A stretch of DNA of 64,000 bases, taken from NCBI RefSeq assembly GCF_005849285.1, contig NZ_CP040517.1:2362501-2426500 (forward strand), read 5' to 3'. Shown here one piece after another: positions 1-64,000 of this stretch. The DNA comes from Luteithermobacter gelatinilyticus. Lineage in GTDB: Bacteria > Pseudomonadota > Alphaproteobacteria > Sphingomonadales > Emcibacteraceae. The first letter of the stretch is position 1. Each line of letters starts with the position of its first letter. Below the pieces are notes generated by a model. That model worked only from the letters and a program-made list of their open reading frames with translations, made no database searches and had not been told where the DNA came from. Both the position numbers and the translations under genes were made by a program.

Positions 1-367
1 TCAAAATATCGTGTGCCTTAATATACTCCGTAATAAATTTGCGTGACTTAATTATTTCTGTAGCTAAAGTTACTTTATCACCCTCAACAGAACTAAGATT
101 TGCACCCGCTAAACTTGCAAGGCCTTTAAATTGATTAGATAGTGTTGAAAGTTGGTTTTGCTGTTGCGTAATGGGAGCAAGAAGAACATCTGCCTTGTAC
201 ATATCTTTTAGATATAAAGCAATAGCTACTGCTGCAATGGTGATTATCAAGGTTATCGTTAAAATTAACAATTTACCTTTCCAGATAATCTGCCAAAGCA
301 GATAGACATCTATTTCACCTTCTCTATCTGGTACATTCAAAGAATATTGGTCAGTACGCTCGTTCAT
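1..367 (-). CDS. Wzz-type polysaccharide chain-length determinant (N-terminal part)
   Basis: The gene runs off the left edge; 122 N-terminal residues are visible, starting at the ATG at 367. A short cytoplasmic stretch containing VPDREGEIDVYLLW is followed by one strongly hydrophobic segment (about residues 32-53) and then a polar, Gln/Ser-rich periplasmic start. This is the layout of the Wzz/Etk N-terminal domain of inner-membrane proteins that set O-antigen or capsule chain length. The neighbouring Wzi-like gene and galE fit a surface-polysaccharide locus. The missing part could be a plain Wzz or a Wzz-tyrosine kinase fusion; this cannot be decided here. Confidence 0.75.
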   Translation of the reverse strand, partial: MNERTDQYSLNVPDREGEIDVYLLWQIIWKGKLLILTITLIITIAAVAIALYLKDMYKADVLLAPITQQQNQLSTLSNQFKGLASLAGANLSSVEGDKVTLATEIIKSRKFITEYIKAHDIL

Positions 368-515
368 ATTGTAACCCCATTATTTTTTATTCTGGGAAAA
401 ATCATAGCGACCTTATATCGGACCCATCTATTAAAATCACCCACATTAAGATAACAACAACCTTTAACACTTCACCCATATATAATTTTGTAAAGAATAT
501 ATGGAATACACAATG

Positions 516-1985
516 TTAGAAGTAGAGAAACCATCCTAAGTTAGCAGTAAATTCTCTTTTATTAATAAAAGGGGTGTTAGGGCGGTCATCATGAAACCTA
601 AAGTCAAACCTGATTTCTCCTAGACGGGTTTTTGTTATAAAATTAGCCTCCGTTATATTTATTTTTTCCCGTGACTTACTAGAAACTTTTCTAGAGTCAC
701 CAGTTCGGTTTAATAAGACATTGTGATATTTTATTGTGACCCCCCAGTTCTTTGTGGCCATAAAGTTAGCGATTACGGATATTAAACGCCCATCCCCATC
801 AATGCTATGTCCCAGGGACCGGCCTTTGAACCGATATCCCGAACGATAGATGTGATGTTCGTATATCAGATTATTTCGTCGATCCCCAAACAGCCAGTAT
901 TCGGTAGAGGTAGTATCAGCGTATTCCGCGGTTAGCCTCCACTGAGCCCCGCCATCGCCCCACGGACCATAAGCACTCGCTCCCAAAAGGCGAGCGAACC
1001 GTTTCGGCAGGAACAGCTGCCCGGCTTCATCCTCTGCCGTGGCCTCACCATAAATCTTCAGCGTCGTTTCTTTGCCGATGCCAAAGCTGTAGGCCATGTC
1101 CACACTGGCCAACTGGTTGCCGGGTTCTCTGGCGGTGCCGGTATTGTCCAGATCCCCCCCCGCAATCAGCGCCCGCGCCCAGGTTTCCAGATCACACGGC
1201 CGGCCCTCCCCGCACAACTGAATGGTCCGCGCCAGGCCCACCTCGAAATTCTTCACCGGTTCAAAGGTCAGACGCAGCCCCGCAATCAGCGCATCAGGAA
1301 CATGCCGGTCTTCCTCCATCTGCGCCACAAAAGCCCGCAGCTGCCACGGCCCCATCCAGCTCAGCCACTTGCTTTCAAAAGCTTCCGGCTCCATGCGCAT
1401 GATGCCTACCGACGGCATCGGCCGCGCATTGTTGCTGAGCAAAAGCGTGCCCTCGCGCCCCGGGCCCCACCACCGGTCAATGGCGCCGGCATAAACCTGC
1501 CAGTTGCCCAGTTCCTGGGCCAGATAGCTGCCATCAAAATTATAATCATCGGTGCCGTTACCATTGCGATAGCCCACATTAAGCTTCGCTGTGGTGCTCG
1601 TCCCGTTATATTGCAGGGTGGCCGACGTATCCAGGTCATTACGGGCCGTCTCATCAAAGCCGCGCACGATCTCGGGCTCCGTGGTCGCCATCACCTTAAG
1701 TCCCACGCGCCATTCCCCCGGCACCTTGCGCTCAACCCGGCGCAACGCCATAATTACATGGGGGGGCAAATCCTGACCATCCGCCTTGTGAAAATCCCGG
1801 GTGATGTGTTTCCAGGACAGCGGCCACGTGCCCACCGGGCCGGAAATCAGCCCATACCGCGCAAGAAGCTCCACATCATTACGAAGCTGCTGATCCCCCA
1901 CTTCCGCAAACGGCGCCGCCGCCGCAACCGACACCGTAAAAGCAACACCAAGTCCCAAACCTGCCAGATATCGTTGTAAACGCAT
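516..1985 (-). CDS. Capsule assembly Wzi family outer-membrane protein
   Basis: 489 residues beginning with a signal peptide (about residues 1-24, ending in AAAA) and ending in an aromatic C-terminus (WFLYF), as expected for an outer-membrane beta-barrel. The segment around residues 165-200 (DRWWGPGREGTLLLSNNARP) resembles the Wzi family, in which an 18-stranded barrel helps hold capsular polysaccharide at the surface. Alternating hydrophobic strands and Trp/Tyr-rich turns continue to the end. It follows the partial wzz on the same strand after a gap of about 150 bases. Family assignment is by motif recognition; the polysaccharide it handles is unknown. Confidence 0.8.
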   Translation of the reverse strand: MRLQRYLAGLGLGVAFTVSVAAAAPFAEVGDQQLRNDVELLARYGLISGPVGTWPLSWKHITRDFHKADGQDLPPHVIMALRRVERKVPGEWRVGLKVMATTEPEIVRGFDETARNDLDTSATLQYNGTSTTAKLNVGYRNGNGTDDYNFDGSYLAQELGNWQVYAGAIDRWWGPGREGTLLLSNNARPMPSVGIMRMEPEAFESKWLSWMGPWQLRAFVAQMEEDRHVPDALIAGLRLTFEPVKNFEVGLARTIQLCGEGRPCDLETWARALIAGGDLDNTGTAREPGNQLASVDMAYSFGIGKETTLKIYGEATAEDEAGQLFLPKRFARLLGASAYGPWGDGGAQWRLTAEYADTTSTEYWLFGDRRNNLIYEHHIYRSGYRFKGRSLGHSIDGDGRLISVIANFMATKNWGVTIKYHNVLLNRTGDSRKVSSKSREKINITEANFITKTRLGEIRFDFRFHDDRPNTPFINKREFTANLGWFLYF

Positions 1986-2242
1986 TTATAATCCAAGCCC
2001 CAAGAATTACCTTCTGATCAAATCCGTAACCTTGTAGCCCAGAAGACGGCTCTGGCCAACCCAAAACTGACCTAACCGGCAAAGCTCAGGAGCCCGCGCC
2101 CTGCCCGATACAGGAAAATCCCCGCGTGGCCAAGATGGCCCCAACAAAGCGCTGGATTAATTACTCCGTAATCTTTAGGCTTTATAGGTTCTACTGACGA
2201 TACAGGACCAGACAAAGACAAGATATACATACAGATATAATT

Positions 2243-3268
2243 ATGACCATGAACATACTGGTGACCGGCGGCGCAGGGTATATCGGCAGCCACACGGTGC
2301 TTGAACTGCTTGAGGCCGGATATGACGTGACGGTCATTGACAATCTCTGCAACGCTTCGGAGGAATCCCTGCACCGGGTTCGCGCCATCACCGGAAAAAA
2401 CAACCTTCAGTTTCATTATCTTGACATTCGTGACCGCGAAGGGCTCGATGAGCTGCTGGCCGCCGAACAGTTTGACGCGGTAATCCATTTCGCTGGCCTG
2501 AAGGCGGTGGGCGAATCCGTTACAAAACCGCTGGATTATTACGAAAACAATGTGGGCGGCACCATCACCCTGTGTCAGGCCCTGCGGGATCATGGGGTAA
2601 AAAACCTGGTTTTCAGTTCCTCGGCCACGGTCTATGGCGCGCCTCGCAGCGTGCCCATCCGCGAAGACTTTCCCACCGGCGGCACCACAAACCCCTATGG
2701 CACGTCGAAACTGATGGTTGAACAGATTCTCGCGGACTGTCACCGGGCCGACCCGTCCTGGAATATTGCCCGGCTGCGGTATTTCAATCCCATTGGCGCC
2801 CATGAAAGCGGCCGCCTCGGCGAAGACCCGCGGGACATTCCCAACAATCTCATGCCCCATATCACCCAGGTGGCCATCGGCAAGCGGCCGCATCTGGCCG
2901 TATTCGGCAATGATTACCCCACCCGGGATGGCACCGGGATCAGGGACTTTATTCATGTGGTCGATCTTGCCAAAGGGCATCTCAAGGCACTGGAGAAACT
3001 GGCCACGGGCCCGGGACTCGTCACCTATAATCTCGGCACCGGCACCGGTTACAGCGTTCTGGAACTGGTAAAAACCTTTGAACGAGTCAACGACATCCCC
3101 ATCCCCTATGAAATCACCGATCGCCGCCCGGGCGACATTGCCGAATGTTTCGCCGATCCCTCCCTCGCCCGGAAAGAACTGGGCTGGAAAGCGGAAAAAA
3201 GCCTAGAGGACATGGTGCGTGATGCCTGGCGCTGGCAAAGCCAGAACCCGGACGGTTACGAAGCCTGA
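2243..3268 (+). CDS. galE: UDP-glucose 4-epimerase
   Basis: 341 residues. Interconverts UDP-glucose and UDP-galactose, feeding surface-polysaccharide synthesis. The N-terminus carries the Rossmann motif TGGAGYIGSH; SSSATVYG and NPYGTSK give the SDR catalytic Ser/Thr and Tyr-x3-Lys; RYFNPIGAHESGRLGEDP and RDFIHVVDLAKGH are GalE signatures. Length is typical. Two in-frame ATGs (2243 and 2249) are possible; the difference is two residues. It is divergent from wzi, with about 257 bases between them, and converges on the NDUFA9-like gene. Confidence 0.93.
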   Translation: MTMNILVTGGAGYIGSHTVLELLEAGYDVTVIDNLCNASEESLHRVRAITGKNNLQFHYLDIRDREGLDELLAAEQFDAVIHFAGLKAVGESVTKPLDYYENNVGGTITLCQALRDHGVKNLVFSSSATVYGAPRSVPIREDFPTGGTTNPYGTSKLMVEQILADCHRADPSWNIARLRYFNPIGAHESGRLGEDPRDIPNNLMPHITQVAIGKRPHLAVFGNDYPTRDGTGIRDFIHVVDLAKGHLKALEKLATGPGLVTYNLGTGTGYSVLELVKTFERVNDIPIPYEITDRRPGDIAECFADPSLARKELGWKAEKSLEDMVRDAWRWQSQNPDGYEA

Positions 3269-3288
3269 ACACCTGAAAAGCCGCGGCC

Positions 3289-4242
3289 TTAAGCCTCCAC
3301 CTCAAACTGTCCCTTGGGCCGGTAGTGAATCATATAGGACGGGATCACCGATTCCACTGGAGTCGGGGTGAGGCCAAGCTCTCTCAACCCGTCCGCTCCC
3401 TCACGAACCACATTGTCCTTTTCAAGCTGCCTGAGCTGATCCAGGGTCAGCATCGGTTTTGGCAAAAGCCCCAGGAAAAACGCCTGTAGCCGAGCCAACG
3501 GCAGCGGAATCTCGATCATCGGAATATCGTTGCGGGTTTCCTTGAGGATGAGTTTCAACAGCTCGCGGAAGCTGTAGACTCGTGGCCCGCCGAGTTCAAA
3601 TGTCCGGCCCTCAAATCCGGGCGTGTCGATCACCTTCAGGATAGCATCCGCCACATCGCCCACATAAACCGGCTGGAATTTTGTATCGCCACAAATCACC
3701 GGCATGAAGGGCAAACACTTGGCCAGCGCGCCAAAGCGGTTAAAAAAGCTGTCATCGGCGCCAAAAATAATGCTGGGGCGAAAAATGGTCGCCGACGGGA
3801 AATAGTGGCGCACGGCTTCCTCACCCTTGGCCTTGCTTTTGGCATAGGCGGACGGGGACTCGGCATCCGCGCCGATGGCGGAAATATGCACCAGCTTCCG
3901 GACCCCTGAGGCCGCTGCGTTTTTGGCAATCAGCCCGGCCCCCAACGCCTGCACCGTATTGAATTTCTGCCGGCCGCTTTCATAAAGGATACCCACCAGA
4001 TTGACCACGGCATAAGAGCCCTGCACCGCCGCCCGCACCGATTCTTCATGTCGGATATTGGCCTGGCATACCTGAATCTGACCCACTTCACCAAGCGGTT
4101 TCAGAAACAGCGCCGAATTGGGATGACGTACCGCAACACGAACCCGATAGCCGGCCTTGGCAAGATGCTGCACCAGGGTCCGCCCCACGAATCCCGATCC
4201 GCCGAATATGGTCACCAGGCGTGCGTCCTTTTCCATCGCCAT
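3289..4242 (-). CDS. Complex I NDUFA9-subunit-like NAD(P)-binding protein (atypical SDR)
   Basis: 317 residues. The N-terminal TIFGGSGFVGR nucleotide-binding loop, the HISAIGAD region, YAKSKAKGE (Tyr-x3-Lys) and FRPSIIFG mark the atypical short-chain dehydrogenase group that includes NDUFA9, an accessory subunit of mitochondrial complex I, and its alphaproteobacterial relatives. These proteins bind NADPH tightly rather than turning over a known substrate. The start is supported by GGAG six bases upstream of ATG 4242. Converges on galE with 20 bases between the stops. A role in respiratory complex I is inferred from the family only. Confidence 0.8.
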   Translation of the reverse strand: MAMEKDARLVTIFGGSGFVGRTLVQHLAKAGYRVRVAVRHPNSALFLKPLGEVGQIQVCQANIRHEESVRAAVQGSYAVVNLVGILYESGRQKFNTVQALGAGLIAKNAAASGVRKLVHISAIGADAESPSAYAKSKAKGEEAVRHYFPSATIFRPSIIFGADDSFFNRFGALAKCLPFMPVICGDTKFQPVYVGDVADAILKVIDTPGFEGRTFELGGPRVYSFRELLKLILKETRNDIPMIEIPLPLARLQAFFLGLLPKPMLTLDQLRQLEKDNVVREGADGLRELGLTPTPVESVIPSYMIHYRPKGQFEVEA

Positions 4243-4345
4243 GTTTTTCTCCAGAACTATCCGTTAACCTGCTGAAATCTACTCCGTCTTTTAGACATTA
4301 TTGCCGCCTGTCGTCCAGTCTATTTTATTTTTTTAACATAACACC

Positions 4346-4374
4346 TTGACAATACGTTCATCTGAGCGTAACAA
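4346..4374 (+). promoter_or_regulatory. Putative sigma-70-type promoter for tRNA-Leu
   Basis: TTGACA at 4346-4351 and TAACAA at 4369-4374 are separated by 17 bases, and the mature tRNA begins 20 bases beyond the -10. The region in front is A/T-rich. Read by eye. Confidence 0.6.
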
Positions 4375-4393
4375 ACCGCTCACACCAACCGTT

Positions 4394-4480
4394 GCCCAGA
4401 TGGCGGAATTGGTAGACGCGCTAGCTTCAGGTGCTAGTGTCCGTATGGACGTGGAGGTTCGAGTCCTCTTCTGGGCACCA
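4394..4480 (+). tRNA. tRNA-Leu (anticodon CAG)
   Basis: 87 bases including an encoded CCA. The acceptor stem GCCCAGA pairs with TCTGGGC. The anticodon stem CTAGC/GCTAG encloses loop TTCAGGT (anticodon CAG, decoding CUG). A long variable arm (class II) and the T-loop GGTTCGAGTCC are present. The AT-rich metal-resistance region follows within about 550 bases. tRNA-Leu genes are common integration sites, but I found no integrase and no second copy of the tRNA 3' end. Confidence 0.97.
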
Positions 4481-4522
4481 TTCCCCCATAAGCCCCCCCA
4501 CCATTCCCCCCTAAGCCCCCAT
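4479..4522 (+). repeat. Two imperfect 22-base C-rich direct repeats touching the tRNA-Leu CCA end
   Basis: CCATTCCCCCATAAGCCCCC starts at 4479, overlapping the last bases of the tRNA, and is followed from 4501 by CCATTCCCCCCTAAGCCCCC. The C-rich repeat has no obvious function and does not form a terminator hairpin. Confidence 0.6.
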
Positions 4523-4528
4523 GGATTA

Positions 4529-4750
4529 TTATAGATATAATTCCTTACGCACTTCCATGATCATTTTCACAATATGATAGGCATTTCTGGAAACGGGCGC
4601 GCACAAAACTTTTCTAAGGCCGAAGATATCTCGAATATTCTTGCATAAATAATACTCAAACAGTCTTACAAGAGATGGAGGACGTCGCACCACCCGGCCA
4701 AAATAATTAAGCTTATGCCATACCCAAATCTTGCGCTCCATAGACATCAA
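4529..4750 (-). CDS. Unrecognised small basic ORF (73 aa), doubtful
   Basis: An open frame of 73 codons, basic and aromatic-rich (WVWHKLNYFGRVVRRPP). I recognise no family. There is no convincing ribosome-binding site, and codon use looks unlike the neighbours. It lies in the roughly 540 bases between tRNA-Leu and the arsenic operon, where I see nothing else. It may be a gene remnant or chance. Confidence 0.22.
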   Translation of the reverse strand: MMSMERKIWVWHKLNYFGRVVRRPPSLVRLFEYYLCKNIRDIFGLRKVLCAPVSRNAYHIVKMIMEVRKELYL

Positions 4751-5024
4751 AATCCAGAGTATGCACTGCTCCAGCCCCTGTAAATATTATAGTGTGGACC
4801 GTTATCAGGTTGCCCGATCCTTCATCGCCGGGAAGGGCTGCCTGAACCTCTGGACGATTAGAAAATGTTTTTCAGACCGGCGCCCGTCCCCTTTCAGCGT
4901 CCCCTCATGTACCGGCATCTTTCCCACATTCTCATAAAGTTATATCCCAAGGTCGGACTAAAACTTCTCAGGAAAATCTGCATCTCCAAAGCCAGGCTAC
5001 AGGGCTGAATGGTATGGAAGGGAT

Positions 5025-6068
5025 TTACGCTGTTCTAAAATAGTCTTTGGTTCTATTGGCAAAAGCAACTAGTGAAAGCATCACTGGCACTTCAACCAGG
5101 ACCCCAACAACCGTTGCCAAGGCCGCACCAGAATGCAGTCCGAAAAGGCTAATTGCCACCGCCACTGCAAGCTCAAAGAAATTTGATGTCCCAATCAATG
5201 CTGCGGGTGCGGCGGTACTGAAGGGCACGCGCCACAGGTAAGACCAGCCATAAGCAACGGCAAATATACCATAACTCTGAATCAATAGCGGGATGGCAAT
5301 GAGGCCAATAACCATTGGCTTTTCAATAATTGTTCCAGCCTGAAACCCAAACAACAATATAACGGTCGCCAGTAAACCCATTATAGAAAAAGGCTTTATT
5401 CGTGCCGTAAAGTGATCAATTTTTTCTTGAGTATGCTTGTTTTCTAAATTCTTTCGGGTGATGTAGCCCGCCGCCAATGGAATAATCACATAAAGCACTA
5501 CCGATAGCAAAAGTGTCTCCCACGGGACAACAACATCCGTGATGCCCAGTAACAACGCCACCAACGGCGCAAAGGCAAAGACCATAATGATGTCATTGAT
5601 CGAAACCTGCACCAGAGTATAGTTGGCGTCCCCGCGCACAAGCTGGCTCCAAACAAATACCATAGCAGTACAAGGCGCAACACCTAACAGAATCATCCCT
5701 GCGATATATTCTTTAGCGTCTTGCGGTGCGACCAGACCGGCAAAGATATATTCGAAAAACAAAACCCCCAACGCGGCCATGGTAAAAGGCTTTATTAGCC
5801 AGTTGACGACCAGCGTAATGCATAGGCCCTTAGGTTTCTTACCTACATCCTTCAGGCTCTTGAAATCCACATTGACCATCATCGGGTAAATCATCACCCA
5901 GATAAATACAGCGACCACCAGATTAACCTGAGCGTATTCAAAATTGGCTATAACCCGGAACACACTGGGTACAAGCAAGCCAAACCCAACGCCAACAACA
6001 ATGCAAAGCCCCACCCAAAGAGAGAGGTAGCGTTCGAAAATACCCATAGGAGAAGTTTGGCCACTCAT
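5025..6068 (-). CDS. acr3: ACR3-family arsenite efflux permease
   Basis: 347 residues and about ten hydrophobic segments. Exports As(III) across the inner membrane. The segment [17 protein letters not shown] carries the conserved functional Cys (C133) of Acr3, and [18 protein letters not shown] near the C-terminus is the other family signature, with its conserved Glu. Length matches bacterial Acr3. Its ATG overlaps the arsC stop as ATGA (6065-6068), so the two genes should be translationally coupled. It is last in the arsR-arsI-arsC-acr3 operon. Confidence 0.95.
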
Positions 6069-6472
6069 AGCAATTCACTTTCTATTTTGGCTTTAAGTAA
6101 GTTAAACGCCTCGTCAAAGGCGGTGTTAATTTCTTCCTCATTACCGGTGACAGCGGCAGGGTCTGGCGTACTCCAATGTAGTTTTTTATGCTTGCCAAGA
6201 AACACTGGGCAGCTTTCAGCAGCGGCATCACAAACCGTAATCACCAGATCAAAATTCATGCCTTGAAATTCATCCCATGACTTGCTGCGTGCCTCACCCG
6301 CTTGAACACCGTGGCGTTTTAGAGTTTCAATGGATTTAGGATGCACATACCCTTCTGGCTTACTGCCAGCGCTGACCGCGTGATAGCGCCCCTGAGCGAG
6401 TTGGTTAATCAAAGCCTCAGCCATAATGCTGCGGCAGGAATTCCCGGTGCACAGTACAAGTACATTTTTCAT
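6065..6472 (-). CDS. arsC: Arsenate reductase, thioredoxin-coupled (low-molecular-weight phosphatase fold)
   Basis: 135 residues from ATG 6472. Reduces As(V) to As(III) for export by Acr3. The P-loop [10 protein letters not shown] holds C8 and R14; C81 and C88 in [13 protein letters not shown] are the two further cysteines of the thioredoxin-linked relay (compare C10/C82/C89 of the plasmid pI258 enzyme). The start is set by a TGATG overlap with the arsI stop (6470-6474); an upstream in-frame ATG at 6484 would lie inside arsI. It overlaps acr3 downstream by ATGA. Confidence 0.95.
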
Positions 6473-6945
6473 CAACTGCAACAACCCACTGTTTTTTCAG
6501 AAGGTTCGCAACAGTCTGGAAGTCCTTTTGTTTCAGGTACACAGCAAGCGCTTTGTTTCTCTTGGATCTCATCTGAATATATCTGTGCATCATCCATGGT
6601 ATGGTAAGCTTCCCAGGCAATGCCATTAGGGTCGTTCACCCATGATTTTTCTGATTTGGCATAACAGCAGATTGTTTCGCCATCGCTGTGGGTTAAAATG
6701 TTCGCAGCAGACATTTGCTCTCGAATAGTGGCTAATTCTTGAGCTGAGTCTACCTGAATACCTAAGTGGTCCACCCCCTTCTTACTTACGCGCGTTGATA
6801 TGGCAAAGTTTACAGAAGGGTCATCAAGCATCCATTTTGCATAATTTTCTTTTGTCTTAATAGGTTCAGCACCAAAAAACGCTGTATAAAAACGGATGCT
6901 TTTTTCCAGGTTTTCTACGCCCATATGTATGTGTAAACGCTTCAT
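6472..6945 (-). CDS. arsI: ArsI-type C-As bond lyase (VOC/glyoxalase fold, ArsI/CadI family)
   Basis: 157 residues from ATG 6945. The vicinal-oxygen-chelate fold, Fe(II)-dependent ArsI enzymes cleave the C-As bond of trivalent organoarsenicals such as methylarsenite. The candidate metal ligands are present (H5 or H7, H60 in GVDHLGIQV, E112 in GIAWEAYH), as is the adjacent Cys pair C93-C94 in TICCYAKSEK that binds the arsenical in ArsI. The C-terminus adds further Cys pairs (ACC, DCC, GCCS). The start is fixed by a TGATG overlap with the arsR stop. A CadI-like binding role is the alternative, but the Cys pair favours ArsI. Confidence 0.85.
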   Translation of the reverse strand: MKRLHIHMGVENLEKSIRFYTAFFGAEPIKTKENYAKWMLDDPSVNFAISTRVSKKGVDHLGIQVDSAQELATIREQMSAANILTHSDGETICCYAKSEKSWVNDPNGIAWEAYHTMDDAQIYSDEIQEKQSACCVPETKGLPDCCEPSEKTVGCCS

Positions 6946-7277
6946 CAGCAACATTCCTTTTTTTGTTTTATTTCAATGCGGCAATCCATGTCGCTTTCTT
7001 TACAGCAATTTTCAGTGAGATATTTAATCGCGCCCACAAGAACATCATAATTTGCCTGATAAATTGTAGTCCTTCCTTGTTTCTCACTCACAATCAACCC
7101 TGCCTGGCGCAGCTTATCCAAATGAAAAGACAGGGTGGCATGAGGTAAGCCCAACTTTTCGCCTATAATCCCAACGGGATATCCGGTAGGCCCTTTTTCG
7201 ACCAATAGGCGAAAAATATCCAGACGGCTTTCCTGAGCCAAAGCATTAAGGGTATTTATGACAGCTAATTTATCCAT
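6945..7277 (-). CDS. arsR: ArsR/SmtB-family arsenic-responsive repressor
   Basis: 110 residues. Winged-helix repressor: NALAQESRLDIFRLL is the family N-terminal helix and LPHATLSFHLDKLRQAGLI the recognition region. The classical CVC sensor motif of the E. coli/R773 type is absent. Cysteines cluster at the C-terminus instead (NCC at about 90, then C98 and a terminal ECC), as in ArsR proteins that sense As(III) with C-terminal cysteine pairs. First gene of the operon, just downstream of a palindrome that overlaps the predicted -10. Confidence 0.93.
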   Translation of the reverse strand: MDKLAVINTLNALAQESRLDIFRLLVEKGPTGYPVGIIGEKLGLPHATLSFHLDKLRQAGLIVSEKQGRTTIYQANYDVLVGAIKYLTENCCKESDMDCRIEIKQKKECC

Positions 7278-7283
7278 ATCTCT

Positions 7284-7301
7284 AGATATATAGATATATC
7301 T
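7284..7301 (-). promoter_or_regulatory. arsO: Candidate ArsR operator (inverted repeat)
   Basis: AGATATAT and ATATATCT arms of 8 bases with a 2-base spacer, centred 15 bases upstream of the arsR ATG and covering the predicted -10. ArsR-family operators are typically inverted repeats at the promoter, and binding here would block RNA polymerase. Seen by eye. Confidence 0.65.
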
Positions 7302-7314
7302 GAGATTCTGTCAA
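7287..7314 (-). promoter_or_regulatory. ars operon promoter, predicted near-leaderless
   Basis: Reading the minus strand, TTGACA (7314-7309), a 16-base spacer, then TATATA (7292-7287). The expected transcription start, about 7 bases on, falls 2-4 bases before the arsR ATG at 7277, leaving no room for a Shine-Dalgarno site. Confidence 0.55.
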
Positions 7315-7520
7315 GACTTAAATATGCGACGGCGTAAAATAAAAATCGGTGGTTTGATAATGAGCAGCACTAAAAGCCATATAAAGACAGTATGTTATCT
7401 TGAAAAGTCAAGCTCTCGACTTCGCTCCAGTTCGCGGCGTCGCTTCATATACCGGTCGCGGGAGCAGCACACGCTATGAACTTGTCGTGTCTCGGGTATA
7501 AACATAAAGGCTTACTCAAG

Positions 7521-8069
7521 CTATCTCATCCATTTTTGTTGCGCTTCCCATTTATCAATAGGTGTGAGCGGGCCAACAGGACAATGATGCTCTTTGGTCG
7601 GTATTCTAGTAATTAAAGAAAAAAGATGATGAAAAGCACGCATCTCGCAGCCCGGGGTGCCGAGCATAGCGGCAAACATAAATGCCAACCCCAAATGGCT
7701 GAAAACATATACCTCCCATGCATGGACAGTATGCGCCAACAGGGAAGTCTCTATCGAACCCGTCAGTATATATCCTGTGCCGGCTACTCCCAGCATAATT
7801 ACCACACTTGCAATCGCAGGCCATTTTTTCCAAGCACGGGAAAAACCGATATTGATGACATAACTCACGAGAAAAAGGCCCGGCAAAATACCGTTCCAGA
7901 TAAGCGGAATAATAGCGCCCGCAGGCGTCAGGATATGGCCCCATGCAGTGATGAGACCGTATACATAATAAAGACACAACAATCCAAACACTAATCTGAC
8001 ACCCCTACCTACTGGCCCCGGCTTTTTCAGCGCCCCGCTTTCTTCCAATTTTAAGTCTGTAGTTGCCAT
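7521..8069 (-). CDS. Mercury-operon-associated four-helix membrane protein, uncharacterised
   Basis: 182 residues. About four hydrophobic segments (roughly 25-45, 50-72, 82-104 and 110-135) are followed by a soluble tail with Cys/His-rich motifs: GTPGCEMRAFHHL at about 137-149 and EHHCPVGPLTP near 160-170. It starts 18 bases after the merA stop on the same strand, so it is almost certainly in the mer transcript. I do not recognise it as MerC, MerF, MerE or MerH. The Cys and His residues suggest metal contact, but that is inference. It may be a new mer accessory protein, or a membrane protein carried along. Confidence 0.7.
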   Translation of the reverse strand: MATTDLKLEESGALKKPGPVGRGVRLVFGLLCLYYVYGLITAWGHILTPAGAIIPLIWNGILPGLFLVSYVINIGFSRAWKKWPAIASVVIMLGVAGTGYILTGSIETSLLAHTVHAWEVYVFSHLGLAFMFAAMLGTPGCEMRAFHHLFSLITRIPTKEHHCPVGPLTPIDKWEAQQKWMR

Positions 8070-8087
8070 TGTTTGGCTTTCTATTAT

Positions 8088-9533
8088 TTATCCTGCACAG
8101 CAGGACAGCGTGTTAACATCCTTATCAAAGGTTTGCGCGGCCAGTTTGAGACCTTCAACACCCGTAAGATATGGGAATATGGTCTGCCCCAGTTCTGTTG
8201 CGGTCATACTAGCTTTAAGGGCGATTGCAGCGGTCTGGATTAACTCACCGCCTTCGGGTGCCAATACATGTGCCCCCAACAGTTTGTCGGTGTCTTTATC
8301 AGCCACAAGTTTGATTAAACCGCGTGTATCCCGTGCTGCCAGATAACGCGGAACATGATCAAGCGTGATAACGCTTGTTTTTACACTATAGCCTTGCTCA
8401 CTTGCCTGAGATTCTGTCAGACCAACACTGCTGACTTGCGGATCGGTAAAAACAACCGAAGGCATGGTAGCATTATTGTAAGACTGTGCATCACCACCTA
8501 CGGCATTTTGGGCGGCAAGCTTTGCACCATAAGCCGCCATATAAACAAACATATCCTTACCCGTGACATCACCAGCGGCATAAATATCCGGGTTGCTGGA
8601 ACGCATAAAAGCATCAACTTCAATCCCGCCGTTTTTTGTAAGCAAAACGCCTGCCTCTTCAAGTCCAAGGCCAGCCGTATTTGGCTTGCGTCCGGCGGCA
8701 AGCAAAATTCTGTCTGCTTCCAACATACGCGCCTTGCCTTCATTCTTGCAATGAAGCCTGACACCATCCCCGTGTTGTTTAACTGATTGATAGCCGATGC
8801 CCGCGCATACAGTGATACCTTCAGATTCCAGATAAGTTTGCAAAGCTTTGCTGATCTCTGGTTCCATGTCTGGCAGCAAACGACTTCGACAGCATAAAGT
8901 AACTTTCACGCCAGCACGGGCAAACATCTGCCCCAGCTCACACCCGATAACACCCCCACCAATGATGATCATGGAACCAGGAAGCGTCTCAAGCCCGAGA
9001 GCAGACGTGCTGTCAAGGTAATCAATCGTTTCAATGCCGAGGATCGAAGGCACCCTGTTTGAAGACCCCGTGGCAATGATAATCTTGTCAGGCGTATGAA
9101 GCTTGCCGTCCACCATAACGCCGTCTTTGCCAAGCTGTGCCCGACCTTCCATATAACGAATATTCGGATACGCGGACAGCACATCACTATATTTAGCTTG
9201 ACGCAGATCTTCCACAAGCTGCTGCTTGTGCGCAACAACGGCCTGCCAGTCGAGCACGCTGGCCGAGGATGTGATGCCGTGAAACCGTGCGGCATGGGGC
9301 GCCTGATACAGTATTTCCACAGCCCGGATCATGGTTTTAGACGGCACACAACCAACATTCACGCACGTGCCACCAATGGTGCCTTCACCAACAAGTGTTA
9401 CATCAGCACCAGCTTCCGCCGCTGTAATAGCGGCTGAAAACCCGGCCGATCCAGCACCAATGACCATAATCCTTATTTTGGCTTTACTACTGCCTGATAC
9501 ACAGCAACTGCTTTCTGGTTTGTCCAATACCAT
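8088..9533 (-). CDS. merA: Mercuric reductase (without NmerA domain)
   Basis: 481 residues. NADPH-dependent flavoenzyme reducing Hg(II) to Hg(0) in the cytosol. FAD loop VIGAGSAGFSAAITAAEAGA; redox-active pair GGTCVNVGCVPSK (C57/C62); NADPH loop IIIGGGVIGCELGQMFARAG; second FAD motif IYAAGDVTG; and the C-terminal pair LSCCAG (C478/C479) that hands Hg(II) to the active site. The N-terminal heavy-metal domain of many MerA proteins is missing, although a Cys pair (C10/C11) sits in the short N-terminal tail. It begins two bases after the merP stop (TAAGTATG) with no clear ribosome-binding site, suggesting coupling. Confidence 0.95.
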   Translation of the reverse strand: MVLDKPESSCCVSGSSKAKIRIMVIGAGSAGFSAAITAAEAGADVTLVGEGTIGGTCVNVGCVPSKTMIRAVEILYQAPHAARFHGITSSASVLDWQAVVAHKQQLVEDLRQAKYSDVLSAYPNIRYMEGRAQLGKDGVMVDGKLHTPDKIIIATGSSNRVPSILGIETIDYLDSTSALGLETLPGSMIIIGGGVIGCELGQMFARAGVKVTLCCRSRLLPDMEPEISKALQTYLESEGITVCAGIGYQSVKQHGDGVRLHCKNEGKARMLEADRILLAAGRKPNTAGLGLEEAGVLLTKNGGIEVDAFMRSSNPDIYAAGDVTGKDMFVYMAAYGAKLAAQNAVGGDAQSYNNATMPSVVFTDPQVSSVGLTESQASEQGYSVKTSVITLDHVPRYLAARDTRGLIKLVADKDTDKLLGAHVLAPEGGELIQTAAIALKASMTATELGQTIFPYLTGVEGLKLAAQTFDKDVNTLSCCAG

Positions 9534-9535
9534 AC

Positions 9536-9871
9536 TTAGGAGCCCTGGCTATCAACAAGAATAGCAGGGTAGCCCGCATTTTCAGAAGCCTTGGCAATGT
9601 CTTCAACGTTTGCCTTTGCCGGGTCAAAAACCACAACCGCTGTTCTTGTGTCATAATCTGTTACCACAGACAGCACGCCCTCAACCTTCTCCATCGCTTT
9701 GCGCACAGTGATAGGACACATGGCGCAGGTCATTTTTTCAATAGTGAAAGTCACTTTTTTTTCAGTGACCTGCTGTGCTATCGTGCTGACATCATCCGCA
9801 ATGACAGCGGTAACCGGCATCGCTACGCCGAGTACAGCAGCGACTGCACAGGTTCTGATCAATCGTTTCAC
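9536..9871 (-). CDS. merP: Periplasmic mercury-binding protein MerP
   Basis: About 111 residues from GTG 9871. A signal peptide (VKRLIRTCAVAAVLGVAMP to about AVIA) precedes an HMA domain with the Hg(II)-binding motif MTCAMCPITV. Passes Hg(II) to MerT. Start choice: AAGGAG (9884-9879) lies 7 bases before GTG 9871 but only 1 base before ATG 9877. ATG 9892 is also in frame, with only a weak site in front. GTG therefore fits best; the mature protein is unaffected. It lies between merT and merA. Confidence 0.88.
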   Translation of the reverse strand: MKRLIRTCAVAAVLGVAMPVTAVIADDVSTIAQQVTEKKVTFTIEKMTCAMCPITVRKAMEKVEGVLSVVTDYDTRTAVVVFDPAKANVEDIAKASENAGYPAILVDSQGS

Positions 9872-9892
9872 CTTCATACTCCTTGTTTGCAT

Positions 9893-10267
9893 TTAAATAT
9901 ATTCACCTAGGACTGGTGCCCAGAAATCAACCGTCAGCGCCAGTAGAACCAGCACTATTGATATCCATAGAACAGCTTTAATGACACGCTCAGACTTTGG
10001 TGTTGCGCAATACCCCTCATCACATTGTTTCTTCGGTTTGAAATAAACCTGCCAAAAACCGATCCCTAAAAACCCAAGTGCAACCACTGCAAAATAATCC
10101 TTATAAGGCTCCATAACTGTAAGGTTGCCAATCCATGAACCACTAATACCCAGCATCAGGAAAATAAACGGCAAAATACAACAGGACGAGGCCAATATTG
10201 CTCCAATAGCACCAAGGCTGGCGCTCCAGTTTTTGCTCTTGTCTATTGGTCGTCTAATATCACTCAT
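9893..10267 (-). CDS. merT: Mercuric transport protein MerT
   Basis: 124 residues from ATG 10267. Inner-membrane Hg(II) importer. Three hydrophobic segments; the first carries the Cys pair LASSCCILPFIFLMLGISG, and the cytoplasmic loop between helices 2 and 3 carries CDEGYCATP, the second Cys pair. A longer frame to ATG 10321 adds 18 residues unlike MerT, so the internal ATG is preferred. First gene after the MerR-type promoter. Stop TAA at 9893-9895, with the next possible merP start overlapping by a few bases. Confidence 0.93.
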   Translation of the reverse strand: MSDIRRPIDKSKNWSASLGAIGAILASSCCILPFIFLMLGISGSWIGNLTVMEPYKDYFAVVALGFLGIGFWQVYFKPKKQCDEGYCATPKSERVIKAVLWISIVLVLLALTVDFWAPVLGEYI

Positions 10268-10353
10268 TACTGTTGTCTTTCTTTGATTGCTAACGTCATT
10301 CTTGCCTATGTATCCGGGCAAAATACTATTTGCATTACGTCTGAATTTAATGT

Positions 10354-10384
10354 AGCCTACACCCTGTATTAATTACAGGGTAAA
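10354..10384 (-). promoter_or_regulatory. MerR-type mer promoter with operator palindrome
   Basis: A perfect inverted repeat, ACCCTGTA-TTAAT-TACAGGGT (10361-10381), lies between a -35-like TTTACC (minus strand, 10384-10379) and a -10-like TAGGCT (10359-10354). The spacer is 19 bases, longer than the usual 17. This is the hallmark of promoters activated by MerR-family proteins through DNA untwisting. It drives merTPA; the merR start at 10393 lies just beyond, so the same operator should control merR too. Confidence 0.85.
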
Positions 10385-10392
10385 GCAAAAAA

Positions 10393-10803
10393 GTGACTAC
10401 ATCTCAAAAACGTGAATATACGAGAGGTAAACTTGCGAAAGAGGCTGGTGTAAATCTGGAAACAATCCGATTTTATGAGAAAATCGGTCTTATGCCTGAC
10501 CCACCGCGCTCTGCTGCGGGATATCGGTGTTATTCGTTAGAGCATCTGAAGCGACTTAAATTTATCCGCAGATCACGGGAGTTGGGATTTACCAACAATG
10601 AAGTTGCGGGACTTCTGGAAATGGTTGATGGAACCTATACCTGCAATGATATTAAAGAGCTCGCGTTGACAAATATTGATCTCATCGCTCACAAGATAGC
10701 AGACCTGAAGAAAATGAAAAAGTCATTGGAGATCATGGCATCTCAATGCAGAGGAGGAGCCACGCCTGACTGTGCCATTGTTGATCACTTATTTGAAACC
10801 TGA
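10393..10803 (+). CDS. merR: Mercury-responsive regulator MerR
   Basis: 136 residues, GTG start. N-terminal winged helix (TRGKLAKEAGVNLETIRFYEKIGLM and RSAAGYRCYS), a long dimerisation helix, and three cysteines placed as in Tn501 MerR for trigonal Hg(II) binding (C84 in YTCNDI, C119 in SQCRGG, C127 in PDCAIV). It is divergent from merT across the operator, so it should both repress and, with Hg(II), activate merTPA. No ribosome-binding site is obvious before the GTG; AAAGCAAAAAA precedes it. Confidence 0.94.
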   Translation: MTTSQKREYTRGKLAKEAGVNLETIRFYEKIGLMPDPPRSAAGYRCYSLEHLKRLKFIRRSRELGFTNNEVAGLLEMVDGTYTCNDIKELALTNIDLIAHKIADLKKMKKSLEIMASQCRGGATPDCAIVDHLFET

Positions 10804-11172
10804 TTTATGAAGACCGGTTGTCCTTTGGTGACAATCAAAATCGAAATAGCCAAGGTGTCATAATTTCCTTACCTATCATTCTACTAATCCAGATAATCTA
10901 GCTCTAGCTCCCAGTTATATTCAAGGTAGCATGCCCAGCCGCACAGCTCGCTTGGCTACCGTCCGCCGGCACCGCAGGCCGTCGTCAGCCATGAGCCGTA
11001 TGGAGCGTAGCGGAATATGGCTCATGGCCAAGCGCATTAAGCATACAACGAAGCAGAACGATGGAAGAACATCACGAGATTGCAACTGGACCTAAAATCG
11101 GGGGTTGACCAAATTGATTCCCAAAGGCACAGGGACACACAAGTTGATTGGCGTCGCAATCAAGCCCTAAAT
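10804..11172. other. Intergenic debris after merR, with one long inverted repeat
   Basis: No believable gene. The stretch holds a 10-base perfect inverted repeat: GCCATGAGCC at 10988-10997 and GGCTCATGGC at 11019-11028, 21 bases apart. It sits inside a short GC-rich patch (about 10930-11060) that contrasts with the AT-rich sequence on either side, as if pasted in. No T-tract follows, so a terminator is unlikely. Confidence 0.5.
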
Positions 11173-11370
11173 ATGTATCAACCATATGAATTACCGCAGG
11201 AAATCAAAGAAAAGATTCGAAAGTTCCAAAAACTCTATAACTTGAGTTATGGTGCTTATGACTTTATTGTTATCCCAGACGGTCAATATGTTTTTCTGGA
11301 AAATAATCCCAGTGGTCAATGGCTTTGGCTTGAACGGGCCCTCAATATACCGATAAGCCGAGCCGTCGCC
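11173..11370 (+). pseudogene. C-terminal remnant of an ATP-grasp ligase (MvdC/MvdD-like)
   Basis: About 66 codons read MYQPYELPQEIKEKIRK, then NLSYGAYDFIVIPDGQYVFL, then ENNPSGQWLWLERALNIPIS. This matches the C-terminal end of the ATP-grasp ligases that modify ribosomal peptides (MvdC/MvdD, graspetide type): FGAIDFI..PDG.YVFLE.NPxGQW, with the Mg-binding Glu/Asn. Nothing upstream encodes the ATP-grasp core, and the frame continues into unrelated GC-rich sequence after residue RAVA, so the gene is cut at both ends. No precursor peptide gene was seen nearby. Confidence 0.65.
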
Positions 11371-11631
11371 CCCGAGGTCGCGACGCTCAGGGCCCGGTCG
11401 ATCTCGGCCCAGAAGCCCATGCATTCTGGCGAGAACTTCTCCGCCCCATTCACAAGAAAAAAATTGTATATAATTTCCAAATATATAGTCATCATATATA
11501 TTCATCCTGGCGATACATGTCACGGCCATTTTTTTTACTCCCGCCGTCTGCAAGACTTTGCGGTTGCCTGGACAGGTTCTGTGGTACTATAACAAAAACA
11601 ACTGCAACGACGATCTTGGCATGGACATCTG
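11371..11631. other. Chimeric spacer before rnd
   Basis: The first roughly 75 bases are strikingly GC-rich and, on the minus strand, read open (SPECMGFWAEIDRAL), possibly a scrap of another gene. They are followed by AT-rich sequence and then the rnd promoter region. No complete gene seen. Confidence 0.45.
11564..11593 (+). promoter_or_regulatory. Putative rnd promoter
   Basis: TTGCCT (11564-11569), an 18-base spacer, and TATAAC (11588-11593), 38 bases before the rnd ATG. Read by eye. Confidence 0.4.
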
Positions 11632-12246
11632 ATGAGTATAAAATTGTATAAGGGCGACCTACCCGAGGATCTGAAATTTGACGGCCCCGTCGCCGTGGAT
11701 ACGGAGACGCTGGGGCTGAAGCCGCACAGGGACCGGTTGTGTCTGGTGCAGATTTCCGGCGGCGACGGCCAGGCCCATCTGGTCCAGATCGCCCAAGGTC
11801 AGCACCAGGCGCCACACCTCAAGGCCCTGTTGGAAAATCCCAAAATCCTCAAGATTTTCCATTATGCCCGCTTCGATGTGGCGGTACTCAAACACCATTT
11901 AGACATTGAGGTGGCGCCACTTTATTGCACAAAGATCGCCTCCAGACTGGTGCGCACCTATACCGACCGCCACGGCCTGAAAGATTTGTGCAAGGAGCTT
12001 TTGCAGGTGGACCTTTCCAAACAACAGCAGAGTTCCGACTGGGGTGCCGATGAATTAAGCCACGCACAGCAGGAATACGCCGCCGCGGACGTGCTTTATC
12101 TGCACCGGCTGATGGACCGGCTCAACATCATGCTGGACCGGACCGGCCGCAAACACATGGCCCAGGCCTGTTTTGATTTTCTCAACACCCGGGCGGAACT
12201 GGATCTTGCGGGGTGGGACGACACCGATATTTTCGCCCATAGCTGA
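11632..12246 (+). CDS. rnd: Ribonuclease D-type 3'-5' exonuclease (short form)
   Basis: 204 residues, the catalytic DEDDy domain only: VAVDTETLGL (first Asp/Glu), IFHYARFDVAVL (second Asp), and YAAADVLYLHRL (Tyr and last Asp). The HRDC RNA-binding domains of E. coli RNase D are absent; this short form is common in alphaproteobacteria. Expected to trim tRNA 3' ends in the cytosol using two metal ions. It lies upstream of lptC on the same strand with a 246-base gap, so it may be a separate transcript. First conserved chromosomal gene after the AT-rich accessory block. Confidence 0.9.
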   Translation: MSIKLYKGDLPEDLKFDGPVAVDTETLGLKPHRDRLCLVQISGGDGQAHLVQIAQGQHQAPHLKALLENPKILKIFHYARFDVAVLKHHLDIEVAPLYCTKIASRLVRTYTDRHGLKDLCKELLQVDLSKQQQSSDWGADELSHAQQEYAAADVLYLHRLMDRLNIMLDRTGRKHMAQACFDFLNTRAELDLAGWDDTDIFAHS

Positions 12247-12336
12247 AGACCGGCCCCGAAACGGACAGAAACGGGGGGGACGAACGGCAGGCAGACTGAT
12301 CTGGAGCTTGCCCTTCAGCGAGCTCCCCTTCTGGAG

Positions 12337-12378
12337 ATTGATCTTTTGGGATTGATCTTTGGGGATTGGCCTTTGCAC
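12337..12378 (+). repeat. Three tandem 14-base imperfect repeats
   Basis: ATTGATCTTTTGGG, ATTGATCTTTGGGG and ATTGGCCTTTGCAC follow each other between rnd and lptC. A short stem (GGAGCT 12303-12308 with AGCTCC 12321-12326) sits just before them. Function unknown. Confidence 0.55.
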
Positions 12379-12492
12379 GATCCCCGCTTATGGGTAGAAT
12401 GTCGATAAGTTGATAACATGCCGCACCAGCCATAACGCCGGAGCAATTATCTTGAGCAACCATGCCGTAGTAACACTCTGGAGAGAGATACC

Positions 12493-13200
12493 GTGACGGG
12501 CAGCCCTACCCACAACCTTGACCAGAACGATCAGGATCATTTCAGAAACCTGTCGCCCAAGTCCCTGTCTTATAAAGACAGCCAGAAGGAAGTCAGGCTT
12601 GTGACGCTGCTGAAAAAAACCGTACCCGTCTTTACGGGCCTGGTGCTGGCTGCCCTGGTTTTGTGGCCGCTGCTTAGCCAGAAGGAAGGCAGTTTCACGC
12701 TGGCCGTTGACCGGCTGGAGAAACGCGATGAAACGGCCAAACTGATCAAACCGCAATATGTGGGCATTGACCGCTATGGCAATCCGGTCAGAATTGCCGC
12801 CGAAAGCGCCTATCGGGAAAGCCATGGTCAGATGGATTATCATCTGAAAAACCTGTTGGCGGAACTGAAACTGAAAGGCGGGGAAAATATGCAGGTGAAA
12901 GCCTCCAGCGGTATTTTCCAGGCCGACGCGCAAAAAATGATTCTGGATGGGGATGTCAAAATCACAACGGATACCGGGTATAAACTGACGGCAACCGAAT
13001 CCGCCTTCCTGATTAATGAAAAACTGGCCACCGGTGATAAGGGGGTTTCCGGCACCGCCCCCTTCGGCAAATTCAGCGCCACCCGTTTTGAGGTGGATGT
13101 GGACGAAGAAATTGTCCGCTTGTCCGGCAATGTGAAAATGCATATAAATCCTCGCAGTCCCCTGGATCTTGCGCAACCAACCAAAGAAGAAAGAGAATGA
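12493..13200 (+). CDS. lptC: LPS export ABC transporter periplasmic protein LptC
   Basis: 235 residues, GTG start with GGAGAGAG about 6 bases upstream. A cytoplasmic N-tail (about 45 residues) is followed by one membrane anchor (PVFTGLVLAALVLWPLL, about 45-62) and a periplasmic beta-jellyroll with LptA-like repeats (DGDVKITTDTGYKLTA; LSGNVKMHINP). LptC links the LptBFG transporter to the LptA bridge. Its stop overlaps the lptA start (ATGA, 13197-13200), so the two are coupled. Confidence 0.88.
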   Translation: MTGSPTHNLDQNDQDHFRNLSPKSLSYKDSQKEVRLVTLLKKTVPVFTGLVLAALVLWPLLSQKEGSFTLAVDRLEKRDETAKLIKPQYVGIDRYGNPVRIAAESAYRESHGQMDYHLKNLLAELKLKGGENMQVKASSGIFQADAQKMILDGDVKITTDTGYKLTATESAFLINEKLATGDKGVSGTAPFGKFSATRFEVDVDEEIVRLSGNVKMHINPRSPLDLAQPTKEERE

Positions 13201-13751
13201 AACCGGCTTTGTTTTTCCCCCGCCATCTTCTGATGGCTGTTCTGTATTTCGGTCTGATGGTTTTGCCTGGTGCTGTTGTACCGGCCCACGCCGAGGTCTC
13301 GGCGCTCAAGGATCATGACGTCAAAATGCCTGTCGATATCAGCGCCGATAAGCTGGAAGTCCGGCAAAAGGAAAACATTGCCGTCTTTGCTGGCAATGTG
13401 ATGGTGACTCAGGGCGACATGACCATGACCTCTGACAGGATCACCGTTTTTTATGAGCCCCAGGAAAACGGGGAACTGTCTTCCGCCATCACCCGCCTGG
13501 ATTCTTCGGGCAACGTGGTGCTGAAATCCCCCACAGAGGAAATCACCAGCACCTGGGGCGTTTATGACCTTTCGGAACGGATCATCACACTTGGCGGCAA
13601 GGTGGTGCTTAAACGGGAAGACGGCGTGTTGCAAGGCAAACGCCTGCAACTGAATATTGACACCGGCACCATCAGCATTGAAGGAGCCGTTACAGGAGAA
13701 ACCGGTGAAAACCGGGTCAAGGGACAGTTTACCATCCCGGACAAAAAATAG
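13197..13751 (+). CDS. lptA: LPS transport periplasmic bridge protein LptA
   Basis: 184 residues with a signal peptide ending around AHA (residues 1-31). OstA-fold strands follow: PVDISADKLEVRQKENIAVFAGNV opens the domain, with GNVMVTQGDMTMTSDRI and LGGKVVLKREDGVLQGKRL continuing it. Oligomers of this protein carry LPS through the periplasm to LptDE. Overlaps lptC by 4 bases; lptB follows after 111 bases. Confidence 0.9.
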   Translation: MKPALFFPRHLLMAVLYFGLMVLPGAVVPAHAEVSALKDHDVKMPVDISADKLEVRQKENIAVFAGNVMVTQGDMTMTSDRITVFYEPQENGELSSAITRLDSSGNVVLKSPTEEITSTWGVYDLSERIITLGGKVVLKREDGVLQGKRLQLNIDTGTISIEGAVTGETGENRVKGQFTIPDKK

Positions 13752-13862
13752 ACAAAACCGGCTTTGCCCTTTGATTTTCCACGCCCGAGACATATATTTA
13801 TTTATATCTGTCAGGGCTCATAAAAATAGTTTCTTAATCTTCTATGGGCTAAATATTAGGAC

Positions 13863-14717
13863 ATGGATCATAAAAACGCACAAATAACGTCCGAGAAGGA
13901 AGCTGCCCGAATGGCAGACTCCGATCCGTCGGCCATCAGCCCGCAGGTGCAGGCAACGGCCGGGGGAGAAAAACCCGTGGAGGTATCTTCCACCGATACG
14001 GGGCTGGTCGTGGATTGTATTCAAAAAAAATATCGCAAGAAAACCGTATTGCGGGGCATTAACCTGGAAGTACACCGGGGCGAAGTTGTCGGCCTTCTGG
14101 GCCCGAACGGTGCCGGGAAAACCACCTGTTTTTACACCATTACCGGCCTGATCGAACCCGATTCCGGGCGAATTCTCCTTGACGGTCATGACATTACGCG
14201 GCTGCCCATGTATCGCCGGGCGCGGCTGGGAATCGGCTACCTGCCACAGGAGGCATCTATTTTTCGGGGCATGACGGTGGAGGAAAATATCTGGTCCGTT
14301 CTGGAAATTTCCGAACCCAACCCCAACCGGCGGGCCGAAATGCTGGAAGATCTGCTGCATGAGTTTTCCATTACCCATATCAGCCAATCTCCGGCCCTGG
14401 CCCTGTCCGGGGGAGAACGGCGCCGGGTGGAGATTGCCCGGGCGCTGGCGACGCGCCCCAGCTTCATGCTGCTGGATGAACCTTTTGCAGGGATTGATCC
14501 CATCGCCATTGCCGATATCCGGGATCTGGTGTCCCATCTGAAGGACCGCGGCATCGGCGTGCTGATTACGGATCACAACGTCCGGGAAACGCTTGATATC
14601 ATCGACAGAGCCTATATCATTCATGATGGACAGGTTCTCATGTCTGGCACGCCACAGGAAATTGTCGCTAATGAAGACGTCCGTCGTGTATATTTGGGTG
14701 ACAGATTCAGTCTGTAA
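13863..14717 (+). CDS. lptB: LPS export ABC transporter ATPase LptB
   Basis: 284 residues. Walker [13 protein letters not shown]-loop [18 protein letters not shown] signature [15 protein letters not shown], Walker [14 protein letters not shown] and switch His ITDHNVRE are all present. It powers LPS extraction from the inner membrane with LptF and LptG, which are not in this window. The core starts at about residue 48; the N-terminus is a longer polar tail than usual. ATG 13863 has AGGA right against it, whereas ATG 13911 has AAGGAAG 8 bases upstream and may be the true start. Confidence 0.93.
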
Positions 14718-14733
14718 AATGGGGTAGAATGTT

Positions 14734-16281
14734 ATGGCTTTAACGCCACGTCTGGAATTAAAACAGACTCAGACACTGGTCATGACACCGCAATTGCAAC
14801 AGGCCATTCGCTTGTTGCAATACTCCAACATGGAATTAACGGACTTTGTGCTTCAGGAAGTGGAAAAAAATCCGTTCCTGGACGTGGCAGATTCTTCCGC
14901 CGAACAAAATAACCCGGGGGCGGATCAGGACAACCAGTCCCCCCCAAAGCCGGAAAATGACCGCAGTGAAAAACCAACAGGGTCTGATGAATATCTTTCC
15001 CAGGATGTCACCCGTTCGGATCAGACGGACAGTCCGCTTGATACCGATTATGAAAATGTTTTCAACAATGACACGACCACCGATGGCCTGGGCAGCCTGT
15101 CCGATTCCCTGAGCCTGAACGGCAGTCGCCCGTTGAAAGGATCAAATGGCGGGTTTGAAGAATCGGACTTCCCGCTCGACCAGCGGCTGGAAAGAAGTGA
15201 AACCCTGGCCGAACATCTGGAGGAGCAGCTAAACATGATGCCGCTGCCTCCTGAGGATAAGCTGATTCTGCAATATATGATCGGCATGCTGGACGAGGCC
15301 GGTTATCTCCTGGAGGATCTGGAGACCCTTGCCGAGCGTTTCGGATGCAGTACGGCAGAAATTGAAAGAGTGCTGCTCATCGGTCAAACATTTGACCCTT
15401 CAGGCGTTTTTGCCCGCAACCTGTCGGAATGCCTGAAAATACAGCAACGCGAACGTAACCGGCTGGATCCTGCCATGGAAACCCTTCTTGATAATCTGGA
15501 TATCCTGGCCAAAAGGGACTACAATACGCTGAAGCGACTCTGCAGGGTGGATAATGAGGACCTGAAGGAAATGATAGAAGAAATCCAGTCCCTGAATCCC
15601 AAACCCGGACTTATTTTTGACGGCGCTATTGTCCAGACAGTCATCCCCGATGTTTTTATCCGCAAAGATCCCAAGGGGGAATGGTATGTCGAACTCAATA
15701 ATGAAACCCTGCCCAAGGTCCTCCTGAACAATGTGTATCACGCCAAAATCCGGGAACAGACCAAAAACAAAGAGGATCGGGAATATCTCGCTGATTGCAT
15801 GGCTTCGGCCAATTGGTTGGTCAAAGCCCTGGACCAGCGCGCCAGAACAATTCTGAAAGTTTCCAGAGAACTGGTTCGCCTGCAAAAGGAGTTTTTTGAA
15901 AAAGGAATCAAATACCTGAAACCCCTGAACCTGAAAACCATCGCCGAAGCGATCGACATGCATGAAAGCACGGTCAGCCGGGTGACGGCCAATAAATATA
16001 TTGCCACCAACAGGGGGATCTTTGAAATGAAGTATTTCTTCACCACCGCCATTTCCGCCACCAAGGAGGGAGATGCCCATTCTGCTGAATCTGTAAAATA
16101 CAGTATCAAGTCTCTGATTGATAACGAAGACCCCAAAAAGATATTGTCCGACGACAAGCTGGTCGAACTTCTTCAGGCCGAAGGTATTGATATCGCACGC
16201 AGAACTGTCGCAAAATACCGGGAAGCCATGAATATTCCGTCATCGATTCAGAGACGCCGCATCAAGAATTCTACCCTGTAG
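14734..16281 (+). CDS. rpoN: RNA polymerase sigma-54 factor
   Basis: 515 residues. Region I is Gln/Leu-rich (LELKQTQTLVMTPQLQQAIRL), an acidic linker covers about 55-130, the core-binding domain follows, then the helix-turn-helix (MHESTVSRVTANKYI) and the RpoN box (ARRTVAKYREA) that reads the -24 element. Directs transcription from -24/-12 promoters with AAA+ activators. It follows lptB by 16 bases, in the usual lptB-rpoN-hpf-ptsN order of proteobacteria. Confidence 0.96.
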   Translation: MALTPRLELKQTQTLVMTPQLQQAIRLLQYSNMELTDFVLQEVEKNPFLDVADSSAEQNNPGADQDNQSPPKPENDRSEKPTGSDEYLSQDVTRSDQTDSPLDTDYENVFNNDTTTDGLGSLSDSLSLNGSRPLKGSNGGFEESDFPLDQRLERSETLAEHLEEQLNMMPLPPEDKLILQYMIGMLDEAGYLLEDLETLAERFGCSTAEIERVLLIGQTFDPSGVFARNLSECLKIQQRERNRLDPAMETLLDNLDILAKRDYNTLKRLCRVDNEDLKEMIEEIQSLNPKPGLIFDGAIVQTVIPDVFIRKDPKGEWYVELNNETLPKVLLNNVYHAKIREQTKNKEDREYLADCMASANWLVKALDQRARTILKVSRELVRLQKEFFEKGIKYLKPLNLKTIAEAIDMHESTVSRVTANKYIATNRGIFEMKYFFTTAISATKEGDAHSAESVKYSIKSLIDNEDPKKILSDDKLVELLQAEGIDIARRTVAKYREAMNIPSSIQRRRIKNSTL

Positions 16282-16348
16282 GTTCGGCCTGTCCCCGGCC
16301 TGGCGGCTGAGTCTGACGTATCCGGCCGGCGCGTTTGCCGAAACCAGC

Positions 16349-16384
16349 GGGACAAAAAATTAACCAGACAGCGTTTTTTGTCCC
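16349..16384. terminator. Inverted repeat between rpoN and hpf, possible bidirectional terminator
   Basis: GGGACAAAAAA (16349-16359) pairs with TTTTTTGTCCC (16374-16384) around a 14-base loop. The stem has only five GC-containing pairs at its base, and the A/T runs are inside it rather than trailing, so termination strength is uncertain. Confidence 0.45.
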
Positions 16385-16453
16385 AGCAGGGTGTGATTAT
16401 GAAAGACCGTCCGGGCGCAAACCGGGGTCTTTCCGCGGGAATTGAGGGAAACC

Positions 16454-16482
16454 TTGACAAAGTGTCAACTTGCCTCTAACTT
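16454..16482 (+). promoter_or_regulatory. Putative hpf promoter with overlapping palindrome
   Basis: TTGACA (16454-16459), 17-base spacer, TAACTT (16477-16482). The -35 forms half of the palindrome TTGACA-AAG-TGTCAA (16454-16468), a possible regulator site. hpf would have a leader of about 60 bases. Confidence 0.55.
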
Positions 16483-16547
16483 CCGCGGCCTTGTACTGAT
16501 AAATGCACGAGGCTTACTTCGGTTAAGCTGTCTGAGAAGGATCTGAG

Positions 16548-17123
16548 TTGAACATGAGAATAGTTGTTACCGGGAAACAAATTGATATTGGCGATGCTCT
16601 TCGAACCCATGTGGAAAGCCATTTGGAAGGCGCCGTCAATAAATACTTCAACCACCCCATTGAGGGGACCGTGACATTCTCGAAAGACGCGCATTTATTC
16701 AGGGCGGACTGTCATGTGCATCTCGGACACGGCATGGATTTGATGACCCATGCTGAAGAGACAGACATTTATGCTGCGTTTGACGCCGCAGTGGAACGCA
16801 TGGAAAAACGGCTGCGTCGTTATAAACGGCGTCTGACCAATCATCATAACCAGCGGACCAACGGCGAAGCGCTGATCCCGGCTCAATACAATGTCCTCGC
16901 CGTGGAAGAGGATGAAGTGGAAGAACCGGAAGATGGTCAGCCGGCTATTGTCGCAGAAACTGAAACCCAAATTCCCGAAGCTTCCGTCAGCGAGGCCGTG
17001 ATGCGGCTGGATCTTGGCAATTTGCAAACGCTGATGTTCCGCAATCGGGCTCATGGCAGAATGAACGTGGTCTATCGACGGGCAGATGGCAACATAGGGT
17101 GGATAGACCCCCAAGTGGACTAA
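16548..17123 (+). CDS. hpf: Ribosome hibernation promoting factor, long form
   Basis: About 191 residues. The N-terminal S30AE domain (MRIVVTGKQIDIGDALRTHV) binds the 30S decoding region. After a linker of about 40 residues comes the C-terminal dimerisation domain (MRLDLGNLQTLMFRNRAHGR) found in long HPF, which joins two 70S ribosomes into 100S dimers. AGAAGG lies 7 bases before TTG 16548 and 13 before ATG 16554, so the start is either; the difference is two residues. Sits in the conserved rpoN-hpf-ptsN group. Confidence 0.92.
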   Translation: MNMRIVVTGKQIDIGDALRTHVESHLEGAVNKYFNHPIEGTVTFSKDAHLFRADCHVHLGHGMDLMTHAEETDIYAAFDAAVERMEKRLRRYKRRLTNHHNQRTNGEALIPAQYNVLAVEEDEVEEPEDGQPAIVAETETQIPEASVSEAVMRLDLGNLQTLMFRNRAHGRMNVVYRRADGNIGWIDPQVD

Positions 17124-17141
17124 CAACAAAAAGTGATCCGT

Positions 17142-17609
17142 ATGGATATTGCTGATTTAATAAGCCTGGAATCGATCATTCCGGATATGAAGGCGACCAG
17201 CAAGAAACAGATCTTGCAGGAACTCGCCACAATCGCAGAAAAAATTGTCGGGCGGCCGGCTCATGAGATCGTAGACGTTCTGGTGGAACGGGAACGGCTG
17301 GGCACGACCGGTGTGGGGCATGGCGTTGCCATACCCCACGGCAAGATCAATGACCTGGATCGGCTGTATGGGTTTTTTGCCCGCCTGAAACAGCCGGTTG
17401 ATTTCGATTCCCTGGATGGGGAGCCAGTCGATCTGATTTTCATGCTGCTGGCGCCGGAAAGCGCTGGAGCTGATCATCTGAAGGCACTGGCCAAGGTCTC
17501 CCGGCTGTTACGTGACAAGTCAATCTGCGAAAAACTCCGGGGCTCAGAAGGCGGGGATGCCATCTATGCTATCCTTACCGCCTCTTATAAAAATTCCCAC
17601 GCGGCCTAA
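17142..17609 (+). CDS. ptsN: PTS IIA-like nitrogen regulatory protein PtsN
   Basis: 155 residues from ATG 17142 (GTG 17133 is in frame). EIIA domain with the phosphorylated His in GVGHGVAIPHGKI and the signature LDGEPVDLIFMLLAPESAGADHLKALA. Part of the nitrogen phosphotransferase relay (PtsP-NPr-PtsN), which tunes potassium, nitrogen and carbon regulation. Directly follows hpf. A palindromic repeat copy begins 33 bases after its stop. Confidence 0.94.
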   Translation: MDIADLISLESIIPDMKATSKKQILQELATIAEKIVGRPAHEIVDVLVERERLGTTGVGHGVAIPHGKINDLDRLYGFFARLKQPVDFDSLDGEPVDLIFMLLAPESAGADHLKALAKVSRLLRDKSICEKLRGSEGGDAIYAILTASYKNSHAA

Positions 17610-17642
17610 GCGCTGATTACCCTATATGTGGTCGTTTGCCTT

Positions 17643-17676
17643 AGAGTGAATTGTGATGAGATTGATGCAATTCTCT
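17643..17676. repeat. TAGAGTG repeat family, short copy (subtype 2)
   Basis: Left arm AGAGTGAATTG, loop TGATGAGATTGATG, right arm CAATTCTCT, which has lost two bases compared with the usual CAATTCACTCT. The loop differs from the more common subtype 1 loop (AGTCAACCTCTTCA-like). Lies 33 bases after the ptsN stop. Confidence 0.8.
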
Positions 17677-17822
17677 TGAGTCCCTATCCGGATGGAATAC
17701 GGAGAAATAAATTCGTCGTAGCGGACACCGTCATGACCTATGGCGGTGTGCGTATCCTGGATGAGCTTTTGTCCCCTCATCCAGGTCTTTTCTCGTATTC
17801 TCCCCCCTCATCCAATCCCGCT

Positions 17823-18260
17823 TCACTCGATCTCGATGGTGATCCGTTCAGGGGTCGGGTCCGGTTCCTCAAGGTCAATATGCAACAGGCCATGCCGCAG
17901 GCTGGCCCGGATCACACGCACCCCGTCCGCTAGCACAAAACGGCGCACAAACTGGCGTGTGGCAATTCCCCGATGCAGATAGGTCTTATCTTCTGCGTCC
18001 TGGCGTTTGCCACGGATCATCAATTCCCTGTTTTCCACCGTGACCGCCAGGTTATCCCGGCAAAAGCCCGCAACGGCAAGTGTAATGCGCAACCTGCCGG
18101 GCTCCGGGGTTTCAATATTAAACGGCGGACATCCCTCACTGCCGGTTTTCGCCGCCTGCTGTAAACGTTGTTCGAGATATTCAAACCCCAGCAACAACGG
18201 ATTATCGGAAATGCTGTACCGTGGAATGGCTTTTCTCCCGCTTTTTGATGGGCTTGTCAT
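17823..18260 (-). CDS. Small heat-shock protein, Hsp20/IbpA family
   Basis: 145 residues. The alpha-crystallin core spans roughly residues 45-140: PPFNIETPEPGRLRITLAVA opens it, then FCRDNLAVTVENRELMIRGK, then TYLHRGIATRQFVRRFVLAD. This order matches the IbpA-like class of ATP-independent holdases. The classic C-terminal IxI motif appears as ITIEIE at the very end. The N-terminus (NPLLLGFEYLEQRLQQAA) resembles the IbpA N-terminus. No heat-shock promoter could be identified with confidence. Confidence 0.88.
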   Translation of the reverse strand: MTSPSKSGRKAIPRYSISDNPLLLGFEYLEQRLQQAAKTGSEGCPPFNIETPEPGRLRITLAVAGFCRDNLAVTVENRELMIRGKRQDAEDKTYLHRGIATRQFVRRFVLADGVRVIRASLRHGLLHIDLEEPDPTPERITIEIE

Positions 18261-18316
18261 CTCATAAATGGGGGGAGGCCGAAAAAAAACAAGAGGCGGG
18301 TCTGCACCCGCCCCTT

Positions 18317-18327
18317 AGAGTGAATTG
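18317..18327. repeat. TAGAGTG repeat family, left half only
   Basis: The 11-base arm AGAGTGAATTG preceded by T, 12 bases beyond the stop of the TPR-SPOR lipoprotein gene. No partner arm follows, so this is a decayed copy. Confidence 0.6.
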
Positions 18328-18338
18328 TTCCATCGGGG

Positions 18339-20078
18339 TTATTCTTCGGAATCATCCTCTTCAGGGCCGCCTTCCTCAGTCGGGGCACCCTGGGGATCTT
18401 CTTCTTCCAGTGCCGGCTCGACTGCGGCGTCGGAGTGAACGGTTTCAGGGGATGCTTCAGCCGTCTGCTGATCCTGCTCCGGAATACCGGAGTCCCGGAA
18501 CAATTTCCAAACGATAGCGCGGGCTTTTTCCCTGTCCTCTGGTGAGGCGGTCACCGTTGCAGAGGTTTCGGCGTCAATCACCTCTTTCTGTGGCTTTTCA
18601 CCCGCGTCCTGATCCGGGATCTCATATGGATCAGCGGACGGCTGCTGTTGCGGTGTTTCCTTCACCATATCGTTCTGGTCCAGGACGCGGAACGGTTTGG
18701 CCTTCTCCAGATCCGTCTCGGGAATTTTGCCTTCGCTTTTCTCCGGGGGACGCACCCAGCAATCCGTACCGCGTTCGCGAATCTTACGGCAGGCCTCATT
18801 GGCTTCTTCATAAGAGGTCAGCGGGCCGGCATTCAAACGATAATAAAATCCGCTCGGCTGCTTACCACCCCGGTCTCCGAAATCCACCTCTGAACGGCGC
18901 GGTTCCAGATGGCCGATAATATCTTCGTATTTCTTTTTCAGTTTTTCCCAGCCGGGACGCAGTTCCGACTTCTTGCGATAGGCCGCAATCTGTAAGGCCC
19001 AGCCTTCCGGCCCCAAAAGCGGCGGAACGGACGGGTCCTCGGGCTCTGGTTCGGGCGCCGGCACGACCACCGCCACCGGTTCGGGTTTTTCCTCCACCAG
19101 GCGAGCAACCGTCATGTTTTTGGTCAGGCTGTCATCCTTGAAACTTTCATAGCCGGGTTCCTCCAGGTCCTTCTTAGCAGAAACCGACCGGCGCAAAACC
19201 TGGTCAAAACGTTTCTCCGCCGGCATATTGGCGAGCACCCGGTAATAATTCAGATTGTCATCGGTCAACTCCGGGCCGCTATCAATGGATAACAGCCGCG
19301 CCGCCATCATCTCATTACCGGCCAGCGCATAAGCCATCGCCAGATTTTGACGATGCGTAGCATCGGCGCCCTTATGCTGGGCGGCCTGTTTGAGGATCCG
19401 GATCGCCTCATCATGGCGGGACTGCAACGCCAGGGAAAGGCCATAATTATTCAACAGTTTCAGGTTATCGGGATCAATCTCCAGACCATCCCTGTAGACT
19501 TCCAGCGCCGCCTGTTTATGCCCCTGCAGTTCCAGGGCCAACGCCAGGTGACTGATGGCATCCCCGTCGGCAGGCGCAAGCCGGACAGCTTTGTTCAACA
19601 CCGGCACTGCCATGGTCGGGCGGCTCAGTGCCAGATAAACCTTGCCCAGACCTTTCAAGGCCTCGATATTTTCCTCATTACGATCCACCGCCTTCTGGAA
19701 GGCTTCCAGCGCATCGGGATATTGCCCCACCGCGCTCAGGGACTGTCCAAGCCCCACCAGAGGCTCGGACGAAAACGGATGCCATTTATGGGCCCGACGA
19801 AACAACGGAATGGCCGCGTTATGGTCCCCTTGCGCCACCATCTCCCGCGCCAGATTGAGAAAACTATTGTCTTCGCGGCTTGAAATTTCATGGGAGACCC
19901 GGGCAACACCAGGAGACATCTGCGCAGAAGGACCGGCCCCAGCAGAGGAAGGCGCCTCACCGCCCGTCGTCGTGCAGGCCGCCACCATCAAGGGGACCGC
20001 CACCGTTGTCATCAGACGGATCAGCCCGCGGGATTTCCCCGAGCGGGTGTTCAAAGTTCGTTCTGCAGGTGCCTTCAT
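18339..20078 (-). CDS. TPR-repeat lipoprotein with C-terminal SPOR domain
   Basis: 579 residues. Signal peptide with lipobox VAAC (Cys at residue 35). Five or more TPR units lie in about residues 70-265 (for example PLVGLGQSLSAVGQYPDALE and ALKGLGKVYLALSRPTMAVP). A Pro/Glu linker precedes a SPOR-like domain (about 362-447, GWALQIAAYRKKSEL to GTDCWV), then an acidic tail of about 130 residues rich in Glu/Asp/Pro. SPOR domains bind denuded septal peptidoglycan. It is on the same strand as parA and the RHH-like gene, which suggests an envelope- or division-linked function. The early TPR part resembles TadD-like proteins. Confidence 0.75.
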   Translation of the reverse strand: MKAPAERTLNTRSGKSRGLIRLMTTVAVPLMVAACTTTGGEAPSSAGAGPSAQMSPGVARVSHEISSREDNSFLNLAREMVAQGDHNAAIPLFRRAHKWHPFSSEPLVGLGQSLSAVGQYPDALEAFQKAVDRNEENIEALKGLGKVYLALSRPTMAVPVLNKAVRLAPADGDAISHLALALELQGHKQAALEVYRDGLEIDPDNLKLLNNYGLSLALQSRHDEAIRILKQAAQHKGADATHRQNLAMAYALAGNEMMAARLLSIDSGPELTDDNLNYYRVLANMPAEKRFDQVLRRSVSAKKDLEEPGYESFKDDSLTKNMTVARLVEEKPEPVAVVVPAPEPEPEDPSVPPLLGPEGWALQIAAYRKKSELRPGWEKLKKKYEDIIGHLEPRRSEVDFGDRGGKQPSGFYYRLNAGPLTSYEEANEACRKIRERGTDCWVRPPEKSEGKIPETDLEKAKPFRVLDQNDMVKETPQQQPSADPYEIPDQDAGEKPQKEVIDAETSATVTASPEDREKARAIVWKLFRDSGIPEQDQQTAEASPETVHSDAAVEPALEEEDPQGAPTEEGGPEEDDSEE

Positions 20079-20129
20079 GGTCTTTATCCTCAGTTTCCGG
20101 CCGCAATATGCAGCCCTGTCATTGCCGCC

Positions 20130-20714
20130 TCATTCGGCCAGGCAGGAACAGTTCTTTTTATCCAGATCACAACAATGCTGCTCAAAATACATTTCCAACG
20201 CTTCCATCAAAACTTCCTGGCAGCTTTTACGGGAATGTGCCGTATACAGCCGAAGTCTCAAGTGGCTCTCCTTGTCCATGCGCAGGGTCATGGCAATACG
20301 TTTTCCTCCAGAGTCTTCTCCAGACTCTGGATCCGGCTTCGCCGCCATGGGACGGCCCTGGCCGGTCAGCGAACGGGCCTTCGGGGCCGGCTGGCCGGAA
20401 CGTCCGCCAGGTGTGCGCTCCCGAGATCTTTGTTTTTTGCGTGGTTGGTTCTTTGTTTCAGCAGCCGTCCCACCCGCTTTTTCCGGAACCGTTTCCTGTT
20501 GAAAACTTTCCGGTGTGGAGGCTTCTTGTGCCGTTTCAGAAGGGACCATAGGCACATCCTGCGCCGGCGCAACATCGGCTACCGGGTCGGCAGCCACATA
20601 TCCTGTGCCAAACCGGTCTATTGCCGGAACAGAAAGTTTTGGCGTTGCCAGGGAGGGGGCGGCGTGCCCTTTGCGGGCCAATAGTGAACTCGTTAACCTA
20701 GCCTCTTTTTTCAT
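20130..20714 (-). CDS. Probable ribbon-helix-helix partner of ParA (uncharacterised)
   Basis: 194 residues. The first 130 are low-complexity (Ala, Pro, Glu, Arg). The C-terminus, GGKRIAMTLRMDKESHLRLR then RKSCQEVLMEALEMYF, looks like a ribbon-helix-helix DNA-binding unit (beta strand, two helices). It ends in a cysteine cluster (HCCDLDKKNCSC). It lies 41 bases after the parA stop on the same strand. Small RHH proteins serve as centromere-binding partners of ParA-type ATPases on plasmids, so a partition-partner role is a reasonable inference. The Cys tail is unusual and may bind metal. Confidence 0.6.
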   Translation of the reverse strand: MKKEARLTSSLLARKGHAAPSLATPKLSVPAIDRFGTGYVAADPVADVAPAQDVPMVPSETAQEASTPESFQQETVPEKAGGTAAETKNQPRKKQRSRERTPGGRSGQPAPKARSLTGQGRPMAAKPDPESGEDSGGKRIAMTLRMDKESHLRLRLYTAHSRKSCQEVLMEALEMYFEQHCCDLDKKNCSCLAE

Positions 20715-20755
20715 TGTGCTCTCTTCCTGCCTTACACTTCTTTACCGGAATTTTC

Positions 20756-21466
20756 TCAGTTCTGGATCTGGCGCCGACCAAATCCCTGAGATGATGCGGG
20801 CATGCGACGCTGCTGGGCGGTGCTCTGGAAAACAGTGCGGCGGAAATTTTTCTCCAGCCGGTCGCTGATATATTCCCACAGATCGGCAACTTCCTGGGCC
20901 GATTTAGAGGCCGGGTTGACTTCCATGACCGTACGGCCATCAATCATGCTGGAGGCATAATCGGTGCGCTGATGCAACGTCACAGGGGCCACCGTGCCGT
21001 GCTGGGACAAAGCAATGGCCGCATCGCTGGTGATTCTGGCGCGAGGGGTTGCCCCGTTGACGACGAACATGAAGGGTTTGTCGGTGCGGTCTGCCAACTC
21101 AACCGTGGCCCCCGCGGCCCGCAGGTCATGGGGACTGGGACGGGTGGGGATAACAATCAGATCGGAAACCGCAATCACACTCTGGATCGCCAGCGTGATG
21201 GCAGGCGGCGTATCAATAATCGCCAGTTTGAAACCCTGGGAACGTAACTCGTCCAGGTCCGTAATCAAGCGGGAAACATTGGTTTGGGCAAAAGCGGGCG
21301 TCGGAGCCTCGCGTTCATTCCACCATTCTGTCAGGCTGCCCTGAGGGTCAGTGTCCACCAACACCACCGGACCTTCACCAGCAAGTTCGGCCTGGACCGC
21401 GATGTGACCGCTCAGAGTGGTTTTCCCGGACCCGCCCTTCTGTGAAGTAAATGCCAAAACACGCAT
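20756..21466 (-). CDS. ParA family ATPase
   Basis: 236 residues from ATG 21466 (ATG 21475 is also in frame). Deviant Walker A FTSQKGGSGKTTLSGHIAVQ, switch I VLVDTDPQGSLTEWW and Walker B-like LAIIDTPPA define the MinD/ParA family. Length fits the small ParA class without an N-terminal DNA-binding domain. These ATPases position plasmids, chromosomes or protein clusters by dynamic binding to the nucleoid. With the RHH-like and SPOR genes behind it, this looks like a chromosomal positioning module rather than the main parAB pair. Confidence 0.85.
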   Translation of the reverse strand: MRVLAFTSQKGGSGKTTLSGHIAVQAELAGEGPVVLVDTDPQGSLTEWWNEREAPTPAFAQTNVSRLITDLDELRSQGFKLAIIDTPPAITLAIQSVIAVSDLIVIPTRPSPHDLRAAGATVELADRTDKPFMFVVNGATPRARITSDAAIALSQHGTVAPVTLHQRTDYASSMIDGRTVMEVNPASKSAQEVADLWEYISDRLEKNFRRTVFQSTAQQRRMPASSQGFGRRQIQN

Positions 21467-21699
21467 ATGATCCAACCTTGTTCGTCGTTTATAAATTCTG
21501 TTATAGTTTTATTATCGGGCAGCTACAGAATGCGTAGTCCCTTTCATTGGACCATAGTGCCGTGCAGGTCTTAATAAATCGTAAAATAGAAAACAAAATT
21601 TTAACTACTAACTTATTATAAATAAAAGATATTCACCGCAATTGGGATAAACACCTCCTTGTACAGGGGGGAGTGACCTCTCTTTTTAAGAGCACCGCC

Positions 21700-22776
21700 A
21701 TGAGAAAAACACCGTTGATCTGCCTGCTTTTGACCCTTGCGCCCCTGGCGTCTTCGCCCCTGTCCGCCTCCGCCACCATTGCCGATGGCGTGCGCGCCTA
21801 TGAAGTGGGGGATTACGAACGGGCCCGGGAGGAGTGGCTGCCCTATGCGGCCCTGGGCAATCCCAATGCCCTTTATAATCTGGGGCAGCTATACAGAATG
21901 GGGCGCGGCGTCGAACAGGATTATGCCCGGGCGGCGGAATATTATCTACGGGCCGCCGGAAAGGGACATGTGGGGGCCCAGCGCAATCTGGGCACGCTGT
22001 ATTATTTCGGACGCGGAGGAAAGAAAGACCTGGAAAAGGCCATGCTCTGGCTCAGCCGCGCGGCAGCCAATGGCGATGCCCGCGCCCAGAATATGGTGGG
22101 CATCATGCATTACACCGGCGAAGGCGCCCCGCAGGACCGGGTAAAGGCCTATGCCTGGATCTCCTTATCTGCCCGCCAGGGCCTTGGGGATGCGATCCGC
22201 GCGGAGCAGCAGCTCAGGCCGTTTCTGACGGATGCCGAACGACAGGAAGCCAGCGCACTGGCCCCGACCCTGGTGGCAGGATATGATCGCAGCGACAATA
22301 CCGCCCTAATGGTCAACGGTCAGGAAGAAGACGAGATATCGCAGCAAGCGGCTTCAGAAGTAATTCCCACCTCCCGGGCAACGCCCGAAGCTTCTCTCCT
22401 TCCGGCCCCAGGGGACGGGAATGAATCGGCTCAAGCCGGTACCATCGTAGCGCCGTCCTCCTCTGAAAAAAAAGCTCCAGAGAACACTCTGGCTAAGGAC
22501 ATTCTGGCCGAGGACCTGTATCGGGTTCAGATTGGCGCCTATCGCAGACAGGAGGAAGCCCGGGCTGCCGGCGACCATTTGACCCTCAAATATCCCGATA
22601 TCCTCGGACCATACGGCCATGTGGTCGAAACGGTTGATCTTGGCCCGGACAAGGGAGTTTTTTATCGTCTACAACTGCGTCCCTTCGCCAGTCGCGAAGA
22701 GGCCAATGCCCTTTGCACCCGGTTGAGCGCCGCCGGTCAAAGCTGTTTTGTTCTGAAAACACCCAATGATAAATGA
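21700..22776 (+). CDS. Sel1-repeat protein with C-terminal SPOR domain
   Basis: 358 residues from ATG 21700, which has AAGAG 7 bases upstream; GTG 21673 is in frame but poorly placed. Signal peptide to about ASA. Three Sel1-like repeats follow (ALYNLGQLYRMGRGVEQDYA, AQRNLGTLYYFGRGGKKDLE, AQNMVGIMHYTGEGAPQDRV). A polar linker leads to a C-terminal SPOR domain (YRVQIGAYRRQEEARAAGDH to SCFVLKTP). Periplasmic, probably septal. Divergent from parA with a 233-base AT-rich gap. Shares the repeat-plus-SPOR design with the gene at 18.3 kb. Confidence 0.8.
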   Translation: MRKTPLICLLLTLAPLASSPLSASATIADGVRAYEVGDYERAREEWLPYAALGNPNALYNLGQLYRMGRGVEQDYARAAEYYLRAAGKGHVGAQRNLGTLYYFGRGGKKDLEKAMLWLSRAAANGDARAQNMVGIMHYTGEGAPQDRVKAYAWISLSARQGLGDAIRAEQQLRPFLTDAERQEASALAPTLVAGYDRSDNTALMVNGQEEDEISQQAASEVIPTSRATPEASLLPAPGDGNESAQAGTIVAPSSSEKKAPENTLAKDILAEDLYRVQIGAYRRQEEARAAGDHLTLKYPDILGPYGHVVETVDLGPDKGVFYRLQLRPFASREEANALCTRLSAAGQSCFVLKTPNDK

Positions 22777-22838
22777 TAAAAGCTGACAGGGCCTTTGGGG
22801 ATTTTCCGGATACTTTCGAATTTTGGGTATGCAGATTT

Positions 22839-22874
22839 AGAATGAATTGAGTCAACCTCTTCACAATTCACTCT
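22839..22874. repeat. TAGAGTG repeat family, short copy (subtype 1)
   Basis: 36 bases: AGAATGAATTG arm, loop AGTCAACCTCTTCA, CAATTCACTCT arm. On the minus strand it provides the last two codons and the TGA stop of the pabB-pabC gene. Confidence 0.85.
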
Positions 22875-24733
22875 AGACGTCCTCTGATCAGCCCCCGAAC
22901 CGAATTGCCCACATAAAGTTTGTCTGCGGCACGCAAGTCTTCCGGGAAAAGGCGTTTCTCCCGGGCCCGCCCCTCGTCAAGGAGGCGCTGACGCAGAATG
23001 CCGCCCAAAAGCCCGGCTTCGAGCGGCGGGGTATATAACCGTCCGTTTTTTTCCACAAACAGATTGGTGAAACTGCCCTCGGTCAGTTCTCCCCGTTCAT
23101 TGGTGAACAGCACCTCGAAACAGCCGCTTTCCCGGCGGGCCTGCTGCAAAGCATCATCGTAAAAAGACCGTCTGGTGGTCTTGTGATAAAGATAGGGGGA
23201 ACGACTGTCCACCGCCTCGGGCCAGAGCCGGAAGCGCCTTTCTTCCCCTTCCGGCGACGGGTTCAGGCGGGTTGATGTCACTGACGTCATGCCGTCCCGT
23301 GACAAGAGCAGGCGCACTCGCCACGATCCAGTCGGATCCAGCCGGGCGCAATGCCGGATCAGATCATCGCGGATCCGGACCAGATCACAGGCAAAATCAA
23401 AATAGATGGCGGAGTCTTTCAGTCGCGCCAGATGAGCGTCCAGATGCTCCAGTCCCCCCGCTCCCGTCCACCGCATGGTTTCAATTAGGGCAAACTCCTC
23501 TTGCCGTCGGGTCAGGAACGCGGCCTTAAGCAGACATTCTTCATATTCTTCCTGCGCGGCGGAATCCGCAACGATGCCGCTGCCGATTCCCATTTGGCCC
23601 CCGCCGGTCCGGTTCAGGGTGACTGTGCGGATCGGAACATTGAAACACATCTCCCCATCGGGCGTCAGATACCCAATAGCCCCGGTATAAATTCCTCGCG
23701 GCACGCCTTCCAGTTCCGCAATGATTTCCATGGCGCGGATTTTGGGGGCGCCGGTAACCGAACCACAGGGGAACATGGCCCGCAGAATATCGGTATTTTT
23801 CACTCCCGCCGCCACTTCCGCTTCGATACTGGAGGTCATCTGAAACAGGGTGGCATATTTTTCCACATCATACAGGCTGTGGACCTTCACCGATCCCGGC
23901 CGGGCCAGTTTTGACAGGTCATTGCGCAGCAGATCCACAATCATCAGGTTTTCGGCCCGGTTCTTTTCATCCTCTCGCAACCGTGCGGCAAGGTTCTGGT
24001 CCTCCGCGACCGTGCGGCCCCGGCGCAGGGTGCCCTTCATGGGACGGGTCAGCAAACGATTGCCGTCCCGGCGCAAAAACAGTTCCGGACTGAGGGAAAG
24101 AATATCCTGGTCCGCTGTCTGGATATAGGCCCCATAGGAGACCCTCTGCGCCCGACGCAGCGCGGCATAAAGAGCCGAACTATCTCCCTCAAAGTCGAAT
24201 TCCGCCCGCAGCGTATAATTCACCTGATAAATGTCCCCGGCCCTGAGATATTCATGAATCCGGGCAATGTCTGAAAGATAAGCCGCCTTGGCCTTTGACA
24301 GACGAATATCGCCGATCACCGCCCGCCCCCGTTCTTCCCGCTCACGCCAGTAGCGTTCAGCCTCATCCGGCAAATAACGGCGGCGTCCGTCAAAAACCCC
24401 GAAACACAGGTAGGGCACCTCCACCCGTGGCGGCAGATGAACTCTCAGGCGTTCTTCAAGGGTAAGTCCGCTCTCATAACTGATCCAGCCGGCCAGGTGA
24501 TAACCTGCGGCAAGGGCCTCTTCCATTGCCGTAAACCCCTGCGTCAGCTCCTCCGGATGGTTGACCGTAATCACGTCAAGCGGGGACTCGTATAAATATG
24601 AAACACCCCCTGTTTCATTGCCATACCCATGCCGTCCATGTCCATGTTGGCGACCGGCCGTCCCTTGGGCAAGGCTGTCATCCAGAAACAAGCGAAGATG
24701 TTGTTTTTGTCCTGCACCGTTCTTAACCGGCAT
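22868..24733 (-). CDS. pabB: Aminodeoxychorismate synthase component I fused to aminodeoxychorismate lyase
   Basis: 621 residues, two enzymes of p-aminobenzoate (folate) synthesis in one chain. Residues about 55-400 are the chorismate-binding PabB part (GDIYQVNYTLRAEF, SLSPELFLRRDG, TRPMKGTLRRG, FPCGSVTGAPKIRAMEII, GIGSGIVADS). About 415-621 are a PabC-like PLP enzyme (ALIETMRWTGAGGLEHLDAH, Lys in LYHKTTRRSFYD, TEGSFTNLFVEKNG, LLGGILRQRLL). Such PabB-PabC fusions are known in bacteria. The final LE* is encoded inside a repeat copy. The glutamine amidotransferase PabA is not nearby. Confidence 0.92.
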   Translation of the reverse strand: MPVKNGAGQKQHLRLFLDDSLAQGTAGRQHGHGRHGYGNETGGVSYLYESPLDVITVNHPEELTQGFTAMEEALAAGYHLAGWISYESGLTLEERLRVHLPPRVEVPYLCFGVFDGRRRYLPDEAERYWREREERGRAVIGDIRLSKAKAAYLSDIARIHEYLRAGDIYQVNYTLRAEFDFEGDSSALYAALRRAQRVSYGAYIQTADQDILSLSPELFLRRDGNRLLTRPMKGTLRRGRTVAEDQNLAARLREDEKNRAENLMIVDLLRNDLSKLARPGSVKVHSLYDVEKYATLFQMTSSIEAEVAAGVKNTDILRAMFPCGSVTGAPKIRAMEIIAELEGVPRGIYTGAIGYLTPDGEMCFNVPIRTVTLNRTGGGQMGIGSGIVADSAAQEEYEECLLKAAFLTRRQEEFALIETMRWTGAGGLEHLDAHLARLKDSAIYFDFACDLVRIRDDLIRHCARLDPTGSWRVRLLLSRDGMTSVTSTRLNPSPEGEERRFRLWPEAVDSRSPYLYHKTTRRSFYDDALQQARRESGCFEVLFTNERGELTEGSFTNLFVEKNGRLYTPPLEAGLLGGILRQRLLDEGRAREKRLFPEDLRAADKLYVGNSVRGLIRGRLE

Positions 24734-24883
24734 GGTTACCGAACCTTAAGCTTTTTACCTTAGTGATAAGGCATATTGTCATATTGTGCGTTTATTTGTC
24801 GCACAAATGTCATATGCTATCTTGCATCAAATCACAATAACCGGAAATAAAGCATCAGAACATTCCACCGGCAAATACCACCA

Positions 24884-24917
24884 GGAAATATCAACGGGAA
24901 ATACCAACGGGAAATAA
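24884..24917 (+). repeat. 13-base tandem repeats forming the purU ribosome-binding region
   Basis: GGAAATATCAACG, GGAAATACCAACG and GGAAATAA run directly into the purU ATG at 24918, with a weaker unit in front from 24870 (GGCAAATACCACCA). The last GGAAA lies 3-4 bases from the ATG and the previous one 17 bases away. Confidence 0.65.
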
Positions 24918-25769
24918 ATGTCCGATTATATCCTTACCATCACCTGCGATGACCGAACCGGCATCGTCTCAGCCGTCTCCACCTTCCTTTCCGAACGCAG
25001 CTGTTTTGTCAAAGAGGCCGCCCAATATGGCGATCCCGACACCAACCGTTTTTTCCTGCGGTTGGTGTTCACCATTCAGGATCAGGCCCTGTCCCTGCGC
25101 CAGATTGAAAAGGATTTCGACCCCGTCGGACAGAACTACCGGATGACATGGAATTTTTACGATACCGACGAAAAACCCCGGGTGATGCTCATGGTTTCCC
25201 GTTTCGGCCATTGCCTTAATGACTTGCTGTATCGCTGGCGGCAGGGCTTTTTGCCCATTGAAATTACCAGCATCGTTTCCAACCATCGGGATTTTGAAGA
25301 AATTGCCAGCTGGCACAAATTGCCCTATTATTATTTGCCGGTCACAAAAGAAAACAAACCTCAACAGGAAAAGGCCCTTTTTTCCCTGATTGAAACCCAG
25401 GAGGTGGACCTGGTGGTGCTGGCCCGTTACATGCAGGTTCTTTCCGATGAATTGTGTCAGAAACTGAAAGGGCGGGCCATTAATATTCACCATTCCTTTT
25501 TGCCAAGTTTTAAAGGGGCGAAGCCATATCATCAGGCCCATGCCCGGGGTGTAAAGTTGATCGGGGCGACGGCCCATTTTGTCACGTCGGATCTGGATGA
25601 AGGGCCGATTATTGATCAGGACGTGGAACGGGTTGATCATTCCTTCAGCCCGGACGATATGATCGCGCAGGGACGGGACATCGAAAGCCGGGTTCTGGCG
25701 CGTGCCGTTAAATATTTCGCAGAAAAAAGAATTCTGCTCAACGGCACCAAAACGGTTGTATTTAAGTAA
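24918..25769 (+). CDS. purU: Formyltetrahydrofolate deformylase
   Basis: 283 residues. N-terminal ACT domain (YILTITCDDRTGIVSAVSTF, about 1-80) and C-terminal formyltransferase fold with NIHHSFLPSFKGAKPYHQAH, GATAHFVTSDLDEGPIIDQD. Hydrolyses 10-formyl-THF to formate and THF, balancing one-carbon pools and supplying formate for PurT. Catalytic Asn/His/Asp positions (N in INIHHSF, H in AHFVT, D in DLDEGP) are present. Standard length. Stands alone between pabB-pabC and a GntR-family gene. Confidence 0.93.
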   Translation: MSDYILTITCDDRTGIVSAVSTFLSERSCFVKEAAQYGDPDTNRFFLRLVFTIQDQALSLRQIEKDFDPVGQNYRMTWNFYDTDEKPRVMLMVSRFGHCLNDLLYRWRQGFLPIEITSIVSNHRDFEEIASWHKLPYYYLPVTKENKPQQEKALFSLIETQEVDLVVLARYMQVLSDELCQKLKGRAINIHHSFLPSFKGAKPYHQAHARGVKLIGATAHFVTSDLDEGPIIDQDVERVDHSFSPDDMIAQGRDIESRVLARAVKYFAEKRILLNGTKTVVFK

Positions 25770-25820
25770 GATCAGACAATGACAGAAAGGGCCACAGAAA
25801 GGCTAAAGAACCAACAAAAT

Positions 25821-25854
25821 ATTGGCATATACATTATATATATGCTAAGCCAAT
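25821..25854. promoter_or_regulatory. Imperfect palindrome upstream of the GntR-family gene
   Basis: ATTGGC (25821-25826) pairs with GCCAAT (25849-25854), and inner CATATA/TATATG parts also pair. It lies 75 bases before the gntR-type start and could be its own operator. Confidence 0.35.
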
Positions 25855-25928
25855 TCTGCTGATAATGAGATTCATAAAAAATACATGATACAGGCAATGT
25901 CATTTAACTACACAAGGGATATACGGTA

Positions 25929-26558
25929 GTGTCAGTTGGAATTTTAGAGGCAAAAGAACGCCAATCAAGGGTGGACACCATAACCCACCACCTTGCATCG
26001 GGTATTCGTCAGGGGCGATATGTTCCGGGTCAGAGACTGGTTGAAGCGGACTTGACCAGAGAGTTGAATATCAGTCGTGGTCCATTACGCGAAGCCCTGC
26101 GGCTGCTTGCTGCCGGCGGCCTCATTGATCTGATTCCCAACCGCGGCGCTGTCATCAAAAAACTCGAACCGGAAGAAATCATTCAGCGTTTTCAGCTGGT
26201 CGATGTAATGGGGGCTTTGGCCATTCGGGGATACAATCCCAAGGACGAAAATATCAAGGCCTTGTCCGAGATGACAGAAGCGCAGCTTGAGGATCACGCC
26301 AGCCTGCTCAGCGCCAGTATGGAATTTTATTGCGCCATCGCCAAAAGCAGTAATAACGGCCTGTTGGAGGAAATGCTGTACCGGCTGAATATTGCGCATT
26401 TCTCCCGCCATATTTTGCAGGTCCTTAATCTTGATGCCACAGAACTGAAAAAGCACTTTCAGGTTTTGGTCAAGGCCGTCCTTGAGGGCAACCGGGAAAA
26501 AGCTTTGCAAGCGCACAGCTCATGGATCAAGACAATCCTGACGCAGCACAATCTTTGA
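25929..26558 (+). CDS. GntR-family transcriptional regulator, FCD-type
   Basis: 209 residues, GTG start. Winged-helix N-terminus with the GntR signature (GRYVPGQRLVEADLTRELNI then SRGPLREALRLLAAGGLIDL, about 32-75), followed by an all-helical ligand domain (about 90-205) as in the FadR/FCD class, although the usual metal-binding Asp/His pattern is not obvious. It stands alone, so its target genes and ligand cannot be named; autoregulation at the palindrome upstream is possible. Confidence 0.85.
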   Translation: MSVGILEAKERQSRVDTITHHLASGIRQGRYVPGQRLVEADLTRELNISRGPLREALRLLAAGGLIDLIPNRGAVIKKLEPEEIIQRFQLVDVMGALAIRGYNPKDENIKALSEMTEAQLEDHASLLSASMEFYCAIAKSSNNGLLEEMLYRLNIAHFSRHILQVLNLDATELKKHFQVLVKAVLEGNREKALQAHSSWIKTILTQHNL

Positions 26559-26620
26559 GAGTGCAATAACGTCCCGGATACAGGTTTTGATCCCGACCTT
26601 TCAGAAAGGGTGTTTCTTGG

Positions 26621-26657
26621 TACGGAACCGCGTGGCTTCGGCCTTTCCGGTTCCGTA
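26621..26657. terminator. Hairpin between gntR-type gene and uppP
   Basis: TACGGAACCG (26621-26630) and CGGTTCCGTA (26648-26657) are perfect 10-base arms. The loop contains a smaller GGC-TTCG-GCC hairpin. No T-tract follows on either strand, so it is a structural element or a factor-dependent terminator at most. Confidence 0.4.
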
Positions 26658-26839
26658 TAAGGTGGCCCATGAACGCCCCTTCCCTATTTTTCTTTTCATA
26701 TAAATCCCTCCGTCACAAATCCCTATTGCCAGATTCCGGCGCAGCGCATATGGTGAGGCAAACTTTCAGCATTAAACCACCCCCGACAGATCGCCGCGCC
26801 TGTCGGTCTCATGTCATTTGAGCGGAAAAAGGGGAAGTC

Positions 26840-27649
26840 GTGAGTTTTTTACAGATTGTTGTCCTGGCCATCGTTCAGGGGATTACCGAATTCCTGCCCA
26901 TCAGTTCTTCGGCCCATCTGATTCTTGTGCCCCGGCTGACGGATTGGCCCGATCAGGGGGTGATGATGGATGTGGGGGTGCATCTGGGCACATTGGGGGC
27001 TGTCATGCTGTATTTCCGCACGGATGTCGGGCGGTTGTTCAATGCCTTCTGGCAGATGCTGACTCTGAAACAGGATTATGACCGTATGGAACGGCGGCTG
27101 TTTCTGGCGCTGATCCTGTCCACTATTCCGATCATTATCTTTGGCGGGCTGGCTGCGGCATTTGACCTGAATGATTTGTGGCGGACGCTGGAAGTGATCG
27201 GCTGGACCAGCATTCTGTTCGGCCTGTTGCTGTATGTTCTGGACATGCGTGCGCCTGTCACAAAAAAAATCACCGATATGCGTTACGGGCACGCCCTGAT
27301 CATGGGGTTTGCCCAGGTGCTGTCCATCATTCCGGGCACCAGCCGCGCCGGGATTACCATGACCGCCGCCCGGGGGATGGGGTTCAGCCGGACGGAAGCG
27401 GCACGGTTTTCCATGCTGATGTCGATTCCCACCATTATCGCCGCCGGTAGTATGGAAGGGGTAAAGCTGGCGCAATCCGGTGACTTTGTGCTGGGGCTGG
27501 ATATCCTGCTGGGGGCGGGGCTGTCTTTCCTGGCGGCCCTTGTCGCCATCGCCGCGCTGATGAAGTGGCTAGAGCGGGCCAGCATGACACCCTTTGTGGT
27601 CTATCGGGTCATGCTCGGCGCCGCCTTGCTGGTCTGGGCCTATGCCTAG
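26840..27649 (+). CDS. uppP: Undecaprenyl-diphosphate phosphatase
   Basis: 269 residues, GTG start with GGGGA a few bases upstream. Polytopic BacA/UppP family: QGITEFLPISSSAHLIL at the N-terminus and PGTSRAGITMTAARGMG in the second repeat are the two active-site motifs. Recycles undecaprenyl pyrophosphate for peptidoglycan and surface polysaccharides; overproduction gives bacitracin resistance. Its TAG stop (27647-27649) is formed at the edge of a palindromic repeat copy. Confidence 0.95.
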   Translation: MSFLQIVVLAIVQGITEFLPISSSAHLILVPRLTDWPDQGVMMDVGVHLGTLGAVMLYFRTDVGRLFNAFWQMLTLKQDYDRMERRLFLALILSTIPIIIFGGLAAAFDLNDLWRTLEVIGWTSILFGLLLYVLDMRAPVTKKITDMRYGHALIMGFAQVLSIIPGTSRAGITMTAARGMGFSRTEAARFSMLMSIPTIIAAGSMEGVKLAQSGDFVLGLDILLGAGLSFLAALVAIAALMKWLERASMTPFVVYRVMLGAALLVWAYA

Positions 27650-27682
27650 AGTGAATGGGTCAACCTATTCACAATTCACTCT
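27648..27682. repeat. TAGAGTG repeat family, short copy (subtype 1)
   Basis: 35 bases: AGAGTGAAT, then GGGTCAACCTATTCA, then CAATTCACTCT. The TAG stop of uppP is shared with the left end, and the right end is followed by TAA wording (CTCTAATAC), as if a TAA stop codon had been split by the insertion. Confidence 0.88.
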
Positions 27683-27737
27683 AATACGCGATCGGTAAAC
27701 CGAGAAAGCAAAGAGAAACGATATGTCAGGAAAGAAA

Positions 27738-27812
<75 letters not shown>

Positions 27813-27834
27813 GTGCAAAACTGTGTGAAAGGGA

Positions 27835-27862
27835 TTTATAATGATTTCCTCTCAAGAAGCAA
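27835..27862 (-). promoter_or_regulatory. Putative tRNA-Val promoter
   Basis: On the minus strand, TTGCTT (27862-27857), a 16-base spacer, and TATAAA (27840-27835), 22 bases before the mature tRNA. Confidence 0.5.
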
Positions 27863-27920
27863 GCCCTTTGATGCGGTTTTTTATCTACTGCCCCCGCAGG
27901 CCTCATGGCGGTATGCTGTC

Positions 27921-27968
27921 ATGGTTCAGGTTACATATGGTTCAGGTTACATATGGTTCAGGTTATAT
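27921..27968 (+). repeat. Three tandem 16-base repeats
   Basis: ATGGTTCAGGTTACAT occurs twice without change, followed by ATGGTTCAGGTTATAT. The array ends 46 bases before the lipoprotein start at 28015, so it lies in its promoter or leader region. Confidence 0.8.
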
Positions 27969-28014
27969 TCAGGCAAGTCGTTCTAAACTTTTGGGGAACA
28001 CTCGGAGGCGTCCC

Positions 28015-28614
28015 ATGTTAAAAAAAATCGGAATCCTGTCCATCGTCGCAGGTGTCCTTGTGCTTTCAGCCTGCAGCAGCAAACTCACCGGGACCGTGAC
28101 CCGCTTCCATCAACTGCCCGAACCGCGCGGGGAACATGTCGAAGTGGCCGCCATGACCCCCCAATTGCAAAACAGCATTGAATTCAGCCAATATGCCAAC
28201 ATGATTGGGGCCCGTCTCGGACAATATGGCTACCAGCCACCGGGGAATGCCCCCAGCGAGCTGATCGCCCGGATCGGTTATGGCGCCAGGCCCGTCAGCT
28301 CCGTCGGCTATGAAGAGGGGTCTTCCGCCGCTGTCAGTGTGGGCACGGGCAGTCACGGCAGCCATTTCGGCCTTGGCGTCTCCTTTCCCCTCGGCGAACG
28401 CCAACCGCGCCAGGATTATGTCTATGGCCTCAGTCTCGACATCATACGTCGCAGCGACGGCATGAAACTCTATGAGGGGCAGGTCAGCATCCGCCGTACC
28501 GACAGCAGCATGGCGGAAATGATGCCCTATCTGATCGACGCCCTGTTCCAGAACTTCCCCGGTCCCAGTGGCACTTCCGAACGGGTCAAGGTGGATCGCC
28601 GCACCCCTCCCTAA
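28015..28614 (+). CDS. DUF4136-like lipoprotein
   Basis: 199 residues from ATG 28015, with GGAGG 7 bases upstream. Lipobox LSAC (Cys at about 20) after a hydrophobic signal, so it should be a lipid-anchored envelope protein. The body (TVTRFHQLPEPRGEHVEVAA, then QYANMIGARLGQYGYQPP, then YVYGLSLDIIRRSDGMKLYE) follows the DUF4136 pattern, a short beta-rich domain with a late conserved region. Function unknown. A longer frame back to 27841 runs through the tandem repeats and is not credible as the start. Confidence 0.75.
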   Translation: MLKKIGILSIVAGVLVLSACSSKLTGTVTRFHQLPEPRGEHVEVAAMTPQLQNSIEFSQYANMIGARLGQYGYQPPGNAPSELIARIGYGARPVSSVGYEEGSSAAVSVGTGSHGSHFGLGVSFPLGERQPRQDYVYGLSLDIIRRSDGMKLYEGQVSIRRTDSSMAEMMPYLIDALFQNFPGPSGTSERVKVDRRTPP

Positions 28615-28661
28615 AAAATATATGGCGCGGGTTCGCGACGACAAAGGCCGCTACATAAGGT

Positions 28662-30251
28662 TTAAGCCGTCTGTTCCTTGACCTTGAGAAAGCGGATGTC
28701 GGGATAGTCTTCTTTCGCCTTGTCCAGACGCCAGCTGTTACGGGCCAGAAAAACGGGGGCACCGGTATGGTCTTCGGCCATATTGGCCTTATTCGCCTCA
28801 ATAAACTGTTTCAGCTTGTGCCGGTCATCACAATCCACCCAAACGGCGGTATAAAGTGAGGTCGGCTCAAACCGGCAGGCCACGTCATATTCGGTCCGGA
28901 TGCGATCAGCCATCACATCAAACTGCAACATCCCCACCACCCCCACATACCATTCGGACCCGATCGTGGGTTTAAACACCCGCGCCGCGCCCTCTTCGGC
29001 TAGTTGCTGCAACGCACGGGCCAGATGTTTGGCTTTCATGGGGTCTTCGGGCCGCACCGTCTGGATATGTTCGGGCGCAAAACTCGGAATTCCGGTAAAT
29101 TGCAGGTCCTCCCCCTCGGTGAGGCTGTCGCCGATCCGCAGATTCCCATGGTTGGGAATGCCGATAATATCGCCGGGCCAGGCTTGTTCGGCCAGTTCCC
29201 GGTCCCGGGCCAGGAACAGCACCGGATTATGCAGATTGATCAGTTTTCCAGTGCGGTTGTGTTTCAGTTTCATGCCGCGCTTGAATTGCCCAGAACAGAG
29301 CCGGAAAAAAGCGATACGGTCCCGGTGTTTCGGGTCCATATTGGCTTGAATCTTGAAAACAAAACCGGACACTTTTTTCTCTTCCGGGTCCACCTTGCGA
29401 CTTGTTGTGCTGTACTGCCCCGGCTTTGGCGCAAAACTCCCAAGCCCTTCCAGAAGTTCCCGCACCCCGAAATTGTTAATGGCGCTGCCGAAATAAACCG
29501 GGGTCAGCGTGCCGTCCAGAAATGCCTGCTGATCAAAGGGCGGGCACAGTTCCCGAACCATGTCCACTTCCTCACGAAACTGGGCCAACAGATCCGCCGG
29601 AATCAGATCATCCAGTTTCGGATCATCAGTGCCGTTACAGGTGATGCCTTCATCCGGACGCTCGTCCGTTCCCTTGTCGATCAGAATCAGCCGGTCATTG
29701 AAAATATCGTAACAGCCCTTGAAATTCCGGCCCATGCCGATTGGCCAGCTGGCCGGGGTGACATCCAGCGCCAGGGTCTGTTCGATTTCTTCAAGCAACT
29801 GGAAGGGGTCCTGCGCTTCTCGGTCCATTTTATTGATAAAGGTGATGATGGGCATATCCCTGAGCCGGCATACCTCAAACAGTTTGCGGGTCTGGCTCTC
29901 GATCCCCTTGGCCGCGTCCAGCACCATCACCGCGCTATCCACGGCCGTAAGCACCCGGTAAGTGTCTTCGGAGAAGTCTTCGTGGCCCGGCGTATCCAGA
30001 AGATTGAACATACGCCCATCATATTCAAAGGACATCACCGAGGACGCCACGGAAATACCGCGTTCCTGCTCCACCTTCATCCAGTCGGAACGAGCCCGGC
30101 GCTGTTCGCCGCGAGCCTTGACGGCACCAGCCATCTGAATGGCGCCACCAAACAGCAACAACTTTTCGGTCAGAGTGGTCTTCCCCGCATCCGGGTGAGA
30201 AATAATGGCATAGGTCCGCCGCCGGTTAACTTCCTGTATCTGGCTTGTCAT
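28662..30251 (-). CDS. prfC: Peptide chain release factor 3
   Basis: 529 residues from ATG 30251. Translational GTPase that removes RF1/RF2 from ribosomes after termination. G1 HPDAGKTTLTEKLLLFGGAI, switch I RGISVASSVMSFEY, G3 DTPGHEDFSEDTYRVL, G4 FINKMDRE; domains II and III follow (FKIQANMDPKHRDRIAFFRL). Length is normal for RF3. The open frame continues to 30590, but those 113 extra residues show no family similarity and cross a terminator. Converges with the DUF4136 gene. Confidence 0.95.
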   Translation of the reverse strand: MTSQIQEVNRRRTYAIISHPDAGKTTLTEKLLLFGGAIQMAGAVKARGEQRRARSDWMKVEQERGISVASSVMSFEYDGRMFNLLDTPGHEDFSEDTYRVLTAVDSAVMVLDAAKGIESQTRKLFEVCRLRDMPIITFINKMDREAQDPFQLLEEIEQTLALDVTPASWPIGMGRNFKGCYDIFNDRLILIDKGTDERPDEGITCNGTDDPKLDDLIPADLLAQFREEVDMVRELCPPFDQQAFLDGTLTPVYFGSAINNFGVRELLEGLGSFAPKPGQYSTTSRKVDPEEKKVSGFVFKIQANMDPKHRDRIAFFRLCSGQFKRGMKLKHNRTGKLINLHNPVLFLARDRELAEQAWPGDIIGIPNHGNLRIGDSLTEGEDLQFTGIPSFAPEHIQTVRPEDPMKAKHLARALQQLAEEGAARVFKPTIGSEWYVGVVGMLQFDVMADRIRTEYDVACRFEPTSLYTAVWVDCDDRHKLKQFIEANKANMAEDHTGAPVFLARNSWRLDKAKEDYPDIRFLKVKEQTA

Positions 30252-30403
30252 CAATCTTGTGTCGGTTTTCGGTTGTTCTAAAAATCCTGCGGACTGTAAA
30301 AATTTGCCTTTCACTTGTACAGCGAAAAAGATGCTTTTGGGGGAAGAAGCCCGCTTTTCTCCATAAGACATACCGTTTTTCAGCAGCCAACAAAACTGCA
30401 GGC

Positions 30404-30436
30404 AAAAGAAAACCGGGCGTTGATAGCGGCGCCCGG
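30404..30436 (-). terminator. Rho-independent terminator of the Sel1-like gene
   Basis: On the minus strand, CCGGGCG (30436-30430) pairs with CGCCCGG (30419-30413) around a 10-base loop, followed directly by TTTTCTTTT. It ends the transcript of the gene at 30472-30834 and isolates it from prfC. Confidence 0.8.
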
Positions 30437-30471
30437 CCTGCCCTTTTGGGATACCCTCCTGAAGGGTGAGA

Positions 30472-30834
30472 TTACTCCAGATTAAATTGTCCGAGGGCCT
30501 CTTTGGCTTCCTCGCTGCCGTTACGCATGGCTTCCCCCAACCACCATTTGGCCAGGCTAAGATTCTTTTCCACGCCTTCCCCCAAAGCATACATCAGACC
30601 GGTCACCAGCTGGGCGTCTCTCATGCCGCCCTGAGCCAGCGGCAGACACACCGTGTGGGCCAGATCAAATTCAGAATTGATAAACGCTTCTAGGCAGCGG
30701 ATTTCCTCAACCGGATCTGCACCCCGGGCCATTTCCAGGGACTGGTCACTGCGTGTGGCAGCAGATGAAGCCGCCAGAGCGCCAAAAACGGTAAAAATGA
30801 CGGCGGAAATCCCCATAAAAAATTTTCTAGACAT
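30472..30834 (-). CDS. Small exported Sel1-repeat protein
   Basis: 120 residues from ATG 30834, preceded by AGGGAA; ATG 30852 is in frame but less well placed. N-terminal signal peptide (SRKFFMGISAVIFTVFGALA, ending near ASS), then one or two Sel1-like helical units (DAQLVTGLMYALGEGVEKNL, then SLAKWWLGEAMRNGSEEAKE). Two cysteines (RCLEAF, TVCLPL) may pair in the periplasm. A terminator follows. Probably a small periplasmic protein-interaction module; function unknown. Confidence 0.65.
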   Translation of the reverse strand: MSRKFFMGISAVIFTVFGALAASSAATRSDQSLEMARGADPVEEIRCLEAFINSEFDLAHTVCLPLAQGGMRDAQLVTGLMYALGEGVEKNLSLAKWWLGEAMRNGSEEAKEALGQFNLE

Positions 30835-30852
30835 AAATTTCCCTGTTCCCAA

Positions 30853-31308
30853 CTTTCATTTAAGTTAATTTTTCGTTAACGCCTTCAGTATAAGCAAATC
30901 ACAGGCCAGAACGGATTACCCCTTTATTTTCAATAGCTTTCCGAAAAACCAGTCTTTTCAGCTTTGTTCAGCCGCTCCCAACTGTAACATTTTTTAACAT
31001 TTTTTATAGAAGATTGTGCCAAATCGGGATTTTCAGAGCGCCATTTTTCCGACTGCCCCGCCCCTTGTCCGTAGATCCTCGCCCCTTTGCAAAAGATCCT
31101 CGCTGGTTTCCGCTCCCGGTGCTGAAGTTAGAGTGGCCCGAGCTTGAAGTTAGACTAGAGTGAATTGTGAATAGGTCGCCGCAATTCGCTCTGGAATCCT
31201 GGTACTCTGGGGTCCAGATCATCAGGAAACTATGATATACTGCGCAAAAGCTGGCCCGGTTGCGTATCCGGCATCTGAAATCTGGATTCGTACCGTGGAA
31301 CCCTTCGG
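30853..31308. other. Gene-free stretch containing one repeat copy
   Basis: 456 bases between the Sel1-like gene and the GST gene. It holds a TAGAGTG family copy (31157-31192) and a short GAAGTTAGA direct repeat just before it (about 31123 and 31145). The rest shows no gene, RNA or clear promoter. Confidence 0.6.
31157..31192. repeat. TAGAGTG repeat family, short copy with diverged loop
   Basis: 36 bases: AGAGTGAATTG, loop TGAATAGGTCGCCG, and CAATTCGCTCT (one mismatch). Unlike most copies it is more than 100 bases from the nearest gene end. Confidence 0.8.
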
Positions 31309-31944
31309 ATGAAACTCTATTACAATCCCATCTCTAGCTACTGCCAAAAAGTCTTAATTGCCTTTTATGAAAAAGGGTTAAGCTTTGATCCCCAGACCGT
31401 AGACTTGCGAGACAAGCTTGCGGCCGCCAATTACCGCAAGGTACATCCCCTCGGAAAACTGCCCCTGCTGATCACCAACCAGGGGCGTAAAATTCCCGAG
31501 TCGAGCATTATTATAGACTATCTGGATGCCAATTATCTGACCGGCTGCCGGCTTATTCCCTCTGACCTCGAGATGGCAAGAAATGCCCGACTGAAAGATC
31601 GTATGTATGATCTTTATCTCAACGACCCGACCACCACCCTGCTTTTTGAGCTCCAGAAATCACCGGATAAACGGGACCCTACTATCCTTCTCAAGTCCCG
31701 TGAGACGCTCAATATCATGTATGACCAGATGGACCGGGATCTGCACGATCACAGTTGGGCTAATGGTCAGGATTTCAGTCTCGCCGACTGTGCGGCGGCC
31801 CCCGCCCTGTTTTATGCGCAAAGGGTACATCCCTTTACCCATCATCCGGAAATCAAGGCGTATTTCTCCCGCCTTATGGGACGCCCTTCGTTACAGAAAG
31901 TAATGGGACAGGCGGAGCCGCTGATCAGAGGGTTTTTCAGTTAG
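31309..31944 (+). CDS. Glutathione S-transferase family protein
   Basis: 211 residues. N-terminal thioredoxin-fold domain (MKLYYNPISSYCQKVLIAFY, with Ser-Ser-Tyr-Cys at the active site; LGKLPLLITN cis-Pro loop; PESSIIIDYL glutathione-binding Glu-Ser) and an all-helical C-terminal domain with DFSLADCAAAPALFYA (the N-capping Asp). Length is normal for bacterial GSTs. It converges on the next gene with an 8-base overlap of coding ends. Substrate unknown. Confidence 0.88.
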   Translation: MKLYYNPISSYCQKVLIAFYEKGLSFDPQTVDLRDKLAAANYRKVHPLGKLPLLITNQGRKIPESSIIIDYLDANYLTGCRLIPSDLEMARNARLKDRMYDLYLNDPTTTLLFELQKSPDKRDPTILLKSRETLNIMYDQMDRDLHDHSWANGQDFSLADCAAAPALFYAQRVHPFTHHPEIKAYFSRLMGRPSLQKVMGQAEPLIRGFFS

Positions 31945-32485
31945 AGGTCTCGCTGAGCCGTTCATAATAGATCACCCACAGATCGGTCCAGTTTCGGCCT
32001 CCATCCTCGCTTTTCTGCCACCGCCAGGTCAGGCTGTCCGCGGTAATATCCGTAAACAGCATCCGCCGCAGCGGCCCTGCCCGGGACGTCTCTGGCCGGG
32101 TTTCAAACACAAACTCTTTGCCCAGATCCTTGCCATAAAAATCAAAATAGCCCCCCTGGTTATCCACCCAGGTCTGGCGCCACTGGCCGCTGTGTTTGTC
32201 AAAAATGGAATAACTGCCGCCGCGGAAATGATGACCACCCATCACCCCGCCATCAAACCGTTCCTCCACCACGCAGCCCTCATAAATCTTACGGATCCGG
32301 TTTATGCCCTCACCCCGTTTGTCCCCCTTGCCCCAGGACACTTTCCAGGTTCCAAGCCAGAAATCCAGTCGGCCATAGTTGGCGTCCGCGCAATAGGCCT
32401 TGGCGGACGTCTCTTCGGCGGTTGCCAGAGCCATGCCCTCCAGCAGCAGAAACACCCCCACCAGAAAACCGATGATATGTTTCAT
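31937..32485 (-). CDS. Exported protein, DUF1579-like, function unknown
   Basis: 182 residues from ATG 32485, which has GGGAG 6 bases upstream. Signal peptide to about TAEE. The mature part begins with Cys and LDFWLGTWKVSWGKGDKRGE, followed by IYEGCVVEERFDGG, QTWVDNQGGYFDFYG and LTWRWQKSEDGGRNWTDLWV. This LDFWLGxW pattern is seen in DUF1579-like small barrel proteins. Its 3' end overlaps the GST gene by 8 bases. Likely periplasmic; no role can be assigned from its neighbours. Confidence 0.7.
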   Translation of the reverse strand: MKHIIGFLVGVFLLLEGMALATAEETSAKAYCADANYGRLDFWLGTWKVSWGKGDKRGEGINRIRKIYEGCVVEERFDGGVMGGHHFRGGSYSIFDKHSGQWRQTWVDNQGGYFDFYGKDLGKEFVFETRPETSRAGPLRRMLFTDITADSLTWRWQKSEDGGRNWTDLWVIYYERLSETSN

Positions 32486-32530
32486 TGTCATCTCCCTTTT
32501 TCCAGAATGAATTCTGATGAGGCACCGAAA

Positions 32531-33061
32531 TTATTTGACCCGTTTGACCCGGACAAAGGAGGTTTTGCCGGGAATATTCATATTATAGCTGCCCAAGGCC
32601 CCCTTGTTGATGGTCACGGTCACCCCCGGTTCCAGAAAAGAAATTTTCCGGCCCGACGTCTGTTTCCAGATCTGTCCGTTTTCCAGCTTCACAACAAAAT
32701 AATCGCGAGGGGAATACACCACCTTGACAATCTTGGCGGAAATGGATTCCAGTTCCTCGTCTTCTTCCCGCTCTTTTTGAGTTTTTTTGATTTGTTCACT
32801 TCCGAAAGCCGCCACTCTGGATGCCCCATCTTCTTCCGGCACCGGGTGCGGCGGCGCTTCTTCGCCCGGCTTTGTATCCGCGCTTGCGGACAATGACCGG
32901 CTCAACGCGTCATAGCAGGCCAAACGCGCGTCATCATTCCCGATTTGAGAACAGCTCAACATATCCGCTAAAGGGTCTGCCCGGCCAGGCGTCAACGGCA
33001 GAAAAACCAAAAGGCAGCCTAAAAAAATCCATACAATCGCAGAACTCCTGATAGCATTCAT
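32531..33061 (-). CDS. Exported hypothetical protein with N-terminal Cys pair
   Basis: 176 residues with a signal peptide (to about GRA). MLSCSQIGNDDARLACYDAL just after cleavage is a motif shared by many small proteobacterial exported proteins, with two cysteines likely to form a disulfide. A charged linker (KKTQKEREEDEELE) leads to a C-terminal beta-rich part (FVVKLENGQIWKQTSGRKIS then FLEPGVTVTINKGALGSYNM). Stop is 45 bases upstream of the DUF1579-like gene on the same strand, possibly co-transcribed. Function unknown. Confidence 0.7.
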   Translation of the reverse strand: MNAIRSSAIVWIFLGCLLVFLPLTPGRADPLADMLSCSQIGNDDARLACYDALSRSLSASADTKPGEEAPPHPVPEEDGASRVAAFGSEQIKKTQKEREEDEELESISAKIVKVVYSPRDYFVVKLENGQIWKQTSGRKISFLEPGVTVTINKGALGSYNMNIPGKTSFVRVKRVK

Positions 33062-33127
33062 TACATATCATCCCCTTTTTTTGGACCGGGGACACTCTGC
33101 TTTGATCAGGAAATTTTAAAGTTGTCC

Positions 33128-34354
33128 TCAGTCCCGTTGATGTTTCAGGATAAACTCTTTTACTTTGGGAGCAATCTTGTTTTTCCATTTTCGGCCGTTA
33201 AAAATGCCATAATGGCCAACGCCTTTCTGTTCATAATGGCGCTTCATATCGGAAGGGATATTGGGGCAAATATCATGAGCGGCACGGGTCTGGCCGATGC
33301 CGGAAATATCGTCCAGTTCGCCTTCTACGGTCATCAGGGCGGTCCGGGTGATGGCGGAACAGTCCACCGGTCGCCCGCGTGATGTCATTTCCCCCTTGGG
33401 CAGAGCATGATCCTTGAACACGGTTTTAACCGTTTGCAGATAAAATTCTGCCGGCAGATCCATCACCGCGAGATATTCCTCGTAAAATAGCCGATGCTTA
33501 TCCGCGCTTTCCTCATCCCCCTCAACCAGATGATCGAACATCTTACGATGTGCATCCATGTGGTCGTCCAGATTCATGTTCACAAAAGCGGACAATTGCA
33601 GAAAACCGGGATAAACCTTGCGCATGAACCCCAGATTGGGCCAGGGCACGGTATGAATGGCGTGTTGCTCAAACCACTCCATACTGCGTTTATAACTCAG
33701 TTCATTGACCACAGTGGGGCTTTTGCGGGTATCAATGGGCCCGCCCATCAATGTCATGCTGAGCGGAACACAAGGGTTGTTTTCCGCCGCCATCAAGGCC
33801 ACCGCCGCCAGAACCGGCACGGAAGGCTGACAGACCGCCAGCACATGGGTATCGGGCCCGAGATGCTCCAGAAACTCGATCACATAATCAATATAATCGT
33901 CCAGGTCGAACGCCCCCTCATACAGGGGCACATCCCGGGCATCCTGCCAGTCGGTAATATAAACATCATGATCCGGCAGCATGGCCTCCACCGTGCCCCG
34001 CAACAGCGTGCAATAATGGCCGGACAACGGCGCCACGATCAACAGTTTCGGATCATTGCGGCCGTCAATATCCCGATCAAAATGTTTGAGATGACAGAAT
34101 GTCTTGCGCAGAACATCATGCTCACGAACTTCCACCTCCATGCCGTCAATCTCGGTGGTCTCCAGGCGGAATTTCGGTTTCCCATACCGCCGGGTCAGAA
34201 GCTCCATCACATCACAGGCCGCTACAATCTGTTTGGCGCCCGGCATTTGGGAAAAGGGATTGAGAGGATGCTTCAGGGATTGTTGTGTCAGGTCGATCAT
34301 AAATCTCGCAGGTGCAAAAACCGTGTGCTGAAACTCGTACATATGATACAGCAT
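33128..34354 (-). CDS. phaZ: Intracellular polyhydroxybutyrate depolymerase
   Basis: 408 residues. Degrades stored PHB granules to 3-hydroxybutyrate units. Alpha/beta-hydrolase fold. The nucleophile is Cys175 in VLAVCQPSVPVLAAV, as in the Cys-type intracellular depolymerases of Ralstonia; the Asp in VEGELDDISG and the His in KGVGHYGIFNG complete the triad. TDWQDARDVPL is also typical. Divergent from the 3-hydroxybutyrate dehydrogenase gene, the next step of the same pathway, across 212 bases. Confidence 0.92.
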   Translation of the reverse strand: MLYHMYEFQHTVFAPARFMIDLTQQSLKHPLNPFSQMPGAKQIVAACDVMELLTRRYGKPKFRLETTEIDGMEVEVREHDVLRKTFCHLKHFDRDIDGRNDPKLLIVAPLSGHYCTLLRGTVEAMLPDHDVYITDWQDARDVPLYEGAFDLDDYIDYVIEFLEHLGPDTHVLAVCQPSVPVLAAVALMAAENNPCVPLSMTLMGGPIDTRKSPTVVNELSYKRSMEWFEQHAIHTVPWPNLGFMRKVYPGFLQLSAFVNMNLDDHMDAHRKMFDHLVEGDEESADKHRLFYEEYLAVMDLPAEFYLQTVKTVFKDHALPKGEMTSRGRPVDCSAITRTALMTVEGELDDISGIGQTRAAHDICPNIPSDMKRHYEQKGVGHYGIFNGRKWKNKIAPKVKEFILKHQRD

Positions 34355-34566
34355 CCTGAACCCCTTTGACTTAACTTTTTAACCCTGACACATAATTTTG
34401 TGGAACTAAAGCCATACACCACCAATATATAGAGCCTAGCATAACTGTCACCCTGGACCAAAGGTTATTTGCGCTGCAATATTTTTTATGACACAGTCAG
34501 GGCTGTGTTCCATAGATAACATCTCTTATCATAATTATGAGACGGCAAGGTTAACGGGAGTTTAAA

Positions 34567-35373
34567 ATGAGCAACATTCTGCAAACAGATATCCTGAAAG
34601 GAAAGAATGCCCTGGTCACCGGCTCCACCAGCGGGATTGGCCTGGGCATGGCCCGGGCGTTGGCCAGCGCAGGGGCCAATGTGATGATCAATGGGCTGGG
34701 CGAGGCGGACGAGATCGAGGCCACCCGGGCGGCGATTGAAGCGGATTTCGGGGGGCGCGCCCTGTTTCACGGGGCCAACATGCTGAACGGGGAAGAAATC
34801 CGGGACATGGTCGCCACCGCAGAGGCCGAACTGGGCAGTGTGGATATTCTGATCAACAATGCCGGCATCCAATATGTTTCGGCTATTGACGAGTTCCCGG
34901 AAGACAAATGGCAAGCCATCATCGCGATCAATCTGGTGTCCAACTTTCATACCATCAAGGCCGCCCTGCCCGGCATGAAGGCGCGCAACTGGGGCCGCAT
35001 CATCAATCTGGCCAGCGCCCATGGTCTTGTGGCCTCGCCCTATAAAAGCGCCTATGTGGCCGCCAAGCACGGGGTGCTGGGGCTGACCAAGACAGTAGCC
35101 CTAGAGATTGCCGAAACGCCGATCACCTGCAACGCCATCTGTCCGGGATATGTGCGCACGCCGCTGGTGGAGGGACAGATCAAGGACCAGGCCAAAGTGC
35201 ACAAGATGAGCGAGGAACAGGTCATTCGTGACGTGATTCTCGCCGCCCAGCCCAATAAACGTTTTGTGGAGATTGAAGAACTGGGGCAACTGGCCGTTTT
35301 CCTGTGCGGTCCGGCTGCGAACAGCATCAATGGCGCCAGTCTGCCGGTCGAAGGCGGCTGGACCGCTCGATAA
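34567..35373 (+). CDS. bdhA: 3-Hydroxybutyrate dehydrogenase
   Basis: 268 residues. Classical SDR: ALVTGSTSGIGLGMARALAS (NAD loop), LINNAGIQYVSAIDEFP (NNAG), INLASAHGLVASPYKSAYVA (Ser and Tyr-x3-Lys) and ITCNAICPGYVRTPLVEGQI, which is characteristic of 3-hydroxybutyrate dehydrogenases. Oxidises 3-hydroxybutyrate to acetoacetate with NAD+. GGGAG precedes the ATG. Paired with phaZ as a PHB-use locus. Confidence 0.93.
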   Translation: MSNILQTDILKGKNALVTGSTSGIGLGMARALASAGANVMINGLGEADEIEATRAAIEADFGGRALFHGANMLNGEEIRDMVATAEAELGSVDILINNAGIQYVSAIDEFPEDKWQAIIAINLVSNFHTIKAALPGMKARNWGRIINLASAHGLVASPYKSAYVAAKHGVLGLTKTVALEIAETPITCNAICPGYVRTPLVEGQIKDQAKVHKMSEEQVIRDVILAAQPNKRFVEIEELGQLAVFLCGPAANSINGASLPVEGGWTAR

Positions 35374-35554
35374 ATTCAGGGGAAAGGGAATTCAGGAAAA
35401 AGAGAATGTGGCGATCCAGGGGGTCATGGCCTGTGAGCATGAATTGCAACGGGGAGATCGCCATGATAAATATATTTGAAGTCAATAAAAGAGACGTGCT
35501 ACCCTGAGACCCCAGTAGCCCGTTACGGCGCAACTGTATGATTATGGGGATGAG

Positions 35555-35671
35555 ATGAGCAAATTTCACCGGAACAGAAAAAAAAAGCCTGGCGGAAATG
35601 AAAAAAACACCTTGTGGCTGCTGATTATTGCCGCCGCCATTCTGGTCATTATTCTATCCATTGCAAGCTGA
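35555..35671 (+). CDS. Small single-pass membrane protein (38 aa)
   Basis: 38 codons: a basic N-terminus (MSKFHRNRKKKPGGNEKN) followed by one hydrophobic helix (TLWLLIIAAAILVIILSIAS). GGGGATGAG sits just before the ATG. The positive-inside design is typical of small bitopic inner-membrane proteins. It lies between bdhA and meaB and its stop is a few bases from the meaB stop (convergent). No family recognised. Confidence 0.55.
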   Translation: MSKFHRNRKKKPGGNEKNTLWLLIIAAAILVIILSIAS

Positions 35672-35676
35672 AGCGG

Positions 35677-36657
35677 TTATTTCTCCAGTCCCCCGGCCAG
35701 AACCCCAGAATGTTCCAGTTCCCACAAGCGGGAAAAAGGGGAGGCACCGGGCGGCAGATCAAGCTGGTCCGCCACTTTTTTCAGGCCCTGCGTGCCATAT
35801 TTTTCGCGTACACTTTCCCTAAGCCACGCCTGCCCCTGCGCCTGACGGAATTTTTCCAGCATTCCGCTGCGCTTCAGCCAGTTTTCATGATCATCCACTG
35901 CCTGCAAGAGCTCTTCAAGCCCCTCCCCCTGCGCCGCGCTAAGCTTGAGCACCGGAATGGCCCAGTCCGCCACGTCTTCGCTTCCCTCTCCGGCCGGGAG
36001 ATGTTCCGAAAGTCCCAAGGCCCCGGCCACATCGGCACGGGCCCGCTCAGCCCTGGCGCCCATATCGGCCTTGGTCACCACCATAATGTGCGGCACTTCC
36101 ATGATGCCGGCTTTCATGAATTGCAGGCTGTCGCCGGAGCCCGGCTGAATACAGAAGATCACCGTGTCGGCCACCCCGGCCACATCGGTTTCCGACTGTC
36201 CGACGCCCACCGTTTCCACCAACACAATATCATAGACCGCCCGCATCAGGATCATGGCCGGCGCGGTAAGGCCCGCGAGCCCGCCCAGACGATCGCGCGC
36301 CGCCATGGATCGGACATAAATGCCCTCATCTTCCGGATCTGTGGCCAGCCGGGTTCGATCTCCCAGCAGCGCCCCGCCCGTTCTGCGGGAACTGGGATCG
36401 ACGGCAATCACCCCCACCGTCCGGCCCATTTTCCGCCAACCGGCAATCAGGCTGCCGATCAGGGTGGATTTTCCTACCCCTGGTGGTCCGGTCAGCCCCA
36501 GTACATGACCATGCGGACTTTTCCAGGCTTCATCCAGAAGGCGGATCACCTCATCGCTGTCGGGGGCCTGCTCAATAGCGGCCAGCGCCCGGGCCATGAC
36601 GGCCTTACCGCCGGCCTTGAGGTCCTTGATGGTCTGGGGAACTTGCGTGCGGTTCAT
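35677..36657 (-). CDS. meaB: Methylmalonyl-CoA mutase-associated GTPase MeaB
   Basis: 326 residues. G3E-type GTPase that guards and reloads B12 in methylmalonyl-CoA mutase. P-loop GLTGPPGVGKSTLIGSLIAG, VIAVDPSSRRTGGALLGDRT (switch I), VLVETVGVGQSETDVA (G3), VVTKADMGA (G4). Length typical of MeaB/ArgK. It follows osmC on the same strand after 19 bases. The mutase itself is not in the window. Confidence 0.93.
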   Translation of the reverse strand: MNRTQVPQTIKDLKAGGKAVMARALAAIEQAPDSDEVIRLLDEAWKSPHGHVLGLTGPPGVGKSTLIGSLIAGWRKMGRTVGVIAVDPSSRRTGGALLGDRTRLATDPEDEGIYVRSMAARDRLGGLAGLTAPAMILMRAVYDIVLVETVGVGQSETDVAGVADTVIFCIQPGSGDSLQFMKAGIMEVPHIMVVTKADMGARAERARADVAGALGLSEHLPAGEGSEDVADWAIPVLKLSAAQGEGLEELLQAVDDHENWLKRSGMLEKFRQAQGQAWLRESVREKYGTQGLKKVADQLDLPPGASPFSRLWELEHSGVLAGGLEK

Positions 36658-36676
36658 GAAACCCCCGATATGGTGA

Positions 36677-37105
36677 TCAGGCTTGTTTTATATCCCAATC
36701 ATAGGTAAGTTTCGCGCCCTTGGCCAGCGTGGCGGAGGCGGAACAGTATTTGGTCATGGACAGTTCCACCGCCCTTTTGACGGCCTCTTCCCTGAGATCC
36801 GTGCCGGTGACAATGAAATGCATATGAATGTCCGTATAGACCTGGGGCATTTCCTCGGCCCGGACGCCGGAAACCTGGCAAACACAGTCCACCAGCGTCT
36901 GGCGCGCTTTTTTAAGGATCATGACCACATCAATACAGGCGCAGCCCCCGGCCCCCATCAGCAAGAGGTCCATAGGGCTGTGGCCAAGGCCAAGACCGCC
37001 ATTGTCCTTGCCCGCATCCATGGTGACGGTATTGCCGGAGGCGGCTTCGCCGATAAATGTCATTTTACCGGCCCAGGAGACCGTGACGTCCTTCTTCATG
37101 CCCAT
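36677..37105 (-). CDS. OsmC/Ohr family protein
   Basis: 142 residues from ATG 37105, chosen because AGGGAG lies 7 bases upstream; the open frame runs further but overlaps the end of ppdK. The OsmC fold has the peroxidatic-type Cys in LLLMGAGGCACIDVVMILKK and a second in VDCVCQVSG (family pattern varies). Members reduce organic hydroperoxides or protect against osmotic and oxidative stress. It lies 22 bases after the ppdK stop on the same strand. Confidence 0.85.
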   Translation of the reverse strand: MGMKKDVTVSWAGKMTFIGEAASGNTVTMDAGKDNGGLGLGHSPMDLLLMGAGGCACIDVVMILKKARQTLVDCVCQVSGVRAEEMPQVYTDIHMHFIVTGTDLREEAVKRAVELSMTKYCSASATLAKGAKLTYDWDIKQA

Positions 37106-37127
37106 TGCATTGCTCCCTGTTGTCGTC

Positions 37128-39794
37128 TCAGGCTTCTTCCTTAAGGGCAGCCTGGGCCGCCGCAAGACGCGCAATCGGCACCCGGTACGGGGAACAGGAC
37201 ACATAATCCAGTCCCACCCGGTGACAAAATTCCACCGACGCCGGATCGCCGCCATGTTCACCACAAATGCCAAGCTTGATATCCGGCCGGGTACTGCGGC
37301 CCCGCTCTGCGGCGATTTTCACCAGCTCACCCACCCCATCCTGGTCGATGGTGACAAAGGGGTCCTGTTCAAAAATACCGTTGCGGATATAATCATCCAG
37401 GAAGCGCGCGCTATCGTCACGGCTGATGCCATAGGTGGTCTGGGTCAGATCATTGGTGCCGAAACTGAAAAATTCCGCTTCATGGGCGATTTCCGCTGCC
37501 TGCAACGCCGCCCGCGGCAATTCGATCATGGTCCCGACCATATAGTCCAGTTTTGTCCCGGCCTCGGCGATCACTTTGTCGGCCACCGCACAGACCTGAG
37601 CTTTCAGGATTTCCAGTTCCTTGCGGGTCCCGACCAGCGGAATCATGATTTCCGGCACCACCGGCTCGCCGCTGTCTCTGGCCACCTGCAAGGCAGCCTC
37701 GATAATGGCGCGGGCCTGCATCTCGTAGATTTCCGGATAGGAAATCCCCAGACGGCAGCCCCGATGCCCCAGCATGGGATTGAATTCATGCAGTTCCCCG
37801 GCCCGCCATTTCAGATGTTCCACGGAGACGCCGGCAACTTTCGCTACATCGGCGAAATCTTCCTCATGCTGCGGCAGGAACTCGTGCAGCGGCGGGTCCA
37901 GAAGACGTACCGTCACCGGCAGCCCCCGCATGATGGTAAACAGTTCCACAAAATCCTGACGTTGCACCGGCAGCAGTTTATCCAGCGCGGCGCGACGTCC
38001 GGCTTCATCCTCGGCCAGAATCATCTGACGCACGGAGATGATCCGGTCTGCGTCAAAGAACATATGTTCCGTACGGCACAGGCCGATGCCCTCGGCCCCG
38101 AATTCCCGCGCCGTACGAGCATCCAGCGGCGTTTCCGCATTGGTGCGCACCTTGAGCTTGCGCACCCGGTCCGCCCATTCCATCAGCGCCGCAAAATCGC
38201 CGCTTAGTTCCGGTTGAACGGTGGCCACCTCGCCAAACATCACTTCGCCGGTACTGCCGTCGATGGTGAGTGTGTCGTGCCGTTTCACCTCGCGGCCGTT
38301 CACCTTGATGATGCCCGCGGCCTGATCAATATACAGGTGACCGGCGCCGGAGACACAGGGACGCCCCATGCCACGGGCGACCACGGCCGCATGTGACGTC
38401 ATGCCGCCACGAGAGGTCAGAATTCCCTTAGCCGCATGCATGCCGTGAATGTCTTCCGGGCTGGTTTCCACGCGCACCAGAATCACATCTTTGCCCTGCT
38501 TGGCCAGTTCTTCGGCTTCATCAGCGGTAAAAACCACAATCCCGCTGGCCGCACCGGGGGACGCCGGAAGGCCGGTGGTCAGGACATCCCGTGTTGCGTT
38601 GGGGTCCAGGGTCGGATGCAGCAATTGATCAAGTGCCGCCGGGTCCACGCGCAAAACGGCTTCTTCTTCACTGATCACGCCATCGCGGGCCATGTCCACA
38701 GCGATTTTCAACGCCGCCTTGGCGGTGCGTTTGCCGGAGCGGGTCTGGAGAATCCACAATTTGCCTTTTTGCACAGTGAATTCAATATCCTGCATATCCC
38801 GGTAATGGGCCTCCAGCTTGTGGAAAATATCGGTGAGTTCCCGATACACTTCCGGCATGCTTTCTTCCATGGAGGGCTTGTCAGAGCCGGACGCCTCGCG
38901 GGAGGCCTTGGTCAGGTTCTGTGGCGTGCGAATGCCGGCTACCACATCTTCGCCCTGCGCATTGATCAGATATTCACCGTAAAAGGCATTCTCGCCGGTG
39001 GACGGATCGCGGGTAAAGGCCACGCCGGTGGCGGACGTCTCGCCCATATTGCCGAACACCATGCTCTGTACATTCACCGCCGTTCCCCAGTCTTCCGGGA
39101 TGCCGTGCAGCCGGCGATAGGTCTTCGCCCGCTCAATCTGCCAGGAGCCGAATACCGCATTAATGGCGCCCCAGAGCTGTTCCTTCACATCCTGCGGGAA
39201 AGGATGTCCCAATTCCTCTTCGGCCTTGGCCTTGAACGCCTCGCTCAACGCCTTCCAGTCTTCGGCGCTGAGTTCCGTATCCAGGATGTAGCCGTTTTCT
39301 TCCTTGTGAATTTCCAGAAGTTCCTCGAACACATAATGTTCAACGCCCAGCACCACGTCGGAATACATCTGGATAAAACGGCGATAACTGTCATAGGCGA
39401 AACGTTCATCGCCGGACTGTTTGGCAAGTCCCTTGACCGTCTCGTCATTGAGGCCGAGATTAAGGACCGTATCCATCATGCCGGGCATGCTGACCCGGGC
39501 CCCGGAGCGAACAGAAACCAGCAGCGGGTTTTCCGCATCGCCGAATTTGGCCCCGACCGTGGCTTCCACCTGGGCCATGGCCGCATCTACCTGCGCGGCG
39601 AGGTCTTCAGGGTAAGTGCGATCATTTTCGTAAAAGGCGGTACAGACTTCGGTAGTGATGGTAAAGCCCGGTGGCACAGGCAATCCCAGATTTGACATTT
39701 CCGCAAGGTTGGCGCCTTTCCCGCCCAGCAGGTTTCTCATGGAAGCTTCGCCTTCCGCCTTGCCGTCACCGAATGTATAAACCCATTTTGTCAT
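37128..39794 (-). CDS. ppdK: Pyruvate, phosphate dikinase
   Basis: 888 residues, normal for bacterial PPDK. Interconverts pyruvate + ATP + Pi and PEP + AMP + PPi. Domains in order: nucleotide-binding (LLGGKGANLAEMSNLGLPVP), the phospho-His swivelling domain (LTSRGGMTSHAAVVARGMGR, catalytic His) and the PEP/pyruvate barrel (GLCRTEHMFFD, FSFGTNDLTQTTYGISRDD, GICGEHGGDPAS with the catalytic Cys). No PDRP regulator gene is adjacent. Confidence 0.96.
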   Translation of the reverse strand: MTKWVYTFGDGKAEGEASMRNLLGGKGANLAEMSNLGLPVPPGFTITTEVCTAFYENDRTYPEDLAAQVDAAMAQVEATVGAKFGDAENPLLVSVRSGARVSMPGMMDTVLNLGLNDETVKGLAKQSGDERFAYDSYRRFIQMYSDVVLGVEHYVFEELLEIHKEENGYILDTELSAEDWKALSEAFKAKAEEELGHPFPQDVKEQLWGAINAVFGSWQIERAKTYRRLHGIPEDWGTAVNVQSMVFGNMGETSATGVAFTRDPSTGENAFYGEYLINAQGEDVVAGIRTPQNLTKASREASGSDKPSMEESMPEVYRELTDIFHKLEAHYRDMQDIEFTVQKGKLWILQTRSGKRTAKAALKIAVDMARDGVISEEEAVLRVDPAALDQLLHPTLDPNATRDVLTTGLPASPGAASGIVVFTADEAEELAKQGKDVILVRVETSPEDIHGMHAAKGILTSRGGMTSHAAVVARGMGRPCVSGAGHLYIDQAAGIIKVNGREVKRHDTLTIDGSTGEVMFGEVATVQPELSGDFAALMEWADRVRKLKVRTNAETPLDARTAREFGAEGIGLCRTEHMFFDADRIISVRQMILAEDEAGRRAALDKLLPVQRQDFVELFTIMRGLPVTVRLLDPPLHEFLPQHEEDFADVAKVAGVSVEHLKWRAGELHEFNPMLGHRGCRLGISYPEIYEMQARAIIEAALQVARDSGEPVVPEIMIPLVGTRKELEILKAQVCAVADKVIAEAGTKLDYMVGTMIELPRAALQAAEIAHEAEFFSFGTNDLTQTTYGISRDDSARFLDDYIRNGIFEQDPFVTIDQDGVGELVKIAAERGRSTRPDIKLGICGEHGGDPASVEFCHRVGLDYVSCSPYRVPIARLAAAQAALKEEA

Positions 39795-39868
39795 TTTATC
39801 CTAAATCCTGTTATTACTTTCCGGCCCGTTATTATTTTTATCTGAATATTAATTTACAGAACGCGACC

Positions 39869-41923
39869 TCATCCTTCAATTTTTGAAAAATCCGCCACCA
39901 GGTTCATGGTGCTGCGGATGTGCGACAAAAGTTTCAGGCGGTTTTGCCGCTCCCTCTGATCCTCGCTGTTGACGGTCACCTGATCAAAGAAGTTGTCAAT
40001 GGGCGCACGCAGGGTGGCAAGCTGCGCCATAGCCTCTTCGAACAGTTCCCGCCCAACGGCGTCCTTCACGGCGACGGCCACCTGGCCGAGACTGCCGAAA
40101 AGCTGTTTTTCCTCCGCCGCGGACAACAGTGCCTCGTCCACCGGCCCATCATAAGAGGTTTGATCCCTTTTCTCTTCAATACGTACAATATTCACGGCCC
40201 GTTTGTACCCGGCCAGCAGGTTCGCCCCGTCTTCGGTATCAAGGAAGTTTTTCAACGCCTCCACCCGGGCCAAGAGCCGCACCAGATCATCTTCCCCGCC
40301 CAGCGCAAACACCGCCGTGATCAGGTCATGGCGCACGCCTTCGCCCTTCAGATGTACTTTCAGCCGGTCAGCGAAGAAATCGAGGAGATCGGAGATATCC
40401 TGTAAGTGTACAGCATGACAGGATTTCGCCTGTTCAAACAGGTCAACAAGATGAAGCCGCAAGTCGTTTTCCACAATCAGCCGGATCACGCCCAGGGCGG
40501 CGCGGCGCAGGGCAAAGGGGTCTTTGGATCCCGTGGGTTTTTCATTAATGCCGAAAAAGCCGACCAGCGTGTCGATTTTTTCCGCCAGCGCCACGGCCAC
40601 GCTCACCGGATCGGACGGGCATTGATCATTCGGCCCCTTGGGAGCGTAATGTTCAGCGATGGCATGGGCGACAGCAGCGTCCTCGCCTTGGGCTTCGGCG
40701 TAATATTTGCCCATCATCCCCTGAAGTTCGGGAAATTCACCAACCATGCCCGAGACCAGGTCGGCCTTACTAAGCCGCGCGGCGCGTTTGCTTTTTTCCA
40801 CATCGGCACCGATTTTTCCGGCAATAAAGCCGGACAATTCCACCAGCCGCCTGACCCGGTCGCCCACCGTGCCGAGTTTTTCATGGAACACAATATCATT
40901 TAATGCCGGCAGGCGGTCTTCAAGCCGCACCTTCCGGTCCTGGTCCCAGAAAAACTTGGTATCCGCCAAACGGGCGCGCAGGACGCGCTCATTACCGTCC
41001 ACGATCTTGCCGCCGTGGTCATTGGTTTTCATATTTGAGACGAAGATGAACCTGTTGGCGAGCCGGCCGTCTTTATCCAGAAGCGAGAAATATTTCTGAT
41101 GGCTTCTCATGGCGCTGGTCAAGGCTTCCGGCGGCACGTCGAGGAATGCTTTGTCAAATTCGCCCATCAAGGTCACCGGATATTCGGCAAGTCCCGCCAG
41201 TTCTTCCAGCAGCCCCGGATCCTCAAGCAATTCAAGCCCGGCATCCTGGGCGAGAGAGCGGGCATCATTCAGAATTTTTTCCTGCCGGTCCGCGGCAGCC
41301 AGAATAACGCAGGCCTTTTCCAGCTTGTCGCGATAATCGGCGAAATCCGCCACAGTGAAACTGTCAGGGGCAAGGAAACGATGGCCGCGCGTTCGGTTGC
41401 CCGACATCAGGCCCTCATCCAGGTCAAAGGGTACCACCTCGCCACCATGCAGGCACAGAATGCTGTGCAACGGCCGGACCCAGCGCAAGCTGCGGCATCC
41501 CCAACGTTGTGATTTCGGCCAGGGGAAATTGCGGATGACCTCGGGCAGGATCTCGGCCAGCACTTCGGCGGCGGGACGCCCCTTACGTTCGATCACCGCA
41601 TAAAGGAAGGTGCCTTTTTTCTCCTCCCGCATCTCCAGTTGATCTCGGCCAAGCCCGGTGGATTTGAGAAATCCTTCAATCGCCTTATCCGGGGCATCGG
41701 CCCGTGGGCCGCGGCGTTCTTCCCGCACGTCCGGCTGCACCTGCGCCAGCCATTTGATATGCAGCACCAAACGCCGCGCGGTAACATAGGCGGTGGCCTC
41801 TTCAAAGGCCAGGCTGTGTTCGGCAAGTTTGTCGGTCACCAGCCGTTTCAGATCGGCAGCGGCCTTTTTCTGCATCCGGGCCGGAATTTCTTCGGAGAAC
41901 AGTTCGAGCAGGAATTCAGCCAT
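39869..41923 (-). CDS. glyS: Glycyl-tRNA synthetase beta subunit
   Basis: 684 residues from ATG 41923 ([20 protein letters not shown] is the usual start). Beta chain of the alpha2-beta2 enzyme, with GlyS signatures [34 protein letters not shown] and [17 protein letters not shown], and the HD-like region and C-terminal anticodon-binding domain in place. Its ATG overlaps the end of glyQ by 8 bases, so the subunits should be co-translated. Confidence 0.95.
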
Positions 41924-42854
41924 GCGCGTGGCCTCCCCCGTTTTCCACCCCTTCGCCGATGGCGTTGAGATAAGCTTCACAGCATTTTTTGGCGAGCGTG
42001 CGCACCCGGGCAATATAAGCCTGACGTTCGGTCACGCTGATCACGCCGCGCGCATCCAGCAGGTTGAAGATATGGCTGGCCTTGATGCATTGGTCATAGG
42101 CGGGCAAGGGATAGAATTTACCGTCTTCACGCCCCCGTTCCAAGATATGCTCACATTCCGCTTCCGCATCCCGGAAATGCTGAAACAGCATGTCGGTATT
42201 GGCAATCTCGAAGTTATAGGCGGAAAATTCCCGCTCATTCTGCAAAAACACGTCGCCATATTTGACACCCCCCTCTGAGTCCGGCAGCCCGTTCCAGTCC
42301 AGGTCATACACATTGTCCACGCCCTGGATATACATGGCGAGCCGTTCCAGACCATAGGTCAGCTCCCCCATGACCGGGCGACAGTCAAAGCCACCAACCT
42401 GCTGAAAATAGGTAAACTGGCTGACTTCCATACCATCGCACCAGACTTCCCAGCCCAATCCCCAGGCGCCGAGCGTTGGGCTTTCCCAATCATCCTCCAC
42501 AAAGCGGATGTCATGCTCCATGGCATCAATGCCCAGGGCTTTGAGACTGTCGAGATACAGGTCCTGAATATTGTCCGGCGAAGGTTTGAGCACCACTTGA
42601 AACTGATAATAATGCTGCAAGCGGTTGGGGTTTTCGCCGTAGCGGCCGTCCGTCGGCCTGCGGCAGGGCTGCACGTAAGCGGCGTTCCAGGGTCTGGAGC
42701 CCAGAGAGCGCAGCGTCGTGGCTGCCTGAAAGGTGCCGGCCCCCATCTCAAGATCGTAAGGTTGCAGAATCACACACCCTTGATCTGCCCAGTATTTTTG
42801 CAGCTTCAGTATCAGATACTGAAAAGCCGTTTCCTTTGACGACGCGGCATTCAT
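41916..42854 (-). CDS. glyQ: Glycyl-tRNA synthetase alpha subunit
   Basis: 312 residues from ATG 42854. Class II synthetase alpha chain carrying the catalytic motifs: [60 protein letters not shown], and the typical tail [20 protein letters not shown]. The open frame extends 30 codons upstream, but these lack family similarity. Overlaps glyS by 8 bases. The long repeat element lies 136 bases upstream of its start. Confidence 0.96.
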
Positions 42855-42990
42855 CGGCTTGTGGTTTCCTTCTGGGATCCTTTCGGATGATGTTTTTATC
42901 ATGCAATCGCAAATTACCGCGGAAACTACCCACCCGTCCCACACTCGTCAAGAAATGAATCGGCTTTTAACGGTTAGAGGCTGGGCCGAT

Positions 42991-43271
42991 AGAGTGAATT
43001 GTGAAGAGGTTGACCCATTCTGCCGGTCAGGTCTGGTTCAGGAGCCAGGGGTTTGGCGCAGACCATACTGGCGGTACGGCCCAGCCAAATCCCGCAGGAA
43101 CTGGGCCAGACCGGCCCGGCCCTTCGGGGTGGCGGCTTGGGGCCGCTCACCTTGTCAGACTCCTGGGTCAGACGCTTGGCCCGATGCCCCGCATCGCCCG
43201 GCGCCGTCTTCCGCGTGAGGCGGGCCACAATCCGCCAACAGAATTGGGCCAACCTCTTCACAATTCACTCT
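42991..43271. mobile_element. Long TAGAGTG element (281 bp), MITE-like, copy 1
   Basis: Ends are 22-base perfect inverted repeats beginning AGAGTGAATTG (left, 42991-43012; right, 43250-43271), with similarity continuing inward for about 10 more bases. The core (about 43023-43239) is very GC-rich with several internal hairpins and no transposase-sized frame. A second copy, in opposite orientation, is at 63605-63872. Each end matches one short family member, so the element looks like two short units facing each other around a core. Flanked by T on the left and AG on the right, compatible with a TA target. Confidence 0.85.
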
Positions 43272-43346
43272 AGTCCTCCTTTTGGGTCATTCCCGATAGC
43301 CTGCAGCATCGCGAGCCCGTCACACGGATGTGGCGATCCATGAATC

Positions 43347-44228
43347 TTACAACCCGTAACGGCTCCATTCCGCCCGTTCTTCCAGCGCAGCCAGGATCTC
43401 CTGGGGCAATTTGCGGGACTGGGGCAGGCTGGCCTGGGGCACATAGCGCCGGACAATCCCCAAAAGCCCTTTCAAAAATCCTTTTTCCCCCTGAATGCGT
43501 TTAAAACGGGTCCGTTTGCCGTATTTCTCCCGCATGACGGTTCTGAGATCGCCAAGTCCATCTACAAGACCCAGCTTGACAGCCTCTTCCCCGGTCCAGA
43601 ACAGGCCGGAAAACATGACCTTCTGGGTGCCCTTGAGTTTGCCTTCTCGACGCTCCTTGACGATTTCCTTAAAGAAATCATGGATCCGGTTTTGCAGGCC
43701 CTTGATAATTTTCACGTCTTTTTCCTGTTCCGGCTGAAACGGATCAAGGATGGATTTATGTTCGCCGGCCGTATAGACCCGCCGGTCCACCCCAAGCTTT
43801 TCAATGGCCTTGTCAAAACCGAAACCGGCAGAAATCACCCCGATGCTACCGACGATGCTGGCCCGGTGCGCGTAAATTTCATCTCCCGCCAGGGACAAGA
43901 GATACCCGCCGGAAGCCGCCACATCCTCGGCAAAAGCGAAAACCGGTATGTTCTTTTCTTCGGACAGGGCGCGGATGCGGCGCATGATCAGGTCGCTTTG
44001 TACCGGGGAGCCGCCCGGCGAATTAATGGCCAGCGCCACCGCTTTCACATTATAAACGTCAAAAGCGGCCTCAATATCCTTTTCCACTTTCGCCAGATTG
44101 AGGCTGCTGCTAAAGCGGCCGGAGACGCCAATTGGCCCTTCCAGCGGCAGCACCGCCACCACGGGCGCCGGATCCTTCAGATACGGCAACGGAAGTCTGG
44201 CCAGCATAGCGCGAATTTTTTTGAGCAT
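43347..44228 (-). CDS. S49-family peptidase (SppA-like)
   Basis: 293 residues from ATG 44228. Serine protease of the signal-peptide-peptidase/SohB group: VVAVLPLEGPIGVSGRF opening strand, LAINSPGGSPVQSDLIMRRI, FAEDVAASGGYLLSLAGDEI (catalytic Ser in ASGGY), SIVGSIGVISAGFGFDKAIE, and the general-base Lys in AGEHKSILDPFQP. Single-domain length, about half of E. coli SppA, as in SohB-like or archaeal SppA. There is no obvious N-terminal membrane anchor, only a short hydrophobic stretch. Follows trmN-like gene on the same strand. Confidence 0.88.
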   Translation of the reverse strand: MLKKIRAMLARLPLPYLKDPAPVVAVLPLEGPIGVSGRFSSSLNLAKVEKDIEAAFDVYNVKAVALAINSPGGSPVQSDLIMRRIRALSEEKNIPVFAFAEDVAASGGYLLSLAGDEIYAHRASIVGSIGVISAGFGFDKAIEKLGVDRRVYTAGEHKSILDPFQPEQEKDVKIIKGLQNRIHDFFKEIVKERREGKLKGTQKVMFSGLFWTGEEAVKLGLVDGLGDLRTVMREKYGKRTRFKRIQGEKGFLKGLLGIVRRYVPQASLPQSRKLPQEILAALEERAEWSRYGL

Positions 44229-44262
44229 ATCAGTTCCCCTGATTAGATGTCTGTTTATCAAT

Positions 44263-45033
44263 TTATCCTGTAATATCAAGGCCCTCGCCATGACGTAGAA
44301 CAGCCTCCGCCGCGGCGGTATAGGTCCCATCAGATTTATGCACGACAATGCCAGCTTTCAAGGCCGTGGCTCCCCGACCGTCCTTGCGGGCCCGCACCAG
44401 AACCCGCCGCGCATCCCGACCCGGCACCGTCCAGATGGGAAAAACCGTGATGCTGCCGCACCGACCATGCAGGACCGCGAGAATATCATCCAGGCGGTCA
44501 GCCCGCTGCACCAGACTGAGATACCCCCGCGGGCGCAGCATACGCAGACACAGCCCGATCCAGTCTTCCAGCGGAATGTGACTGTCCATATGCGCCAGCG
44601 CCTTGCTGTCATAGGGAGATGGTGTCGCCATGCCGTTCTCCAGATAGGGCGGGTTGGTCACCACATGGTGATAGCTGCCCGGCACACACAATTCCGGCGG
44701 CGTCGCAATGTCCCCTTCAAAATAGGTGATTTGATCGGCAAAACCGTTAAGTTCGGCATTGGCCCGGGCAAAGGCCACATGATGGGGCTGCAACTCTATT
44801 CCATGCAGCGTCAATGTGTTGACCCGCTCTCCGAGCCGCCCCGCAAGACAGGTCAAAATACCGCCGGTTCCAGCCCCCATATCCAGAATCCGCTCCCCCT
44901 TTTTCGGGGTGAGGCTCGCCGCCAGGAACACGGTGTCATTCGCAACTCGGTATCCCTGTCGCGGTTGATGAAGTTTGATAATCCCGCCGAGAAAATCATC
45001 GGTGGTATAGTCAATACCGGATAAATCACTCAT
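44263..45033 (-). CDS. tRNA1(Val) (adenine-N6)-methyltransferase-like (TrmN6 family)
   Basis: 256 residues from ATG 45033. SAM-binding loop ILDMGAGTGGILTCLAGRLG and the N6-adenine methyltransferase motif VTNPPYLENG (NPPY). The N-terminus (FLGGIIKLHQPRQGYRVAND) matches TrmN6/YfiC relatives, which methylate A37 of tRNA-Val. NPPY enzymes also include rRNA and protein methylases, so the substrate is inferred. Stop lies 34 bases before the S49 peptidase start. Confidence 0.82.
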   Translation of the reverse strand: MSDLSGIDYTTDDFLGGIIKLHQPRQGYRVANDTVFLAASLTPKKGERILDMGAGTGGILTCLAGRLGERVNTLTLHGIELQPHHVAFARANAELNGFADQITYFEGDIATPPELCVPGSYHHVVTNPPYLENGMATPSPYDSKALAHMDSHIPLEDWIGLCLRMLRPRGYLSLVQRADRLDDILAVLHGRCGSITVFPIWTVPGRDARRVLVRARKDGRGATALKAGIVVHKSDGTYTAAAEAVLRHGEGLDITG

Positions 45034-45104
45034 GAAACCCAATCACTCGCCAAACATTTATCGGATCATTCAGGCACAGGATAACTCAGGAGATCGGGAC
45101 GCAA

Positions 45105-45341
45105 TCAGTCGATATCTTCCGCAAAATCCACTTCGGTTTCCAGCCCAGCCTCCCGAATCAAGCGGCGGGCCTCGGACAGAAATTCCGTCTCCACCATCAT
45201 GTTTCGGGGAATGGCCCCAATTCCGCCGCCAAACAGACTGGCATTGGCATCCAGAACGGTATAGGGGATGTTTGCCCCTTCAAAAAGGGCAGAAATCCTC
45301 GACATCAGCACCATATCATTTGTTGAGAAAAGAAATTTCAC
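45105..45341 (-). CDS. DUF2007 domain protein
   Basis: 78 residues forming one small domain: MKFLFSTNDMVLMSRISALF, EGANIPYTVLDANASLFGGG, then ARRLIREAGLETE. This matches DUF2007, a ferredoxin-like fold labelled a putative signal-transducing domain. It lies 71 bases upstream of the methyltransferase gene on the same strand and divergent from the prenyl synthase. Biochemical function is not known. Confidence 0.82.
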   Translation of the reverse strand: MKFLFSTNDMVLMSRISALFEGANIPYTVLDANASLFGGGIGAIPRNMMVETEFLSEARRLIREAGLETEVDFAEDID

Positions 45342-45559
45342 GGTAATTTGATCCTCTAAAAGCCACCTGTATGTTCATGTATGCTTGACCTGATGGTGCT
45401 GCCATGACTATTTTGCCCGAGACATATTTCTCTGTCCTGATATATTTCAGGCATTTTTATGGCCCACTGCGCCGGACAGGACATAAAATATAACGCGCTT
45501 AAAGGATAACAAGCATTAGGGCTTAAAAACAACGCTTAAACGAGTAGCAGAGACAGAAC

Positions 45560-46603
45560 GTGGGTGTAGTCGTACAATTGGAAGAAGAAAAATCGGCCGC
45601 CGCTGGCAAAGACGCCAACAAGGGCGAAACTGCACTCGCGCGGTTGCAGGCGCTGGTGCGCGAGGATATGGAAAAGGTCAACCAGACCATCCTCCATAAG
45701 ATGCAAAGCCCCGTGGCGCTGATCCCGCAACTGGCCGGCCATCTGATTTCCTCCGGTGGCAAACGGCTTCGGCCTATGCTCACGCTGGCCTCCTCGCGCC
45801 TGTGCGGTTACGAGGGCGAGCGCCATGTGGAACTGTCGGCCTGTGTGGAATTTATCCATTCCGCGACTCTGCTGCATGATGATGTGGTGGATGAAAGTGA
45901 TCTCAGACGCGGTCAGGATACCGCCAACGCGGTCTGGGGCAACAAAGCCAGCGTGCTGGTGGGTGATTTCCTGTTCAGCCGGTCCTTTGAGTTGATGGTG
46001 GCCGATGGCTCGCTGGAAGTGCTGCGTATCCTCTCCAATGCCTCCAGCGTGATCGCCGAAGGCGAAGTGCTTCAGCTGGTCACCGCCAATGACACCGAAA
46101 CCACCGAAGACAGCTATATGGAAGTGATTGCTGCCAAGACCGCCGCACTGTTTGCCGCGGCCTGTGAGATTGGCGCGGTCATCGCCGAACGCCCGGCGGC
46201 GGAACAGGACGCGCTTCAAAGTTATGGCCGCAACCTGGGCATTGTGTTCCAGTTGATCGACGATGTGTTGGATTACTCTGCCCAGCAGGAAAAGCTGGGC
46301 AAAAGTATCGGGGATGATTTCCGCGAGGGCAAGATCACCCTGCCCATCGTGCTGGCCTTCCGTCGCGGCTCCGAAGAAGAACGCCAATTCTGGCGTCGGA
46401 CCATGGAAGATCTTGACCAGAAAGACGGCGATCTAGAACAGGCCCTCGAACTTATCCACAAACACAATGCGCTCAAGGACACCATTGAGCGGGCCCGCCA
46501 TTACGGCGCCAAGGCGCGGGATGCGCTGGTCATCTTCCCAGACAACGCCTATCGCCAGGCGCTGATTGATATTGTGGACTTCTGTATCGACCGGGCATAT
46601 TAG
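45560..46603 (+). CDS. ispB: Polyprenyl diphosphate synthase (ubiquinone side chain)
   Basis: 347 residues, GTG start. Trans-prenyltransferase: first Asp-rich motif SATLLHDDVVDESDLRRG, second FQLIDDVLDYSAQQEKLGKS, and GGKRLRPMLTLASSRLCG for diphosphate binding. The length and N-terminal extension fit octaprenyl/decaprenyl synthases that make the quinone tail rather than short-chain FPP synthases. Chain length cannot be read off with confidence. Divergent from the DUF2007 gene; 218 bases between. Confidence 0.9.
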   Translation: MGVVVQLEEEKSAAAGKDANKGETALARLQALVREDMEKVNQTILHKMQSPVALIPQLAGHLISSGGKRLRPMLTLASSRLCGYEGERHVELSACVEFIHSATLLHDDVVDESDLRRGQDTANAVWGNKASVLVGDFLFSRSFELMVADGSLEVLRILSNASSVIAEGEVLQLVTANDTETTEDSYMEVIAAKTAALFAAACEIGAVIAERPAAEQDALQSYGRNLGIVFQLIDDVLDYSAQQEKLGKSIGDDFREGKITLPIVLAFRRGSEEERQFWRRTMEDLDQKDGDLEQALELIHKHNALKDTIERARHYGAKARDALVIFPDNAYRQALIDIVDFCIDRAY

Positions 46604-46615
46604 GGCGCGCAGGTG

Positions 46616-47581
46616 CTAGACGGTCTCGCCGTCGCGCAACAACGCCACAATGTCCTCCAGATTCTGCAATCTCTTGAGCCGGACGAACATCTGTTCCGCC
46701 TCGGGATATTGGCGCCTGAGATAGGTGAACCACTGTTTGATGCGGGCCGGCAGAAAGCCAGCGCCATGTTCAGGGCGCTTTTCTCCCGCGTAACGAATCA
46801 AGAGCCGTTTCACCCCGTCCCAGTCAAGCGGTGGGGCGCCCGCGCGGATACAACGGGACAGATTGGGCAGAGACAATGCCCCGCGCCCGATCATAATATC
46901 GTCACAGCCGCTCTCCCGCCGGCAACTCTGGGCGTCATCGGCCGACCAGATCTCGCCATTGGCCACCAGCGGCAGACGCACCACCTCGCGTACCCGGGCA
47001 ATGACATGCCAGTGGGCCGGGGGACGGTATCCTTCCGTCCTGGTTCGCGCATGAATGGTCAACAGGTCCGCCCCCGCCGCCTCCACCGCCCGGGCATTGT
47101 CCAGTACCAGAGACTTGTCGTCATAACCTAAGCGCATTTTCACACTGACCGGTTGATCGGCAGGTACGGCCCGGCGCACAGTCGAGATAATCCGATACAG
47201 TGTTTCAGGCTCCTTCAGCAACACCGCCCCGCCCTTATTCCTGTTCACCGTTTTGGCCGGACAGCCGAAATTGAGATCCACGCCGGGCGAACCCAGTTCC
47301 ACTGCTCGCACCGCATTTTCCGCCATCCAGTCCGGATCCTGCCCCAGAAGCTGAACCCGTACCGGCGTTCCGGCAGGGGTCCGTCCGCCCTGTTTCAATT
47401 CTGGACAGAACCGGTGAAACAGCGCCGGTTTATACAGCTGATTGGTGACCCGGATAAATTCAGTCACACACAAATCATAATCGCCCACGGCCGTCAGCAG
47501 ATCGCGCATGATATGATCCACCACGCCCTCCATGGGGGCGAGAAAGATTTTTCCAGAAGACATACCCAGATTCACACTCAT
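46616..47581 (-). CDS. tRNA-dihydrouridine synthase
   Basis: 321 residues from ATG 47581 (ATG 47563 also possible). FMN TIM barrel: KIFLAPMEGVVDHIMRDLLT at the N-terminus, VDLNFGCPAKTVNRNKGGAV with the catalytic Cys, VSVKMRLGYDD, LTIHARTRTEGYRPPAHW and VANGEIWS...DDIMIGRGALS. Reduces uridine in tRNA D-loops using NADPH. The subfamily resembles DusC. It ends 13 bases from the ispB stop (convergent) and follows the RluA-type gene. Confidence 0.9.
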   Translation of the reverse strand: MSVNLGMSSGKIFLAPMEGVVDHIMRDLLTAVGDYDLCVTEFIRVTNQLYKPALFHRFCPELKQGGRTPAGTPVRVQLLGQDPDWMAENAVRAVELGSPGVDLNFGCPAKTVNRNKGGAVLLKEPETLYRIISTVRRAVPADQPVSVKMRLGYDDKSLVLDNARAVEAAGADLLTIHARTRTEGYRPPAHWHVIARVREVVRLPLVANGEIWSADDAQSCRRESGCDDIMIGRGALSLPNLSRCIRAGAPPLDWDGVKRLLIRYAGEKRPEHGAGFLPARIKQWFTYLRRQYPEAEQMFVRLKRLQNLEDIVALLRDGETV

Positions 47582-47592
47582 CCGGTCTTTAT

Positions 47593-48303
47593 TCAAAATG
47601 GCGCAGGCGATGTAAAGGTGATTCTGTCTCCCCCCGTGGGATGATACAGGGTCAGGCTCTCGGCATGCAATTGCAGACGATCCGCCATACGAACCACCTC
47701 TGGAGGGGCGTAAAAGGGGTCGCCAAGGATCGGATGGCCCAGACTCATGCAATGCACACGAAGCTGATGCGAGCGACCGGTTACAGGCCTGAGCTCCAGA
47801 CGGGTCGCCGTTGTTTCCCGGGCCAGCACCCGCCAATGGGTGAGCGCCTTCCTACCCCGTTCATGATCCACCATTTGCCGGGGCCGGTTGGGCCAGTCGC
47901 ATATGAGCGGCAGGTCAATCGCACCCTCGTCTTCAGATACCAGACCCGCCACCCGGGCGAGGTAGACCTTTTCCGTATGGCGACGTTCAAACTGCAACCC
48001 CAGATGCCGGTGCGCCGCCCGGTTCAGCGCCATCACCAGGACCCCCGAGGTTTCCATATCCAGCCGGTGCACTGTGGTGGCCGTGGGGAATTTTTCCTGT
48101 GCCCGACGTTCCAGACAATCCTGGAGGTGGGCCCCGCGCCCCGGCACACTCAACAGTCCGCTTGGCTTATTCAGCACCAGAAGATCATCATCCTGATACA
48201 GAACATCCAGATAGGGCTTCCGGGGCGGGGTATACGGATTTAACGCATGTTGTTGTGCTTCAGAACCGGTGCTCATAACAGGCCGCCTCTCACTCATCCC
48301 CAC
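47593..48303 (-). CDS. RluA-family pseudouridine synthase
   Basis: Up to 236 residues; ATGs at 48303, 48297 and 48276 are possible, the first two overlapping DUF3422. Catalytic motif TTVHRLDMETSGVLVMALNR (Asp nucleophile), with LVLNKPSGLLSVPGRGAHLQ and LRPVTGRSHQLRVHCMSLGH. No S4 domain. Isomerises specific uridines in rRNA or tRNA; the RluA-like short form could act on 23S U746 and tRNA position 32. Possibly co-transcribed with the DUS gene 12 bases downstream. Confidence 0.88.
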   Translation of the reverse strand: MGMSERRPVMSTGSEAQQHALNPYTPPRKPYLDVLYQDDDLLVLNKPSGLLSVPGRGAHLQDCLERRAQEKFPTATTVHRLDMETSGVLVMALNRAAHRHLGLQFERRHTEKVYLARVAGLVSEDEGAIDLPLICDWPNRPRQMVDHERGRKALTHWRVLARETTATRLELRPVTGRSHQLRVHCMSLGHPILGDPFYAPPEVVRMADRLQLHAESLTLYHPTGGDRITFTSPAPF

Positions 48304-49705
48304 GCCGGATCAGACGATGCAAACGCCTGAGCCCCCAATAGACCCCGCCAATCACGAAAGGCGCCGCCCCCGCCGTCGCCACATAGGGGTTGAGCAACGG
48401 CCAGAATTCCTGTCCCCCCTTGGCCAGGTAATTGATGATGCCAAGCGCATAATAGCTGATGGCCACAACAGACAGACCTTCCACGGTCTGTTGCAAACGA
48501 AGCTGTACGCGCGCACGACGATTCATGCTTTCCAGCAATTGCTTGTTCTGCGCCTGTAGCGTGGTGTTGATCCGGGTTTGCAGCAGCGTGCTGGCCCGGT
48601 TTACCCGGCGGGAGAGAATGGCAATCCGGTCTTCCATCGCCAGACAGGTACGCATGGCCGGTTCCAGCCGGCGTTCCAGAAAACTGGAAATGCGCTGAAA
48701 CCCTTCCAGCGGCTCTTCCTTGATATTTTCCAGGCGTTTTTTCACCAGCGCATAATACGCCTTGGACGCATTGAAGCGAAAGCTGCTTTCCGCCGACATA
48801 TGTTCGACCGTGGCCGCCAGCCGGGTCAGTTTGGCCAGCAGCTCTTGTTCCTTTTCCGCCTCATTCCCCCCTTCCGGCGCCAGGGTCATATGTTCGACGC
48901 TTTCCGCAAGCTGCTGTTCAATCTGCCGGGTGCTTTTGGCGATCCACCGGGTTTGCGGCACCGCCAGCAAAGCCATCATACGATAGGTTTCAAGCTCCAG
49001 CAGCCTCTGTACCAGTCGCCCGGCGCGGCTGGCGGACATGTTGAGATTATTGACCAGAATGCGGGAAAAGCCATCACTGTGAATCTGAAAATCCGTCCAG
49101 GCAAGGGCGCTGGCATCGGCAACCCGGACCCCCGCTACCATATTGCCACCGAAAATATGCTCCAGATCTCCGGCGGATTGATAGGCGTCTTCCGGCGGCC
49201 GGTCCAGAAACAGATGCACCCCCACCAGCATTTCCCCGGGGATCTGCCGCAACCATTCTTCGGGGACCACCCTGAGCGCCGTGTCCCGAAACGACTCCAC
49301 CCCCGCTCCCTGGGCCGCCCCGTGACGCAAAAAGGTGTAACTACAAAATTCCGTATGCCGTTCCCATTTCAGCCGAAATGTTCCAAAATCAAAGATATGG
49401 TGGCTGCTGCCTGATTGAGGCGCCGGCAGATTATAATGCCGGCACAATGTCGCCAGATGATCCCGGTCTGCCCGCGCGCCGTTTTCACCGCTGAGTACGG
49501 CAATATGGGAACACCGGGTCGGACTGTCCACATTAATGAAAGGCCGACTGTGCAATTCGTTATTCAGAGCATGCCGGGTCGGATATTCCCTGAGCAGACA
49601 GGGGGTGACCTGCTGCGCCGGCAGGGTCGCGCCGATACGTGTTTCATGCCCGGCCTGCTGCTGGCTGTTATTTGGGCCGCTGTTCTGGTCCGCCTGCCTC
49701 GCCAT
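48290..49705 (-). CDS. DUF3422 family membrane-anchored protein
   Basis: 471 residues from ATG 49705, which has GGAG 6 bases upstream; the open frame runs to 49762 (TTG). The N-terminal globular part (REYPTRHALNNELHSRPFIN, then HIAVLSGENGARADRDHLAT) and a helical middle (about 220-420) lead to two C-terminal membrane segments (VAISYYALGIINYLAKGG and YVATAGAAPFVIGGVYWGLR). This is the DUF3422 layout, widespread in alphaproteobacteria and without known function. Its stop overlaps the possible start of the RluA-type gene. Confidence 0.85.
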   Translation of the reverse strand: MARQADQNSGPNNSQQQAGHETRIGATLPAQQVTPCLLREYPTRHALNNELHSRPFINVDSPTRCSHIAVLSGENGARADRDHLATLCRHYNLPAPQSGSSHHIFDFGTFRLKWERHTEFCSYTFLRHGAAQGAGVESFRDTALRVVPEEWLRQIPGEMLVGVHLFLDRPPEDAYQSAGDLEHIFGGNMVAGVRVADASALAWTDFQIHSDGFSRILVNNLNMSASRAGRLVQRLLELETYRMMALLAVPQTRWIAKSTRQIEQQLAESVEHMTLAPEGGNEAEKEQELLAKLTRLAATVEHMSAESSFRFNASKAYYALVKKRLENIKEEPLEGFQRISSFLERRLEPAMRTCLAMEDRIAILSRRVNRASTLLQTRINTTLQAQNKQLLESMNRRARVQLRLQQTVEGLSVVAISYYALGIINYLAKGGQEFWPLLNPYVATAGAAPFVIGGVYWGLRRLHRLIRRGDE

Positions 49706-49865
49706 CTCCCTCTCCGGCATTCTTTCACCCGCCATAAATCCCACCATAAATCGTGGAATCAAAAGCCATAGAGGAATTGTGGCACAGACACAATAATTTT
49801 GTCAGTAGCCCAAAAGGTATAACCCCAAAAGATATAATAATACCGGTCTTTTTCCGTTTGCTCTC

Positions 49866-51059
49866 TTATACTCGATCCAGGGCGCGGGAAATATCCTCCA
49901 GAATATCCTCCGCCGTTTCCAGCCCGGCGGACAAACGCACCAGGCCGTCAGTAATGCCGTATAGCGCCCGTTCCTCGGGGCTATAGGGCGAATGGGTCAT
50001 GCTGGCCGGATGCTGCACCAGGGTTTCCGCATCCCCCAAGCTAACGGCAATCCGGCACAGGGCCAGATTATTGAGGAAGGCGAGCCCCGCCTCCATACCG
50101 CCTTTCAGTTCACAGGCGATCATGCCCCCGGGCCGGCGCATCTGTTTGCAAGCGATATCATATCCTGCAAAGGACTTGAGTCCCGGATAATAAACCGTTT
50201 CCACCTTGGGATGCTCCGCGAGCAGCACGGCGATTTTTTCCGCCGTTTCCGAATGACGTTCCATGCGCAGCTCCAGGGTCTTCAGGCCCCGGGTAATCAA
50301 AAAGGCATTCATGGGAGAGAGCACCGCCCCGGTCATGTCTTTCAGGCCCACAAGACGGATTTCATCCAGGGTTTCCCGATCTCCCATAATCGCGCCGGCC
50401 ATGAGATCCCCGTGGCCGCCCAGATATTTGGTTGCGGAATGCACGACAACATCCGCGCCCAAGGACAGCGGTGTTTGCAGATAAGGCGTGCAATAGGTAT
50501 TGTCCACAACAACCCTGGCCCCGTGCGCATGGGCAATCTCGCTGATCCGGGCAATGTCAATCAGGCGCATATTGGGATTGGCCGGCGTTTCAAAATAGAC
50601 CACTTTTGTATTCTTGCCGATTTCCCGCGCCAGGTTTTCAGGGTCGGTCATGTCCACATGCCGCACATTGACCCCGAATTTGGACAGGCCATGCCGGAAG
50701 TAAGCAAAGGTGCAGCCATAGAGCGTCTTATCCACAATCAGTTCTTCCCCCGGCGCCATCAGGGTCCAGAACACCGAAGTAATGGCGCCCATGCCGGAGG
50801 CCGTCATCAGACAGGCATCCGCACCTTCGAGACCGGCGAGTTTTTGTTCCAGATGGGTGAGCGTGGGATTGCCAAGACGGGTGTAAATATATCCTTCTTC
50901 CTCGCCGGCAAACCGGGCCCCGCCCTGTTCCGCCGTATCGAATTCAAATGTGGAAGTCATGTAAATGGGCTGGGTCAGGGAGCCATACGGATCTCGGTCC
51001 GCATTTTCCAAATGTATTGCCCGCGTGGCGAAGCCTTTGTTATTATTGTTGAATGCCAT
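49866..51059 (-). CDS. megL: Methionine gamma-lyase (Cys/Met metabolism PLP enzyme)
   Basis: 397 residues. Degrades methionine to methanethiol, 2-oxobutyrate and ammonia. PLP Lys in VVVHSATKYLGGHGDLMAGA. TLYGCTFAYFRHGL carries the Cys that marks methionine gamma-lyases (equivalent to Cys116), as against cystathionine enzymes. SRVTHLPS is replaced by QHPASMTHSPYSPEER, again MGL-like. Start has a purine-rich GGAGGG about 7 bases upstream. No methionine transporter or regulator next to it. Confidence 0.88.
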   Translation of the reverse strand: MAFNNNNKGFATRAIHLENADRDPYGSLTQPIYMTSTFEFDTAEQGGARFAGEEEGYIYTRLGNPTLTHLEQKLAGLEGADACLMTASGMGAITSVFWTLMAPGEELIVDKTLYGCTFAYFRHGLSKFGVNVRHVDMTDPENLAREIGKNTKVVYFETPANPNMRLIDIARISEIAHAHGARVVVDNTYCTPYLQTPLSLGADVVVHSATKYLGGHGDLMAGAIMGDRETLDEIRLVGLKDMTGAVLSPMNAFLITRGLKTLELRMERHSETAEKIAVLLAEHPKVETVYYPGLKSFAGYDIACKQMRRPGGMIACELKGGMEAGLAFLNNLALCRIAVSLGDAETLVQHPASMTHSPYSPEERALYGITDGLVRLSAGLETAEDILEDISRALDRV

Positions 51060-51211
51060 GATGGCCCTCCTTTACTTTACGTCTTAACCTGCCTGCAAAG
51101 GCAAAGTGTAATAAGTCAAACGAGAACAACGCAATGGTTTGAACGTCTTTCCTGAAAATTCGATGACAGATGGATAACCATTGCCGCAACACTGAAAAAA
51201 GATTTCTTTAG

Positions 51212-52099
51212 ATGCTGAATTTTGATAAAAATTTTTCTCCGGAATACGGCGTGGTGACTCGTCTCAGCCCGCTGGTGCGGCGAATCGTGGCGCATAACCC
51301 CTCGCCTTTTACCTTTATGGGTACCGGCACCTATATCGTGGGACAGGGAACGGTTGCGGTTATTGATCCGGGGCCGGCCATGCCGAGCCATCTTCATGCC
51401 CTTGAACAGGCACTGGAAGGCGAGGTTGTCAGTCACATTCTGATCACGCACAATCATATGGACCATTCCCCGGCCGCCCGGCCGTTCCAAAAAGTGGTTG
51501 GCGGCGGAATTTATGCCTTCGACCCGTCACAACAAACCTACAGCGACAACCATACGGAAGAAGGTCTTGATACATCCTTCCACCCGGATCATCTGCTACG
51601 GGACGGGGACGTGATCAAGGGCAACGGCTGGACCCTTGAAGTACTGCATACGCCGGGGCACCTGTCCAACCATCTGTGTTTTGCGCTCAGGGAAGAAAAG
51701 GCCCTGTTTTCCGGCGACCATGTCATGGGCTGGTCCACCACCGTGATCTCCCCGCCGGACGGCCATATGGGCGCCTATTTGCAAAGTCTGGAACGCCTGT
51801 TGGCGCGGGATGATGAAATCTATTACCCGACCCACGGCAACCCGATTCCCAACCCGCAACACTATGTGCGGGGACTGATCGCCCACCGCCAACATCGGGA
51901 AGAACAGATCTTGCAGGTCATCCGAACCGGCGCTGCCACCATCCCGGAAATGGTGGACATCATCTATGCCGACGTGCCGAGTTATCTGCATCCGGCAGCG
52001 GCACGTTCCGTGCTTGCACATCTCATTCACATGGTGGAAGACGGTCGTCTGGTGACCTCGGGCCACACCGATGAACAAGCGGTCTACCGCCTGCCCTAG
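51212..52099 (+). CDS. Metallo-beta-lactamase-fold hydrolase (LACTB2-like)
   Basis: 295 residues. Zinc-binding motif ILITHNHMDHSPAAR (HxHxDH-type with N at one place: THNHMDH), LHTPGHLSNHLCFALREEKA, LFSGDHVMGWSTTVISPPDG, and a C-terminal winged-helix-like part (VDIIYADVPSYLHPAAARSV) as in LACTB2, a mitochondrial single-strand RNA endonuclease. A hydrolase acting on RNA or thioesters is possible. Its TAG stop is formed by a truncated repeat copy. Divergent from megL. Confidence 0.85.
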   Translation: MLNFDKNFSPEYGVVTRLSPLVRRIVAHNPSPFTFMGTGTYIVGQGTVAVIDPGPAMPSHLHALEQALEGEVVSHILITHNHMDHSPAARPFQKVVGGGIYAFDPSQQTYSDNHTEEGLDTSFHPDHLLRDGDVIKGNGWTLEVLHTPGHLSNHLCFALREEKALFSGDHVMGWSTTVISPPDGHMGAYLQSLERLLARDDEIYYPTHGNPIPNPQHYVRGLIAHRQHREEQILQVIRTGAATIPEMVDIIYADVPSYLHPAAARSVLAHLIHMVEDGRLVTSGHTDEQAVYRLP

Positions 52100-52119
52100 A
52101 GTGAATTGAGCCAACCTAG
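52098..52119. repeat. TAGAGTG repeat family, right-truncated copy
   Basis: AGAGTGAATTG then AGCCAACCTA, after which the expected TTCACAATTCACTCT is missing and a unique sequence with an SOS box begins. The TAG of the hydrolase gene's stop is shared with its left edge. Confidence 0.75.
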
Positions 52120-52133
52120 TTGACATCCCAAAT

Positions 52134-52148
52134 GTTCTTGATTTGTTC
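52134..52148 (+). promoter_or_regulatory. LexA SOS box of the alphaproteobacterial type
   Basis: GTTC-TTGATTT-GTTC, an exact GTTC-N7-GTTC direct repeat, the LexA site known from Caulobacter, Rhizobium and relatives. It lies 65 bases before the start of the Y-family polymerase gene and overlaps the -35 of a likely promoter. Confidence 0.85.
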
Positions 52149-52166
52149 TACATATGGATTTATCAT
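52139..52166 (+). promoter_or_regulatory. Putative promoter of the Y-family polymerase gene
   Basis: TTGATT (52139-52144), 16-base spacer, TATCAT (52161-52166). The -35 sits inside the LexA box, so LexA binding would block it. Confidence 0.55.
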
Positions 52167-52212
52167 TTAGCTTATCGGGAATCGGAAATATTCTGTTCAA
52201 GAAAGGCTGTTC

Positions 52213-53517
52213 ATGCGTGCGACGCTTTCTGATCTGCCCCTGCTGCGAAACATCCCTGATCATCCGCGCTGGCTGTATCTGGATCTCAACAGTTATTTCG
52301 CCAGCGTGGAACAGCATCTTCAGCCCCGCCTGCGAGGCCGGCCAGTGGCCGTGGTGCCCATCCGCGACACGGACACGACCTGCGCCATTGCCGCCAGTTA
52401 CGAGGCCAAGGCGTTGGGGATCCGAACCGGTACCATGATTTATGAGGCCCGGAAAATCTGCCCTTCGCTTCAGATTGTGCCCGCCCGCCACGACCGTTAT
52501 GTGGACTATCACCACCGCATTCTTGATGAAATCAACCGTCATTTACCCATCACCAGGGTCTGCTCCATTGATGAGGTAGCCTGCCGGCTTCCCCCCACGG
52601 TGCAGGCCCCGGAGGCGGCGCTGACCCTGGCCCGGAACATCAAACGGGGCATTCACGATAATGTAGGCGAAAGTCTGAAAAGCTCCATCGGCATTGGCCC
52701 CAACCGGCTTTTGGCCAAGATCGCCAGCAACCTGCAAAAACCGGACGGGCTAACGTTGCTTACTAAACGGGACCTGCCGGAAAAAATCCTGCATTTGTCT
52801 TTACGCGACTTGCCCGGCATCGGTCGCAACATGGAACGACGGCTGCACCGGGCGGGTATCACAAACCTTCAGGGGCTTTGGGACATTGCCCCCAAACAAG
52901 CCCGCAAAATCTGGGGCAGTGTGGAAGGCGAGCGGTTCTGGTACGCGCTGCATGGGGTGGATCTGGGCGAGGAGATGGAAACCACCCGCCGCAGTGTCGG
53001 TCACAGCCATGTTCTGGAACCCGCCATGCGGCCGCCGGAACGGGCCCGGCTCGTGGCCCGGCGGCTGACCACCAAAGCGGCCAGCCGGTTACGCCGCGAA
53101 GGGTATTATGCCGGTGCGCTGAGCCTGTATGCCCGCTATGAAGGTGCTGGCCGCTGGCGCAGCGATCTGAAATTTCCTGCGGCTCAGGATAATTTCACCT
53201 TTCTTAAGGCACTGAATAAACTGTGGGCCGAAATGATACGACAGGACCGTCCAAAACGCCTCAAACATGTGGCTGTGAGCCTGTTCGGGCTGACCCCGGA
53301 ACAGGAGATCATGCCCGACCTGTTTGACCGGCTTCACGATCCGCTGCATACCAAACAGCAACGCCACATCCGGCTGTCCCAGGCCATGGACAAGGTCAAT
53401 GCCAAATATGGACTGGACACTGTGGTCCTCGGCTCCTTACCGCAGCCCTTGGCCCGCTTTACCGGCACCAAGATTGCTTTTACCCGCATTCCCGAGCGGG
53501 AAGAGTTCCATGAATGA
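52213..53517 (+). CDS. Y-family DNA polymerase (DinB/ImuB-like)
   Basis: 434 residues, GAAAGG before the ATG. Palm and fingers: WLYLDLNSYFASVEQHLQPR (first Asp), IAASYEAKALGIRTGTMIYE, RVCSIDEVACRL (Asp-Glu of the SIDE motif), SSIGIGPNRLLAKIASNLQK. Thumb HhH: LRDLPGIGRNMERRLHRAGI. Little-finger domain follows. Acidic residues are intact, so it should be catalytic, unlike ImuB. The C-terminus (RFTGTKIAFTRIPEREEFHE) differs from E. coli DinB, and I do not see a clear beta-clamp motif. The LexA box marks it as SOS-induced translesion synthesis. Confidence 0.88.
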   Translation: MRATLSDLPLLRNIPDHPRWLYLDLNSYFASVEQHLQPRLRGRPVAVVPIRDTDTTCAIAASYEAKALGIRTGTMIYEARKICPSLQIVPARHDRYVDYHHRILDEINRHLPITRVCSIDEVACRLPPTVQAPEAALTLARNIKRGIHDNVGESLKSSIGIGPNRLLAKIASNLQKPDGLTLLTKRDLPEKILHLSLRDLPGIGRNMERRLHRAGITNLQGLWDIAPKQARKIWGSVEGERFWYALHGVDLGEEMETTRRSVGHSHVLEPAMRPPERARLVARRLTTKAASRLRREGYYAGALSLYARYEGAGRWRSDLKFPAAQDNFTFLKALNKLWAEMIRQDRPKRLKHVAVSLFGLTPEQEIMPDLFDRLHDPLHTKQQRHIRLSQAMDKVNAKYGLDTVVLGSLPQPLARFTGTKIAFTRIPEREEFHE

Positions 53518-53667
53518 GCCCCAAAGCCTTTCAGTGTAACTTTCATTGTGGCTTTCCGGATGGCCGCCGCTTGCATTTCTGGTGCATTTATAGTCTTGCC
53601 AAGCTTGATTCCAGCCGCTAAACCACCATCTTTAAAGAAGATGCAGTCAAGGAACGGGGTAAAGAGC

Positions 53668-54699
53668 ATGTCCATACCTTTAACGGCGCCCATCGCCAAG
53701 ACCACCGGTATGAGCGATGACGAACTGATTGCGGAAATCAACCGTCTTCGCAAGGAAAGAAATGCCGTTATTCTGGCCCATTATTATCAGGACGGCAGAA
53801 TACAGGATCTGGCGGATTTTGTCGGCGACAGCCTGGACCTGTCACGCAAGGCCGCCGCAACAGATGCGGACGTGATTGTGTTTTGCGGGGTGCGTTTTAT
53901 GGCGGAAGTGGCCAAAATCCTGAGTCCCGAAAAAACCGTGATCCTGCCGGATATGGAAGCAGGCTGCTCCCTGGAAGACAGCTGCCCGCCGGAGGATTTT
54001 GCGGAATTCCGCAAAAAATACCCGGATCATCTATGCATCACCTATATCAACTGCTCTGCGGCCGTAAAGGCGCTATCGGACATTATCATCACCTCGTCCA
54101 ATGCAGAATACATCATTAACCAGATTCCTGAGGATCAGCCCATCATCCTGGCGCCGGACCGGCATCTGGGTGCCTATCTGTCCCGCAAGACCGGCCGCGA
54201 CATGGTGCTGTGGCCGGGAAGCTGCATTGTTCATGAACGGTTTTCCGAACAGGAACTGATCCGGTTGAAAACCGAACATCCGGACGCCCCAGTGGCAGCA
54301 CACCCGGAATGCCCGGAACATATTCTGCGCCATGCGGATCATGTCGGGTCCACCTCGTCCATCCTGAAATTCGTTCTGGAAAACCAGGCGCAAAAATTCA
54401 TCATCGCCACGGAACCGCATATTATCCACCAGATGCAAAAAACCGCGCCGCACAAAACCTTTATCGGCGCACCGGGCATGGATGATGATTGCAACTGCAA
54501 TAACTGTCCCTTTATGGAGCTGAATACGCTGGAAAAGCTTTACATCTGCATGCGCGACATGACCCCGGAAATTCTGGTGGATGAAGAAACCCGCATCAAG
54601 GCCCTGGCCCCACTGGACAAGATGCTGGAAATGTCCCCGCCGGTACCGAAAGACCAGCGGCCGCCCCAGAACTTTCCCATGACCGGCCGGGCCTATTGA
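53668..54699 (+). CDS. nadA: Quinolinate synthase
   Basis: 343 residues from ATG 53668 with AAAGAG just upstream; the frame runs on to 53548 without similarity. Makes quinolinate from iminoaspartate and dihydroxyacetone phosphate using a [4Fe-4S] cluster. Cys ligands appear in [40 protein letters not shown] and [21 protein letters not shown]-terminal [20 protein letters not shown] is characteristic. nadC starts 7 bases after its stop. No nadB nearby. Confidence 0.94.
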
Positions 54700-54706
54700 C
54701 GGGGAT

Positions 54707-55570
54707 ATGATGAGCGACCTGCCCCTGTTCAAGGAAGAACTGCGCCAATTTGTCAAAAATGCGCTGGATGAAGATATCGGCCGTGGCGATATCACCACTT
54801 TGGCCACTATTCCGACGCATCTGCGCCTCAGTGCGGCCATGAACAGCCGCGAGAATCTGGTGGTGGCCGGCATGCCGCTGGCGGTGGAAATCCTCAAGAC
54901 CGTTGACTCTTCATTACAGATCGAGGTGCTGGCCGGAGATGGCCTTGAAGTGACTTCTGGAAACACGCTGATGCGCCTGGAAGGCAACGCTCAGAAGATT
55001 CTGACCGCCGAACGGACAGCGCTGAATATTCTGCAACATCTGTCGGGCATCGCCACCCTCACCCGCCAGTATGTAAAAGCCATCAGCCATACCGACTGCA
55101 AGCTTCTGGACACCCGCAAAACGCTGCCACTATACCGTAAGCTGGCGAAATACGCCACCCGTCTGGGCGGCGCCATGAACCATCGTATGCGGCTGGATGA
55201 TGGCGTGCTGATCAAGGACAATCACATCGCCCGGGTGGGCAGCGTCAAGGCGGCCATCGACGCGGCCAAAGCCTTTGACATCAGCGCCAGCCGGATTGGC
55301 ATTACCGTGGAATGCGATACCCTCGATCAGGCCGCCGAAGCCGTGGAAGCCGGAGCTGACCGTCTGCTGCTGGACAATATGACGCTGGATCAGTTACGCG
55401 AGGCTGTCTCACGCTACAAGGGACAGGTGGAACTGGAGGCTTCCGGCGGGGTGACGCTTGAGACCATCAGCGCCATCGCCGAGACCGGCGTGGATTATAT
55501 TTCCGTCGGGCGCATTACCCAGTCCGCCCCCGCCGTGGATATCGGTCTGGATTATCTGAGCGAATCCTGA
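54707..55570 (+). CDS. nadC: Nicotinate-nucleotide pyrophosphorylase (carboxylating)
   Basis: 287 residues; two consecutive ATGs at 54707 and 54710. Converts quinolinate and PRPP to nicotinate mononucleotide. Signatures DEDIGRGDITTLA, ERTALNILQHLSGIATLTRQ, LLDTRKTLPLYRKLAKYATR, GGAMNHRMRLDDGVLIKDNH, ITVECDTLDQAAEAVEAGAD, and VELEASGGVTLETISAIAET. Follows nadA closely, so an NAD operon. The last 19 bases overlap the end of the convergent PAP2 gene. Confidence 0.95.
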   Translation: MMSDLPLFKEELRQFVKNALDEDIGRGDITTLATIPTHLRLSAAMNSRENLVVAGMPLAVEILKTVDSSLQIEVLAGDGLEVTSGNTLMRLEGNAQKILTAERTALNILQHLSGIATLTRQYVKAISHTDCKLLDTRKTLPLYRKLAKYATRLGGAMNHRMRLDDGVLIKDNHIARVGSVKAAIDAAKAFDISASRIGITVECDTLDQAAEAVEAGADRLLLDNMTLDQLREAVSRYKGQVELEASGGVTLETISAIAETGVDYISVGRITQSAPAVDIGLDYLSES

Positions 55571-56721
55571 GGCAGCGGGGTTCCGCGCCGGGTTCTGTAA
55601 GCCTGATAACGATCCACAAGCCAGCCGGAGAAACGCCACAATCCCCAAGTGCCCAACATCGACACATAGCCGTCCACCGCATAATGCCAGCCCAGATGCA
55701 CCGACCCGATCTGAATGATGATCAGATAGGCCAGCATCACATAACCCAGCGGCCGGTTAAAAGCCCGACTTGAAAGAAACAGCAGCATGGCAAAGGCCAC
55801 ATGCATGCTGGGCATGGCGGTAATGCCGCTGCCCAGCCCCAATTCGCCGTCCGTATAATAGTCCCAGAGCAGTTTCTGGTATTCAAGCGCCGAAAGACCC
55901 ATCTTTCCGTCTGCCGTGCCAATGGCGGCGGCGATTTCCTGAAGCCGGGCCATCAGCGGGGAAAAAACATCCGGCCCGTCCACAATATTGCCGTAAAAAC
56001 AGGGTCCAGCCGCAGACAGTGTAATGGCCATCAACGATCCCAGAACGGACCAGGACAGAAAATAGGTCAGCAAATACTGATGATGGATCTTCCCCAAACG
56101 CCTGTGATGAACAATCATCCACAGGGTATGAAACATCAGAAACAGAAACCACAACCGGTAAAAGAAATCCAGAACCCTGGTCGACGTCACATCCCCGAAC
56201 AAGGCATGCGTGATCTGCCATGGATGAACCCCGAAATGCAAAAACCGATCCGCCTGCATGAAAAATTCGTCAAGATAAAAAGGGTTTATCGCCGGCAGCA
56301 GGGTCTTGACGCTGCTGAACACCGACATAAAGAAGGAAATCATCACAAAAGGAATGAAAATGCGCACCAGCGCCGACGGATGCACCCCATATATATAAAG
56401 GTCCCGCAGCGCCCTACGGGAAAACGCATACCGGCCGTGGCGAAGGACATAACTTGCCAATTTCACGAACAATACAAATCCTAGCGAAAGCAAAAAGGGC
56501 AGTTTGTAAATTTCATAACTGACCAGATCGTTCACCCCATAGGCTGCCAACAGGATATTGACGCCCAGCACATAGGCCAGGAAAACGCCGGTCATTGGCA
56601 TATAGCTCGCCAGCACTGCCGTGAGCCGTTCCGCCTGAGCAAATCCAGATTCTCTTCCGGATTTTTTCCCGGAGTCTGCCCCGACTTTTGTGCCGGACAT
56701 TGTCAACTCAGCTTGCGACAT
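55552..56721 (-). CDS. PAP2-superfamily membrane phosphatase (AUR1-like), second copy
   Basis: 389 residues from ATG 56721, overlapping the end of the upstream paralogue by 14 bases. Six or more membrane segments. Acid-phosphatase motifs GITAMPSMHVAFAML and IGSVHLGWHYAVDGYVSMLG give the two catalytic His and the Asp. The arrangement recalls the PAP2_3 (Aur1/Ipt1) group of phospholipid or inositolphospho-transferases rather than plain PgpB. The substrate is unknown. Part of a tandem pair with the next gene. Confidence 0.8.
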   Translation of the reverse strand: MSQAELTMSGTKVGADSGKKSGRESGFAQAERLTAVLASYMPMTGVFLAYVLGVNILLAAYGVNDLVSYEIYKLPFLLSLGFVLFVKLASYVLRHGRYAFSRRALRDLYIYGVHPSALVRIFIPFVMISFFMSVFSSVKTLLPAINPFYLDEFFMQADRFLHFGVHPWQITHALFGDVTSTRVLDFFYRLWFLFLMFHTLWMIVHHRRLGKIHHQYLLTYFLSWSVLGSLMAITLSAAGPCFYGNIVDGPDVFSPLMARLQEIAAAIGTADGKMGLSALEYQKLLWDYYTDGELGLGSGITAMPSMHVAFAMLLFLSSRAFNRPLGYVMLAYLIIIQIGSVHLGWHYAVDGYVSMLGTWGLWRFSGWLVDRYQAYRTRRGTPLPQDSLR

Positions 56722-57811
56722 GGCCTGTTCCCCGTCCGCGGCACTGGACCAGCCAGCCGGACACCCGCCACAACCCCCAGGTGCCCAACATCGACACATA
56801 GCCGTCCACCGCATAATGCCAGCCCAGATGCACCGACCCGATCTGAATGATGATCAGGAAGGCGAAGAAAAAATATCCCACATAGCGGCTGACCTCGCGG
56901 CCGGACAGGTAAAGCAGCATGGCAACGGAAACATGCATGCTGGGCATGGCGGAAATGCCGCTGCCCGCGCCGGTCGCATTATCCTGGTAATAGGCCAGCA
57001 GGTCTTTCTGGATGTCCAGAGCATAAAGCTGAAACAGGCCGCCGGTAGCCTGGCGCTGGTCATAAAAGTCCTGCAGGCGGGCCATCAATGGCGCAAACAC
57101 ATCCGGCCCGTCCACAAATACACCATAATAACAGGGCCCCGCCGAAGACAACATCACCGCCAGCACCGAGCCCAGCACAAACCAGCACAACAAAAACGCC
57201 AGTAAGAACTGGGCCCGTTTTGCCCCGAAAGAGACATTCACCACCTGCCATAACACATAGGAGAACATCAGGAAAAACCAGAGATTATAGAAAAAATTGA
57301 TTACCCCGCTCATCAATGCGGTGCCAAATAGGGCATGGGTGATTTTCCAGGGATCAACGCCAAAATGGAGCAGGCGGTCCAGTTTCATGAAAACTTCATC
57401 CAGATAAAAAGGCTGGAGCGCCGGAATGACACTTTTCAGGGAGGAAAAAATGGAAATATAGCCGGGGAGAAACAGGAACGGCACGGCAAAGGCCAGAAGA
57501 TAATCCGCATTCAGCCAACCGGCCCGGAAATCGGAAATGATGCGCCCGGCTCCTTTTTCCGAACGGTCATAGGACAGATACCGCAACAAATAGGTGGTGG
57601 TTTTGATAAAGACAATCGCCGCCAGACTGATATAAATAATCTCCACATACAGGCTGATGGTAAAATGTGCCGCCAGCCCCTGCCACCACATCACGGTCCA
57701 AATGCTTGCCGCCTGAAGAAGAAACACCGTCAGCAACACCATATGCCGATACAGGTTTTCCCGATCCAGTGCCATATGGCGGTTTAATATGTTCAAAACG
57801 GCTTCGCTCAT
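56708..57811 (-). CDS. PAP2-superfamily membrane phosphatase (AUR1-like), first copy
   Basis: 367 residues with the same order of motifs as its neighbour: GISAMPSMHVSVAMLLYLSG and IGSVHLGWHYAVDGYVSMLG. PFYLDEVFMKLDRLLHFGVD, near the middle, is also shared (PFYLDEFFMQADRFLHFGVH in the other). The N-termini are unrelated. About 85 bases near the 3' end are almost identical in DNA between the two copies, more alike than the rest. It leads the two-gene operon. A role in lipid headgroup transfer or polyprenyl-phosphate recycling is possible. Confidence 0.8.
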   Translation of the reverse strand: MSEAVLNILNRHMALDRENLYRHMVLLTVFLLQAASIWTVMWWQGLAAHFTISLYVEIIYISLAAIVFIKTTTYLLRYLSYDRSEKGAGRIISDFRAGWLNADYLLAFAVPFLFLPGYISIFSSLKSVIPALQPFYLDEVFMKLDRLLHFGVDPWKITHALFGTALMSGVINFFYNLWFFLMFSYVLWQVVNVSFGAKRAQFLLAFLLCWFVLGSVLAVMLSSAGPCYYGVFVDGPDVFAPLMARLQDFYDQRQATGGLFQLYALDIQKDLLAYYQDNATGAGSGISAMPSMHVSVAMLLYLSGREVSRYVGYFFFAFLIIIQIGSVHLGWHYAVDGYVSMLGTWGLWRVSGWLVQCRGRGTGHVAS

Positions 57812-57949
57812 TTTCCCTGCCCTCGAAATTCCTGTTCAAGGCTATTCCGAGGAAGTTAAAAAAAAGCAAATAAGTCTCCACTCCCTCCCCGAAAAAGCGG
57901 TAGCCTCAAACCACTTTTTCGGTGTATACAACCGCTTCGCCCCCATATT

Positions 57950-57985
57950 AGAATGAATTGAGCCAACCTATTCACAATTCACTCT
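57950..57985. repeat. TAGAGTG repeat family, short copy (subtype 1)
   Basis: 36 bases: AGAATGAATTG, AGCCAACCTATTCA, CAATTCACTCT. Lies in the intergenic region upstream of the PAP2 operon. Confidence 0.85.
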
Positions 57986-58012
57986 AGAGACACTCTCATC
58001 ACGGTTCACTCC
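57986..58012. repeat. TAGAGTG repeat family, decayed copy adjoining the previous one
   Basis: AGAGACACTCTCATCACGG then TTCACTCC resembles the right half of a subtype 2 copy (compare 63889-63908: ATCTCATCACGATTCACTCT). It abuts the intact copy with no gap. Confidence 0.55.
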
Positions 58013-58040
58013 AAAGGCATGACATGACCCGATCACAGGC

Positions 58041-58198
58041 TAGGTCGTAAACTCATAAATATGATGCAATTCTGTAGGGAAATAACGTCAAACCGGTGCG
58101 AAGAACAGGGCTTGCCAATAGCCCCGCTATTGCTGGCGCCTGTTCGCGAAGCAAAAGCGCGCGCGCAGAATGGAGCATATTTATGAGTTTACGACCTA
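58041..58198. mobile_element. 158-bp palindromic element (MITE-like) overlapping the start of the DMT transporter gene
   Basis: Perfect 23-base inverted ends: 58041-58063 (TAGGTCGTAAACTCATAAAT...) and 58176-58198. Similarity continues inward with ATGCAATTCTG facing CAGAATGGAG. The middle adds more complementary parts (CAATAGC / GCTATTG and GCGAA...AACAGG / CCTGTTCGC), so nearly the whole unit can fold on itself. No coding capacity of its own. The ends resemble IS-derived MITEs. The ATG of the downstream gene lies inside the right arm. Confidence 0.75.
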
Positions 58199-59067
58199 AT
58201 CTTCTGTTGACTTTGGCGGCTCTGATCTGGGGCGTGGGGTTTGTGTTCCAGAAGGAAGCCATGGCTCATATGGGCCCCTTTATGTTCAACGGGCTGCGCT
58301 TTCTGATCGGCGGCGGTGTCCTGTTGCCGCTGATTTACCTCCAGCGCCACAAAAGACAACGCTACGGCACACGCCTGTCCCGTCCCCTTCTGAGAGGCGC
58401 AGGGCTCGCCGGAACCATTATGTTCGCCGCCGCGGCCCTGCAACAATTCGGTATTGTTCATACCACCGTCACCAATACAGGATTTATTACCGGATTGTAT
58501 ATGATCCTGGTGCCGGTGCTGGGCTGGTTTCTCGGCCACAGATATCGCCCGGGTATCTGGGGGGCGGTGTTGATGGCCTGTGTGGGGCTTTATCTTCTTT
58601 CCGGGGCGGGGCAGGTGATGCCAGCCTACGGCGATATGCTGGTATTTGCCGGAGCCGTGTGCTGGGCCGCCCATGTGCTGACCATCGACCATCTAACCAC
58701 CCAGTATGACCAGATCCTGATCGCTATGATCCAGTTTATGATTTGCGGCCTGTTAAGCTGTCTGGCCGCTTTTCTCGCAGGGGAAACCCTCCCGGTTACC
58801 TCCGCTGCCGCCTGGACATGGATTTTATTGAGCGGGATATTGGCCGTGGGGATCGCCTTTACCCTGCAGGTGGTAGGACAGGCGGTTGCACCACCGGCCC
58901 AGGCGGCCATGCTGATGAATCTGGAAGCCGTCTTTGCCGCCGCTGCCGGATATATGTTTTTCGGGGAATATCTTACCCCTCTCGCGCTGACCGGTTGTGC
59001 GCTGATGCTGGCGGGATGTGTTCTGGCGCAGCGTTATCCACCGCTGCCAGCCGGCCATCGGGCCTAG
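58183..59067 (+). CDS. DMT-superfamily (EamA) transporter
   Basis: 294 residues from ATG 58183, with GGAG 8 bases upstream. Ten membrane segments in two EamA halves (LLLTLAALIWGVGFVFQKEA opening the first, GDMLVFAGAVCWAAHVLTID the second). The family exports amino acids or other metabolites; substrate unknown. The ribosome-binding site, start codon and first five codons (MSLRP) lie inside the right arm of the 158-bp palindromic element. The TAG stop is shared with a repeat copy. Confidence 0.88.
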   Translation: MSLRPNLLLTLAALIWGVGFVFQKEAMAHMGPFMFNGLRFLIGGGVLLPLIYLQRHKRQRYGTRLSRPLLRGAGLAGTIMFAAAALQQFGIVHTTVTNTGFITGLYMILVPVLGWFLGHRYRPGIWGAVLMACVGLYLLSGAGQVMPAYGDMLVFAGAVCWAAHVLTIDHLTTQYDQILIAMIQFMICGLLSCLAAFLAGETLPVTSAAAWTWILLSGILAVGIAFTLQVVGQAVAPPAQAAMLMNLEAVFAAAAGYMFFGEYLTPLALTGCALMLAGCVLAQRYPPLPAGHRA

Positions 59068-59082
59068 AGTGAATTGTGATGA
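59066..59082. repeat. TAGAGTG repeat family, left half (subtype 2)
   Basis: AGAGTGAATTGTGATGA, matching the left half of subtype 2, then unrelated sequence. The DMT transporter's TAG stop is formed at its left edge. Confidence 0.65.
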
Positions 59083-59207
59083 CATGGAACGGCCATTGCG
59101 GGTGGAAGCGACGCAATCCATCCCCCGTGAGACGGCACGCCCCCTTTCGGGAGTTTGCTATAACGCGTTTATCAATTCGCCCCCCCAGAGCCCGGACTCT
59201 GGGCCTA

Positions 59208-60791
59208 TTACTCCCGGCTCGTAAAGTCCAGCGCCTGGCGCGCCGTGCGCAGGCTGTGTTTGCGCCGCACCGGATGGGCCCGGAACCGCTTCAGCGCCGC
59301 CAGGGCCTCGGCCTGCCAGGACGCGTCGGGAAAGGCCGACCGCTCTTCCTCTACCGCACAGAGGGTTTTCAGATAATGACAGGAAATGATCGGTTCCGGC
59401 AGGCCGTGATTCAAAAGGAATTCGTGAAAATCCCGCAAAAAAGCGGTAGTGTCCGGAACCCGCCAGTCCTCAAGGGACACCGTTTTATCCAGATATTTCA
59501 TATTCCGGCCGGCGAAACAAGCCATCTGTAACAAGGCTGCTGGCCACAGGTCCGGTGTCTCCCGACACAGGTGACGGACCGCATTGGCGAAAGTCAGTCC
59601 ATGGGTGAAATCCAGCCAGTCCACATTATCCGCCACCTTGTTGTCCGTGCGGGCCGCCAGCCTCACATCAAAATGCAACAAATTCCGAACCAGTACCTGA
59701 AACAGAATCGAAAACAGATGGGCAGGACTGTTGCCGCTGCCCCCCACTCGCGTCAGTATTCTGTTGACCGGCATGTCCTGAATCTCTTCGGGCGCAAGGT
59801 CCGTTTTCTGCCCCACGGTCCAACCCGCCAGCGCCGGACCATAAGCCCGAAATTCCGGAATAAGGTCTTCGCGGGTGGCATAGACGAGCCTTCTGACCAG
59901 AGGAAGCAGCACCACATCCAGACTGTCTTCACCAATCTCCGCCAGAAGCTGCCCGCTTTTGTAAACATAAATAGCCGCATGGCCAAAATCATTGTAATGG
60001 GCCAACGCTGCCCGGGCCAATACGGGTCTCAGTTCGGCATAGGTCATGCCTTCCCCTATGGCTCCGCGAATTCGGGCCACGGCCTCGGCTTCGTTTTCTT
60101 CCTCCACCGCTTGAAGAAACGCCTCCGCCTCAAAGGGAAGTACTTTTTCCGGATAGGGAAAGCGGCCGTAACGCAAGCTGTCCCAGGCAAAATGACTAAC
60201 ACATTCCAACGCCGCCACCAGCGCCGCTTCGGGGCGGTCTTCGGCTTCATATCGACGGATCAGGGAAAGCCAGTCGGCGGCCGCGGCAAAGGCGTGGGAC
60301 ATACCATATTCAAACCGGTCCCAGGTCCGACGGATCACCTCCGCCACCGCCGCCGAATACTCTCCGCCCGCCTTTCTGAAACGCGCCAATTCACGCCCCA
60401 TGCGGGCATAGTCATAGCGATAAAAAGCCTCCTGTAGACTGTCCAGCGCTTTTTTCTGCATCTCTTCAGGGGCAGGTCCAGAGAGATCAACATAAAGATT
60501 CCCCTCCTGCCAGCGCAGCGGATAGGATCTCAGACGGTCTCCACCGACAAGGGTTTCCCCGCTCTTCAGATCAAACTTCCAGTTATGCCAGTTGCAAGTC
60601 AGGGTGCAATCCGCAGAAAGCTGCCCTTCGCTTAACGGGTATCCTTCGTGAGGACACCGGTTATTGACCGCGAAAAACCTTTCCCCCTGTTTCAGGATCA
60701 AAATCTGGCGGGAAGCGGCGCGGAATACCATCCGCCCCGTTTTCAGAAGTGGCGAAAGATCCTCAACCTTGGTCCATTGGCCGTGCGACAT
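59208..60791 (-). CDS. Rieske [2Fe-2S] protein with a large helical C-terminal domain
   Basis: 527 residues. Residues 1-105 are a Rieske ferredoxin domain: NNRCPHEGYPLSEGQL (C-x-H) and LTCNWHNWKFDL (C-x2-H), both clusters intact. The remaining 420 residues are helical with many His and acidic residues (for example ALAHYNDFGHAAIYVYKSGQ and RNLLHFDVRLAARTDNKVAD). I do not recognise this part with certainty; questin-oxidase-like proteins are a possibility. It is not a ring-hydroxylating oxygenase with the usual iron facial triad. Divergent from the SufR-like regulator. Confidence 0.72.
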   Translation of the reverse strand: MSHGQWTKVEDLSPLLKTGRMVFRAASRQILILKQGERFFAVNNRCPHEGYPLSEGQLSADCTLTCNWHNWKFDLKSGETLVGGDRLRSYPLRWQEGNLYVDLSGPAPEEMQKKALDSLQEAFYRYDYARMGRELARFRKAGGEYSAAVAEVIRRTWDRFEYGMSHAFAAAADWLSLIRRYEAEDRPEAALVAALECVSHFAWDSLRYGRFPYPEKVLPFEAEAFLQAVEEENEAEAVARIRGAIGEGMTYAELRPVLARAALAHYNDFGHAAIYVYKSGQLLAEIGEDSLDVVLLPLVRRLVYATREDLIPEFRAYGPALAGWTVGQKTDLAPEEIQDMPVNRILTRVGGSGNSPAHLFSILFQVLVRNLLHFDVRLAARTDNKVADNVDWLDFTHGLTFANAVRHLCRETPDLWPAALLQMACFAGRNMKYLDKTVSLEDWRVPDTTAFLRDFHEFLLNHGLPEPIISCHYLKTLCAVEEERSAFPDASWQAEALAALKRFRAHPVRRKHSLRTARQALDFTSRE

Positions 60792-60831
60792 GTTCAGTCC
60801 TCATTTAGGCTGCCAGTATATTACCAGTATA

Positions 60832-60960
60832 TTATCTATAATCCCACGGCCCCAGATCTTTTGGATTACGGGAAGGAAAACCGCGAATAACCCGATCCAC
60901 AAGATCTCCCCACCAGCCAGAAGCGATATGTTGAAAACGATAAGAATAAGAAACAGTCAT
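60832..60960 (-). CDS. Small conserved-looking protein (42 aa)
   Basis: 42 codons from ATG 60960, with AAGGAG 8 bases upstream. Sequence MTVSYSYRFQHIASGWWGDL then VDRVIRGFPSRNPKDLGPWD, ending YR: no membrane helix, aromatic and Arg-rich, compact. Stop is 40 bases upstream of the Rieske gene on the same strand, so they are probably co-transcribed. It is divergent from the SufR-like gene. The strong ribosome-binding site and codon pattern argue for a real gene. No family recognised. Confidence 0.6.
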   Translation of the reverse strand: MTVSYSYRFQHIASGWWGDLVDRVIRGFPSRNPKDLGPWDYR

Positions 60961-60982
60961 GGCTCTTCTCCTTTTCCAAAGT

Positions 60983-61039
60983 TTTTTCTTTACAAATCTA
61001 AATAGCATATTTTCTTTACTTTAAAAAGATTTTTCTTTA
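60983..61039. promoter_or_regulatory. Three T-rich direct repeats in the Rieske/SufR-like divergent promoter region
   Basis: TTTTTCTTTA (60983-60992), ATTTTCTTTA (61009-61018) and TTTTTCTTTA (61030-61039), at steps of 26 and 21 bases. They lie between the two divergent genes and could be operator sites, though low complexity makes chance possible. Confidence 0.35.
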
Positions 61040-61050
61040 AAAAATAAACC

Positions 61051-61752
61051 ATGAACACAAAACCCCAAAAAAACACCCCGAGAAACACCCCGAGAAACAC
61101 TAGGGAGCCGGCCAAAACCAAAGACCGGATTCTGACGTATCTGAAACAGGACGGCCCGCAGGAAGCCCCGGAACTGGCGGCCCGTCTCAACATCACCGAC
61201 ATGGCTGTGCGTCAGCATCTTTATGAATTACAGGATCAGGAGCTGGTGGCCCCCATAACACGCCCGCGCCCCAAGGGCCGACCGGGCAAAGCCTGGTCCC
61301 TGACGGAAAAAGCCAACCGCCATTTTCCCGATAGCCATGCAGATTTTGCACTGGGCCTGATCCAGTCCATTCGCACGGCATTCGGGGAAGAGGGCATGAA
61401 CCGGCTTCTGGACCTTCGCGCCGAGGAGCAGACGGCGGAATACCGCCGGCAACTGGAGAAACAGCCCACATTGAGGGAGCGACTGGACCACCTGGCCCGT
61501 ATCCGCAGCCGCGAAGGATATATGGCCGAGGTGCTGCCGGCAGAAAAAGAAGGTGAATATCTGCTGGTGGAAAATCATTGCCCTGTCTGCGAGGCCGCCC
61601 GGGAATGTTCGGGCATCTGCGCCCGGGAACTTTTGGTTTTCCGCCAGGTCTTGGGCGCGGAGGTAGAAATCAAGCGGATGGAACACATTATTGAAGGCGC
61701 CCGACGTTGCGCCTATCTGGTCAGGCCGGCAAGAAATCGCCCCCCGAAGTAA
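61051..61752 (+). CDS. SufR-like iron-sulfur transcriptional regulator (DeoR/ArsR-type winged helix)
   Basis: 233 residues. N-terminal tail with a tandem repeat (NTPRNTPRNTRE), then a winged helix (RILTYLKQDGPQEAPELAAR then LNITDMAVRQHLYELQDQEL). The C-terminal Cys set, ENHCPVCEAARECSGICARE and EGARRCAYLV, matches SufR-type repressors that hold a [4Fe-4S] cluster. SufR senses Fe-S status and controls suf genes; here the divergent target is a Rieske protein. Suf genes are not in the window. A terminator follows. Confidence 0.82.
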   Translation: MNTKPQKNTPRNTPRNTREPAKTKDRILTYLKQDGPQEAPELAARLNITDMAVRQHLYELQDQELVAPITRPRPKGRPGKAWSLTEKANRHFPDSHADFALGLIQSIRTAFGEEGMNRLLDLRAEEQTAEYRRQLEKQPTLRERLDHLARIRSREGYMAEVLPAEKEGEYLLVENHCPVCEAARECSGICARELLVFRQVLGAEVEIKRMEHIIEGARRCAYLVRPARNRPPK

Positions 61753-61850
61753 TCCCAAAAGGAAACCGTCATTATCTCAGACTGTTGTGATAAGGGGGAA
61801 ACATTATCGCAAACTCTTGAACAAGGTGCGGGAAACTTTGTTAGCGAACT

Positions 61851-61877
61851 GAGGCCGGCACAAGCCGGCCTCTCTTT
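61851..61877 (+). terminator. Rho-independent terminator of the SufR-like gene
   Basis: GAGGCCGGC (61851-61859), loop ACAA, GCCGGCCTC (61864-61872), then TCTTT. Nine-base GC-rich stem followed by a short T-run, about 100 bases after the stop. Confidence 0.75.
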
Positions 61878-61902
61878 AAAGACGTTTTTTCAAAACGATC
61901 TG

Positions 61903-62388
61903 TCAAAGTCCCACACTGTTCTGCCCGGACACCATGCTGAACAGCATGGGAATGGACAACAGGGTGTTGGTGCGGGAAAACAGCATGGCCGTGCGTGCCG
62001 CCGCCGGTTTCGCCTCCGCCGGCGCCTCTACAATGCCTAAGGCCTTTTTCTGGTTCGGCCAGATCACGAACCAGACATTAAACGCCATAATCAGGCCCAG
62101 CCACATGCCGAAACCGATATCCGGACGCTGCAACACCAGGGCATCCACCAGATAGCCGTTCATCCAAGCCAGAAGCAGACCAAAAATAACCGTGCTGAGC
62201 GCCGCCCACCGGAACCAGAACAACGCTTCGGGGGCGATCACCTTGCTGATGGCCGGTTTCTGATCATCAGGGATTTTCGGCATGCTCGGGATCTGGACAA
62301 AGTTGAAATACCACAAAATGCCGATCCACATAATGCCGCTCAATACATGAAGATACCGTACAATAAACAGTCCGAATTCATGGGTCAT
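61903..62388 (-). CDS. PuuD-like urate hydroxylase membrane-domain protein
   Basis: 161 residues, four hydrophobic helices. VRYLHVLSGIMWIGILWYFN and FVQIPSM at the N-terminus, FVIWPNQKKALG in the middle and ARTAMLFSRTNTLLSIPMLF near the end are the pattern of the membrane part of PuuD-type urate hydroxylases. The cytochrome c domain of true PuuD is absent. Many such proteins stand alone in alphaproteobacteria with no proven activity, so urate oxidation is not assumed. The 49-residue protein gene upstream is probably in the same transcript. Confidence 0.72.
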   Translation of the reverse strand: MTHEFGLFIVRYLHVLSGIMWIGILWYFNFVQIPSMPKIPDDQKPAISKVIAPEALFWFRWAALSTVIFGLLLAWMNGYLVDALVLQRPDIGFGMWLGLIMAFNVWFVIWPNQKKALGIVEAPAEAKPAAARTAMLFSRTNTLLSIPMLFSMVSGQNSVGL

Positions 62389-62402
62389 GATACCCGCCTC
62401 CC

Positions 62403-62552
62403 TTATTTCATTTTATCCATACTGTTTGAAACGGCGGACCCCACATCCGCAGTGCTTCCGCTGTCAAGATAATTGGTTGCAAGTACCATGATAATGGTCA
62501 GCACAACCCCCGCGATAATCGTTAGCGGCAATGATTCCAGTATTTTGCTCAT
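62403..62552 (-). CDS. Small single-pass membrane protein (49 aa)
   Basis: 49 codons from ATG 62552: MSKILESLPLTIIAGVVLTI, then IMVLATNYLDSGSTADVGSA and a polar end. One membrane helix at about 9-27. AGGGA lies about 10 bases upstream. Its stop is 14 bases before the PuuD-like gene on the same strand, so it looks like a small partner subunit of that membrane protein. Not recognised. Confidence 0.6.
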   Translation of the reverse strand: MSKILESLPLTIIAGVVLTIIMVLATNYLDSGSTADVGSAVSNSMDKMK

Positions 62553-62751
62553 TCTTTACATCCCTATATTTTTGTCCCTGTAATTGTATCTCCGTTGCGG
62601 AAAATACTCCCTCTATCCTGTCATAAGGATTTGTTAAGGTTATCAGTTTCTTTGGAAATCGTCAAAATAAGCTTGTTGGGACCTGGCAGCACTTGTTTTG
62701 TGAGAAAATATCGGCCATGTAAGGACATTATTCAAAAAACATGAAAAGATC

Positions 62752-63606
62752 ATGCCACGTCACAACAAACTTCGGCTCAGTTATTGCGCGGAGCAGGTTC
62801 GCCGACAGGATCACGATCGGTTCCTGACCGTACTATTTGCTCCCCAGAACCGGCGGGAGGCATTATTCGCCCTGTACGCCTTTAATCAGGAGCTGGCCAG
62901 AATCCGGGAAACTGTGTCCGAACCGATGCTCGGGGAAATCCGCCTGCAATGGTGGTACGAGGCACTCAGGGACATCTATGCCGGTCAGATCCGCCATCAC
63001 GAGGTAGTCCAGGCTTTGGCCCAGGCCATCCGGGATCATGACCTGCCCCGGGAGGCGTTCGAGCAACTCATCGAGGCCCGCCGGCAAGATCTGTATGATG
63101 AAACGCTGGCAGATCTGGACAGTTTGCGGGACTATCTGAGGAAAACACCCGGCACCCTCGCCGCCCTTGCCGCCCGGATCCTTCAGGACAGTGACTCCCG
63201 GCTTCAGGCGCGCGCCGTGGAAATGGGGGAACTTTGGGGGTTGGTCGGCATTATGCGTGCCGTGCCCTATCATCTGTCCCTCAACAAACTACTGTTGCCC
63301 GAAACGATGATGAAAAAATACGGCCTGACCAAAACCGGCCTCGCAAACGCCCAAAATCAGGACAACCTGCAACGGCTCATTGCCGAGCTGTGCGGAACGG
63401 CCGAAGACCAACTGGCTGCCTTGCGCCGCCACAGGAAAACCATCCCTGCCCGGGCGCATTCGCTGTTTCTTCTGGCGTCCCTGAGCCAAAGTTATCTGAA
63501 ATCCCTGCGCAAGGCCGGGCATAATCCCTTTGCCCTTGCCGAACGCGCAGACGCCCTGCCCCGACAATTCCGCCTAATCCGGGACGGCCTATTCCGCCGG
63601 TTCTAG
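62752..63606 (+). CDS. Squalene/phytoene synthase-fold protein, NDUFAF6-like
   Basis: 284 residues. Isoprenoid-synthase-like helices: YCAEQVRRQDHDRFLTVLFA, LYAFNQELARIRETVSEPML, RLQWWYEALRDIYAG, LWGLVGIMRAVPYHLSLN. The two DxxxD metal motifs of true squalene and phytoene synthases are not preserved, and the sequence resembles NDUFAF6, a complex I assembly factor of mitochondria. Its role here would be respiratory complex assembly rather than carotenoid synthesis (inference). TAG stop at 63604-63606 is formed at the edge of the long repeat element. Confidence 0.82.
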   Translation: MPRHNKLRLSYCAEQVRRQDHDRFLTVLFAPQNRREALFALYAFNQELARIRETVSEPMLGEIRLQWWYEALRDIYAGQIRHHEVVQALAQAIRDHDLPREAFEQLIEARRQDLYDETLADLDSLRDYLRKTPGTLAALAARILQDSDSRLQARAVEMGELWGLVGIMRAVPYHLSLNKLLLPETMMKKYGLTKTGLANAQNQDNLQRLIAELCGTAEDQLAALRRHRKTIPARAHSLFLLASLSQSYLKSLRKAGHNPFALAERADALPRQFRLIRDGLFRRF

Positions 63607-63872
63607 AGTGAATTGTGAAGAGGTTGGCTCAATTCTGTTGGCGGATTGTGGCCCGCCTCACGCGGAAGACGGCGCCGGGCGATGCGGGGCATCGGGCCAG
63701 GCGTCTGACAACGTGAGCGGCCCCAAGCCACTAACCCGAAGGGCCGGGCCGGTCTGGCCCAGTTCCTGCGGGGTTTGGCCGGGTCGTACCGCCAGTATGG
63801 CCCGCGCCAAATCCCTAGCTCCTGAACCAGACCTGACCGGCAGAATGGGTCAACCTATTCAAAATTCACTCT
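63605..63872. mobile_element. Long TAGAGTG element (268 bp), MITE-like, copy 2 (inverted relative to copy 1)
   Basis: Reverse-complement relative of the element at 42991-43271. Its left end matches copy 1's right end, and its inner end (AAAATTCACTCT) has one change in the terminal repeat. The 13-base length difference is a deletion between two GTCAGAC direct repeats present in copy 1. The GC-rich core is otherwise closely similar by eye. Inserted exactly at the stop codon of the NDUFAF6-like gene, and followed without a gap by a short copy. Confidence 0.85.
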
Positions 63873-63908
63873 AGAGTGAATTGAATCGATCTCATCACGA
63901 TTCACTCT
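63873..63908. repeat. TAGAGTG repeat family, short copy (subtype 2) abutting the long element
   Basis: 36 bases: AGAGTGAATTG, then AATCGATCTCATCA, then CGATTCACTCT. On the minus strand it carries the TGA stop of the partial gene at the right edge of the window. Confidence 0.85.
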
Positions 63909-64000
63909 GCCGCCGCGAGCCACTCCTGCAATGCGGCCAAGGCCCGCCGGCTTTTGGCCGGTTTACGGTCCCGGCGCTTGATTTTCTTGCCTTCCAGCGG
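63902..64000 (-). CDS. C-terminal end of an unidentified gene (partial)
   Basis: 32 codons enter from the right edge: PLEGKKIKRRDRKPAKSRRA, then LALQEWLAAAE-like (ALAALQEWLAAAE) and stop. Strongly basic then amphipathic helical, as in the tail of an RNA- or nucleotide-binding protein. The last Glu codon and TGA stop lie inside the repeat copy (GAGTGA). Too little remains to name the family. Confidence 0.5.
   Translation of the reverse strand, partial: PLEGKKIKRRDRKPAKSRRALAALQEWLAAAE

Follow-up and report, generated by a model that had tools for sequence, protein, structure and literature searches.

A TA-flanked repeat family with a resident IS630 partner in Luteithermobacter gelatinilyticus: a probable MITE with unusually short, abundant derivatives

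Several small repeats and transposons that use TA as their insertion site are described in those parts of the published accounts that are drawn on here. The RUP element of S. pneumoniae is presented as a non-coding repeat of about 110 copies with TA as target, for which IS630-Spn1 has been proposed as the mover in trans (PMC2229807, PMC3049150), and the Correia or NEMIS elements of Neisseria as TA-flanked MITEs with forms of about 155 bp and about 107 bp (PMC2229807). The BOX repeat of S. pneumoniae supplies the stop codon of 36 coding sequences, dnaJ among them, and the same account reports no strong evidence that these genes are truncated (PMC3049150). The internal eliminated sequences of Paramecium are described as TA-bounded remnants of Tc1/mariner transposons, shortened by deletion to a minimum of 26 bp (PMC3464196). 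ISY100, an IS630-family element of Synechocystis, moves by cut-and-paste, inserts at TA with duplication of this dinucleotide and is bound over about 24 bp of its end (PMC2170065).

The window analysed here, a stretch of 64,000 nucleotides from a genome of 3,145,891 bases in one contig, contains members of a repeat family. The family is placed among the IS630-type MITEs, as a new one in which an abundant class of units is unusually short. Very probably the long form is an IS630-type MITE with an IS partner in the same genome, the short units are its derivatives by internal deletion, and copies have persisted in stop codons through a restored TAG. The first-pass annotation had placed a 281-bp element at 42991-43271 and had noted that its outer 30 or so bases match a family of short units; the coordinates are correct, the element is flanked by TA and the match of the outer bases is confirmed. 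The features of the window are listed below; with the TA counted as target duplication, the element bounds of the first long copy become 42992-43270.

22838-22875, minus strand: L-type short unit with flanking TA.
27647-27683, minus strand: R1-type short unit with the GACCCATTCACTC junction and flanking TA.
31156-31192, plus strand: diverged short unit.
42990-43272 including TA on both sides, plus strand: probable long MITE, copy 1 (element 42991-43271, 281 bp).
42991-43022, plus strand: right-type terminal repeat of copy 1, AGAGTGAATTGTGAAGAGGTTGACCCATTCTG.
43023-43238, no strand: GC-rich core of copy 1, the same core in 26/26 full copies.
43239-43271, minus strand: left-type terminal repeat of copy 1; the minus strand reads AGAGTGAATTGTGAAGAGGTTGGCCCAATTCTG.
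52097-52117, plus strand: truncated short unit.
57949-57986, minus strand: L-type short unit with flanking TA.
62752-63606, plus strand: ORF of 284 aa, whose stop TAG (63604-63606) consists of the flanking TA and the first G of long copy 2.
63604-63873 including TA on both sides, minus strand: probable long MITE, copy 2 (element 63605-63872, 268 bp).
63872-63908, no strand: short palindromic unit of the GATGAG subfamily, adjoining long copy 2 through a common TA.

A search of the genome with the 281-bp element returned 26 full-length copies of 267-294 bp each, together with partial copies and cross-matches of one end with the other. The mean pairwise identity of the 26 copies is 95.2% (range 90.6-99.6%), and a 13-base unit repeated in the core, GCCTGGGTCAGAC, is the main source of the differences in length. 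Copy 2 (row L021) lies in the reverse orientation, as had been stated, but it is 90% identical to copy 1 over the whole length and the term 'near-identical' used for it is too strong. In most long copies both ends start AGAGTGAATTGTGnAnAGGTTG and continue with GCTCAATTCTGTTGG (left type) or ACCCATTCTGCCGG (right type). The ends of copy 1 read TAGAGTGAATTGTGAAGAGGTTGACCCATTC/TG and, reversed, TAGAGTGAATTGTGAAGAGGTTGGCCCAATTC/TG, where the short units go on ...ACTCTA instead. Both long ends hold a full IS end of about 21 bases, and their inner parts are ATTCTG(T/C)(T/C)GG (ATTCTGYYGG). The presence of ATTCTGYYGG at both ends shows a single longer terminal repeat and not eroded arms of short units; the earlier description of the long ends as short units with an eroded far arm is not supported. 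Intermediate internal deletions in which both ends are kept (141, 175 and 203 bp) were also found, and one locus of 161 bp (L098) is a palindromic rearrangement built of the long form's right half.

No transposase is carried by the element, as the annotation had it: the three ORFs through the core gave no Pfam match at E 0.01, and in an Rfam search of L001 and L010 the long element was unmatched up to E 0.1. It is multi-copy, short, transposase-free and bounded by terminal inverted repeats, as expected of a MITE. In the predicted fold the two ends form a terminal stem that encloses two large stem-loops, with folding z values of -8.41 and -8.45, and the arms of one long copy (L010) measure 28 nt and are 93% complementary. 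The consensus fold reaches -130 kcal/mol with a covariation term of just -0.83, and double changes are seen in 4/102 pairs, 2 of them in the terminal stem. An RNA function for the core was considered and is disfavoured by this near absence of covariation. The two arms of the same long copy show 24 mismatches versus a mean of 35.7 for shuffled pairs (p 0.0002, a value that ignores the kinship of the copies); for the short units the corresponding figures are 74 and 73.6 (p 0.68), with no sign of arm homogenisation. In L013 base changes absent from every other long arm occur in both arms of the copy, and L007 has changes in both arms that are also present in one arm of L021. These paired changes suggest arm-to-arm copying through the hairpin.

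A DDE_3 (PF13358) profile search of the genome yielded two loci (E 6.6e-37), with an exact copy of the MITE end 529 bases upstream of each match. Identity between the loci is 98.8% across a stretch of 1,070 bases, outside which they diverge, and the IS they contain measures 1,054 bp between TAs and is TA-bounded in 2/2 copies. A tRNA gene (L093:38-111; Rfam) lies beside one of them. The IS ends, GAGTGAATTGTGAAAAGGTTGG (after TA) and GAGTCTTTTGTTAATAGGTTTA, form imperfect 22-base inverted repeats. The left one, TA-GAGTGAATTGTGAAnAGGTTG, is the same as the left end of the long element and, compared across about 21 bases, departs from most MITE ends at just 1-2 of the variable positions; the right one is less like the MITE ends and agrees with the IS left end at 15/22 positions. 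The transposase is encoded by two overlapping ORFs that meet at a run of eight A. Its DDE_3 domain is strong, its N-terminal helix-turn-helix match is weak and under Pfam's cut-off, and phmmer found the Sleeping Beauty transposase at 2.1e-5 and Mos1 only at 0.096 and above. A Tc1/mariner-type DDE_3 transposase, TA duplication and terminal inverted repeats place the element in the IS630 family. The transposase-carrying relative with the same ends that the first-pass annotation had proposed to look for is present in the form of this two-copy element, with the same left end, and the long element therefore has ends that match an IS630 element of its own genome. Since the core ORFs lack a Pfam match and a transposase-bearing relative has the same left end, the resident IS630 transposase most likely moves the long element in trans; this is the natural reading, and mobilisation in trans is also what the annotation had called for. 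The long element would be non-autonomous and inserted at TA (consensus YTAR), with two IS630 left ends that face inward and, between them, a GC-rich core that is non-coding and folds strongly.

Relatives of the transposase were matched in 12/60 genomes, own included. Eighty related loci, mostly labelled Alphaproteobacteria, were kept and 32 of them examined; 25/32 have inverted ends that begin with GAG or GAC next to a TA and lie 1,043-1,050 bp apart, as given by a best-pair search run without shuffled control, in which 7/32 loci yielded nothing convincing. In a second search of this kind, likewise without shuffled control, two of four outside transposase loci gave no convincing ends, and one element measured 979 bp. 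The nearest outside relative of the transposase is 81% identical, and its ends differ (13 and 12 of 22 positions). Each end of the MITE is thus the left end of the resident IS, which occurs twice in the element.

Throughout the genome a 13-mer of the end occurs 391 times (198 + 193) at up to 1 mismatch, versus 1 for the reversed control, and a 20-mer taken from the end has, with up to 3 mismatches allowed, 10 matches in the window (ends of long copies counted) versus 0.00 expected. The left border of the long copies is TA in 26/26, preceded by C (21), T (4) or A (1), and the right border in 25/26, followed by G (16), A (6) or T (3). Among 100 short units analysed, out of 113 main-type matches, a left TA is present in 88 (preceding base C 51, T 34, A 3) and a right TA in 95 (next base G 55, A 36, C 2, T 2). 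These flanking bases indicate a target that is mostly YTAR, symmetric and identical for long and short units, and both show the TA duplication that marks a MITE insertion. IS630 prefers CTAG as target. Nine of the 26 long copies adjoin another family end across one common TA.

Two more families of small TA-bounded palindromes were seen at 15 places (L288-L302, G000), often adjacent: one of about 75 bp, TA-GTGTGGT...ACCACAC-TA, and one of about 90 bp, TA-GAGTCAAATAATTAAC...GAGTCAGAAGAC-TA. At 7 or 8 of these places the TA after the 90-bp palindrome is followed directly by a MITE-family end. At L032, L059 and L346 (near position 808), partnerless ends stop at ATTCTG and give way to TA and unique DNA; these are perhaps one-ended insertions or a further deletion class.

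The main short unit (L1) is TA-GAGTGAATTGTGAATAGGTTGGCTCAATTCACTC-TA, with 113 genome matches at up to 3 mismatches versus 0 for the control. It consists of the long form's left end through CAATTC, joined to the terminal bases that follow CAATTC in the opposite end. In the R1 (4 copies) and R2 (7 copies) units it is the long right end that is joined, at ATTC and at the next ATTC, respectively, and rarer classes were seen by eye. In each short unit one full end is joined to a tip of 3-16 bases of the other, and the stems are A+T-rich hairpins. The junctions sit on small repeats (CAATTC, ATTC) common to both long ends, which points to a direction from long to short, the opposite of the order that the annotation had assumed. 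CAATTC or ATTC is present as a direct repeat, once in the inward portion of one end and once in the outer portion of the other; a deletion between the two occurrences would drop the core and leave a complete end joined to the other's tip, and at least three junction types would have arisen separately. L2, the mirror class of R2 with the same 4-base repeat, has 0 genome matches (0 versus 7, two-sided binomial p 0.016). Over 29 positions the short units differ from the consensus at a mean of 1.52 positions and the long left ends at 0.46; with this roughly threefold divergence, the present short units are older on average. The variant GGTTC is found in 6/100 short units and in 0/26 long left ends. 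The absence of L2 and the existence of common variants restricted to short units mean that not every short unit is an independent collapse of today's long copies. Ends of the same kind also form a GATGAG subfamily, noted in the window (17642, 59065 and 63872) and at L354-L368; it includes TA-flanked units of 25 bp that combine one full end with just CTC of the other. Such 25-bp units, TA-GAGTGAATTGTGATGAGATTGACTC-TA, occupy nine separate loci, with TA on both sides in eight; GATGAG replaces GAATAG in 6/9, and L366, another of the nine, is a member of the main family.

Inspection of the neighbouring genes revealed that TA together with the element's first G restores an in-frame TAG at TAA/TAG insertion sites. 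Coding ORFs that run into short units meet the element's TAG in frame in 23/28 cases versus 1/3 expected (p 1.5e-7), and those that run into long copies in 8/9. The remaining small units (7 R2 and nine of 25 bp) contributed one in-frame and one out-of-frame case, and the four R1 units (L108-L111) were left out of this test. For all sets pooled, the border TAG is in frame in 32/39 versus one third expected (p 5e-10). The TA of a stop codon is occupied in 23/100 short units; among non-interior (non-coding) YTAR sites, drawn from regions in which some family elements also lie, the figure is 23/610 (odds ratio 7.6, p 1.4e-9). Beyond the far TA the next base is A or G in 22/23 stop-codon short units, so the empty site would have been TAA or TAG. 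Of the 23 proteins concerned, 21 were written out (C-terminal 233 codons at most) and ten were searched, with NCBIfam matches for seven and none for three. The best profile matches end at 556/556 (EttA), 373/374 (DnaJ), 401/402 (thiolase, acetyl-CoA acetyltransferase), 399/410 (cyclopropane fatty acid synthase), 248/250 (crotonase), 495/505 (SpoVR) and 450/454 (NhaC); only that of DnaJ passes the curated whole-protein cut-off, because the queries are fragments. Judged from these profiles, the C-termini of the stop-codon proteins look complete and not truncated. At L013 both convergent neighbour genes end inside one long element.

Called gene sides within 300 bp of short units are 3' sides in 83/103 versus 97/224 at intergenic YTAR sites (odds ratio 5.4), the null being 428 such sites from 264 kb (the window and ten evenly spaced 20-kb stretches), regions that themselves hold some family elements. 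Genes were called with a crude codon-usage caller (coding fraction 0.64); as it misses genes, only the side-wise and frame tests are relied on. Neighbours are convergent for 46/85 short units with both sides called (28/48 with a re-trained caller); end matches in the ten unbiased stretches, which include one IS and several pairs of ends of a single element, were called convergent in 3/24, without that excess. The statement that no element lies inside a gene (0/126) was discarded, since the element's all-frame stops split any ORF that it enters. The persisting copies lie mostly at gene 3' ends, many of them exactly in TAA/TAG stop codons, and it is proposed that the latter persist because TA and the element's leading G together rebuild TAG, so that the encoded protein stays the same. 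The bias can be due to survival of harmless insertions or to insertion aimed at gene ends. Elsewhere in the window (55616-57211) there are two direct repeats, one of 219 nt (83%) and one of 143 nt (73%), at a spacing of 1,132 bases, perhaps a duplicated gene.

In the first-pass annotation the long copies looked like two short units that face each other around a GC-rich core, and it was suggested that short units can mobilise what lies between them; two facing short units would then have captured the core and would now move as one unit. The long ends do belong to the family of the short units, which outnumber the long copies (113 main-type matches versus 26 full copies) and are the more diverged. 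However, the alignment of long copies that the annotation itself had proposed gives one common core in 26/26, the full IS end and ATTCTGYYGG stand at both long ends where the short units turn to ACTCT, and the short junctions fall on repeats common to the two long ends. The annotation had named a single-copy core or a commoner long form as evidence against its own reading; in fact the core occurs in many copies, and long elements are less common than short ones. In the examined part of the genome 39 distinct pairs of inward-facing ends lie 60-3000 bp apart. Of these, 32 (120-300 bp) are long copies and their deletions, with one 217-bp pair in L360 counted among them by its size, three (about 304-309 bp) are a short unit beside a long copy, and four (702-1,887 bp) are single neighbour pairs, none of which recurs. 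A composite transposon was rejected on the basis of flanking units without inner arm, a core common to 26/26 copies and no recurring other cargo in the examined part of the genome, and capture of the core by two short units is very improbable. REP and BIME sequences have a RAYT (Y1 transposase) partner and GC-rich REP hairpins and cause no TA duplication; an identity with them was discarded, the element being TA-flanked with IS630-type ends. It is also unlikely, if less so than the capture of a core, that a host function in transcription termination or mRNA end protection keeps the repeats at gene 3' ends. The excess of 3' sides around short units and the strong folding of the long element would fit such a role, but covariation is nearly nil, the stems of the short units are A+T-rich hairpins, these units drift from their consensus, the element has no Rfam match, and counter-selection of insertions into genes and promoters accounts for the placement just as well.

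The short units can be read in two ways. Each of them may be the scar of a long copy that collapsed in place, through slippage at the hairpin or because gap repair was interrupted once the element had been excised, and this has close to an even chance of being right. The commonest class has the longest junction repeat (6 bases, 113 units; 4 bases, 4 and 7 units), partial deletions and the palindromic rearrangement L098 are present, and the short units are older than the long copies; the missing L2 class and the variants specific to short units do not fit. The IS630 transposase may, on the other hand, move units of 25-40 bp, with one full site and a bare tip, in trans, a reading that is credible although somewhat on the doubtful side. 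It would account for the uneven classes (113 units in one, and L2 empty beside its mirror R2), for common variants such as GGTTC, for TA/YTAR flanks like those of the long copies and for the 25-bp units at separate loci. Against it, the ISY100 transposase protects about 24 bp of an end (PMC2170065), and two sites of this size are too big for units of 25-34 bp; an extinct long lineage could have left the common variants. On this reading, which is less likely than not, a bacterial IS630 transposase could move an element that has one complete end and a few bases of the other, the short units would rank among the smallest mobile DNA units known, and the YTAR target and leading G would allow them to settle in stop codons at no cost.

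The relatives searched were 59 genomes (60 with the own one), none of the same genus, and no strong match to the long element was found in the 59. Two weak outside matches were obtained. One (L121, G005:C16:17279-17398), from a genome of the same family, aligns with 114 query bases at 70%, within the core, and is a possible distant relative of it; the second covers 25 bases. The end pattern occurs in 2/385 genomes of the class, 254 times in the own genome and once in one other. No match was seen in the plasmid collection or the viral contigs.

With the family read as an IS630-type MITE and its internal-deletion derivatives, a large set of repeats (391 ends in 3.1 Mb) would be tied to one resident transposase and a clear order given, from IS to long MITE to collapsed short unit. 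The question of the smallest part of a Tc1/mariner-type transposon still able to move is thereby sharpened. A mobile element could also spread without breaking genes, with the TA of TAA/TAG as landing site and TAG restored, and such landings are seen in conserved genes, namely those of EttA, DnaJ, acetyl-CoA acetyltransferase and cyclopropane fatty acid synthase.

Compared with the systems described above, and as far as the cited accounts describe them, the long MITE resembles RUP in being non-coding, in its TA target and in ends that resemble a resident IS630 element; by description, RUP forms one class of 107 bp, whereas here forms of 267-294 bp stand beside far commoner ones of 25-40 bp. 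The Correia/NEMIS elements likewise have longer and shorter forms set apart by an internal stretch, but their short form drops just about 50 internal bases, while the present short unit is one end plus a tip. ISY100 shares the insertion at TA and its duplication and is itself an autonomous model element. The Paramecium sequences are, like the present short units, TA-bounded and shortened remnants of Tc1/mariner type; they are eukaryotic, unique in copy and removed with a domesticated piggyBac transposase, whereas the short units are bacterial repeats with no known programmed removal. BOX is the precedent for stop codons supplied by a repeat, although it is modular, with ISSpn2 as proposed mover, and in the present family the element enters at the stop codon's own TA. 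The kind of element is thus known from RUP and Correia, and what is unusual is the size of the short units, their design of one end plus tip and their placement in stop codons.
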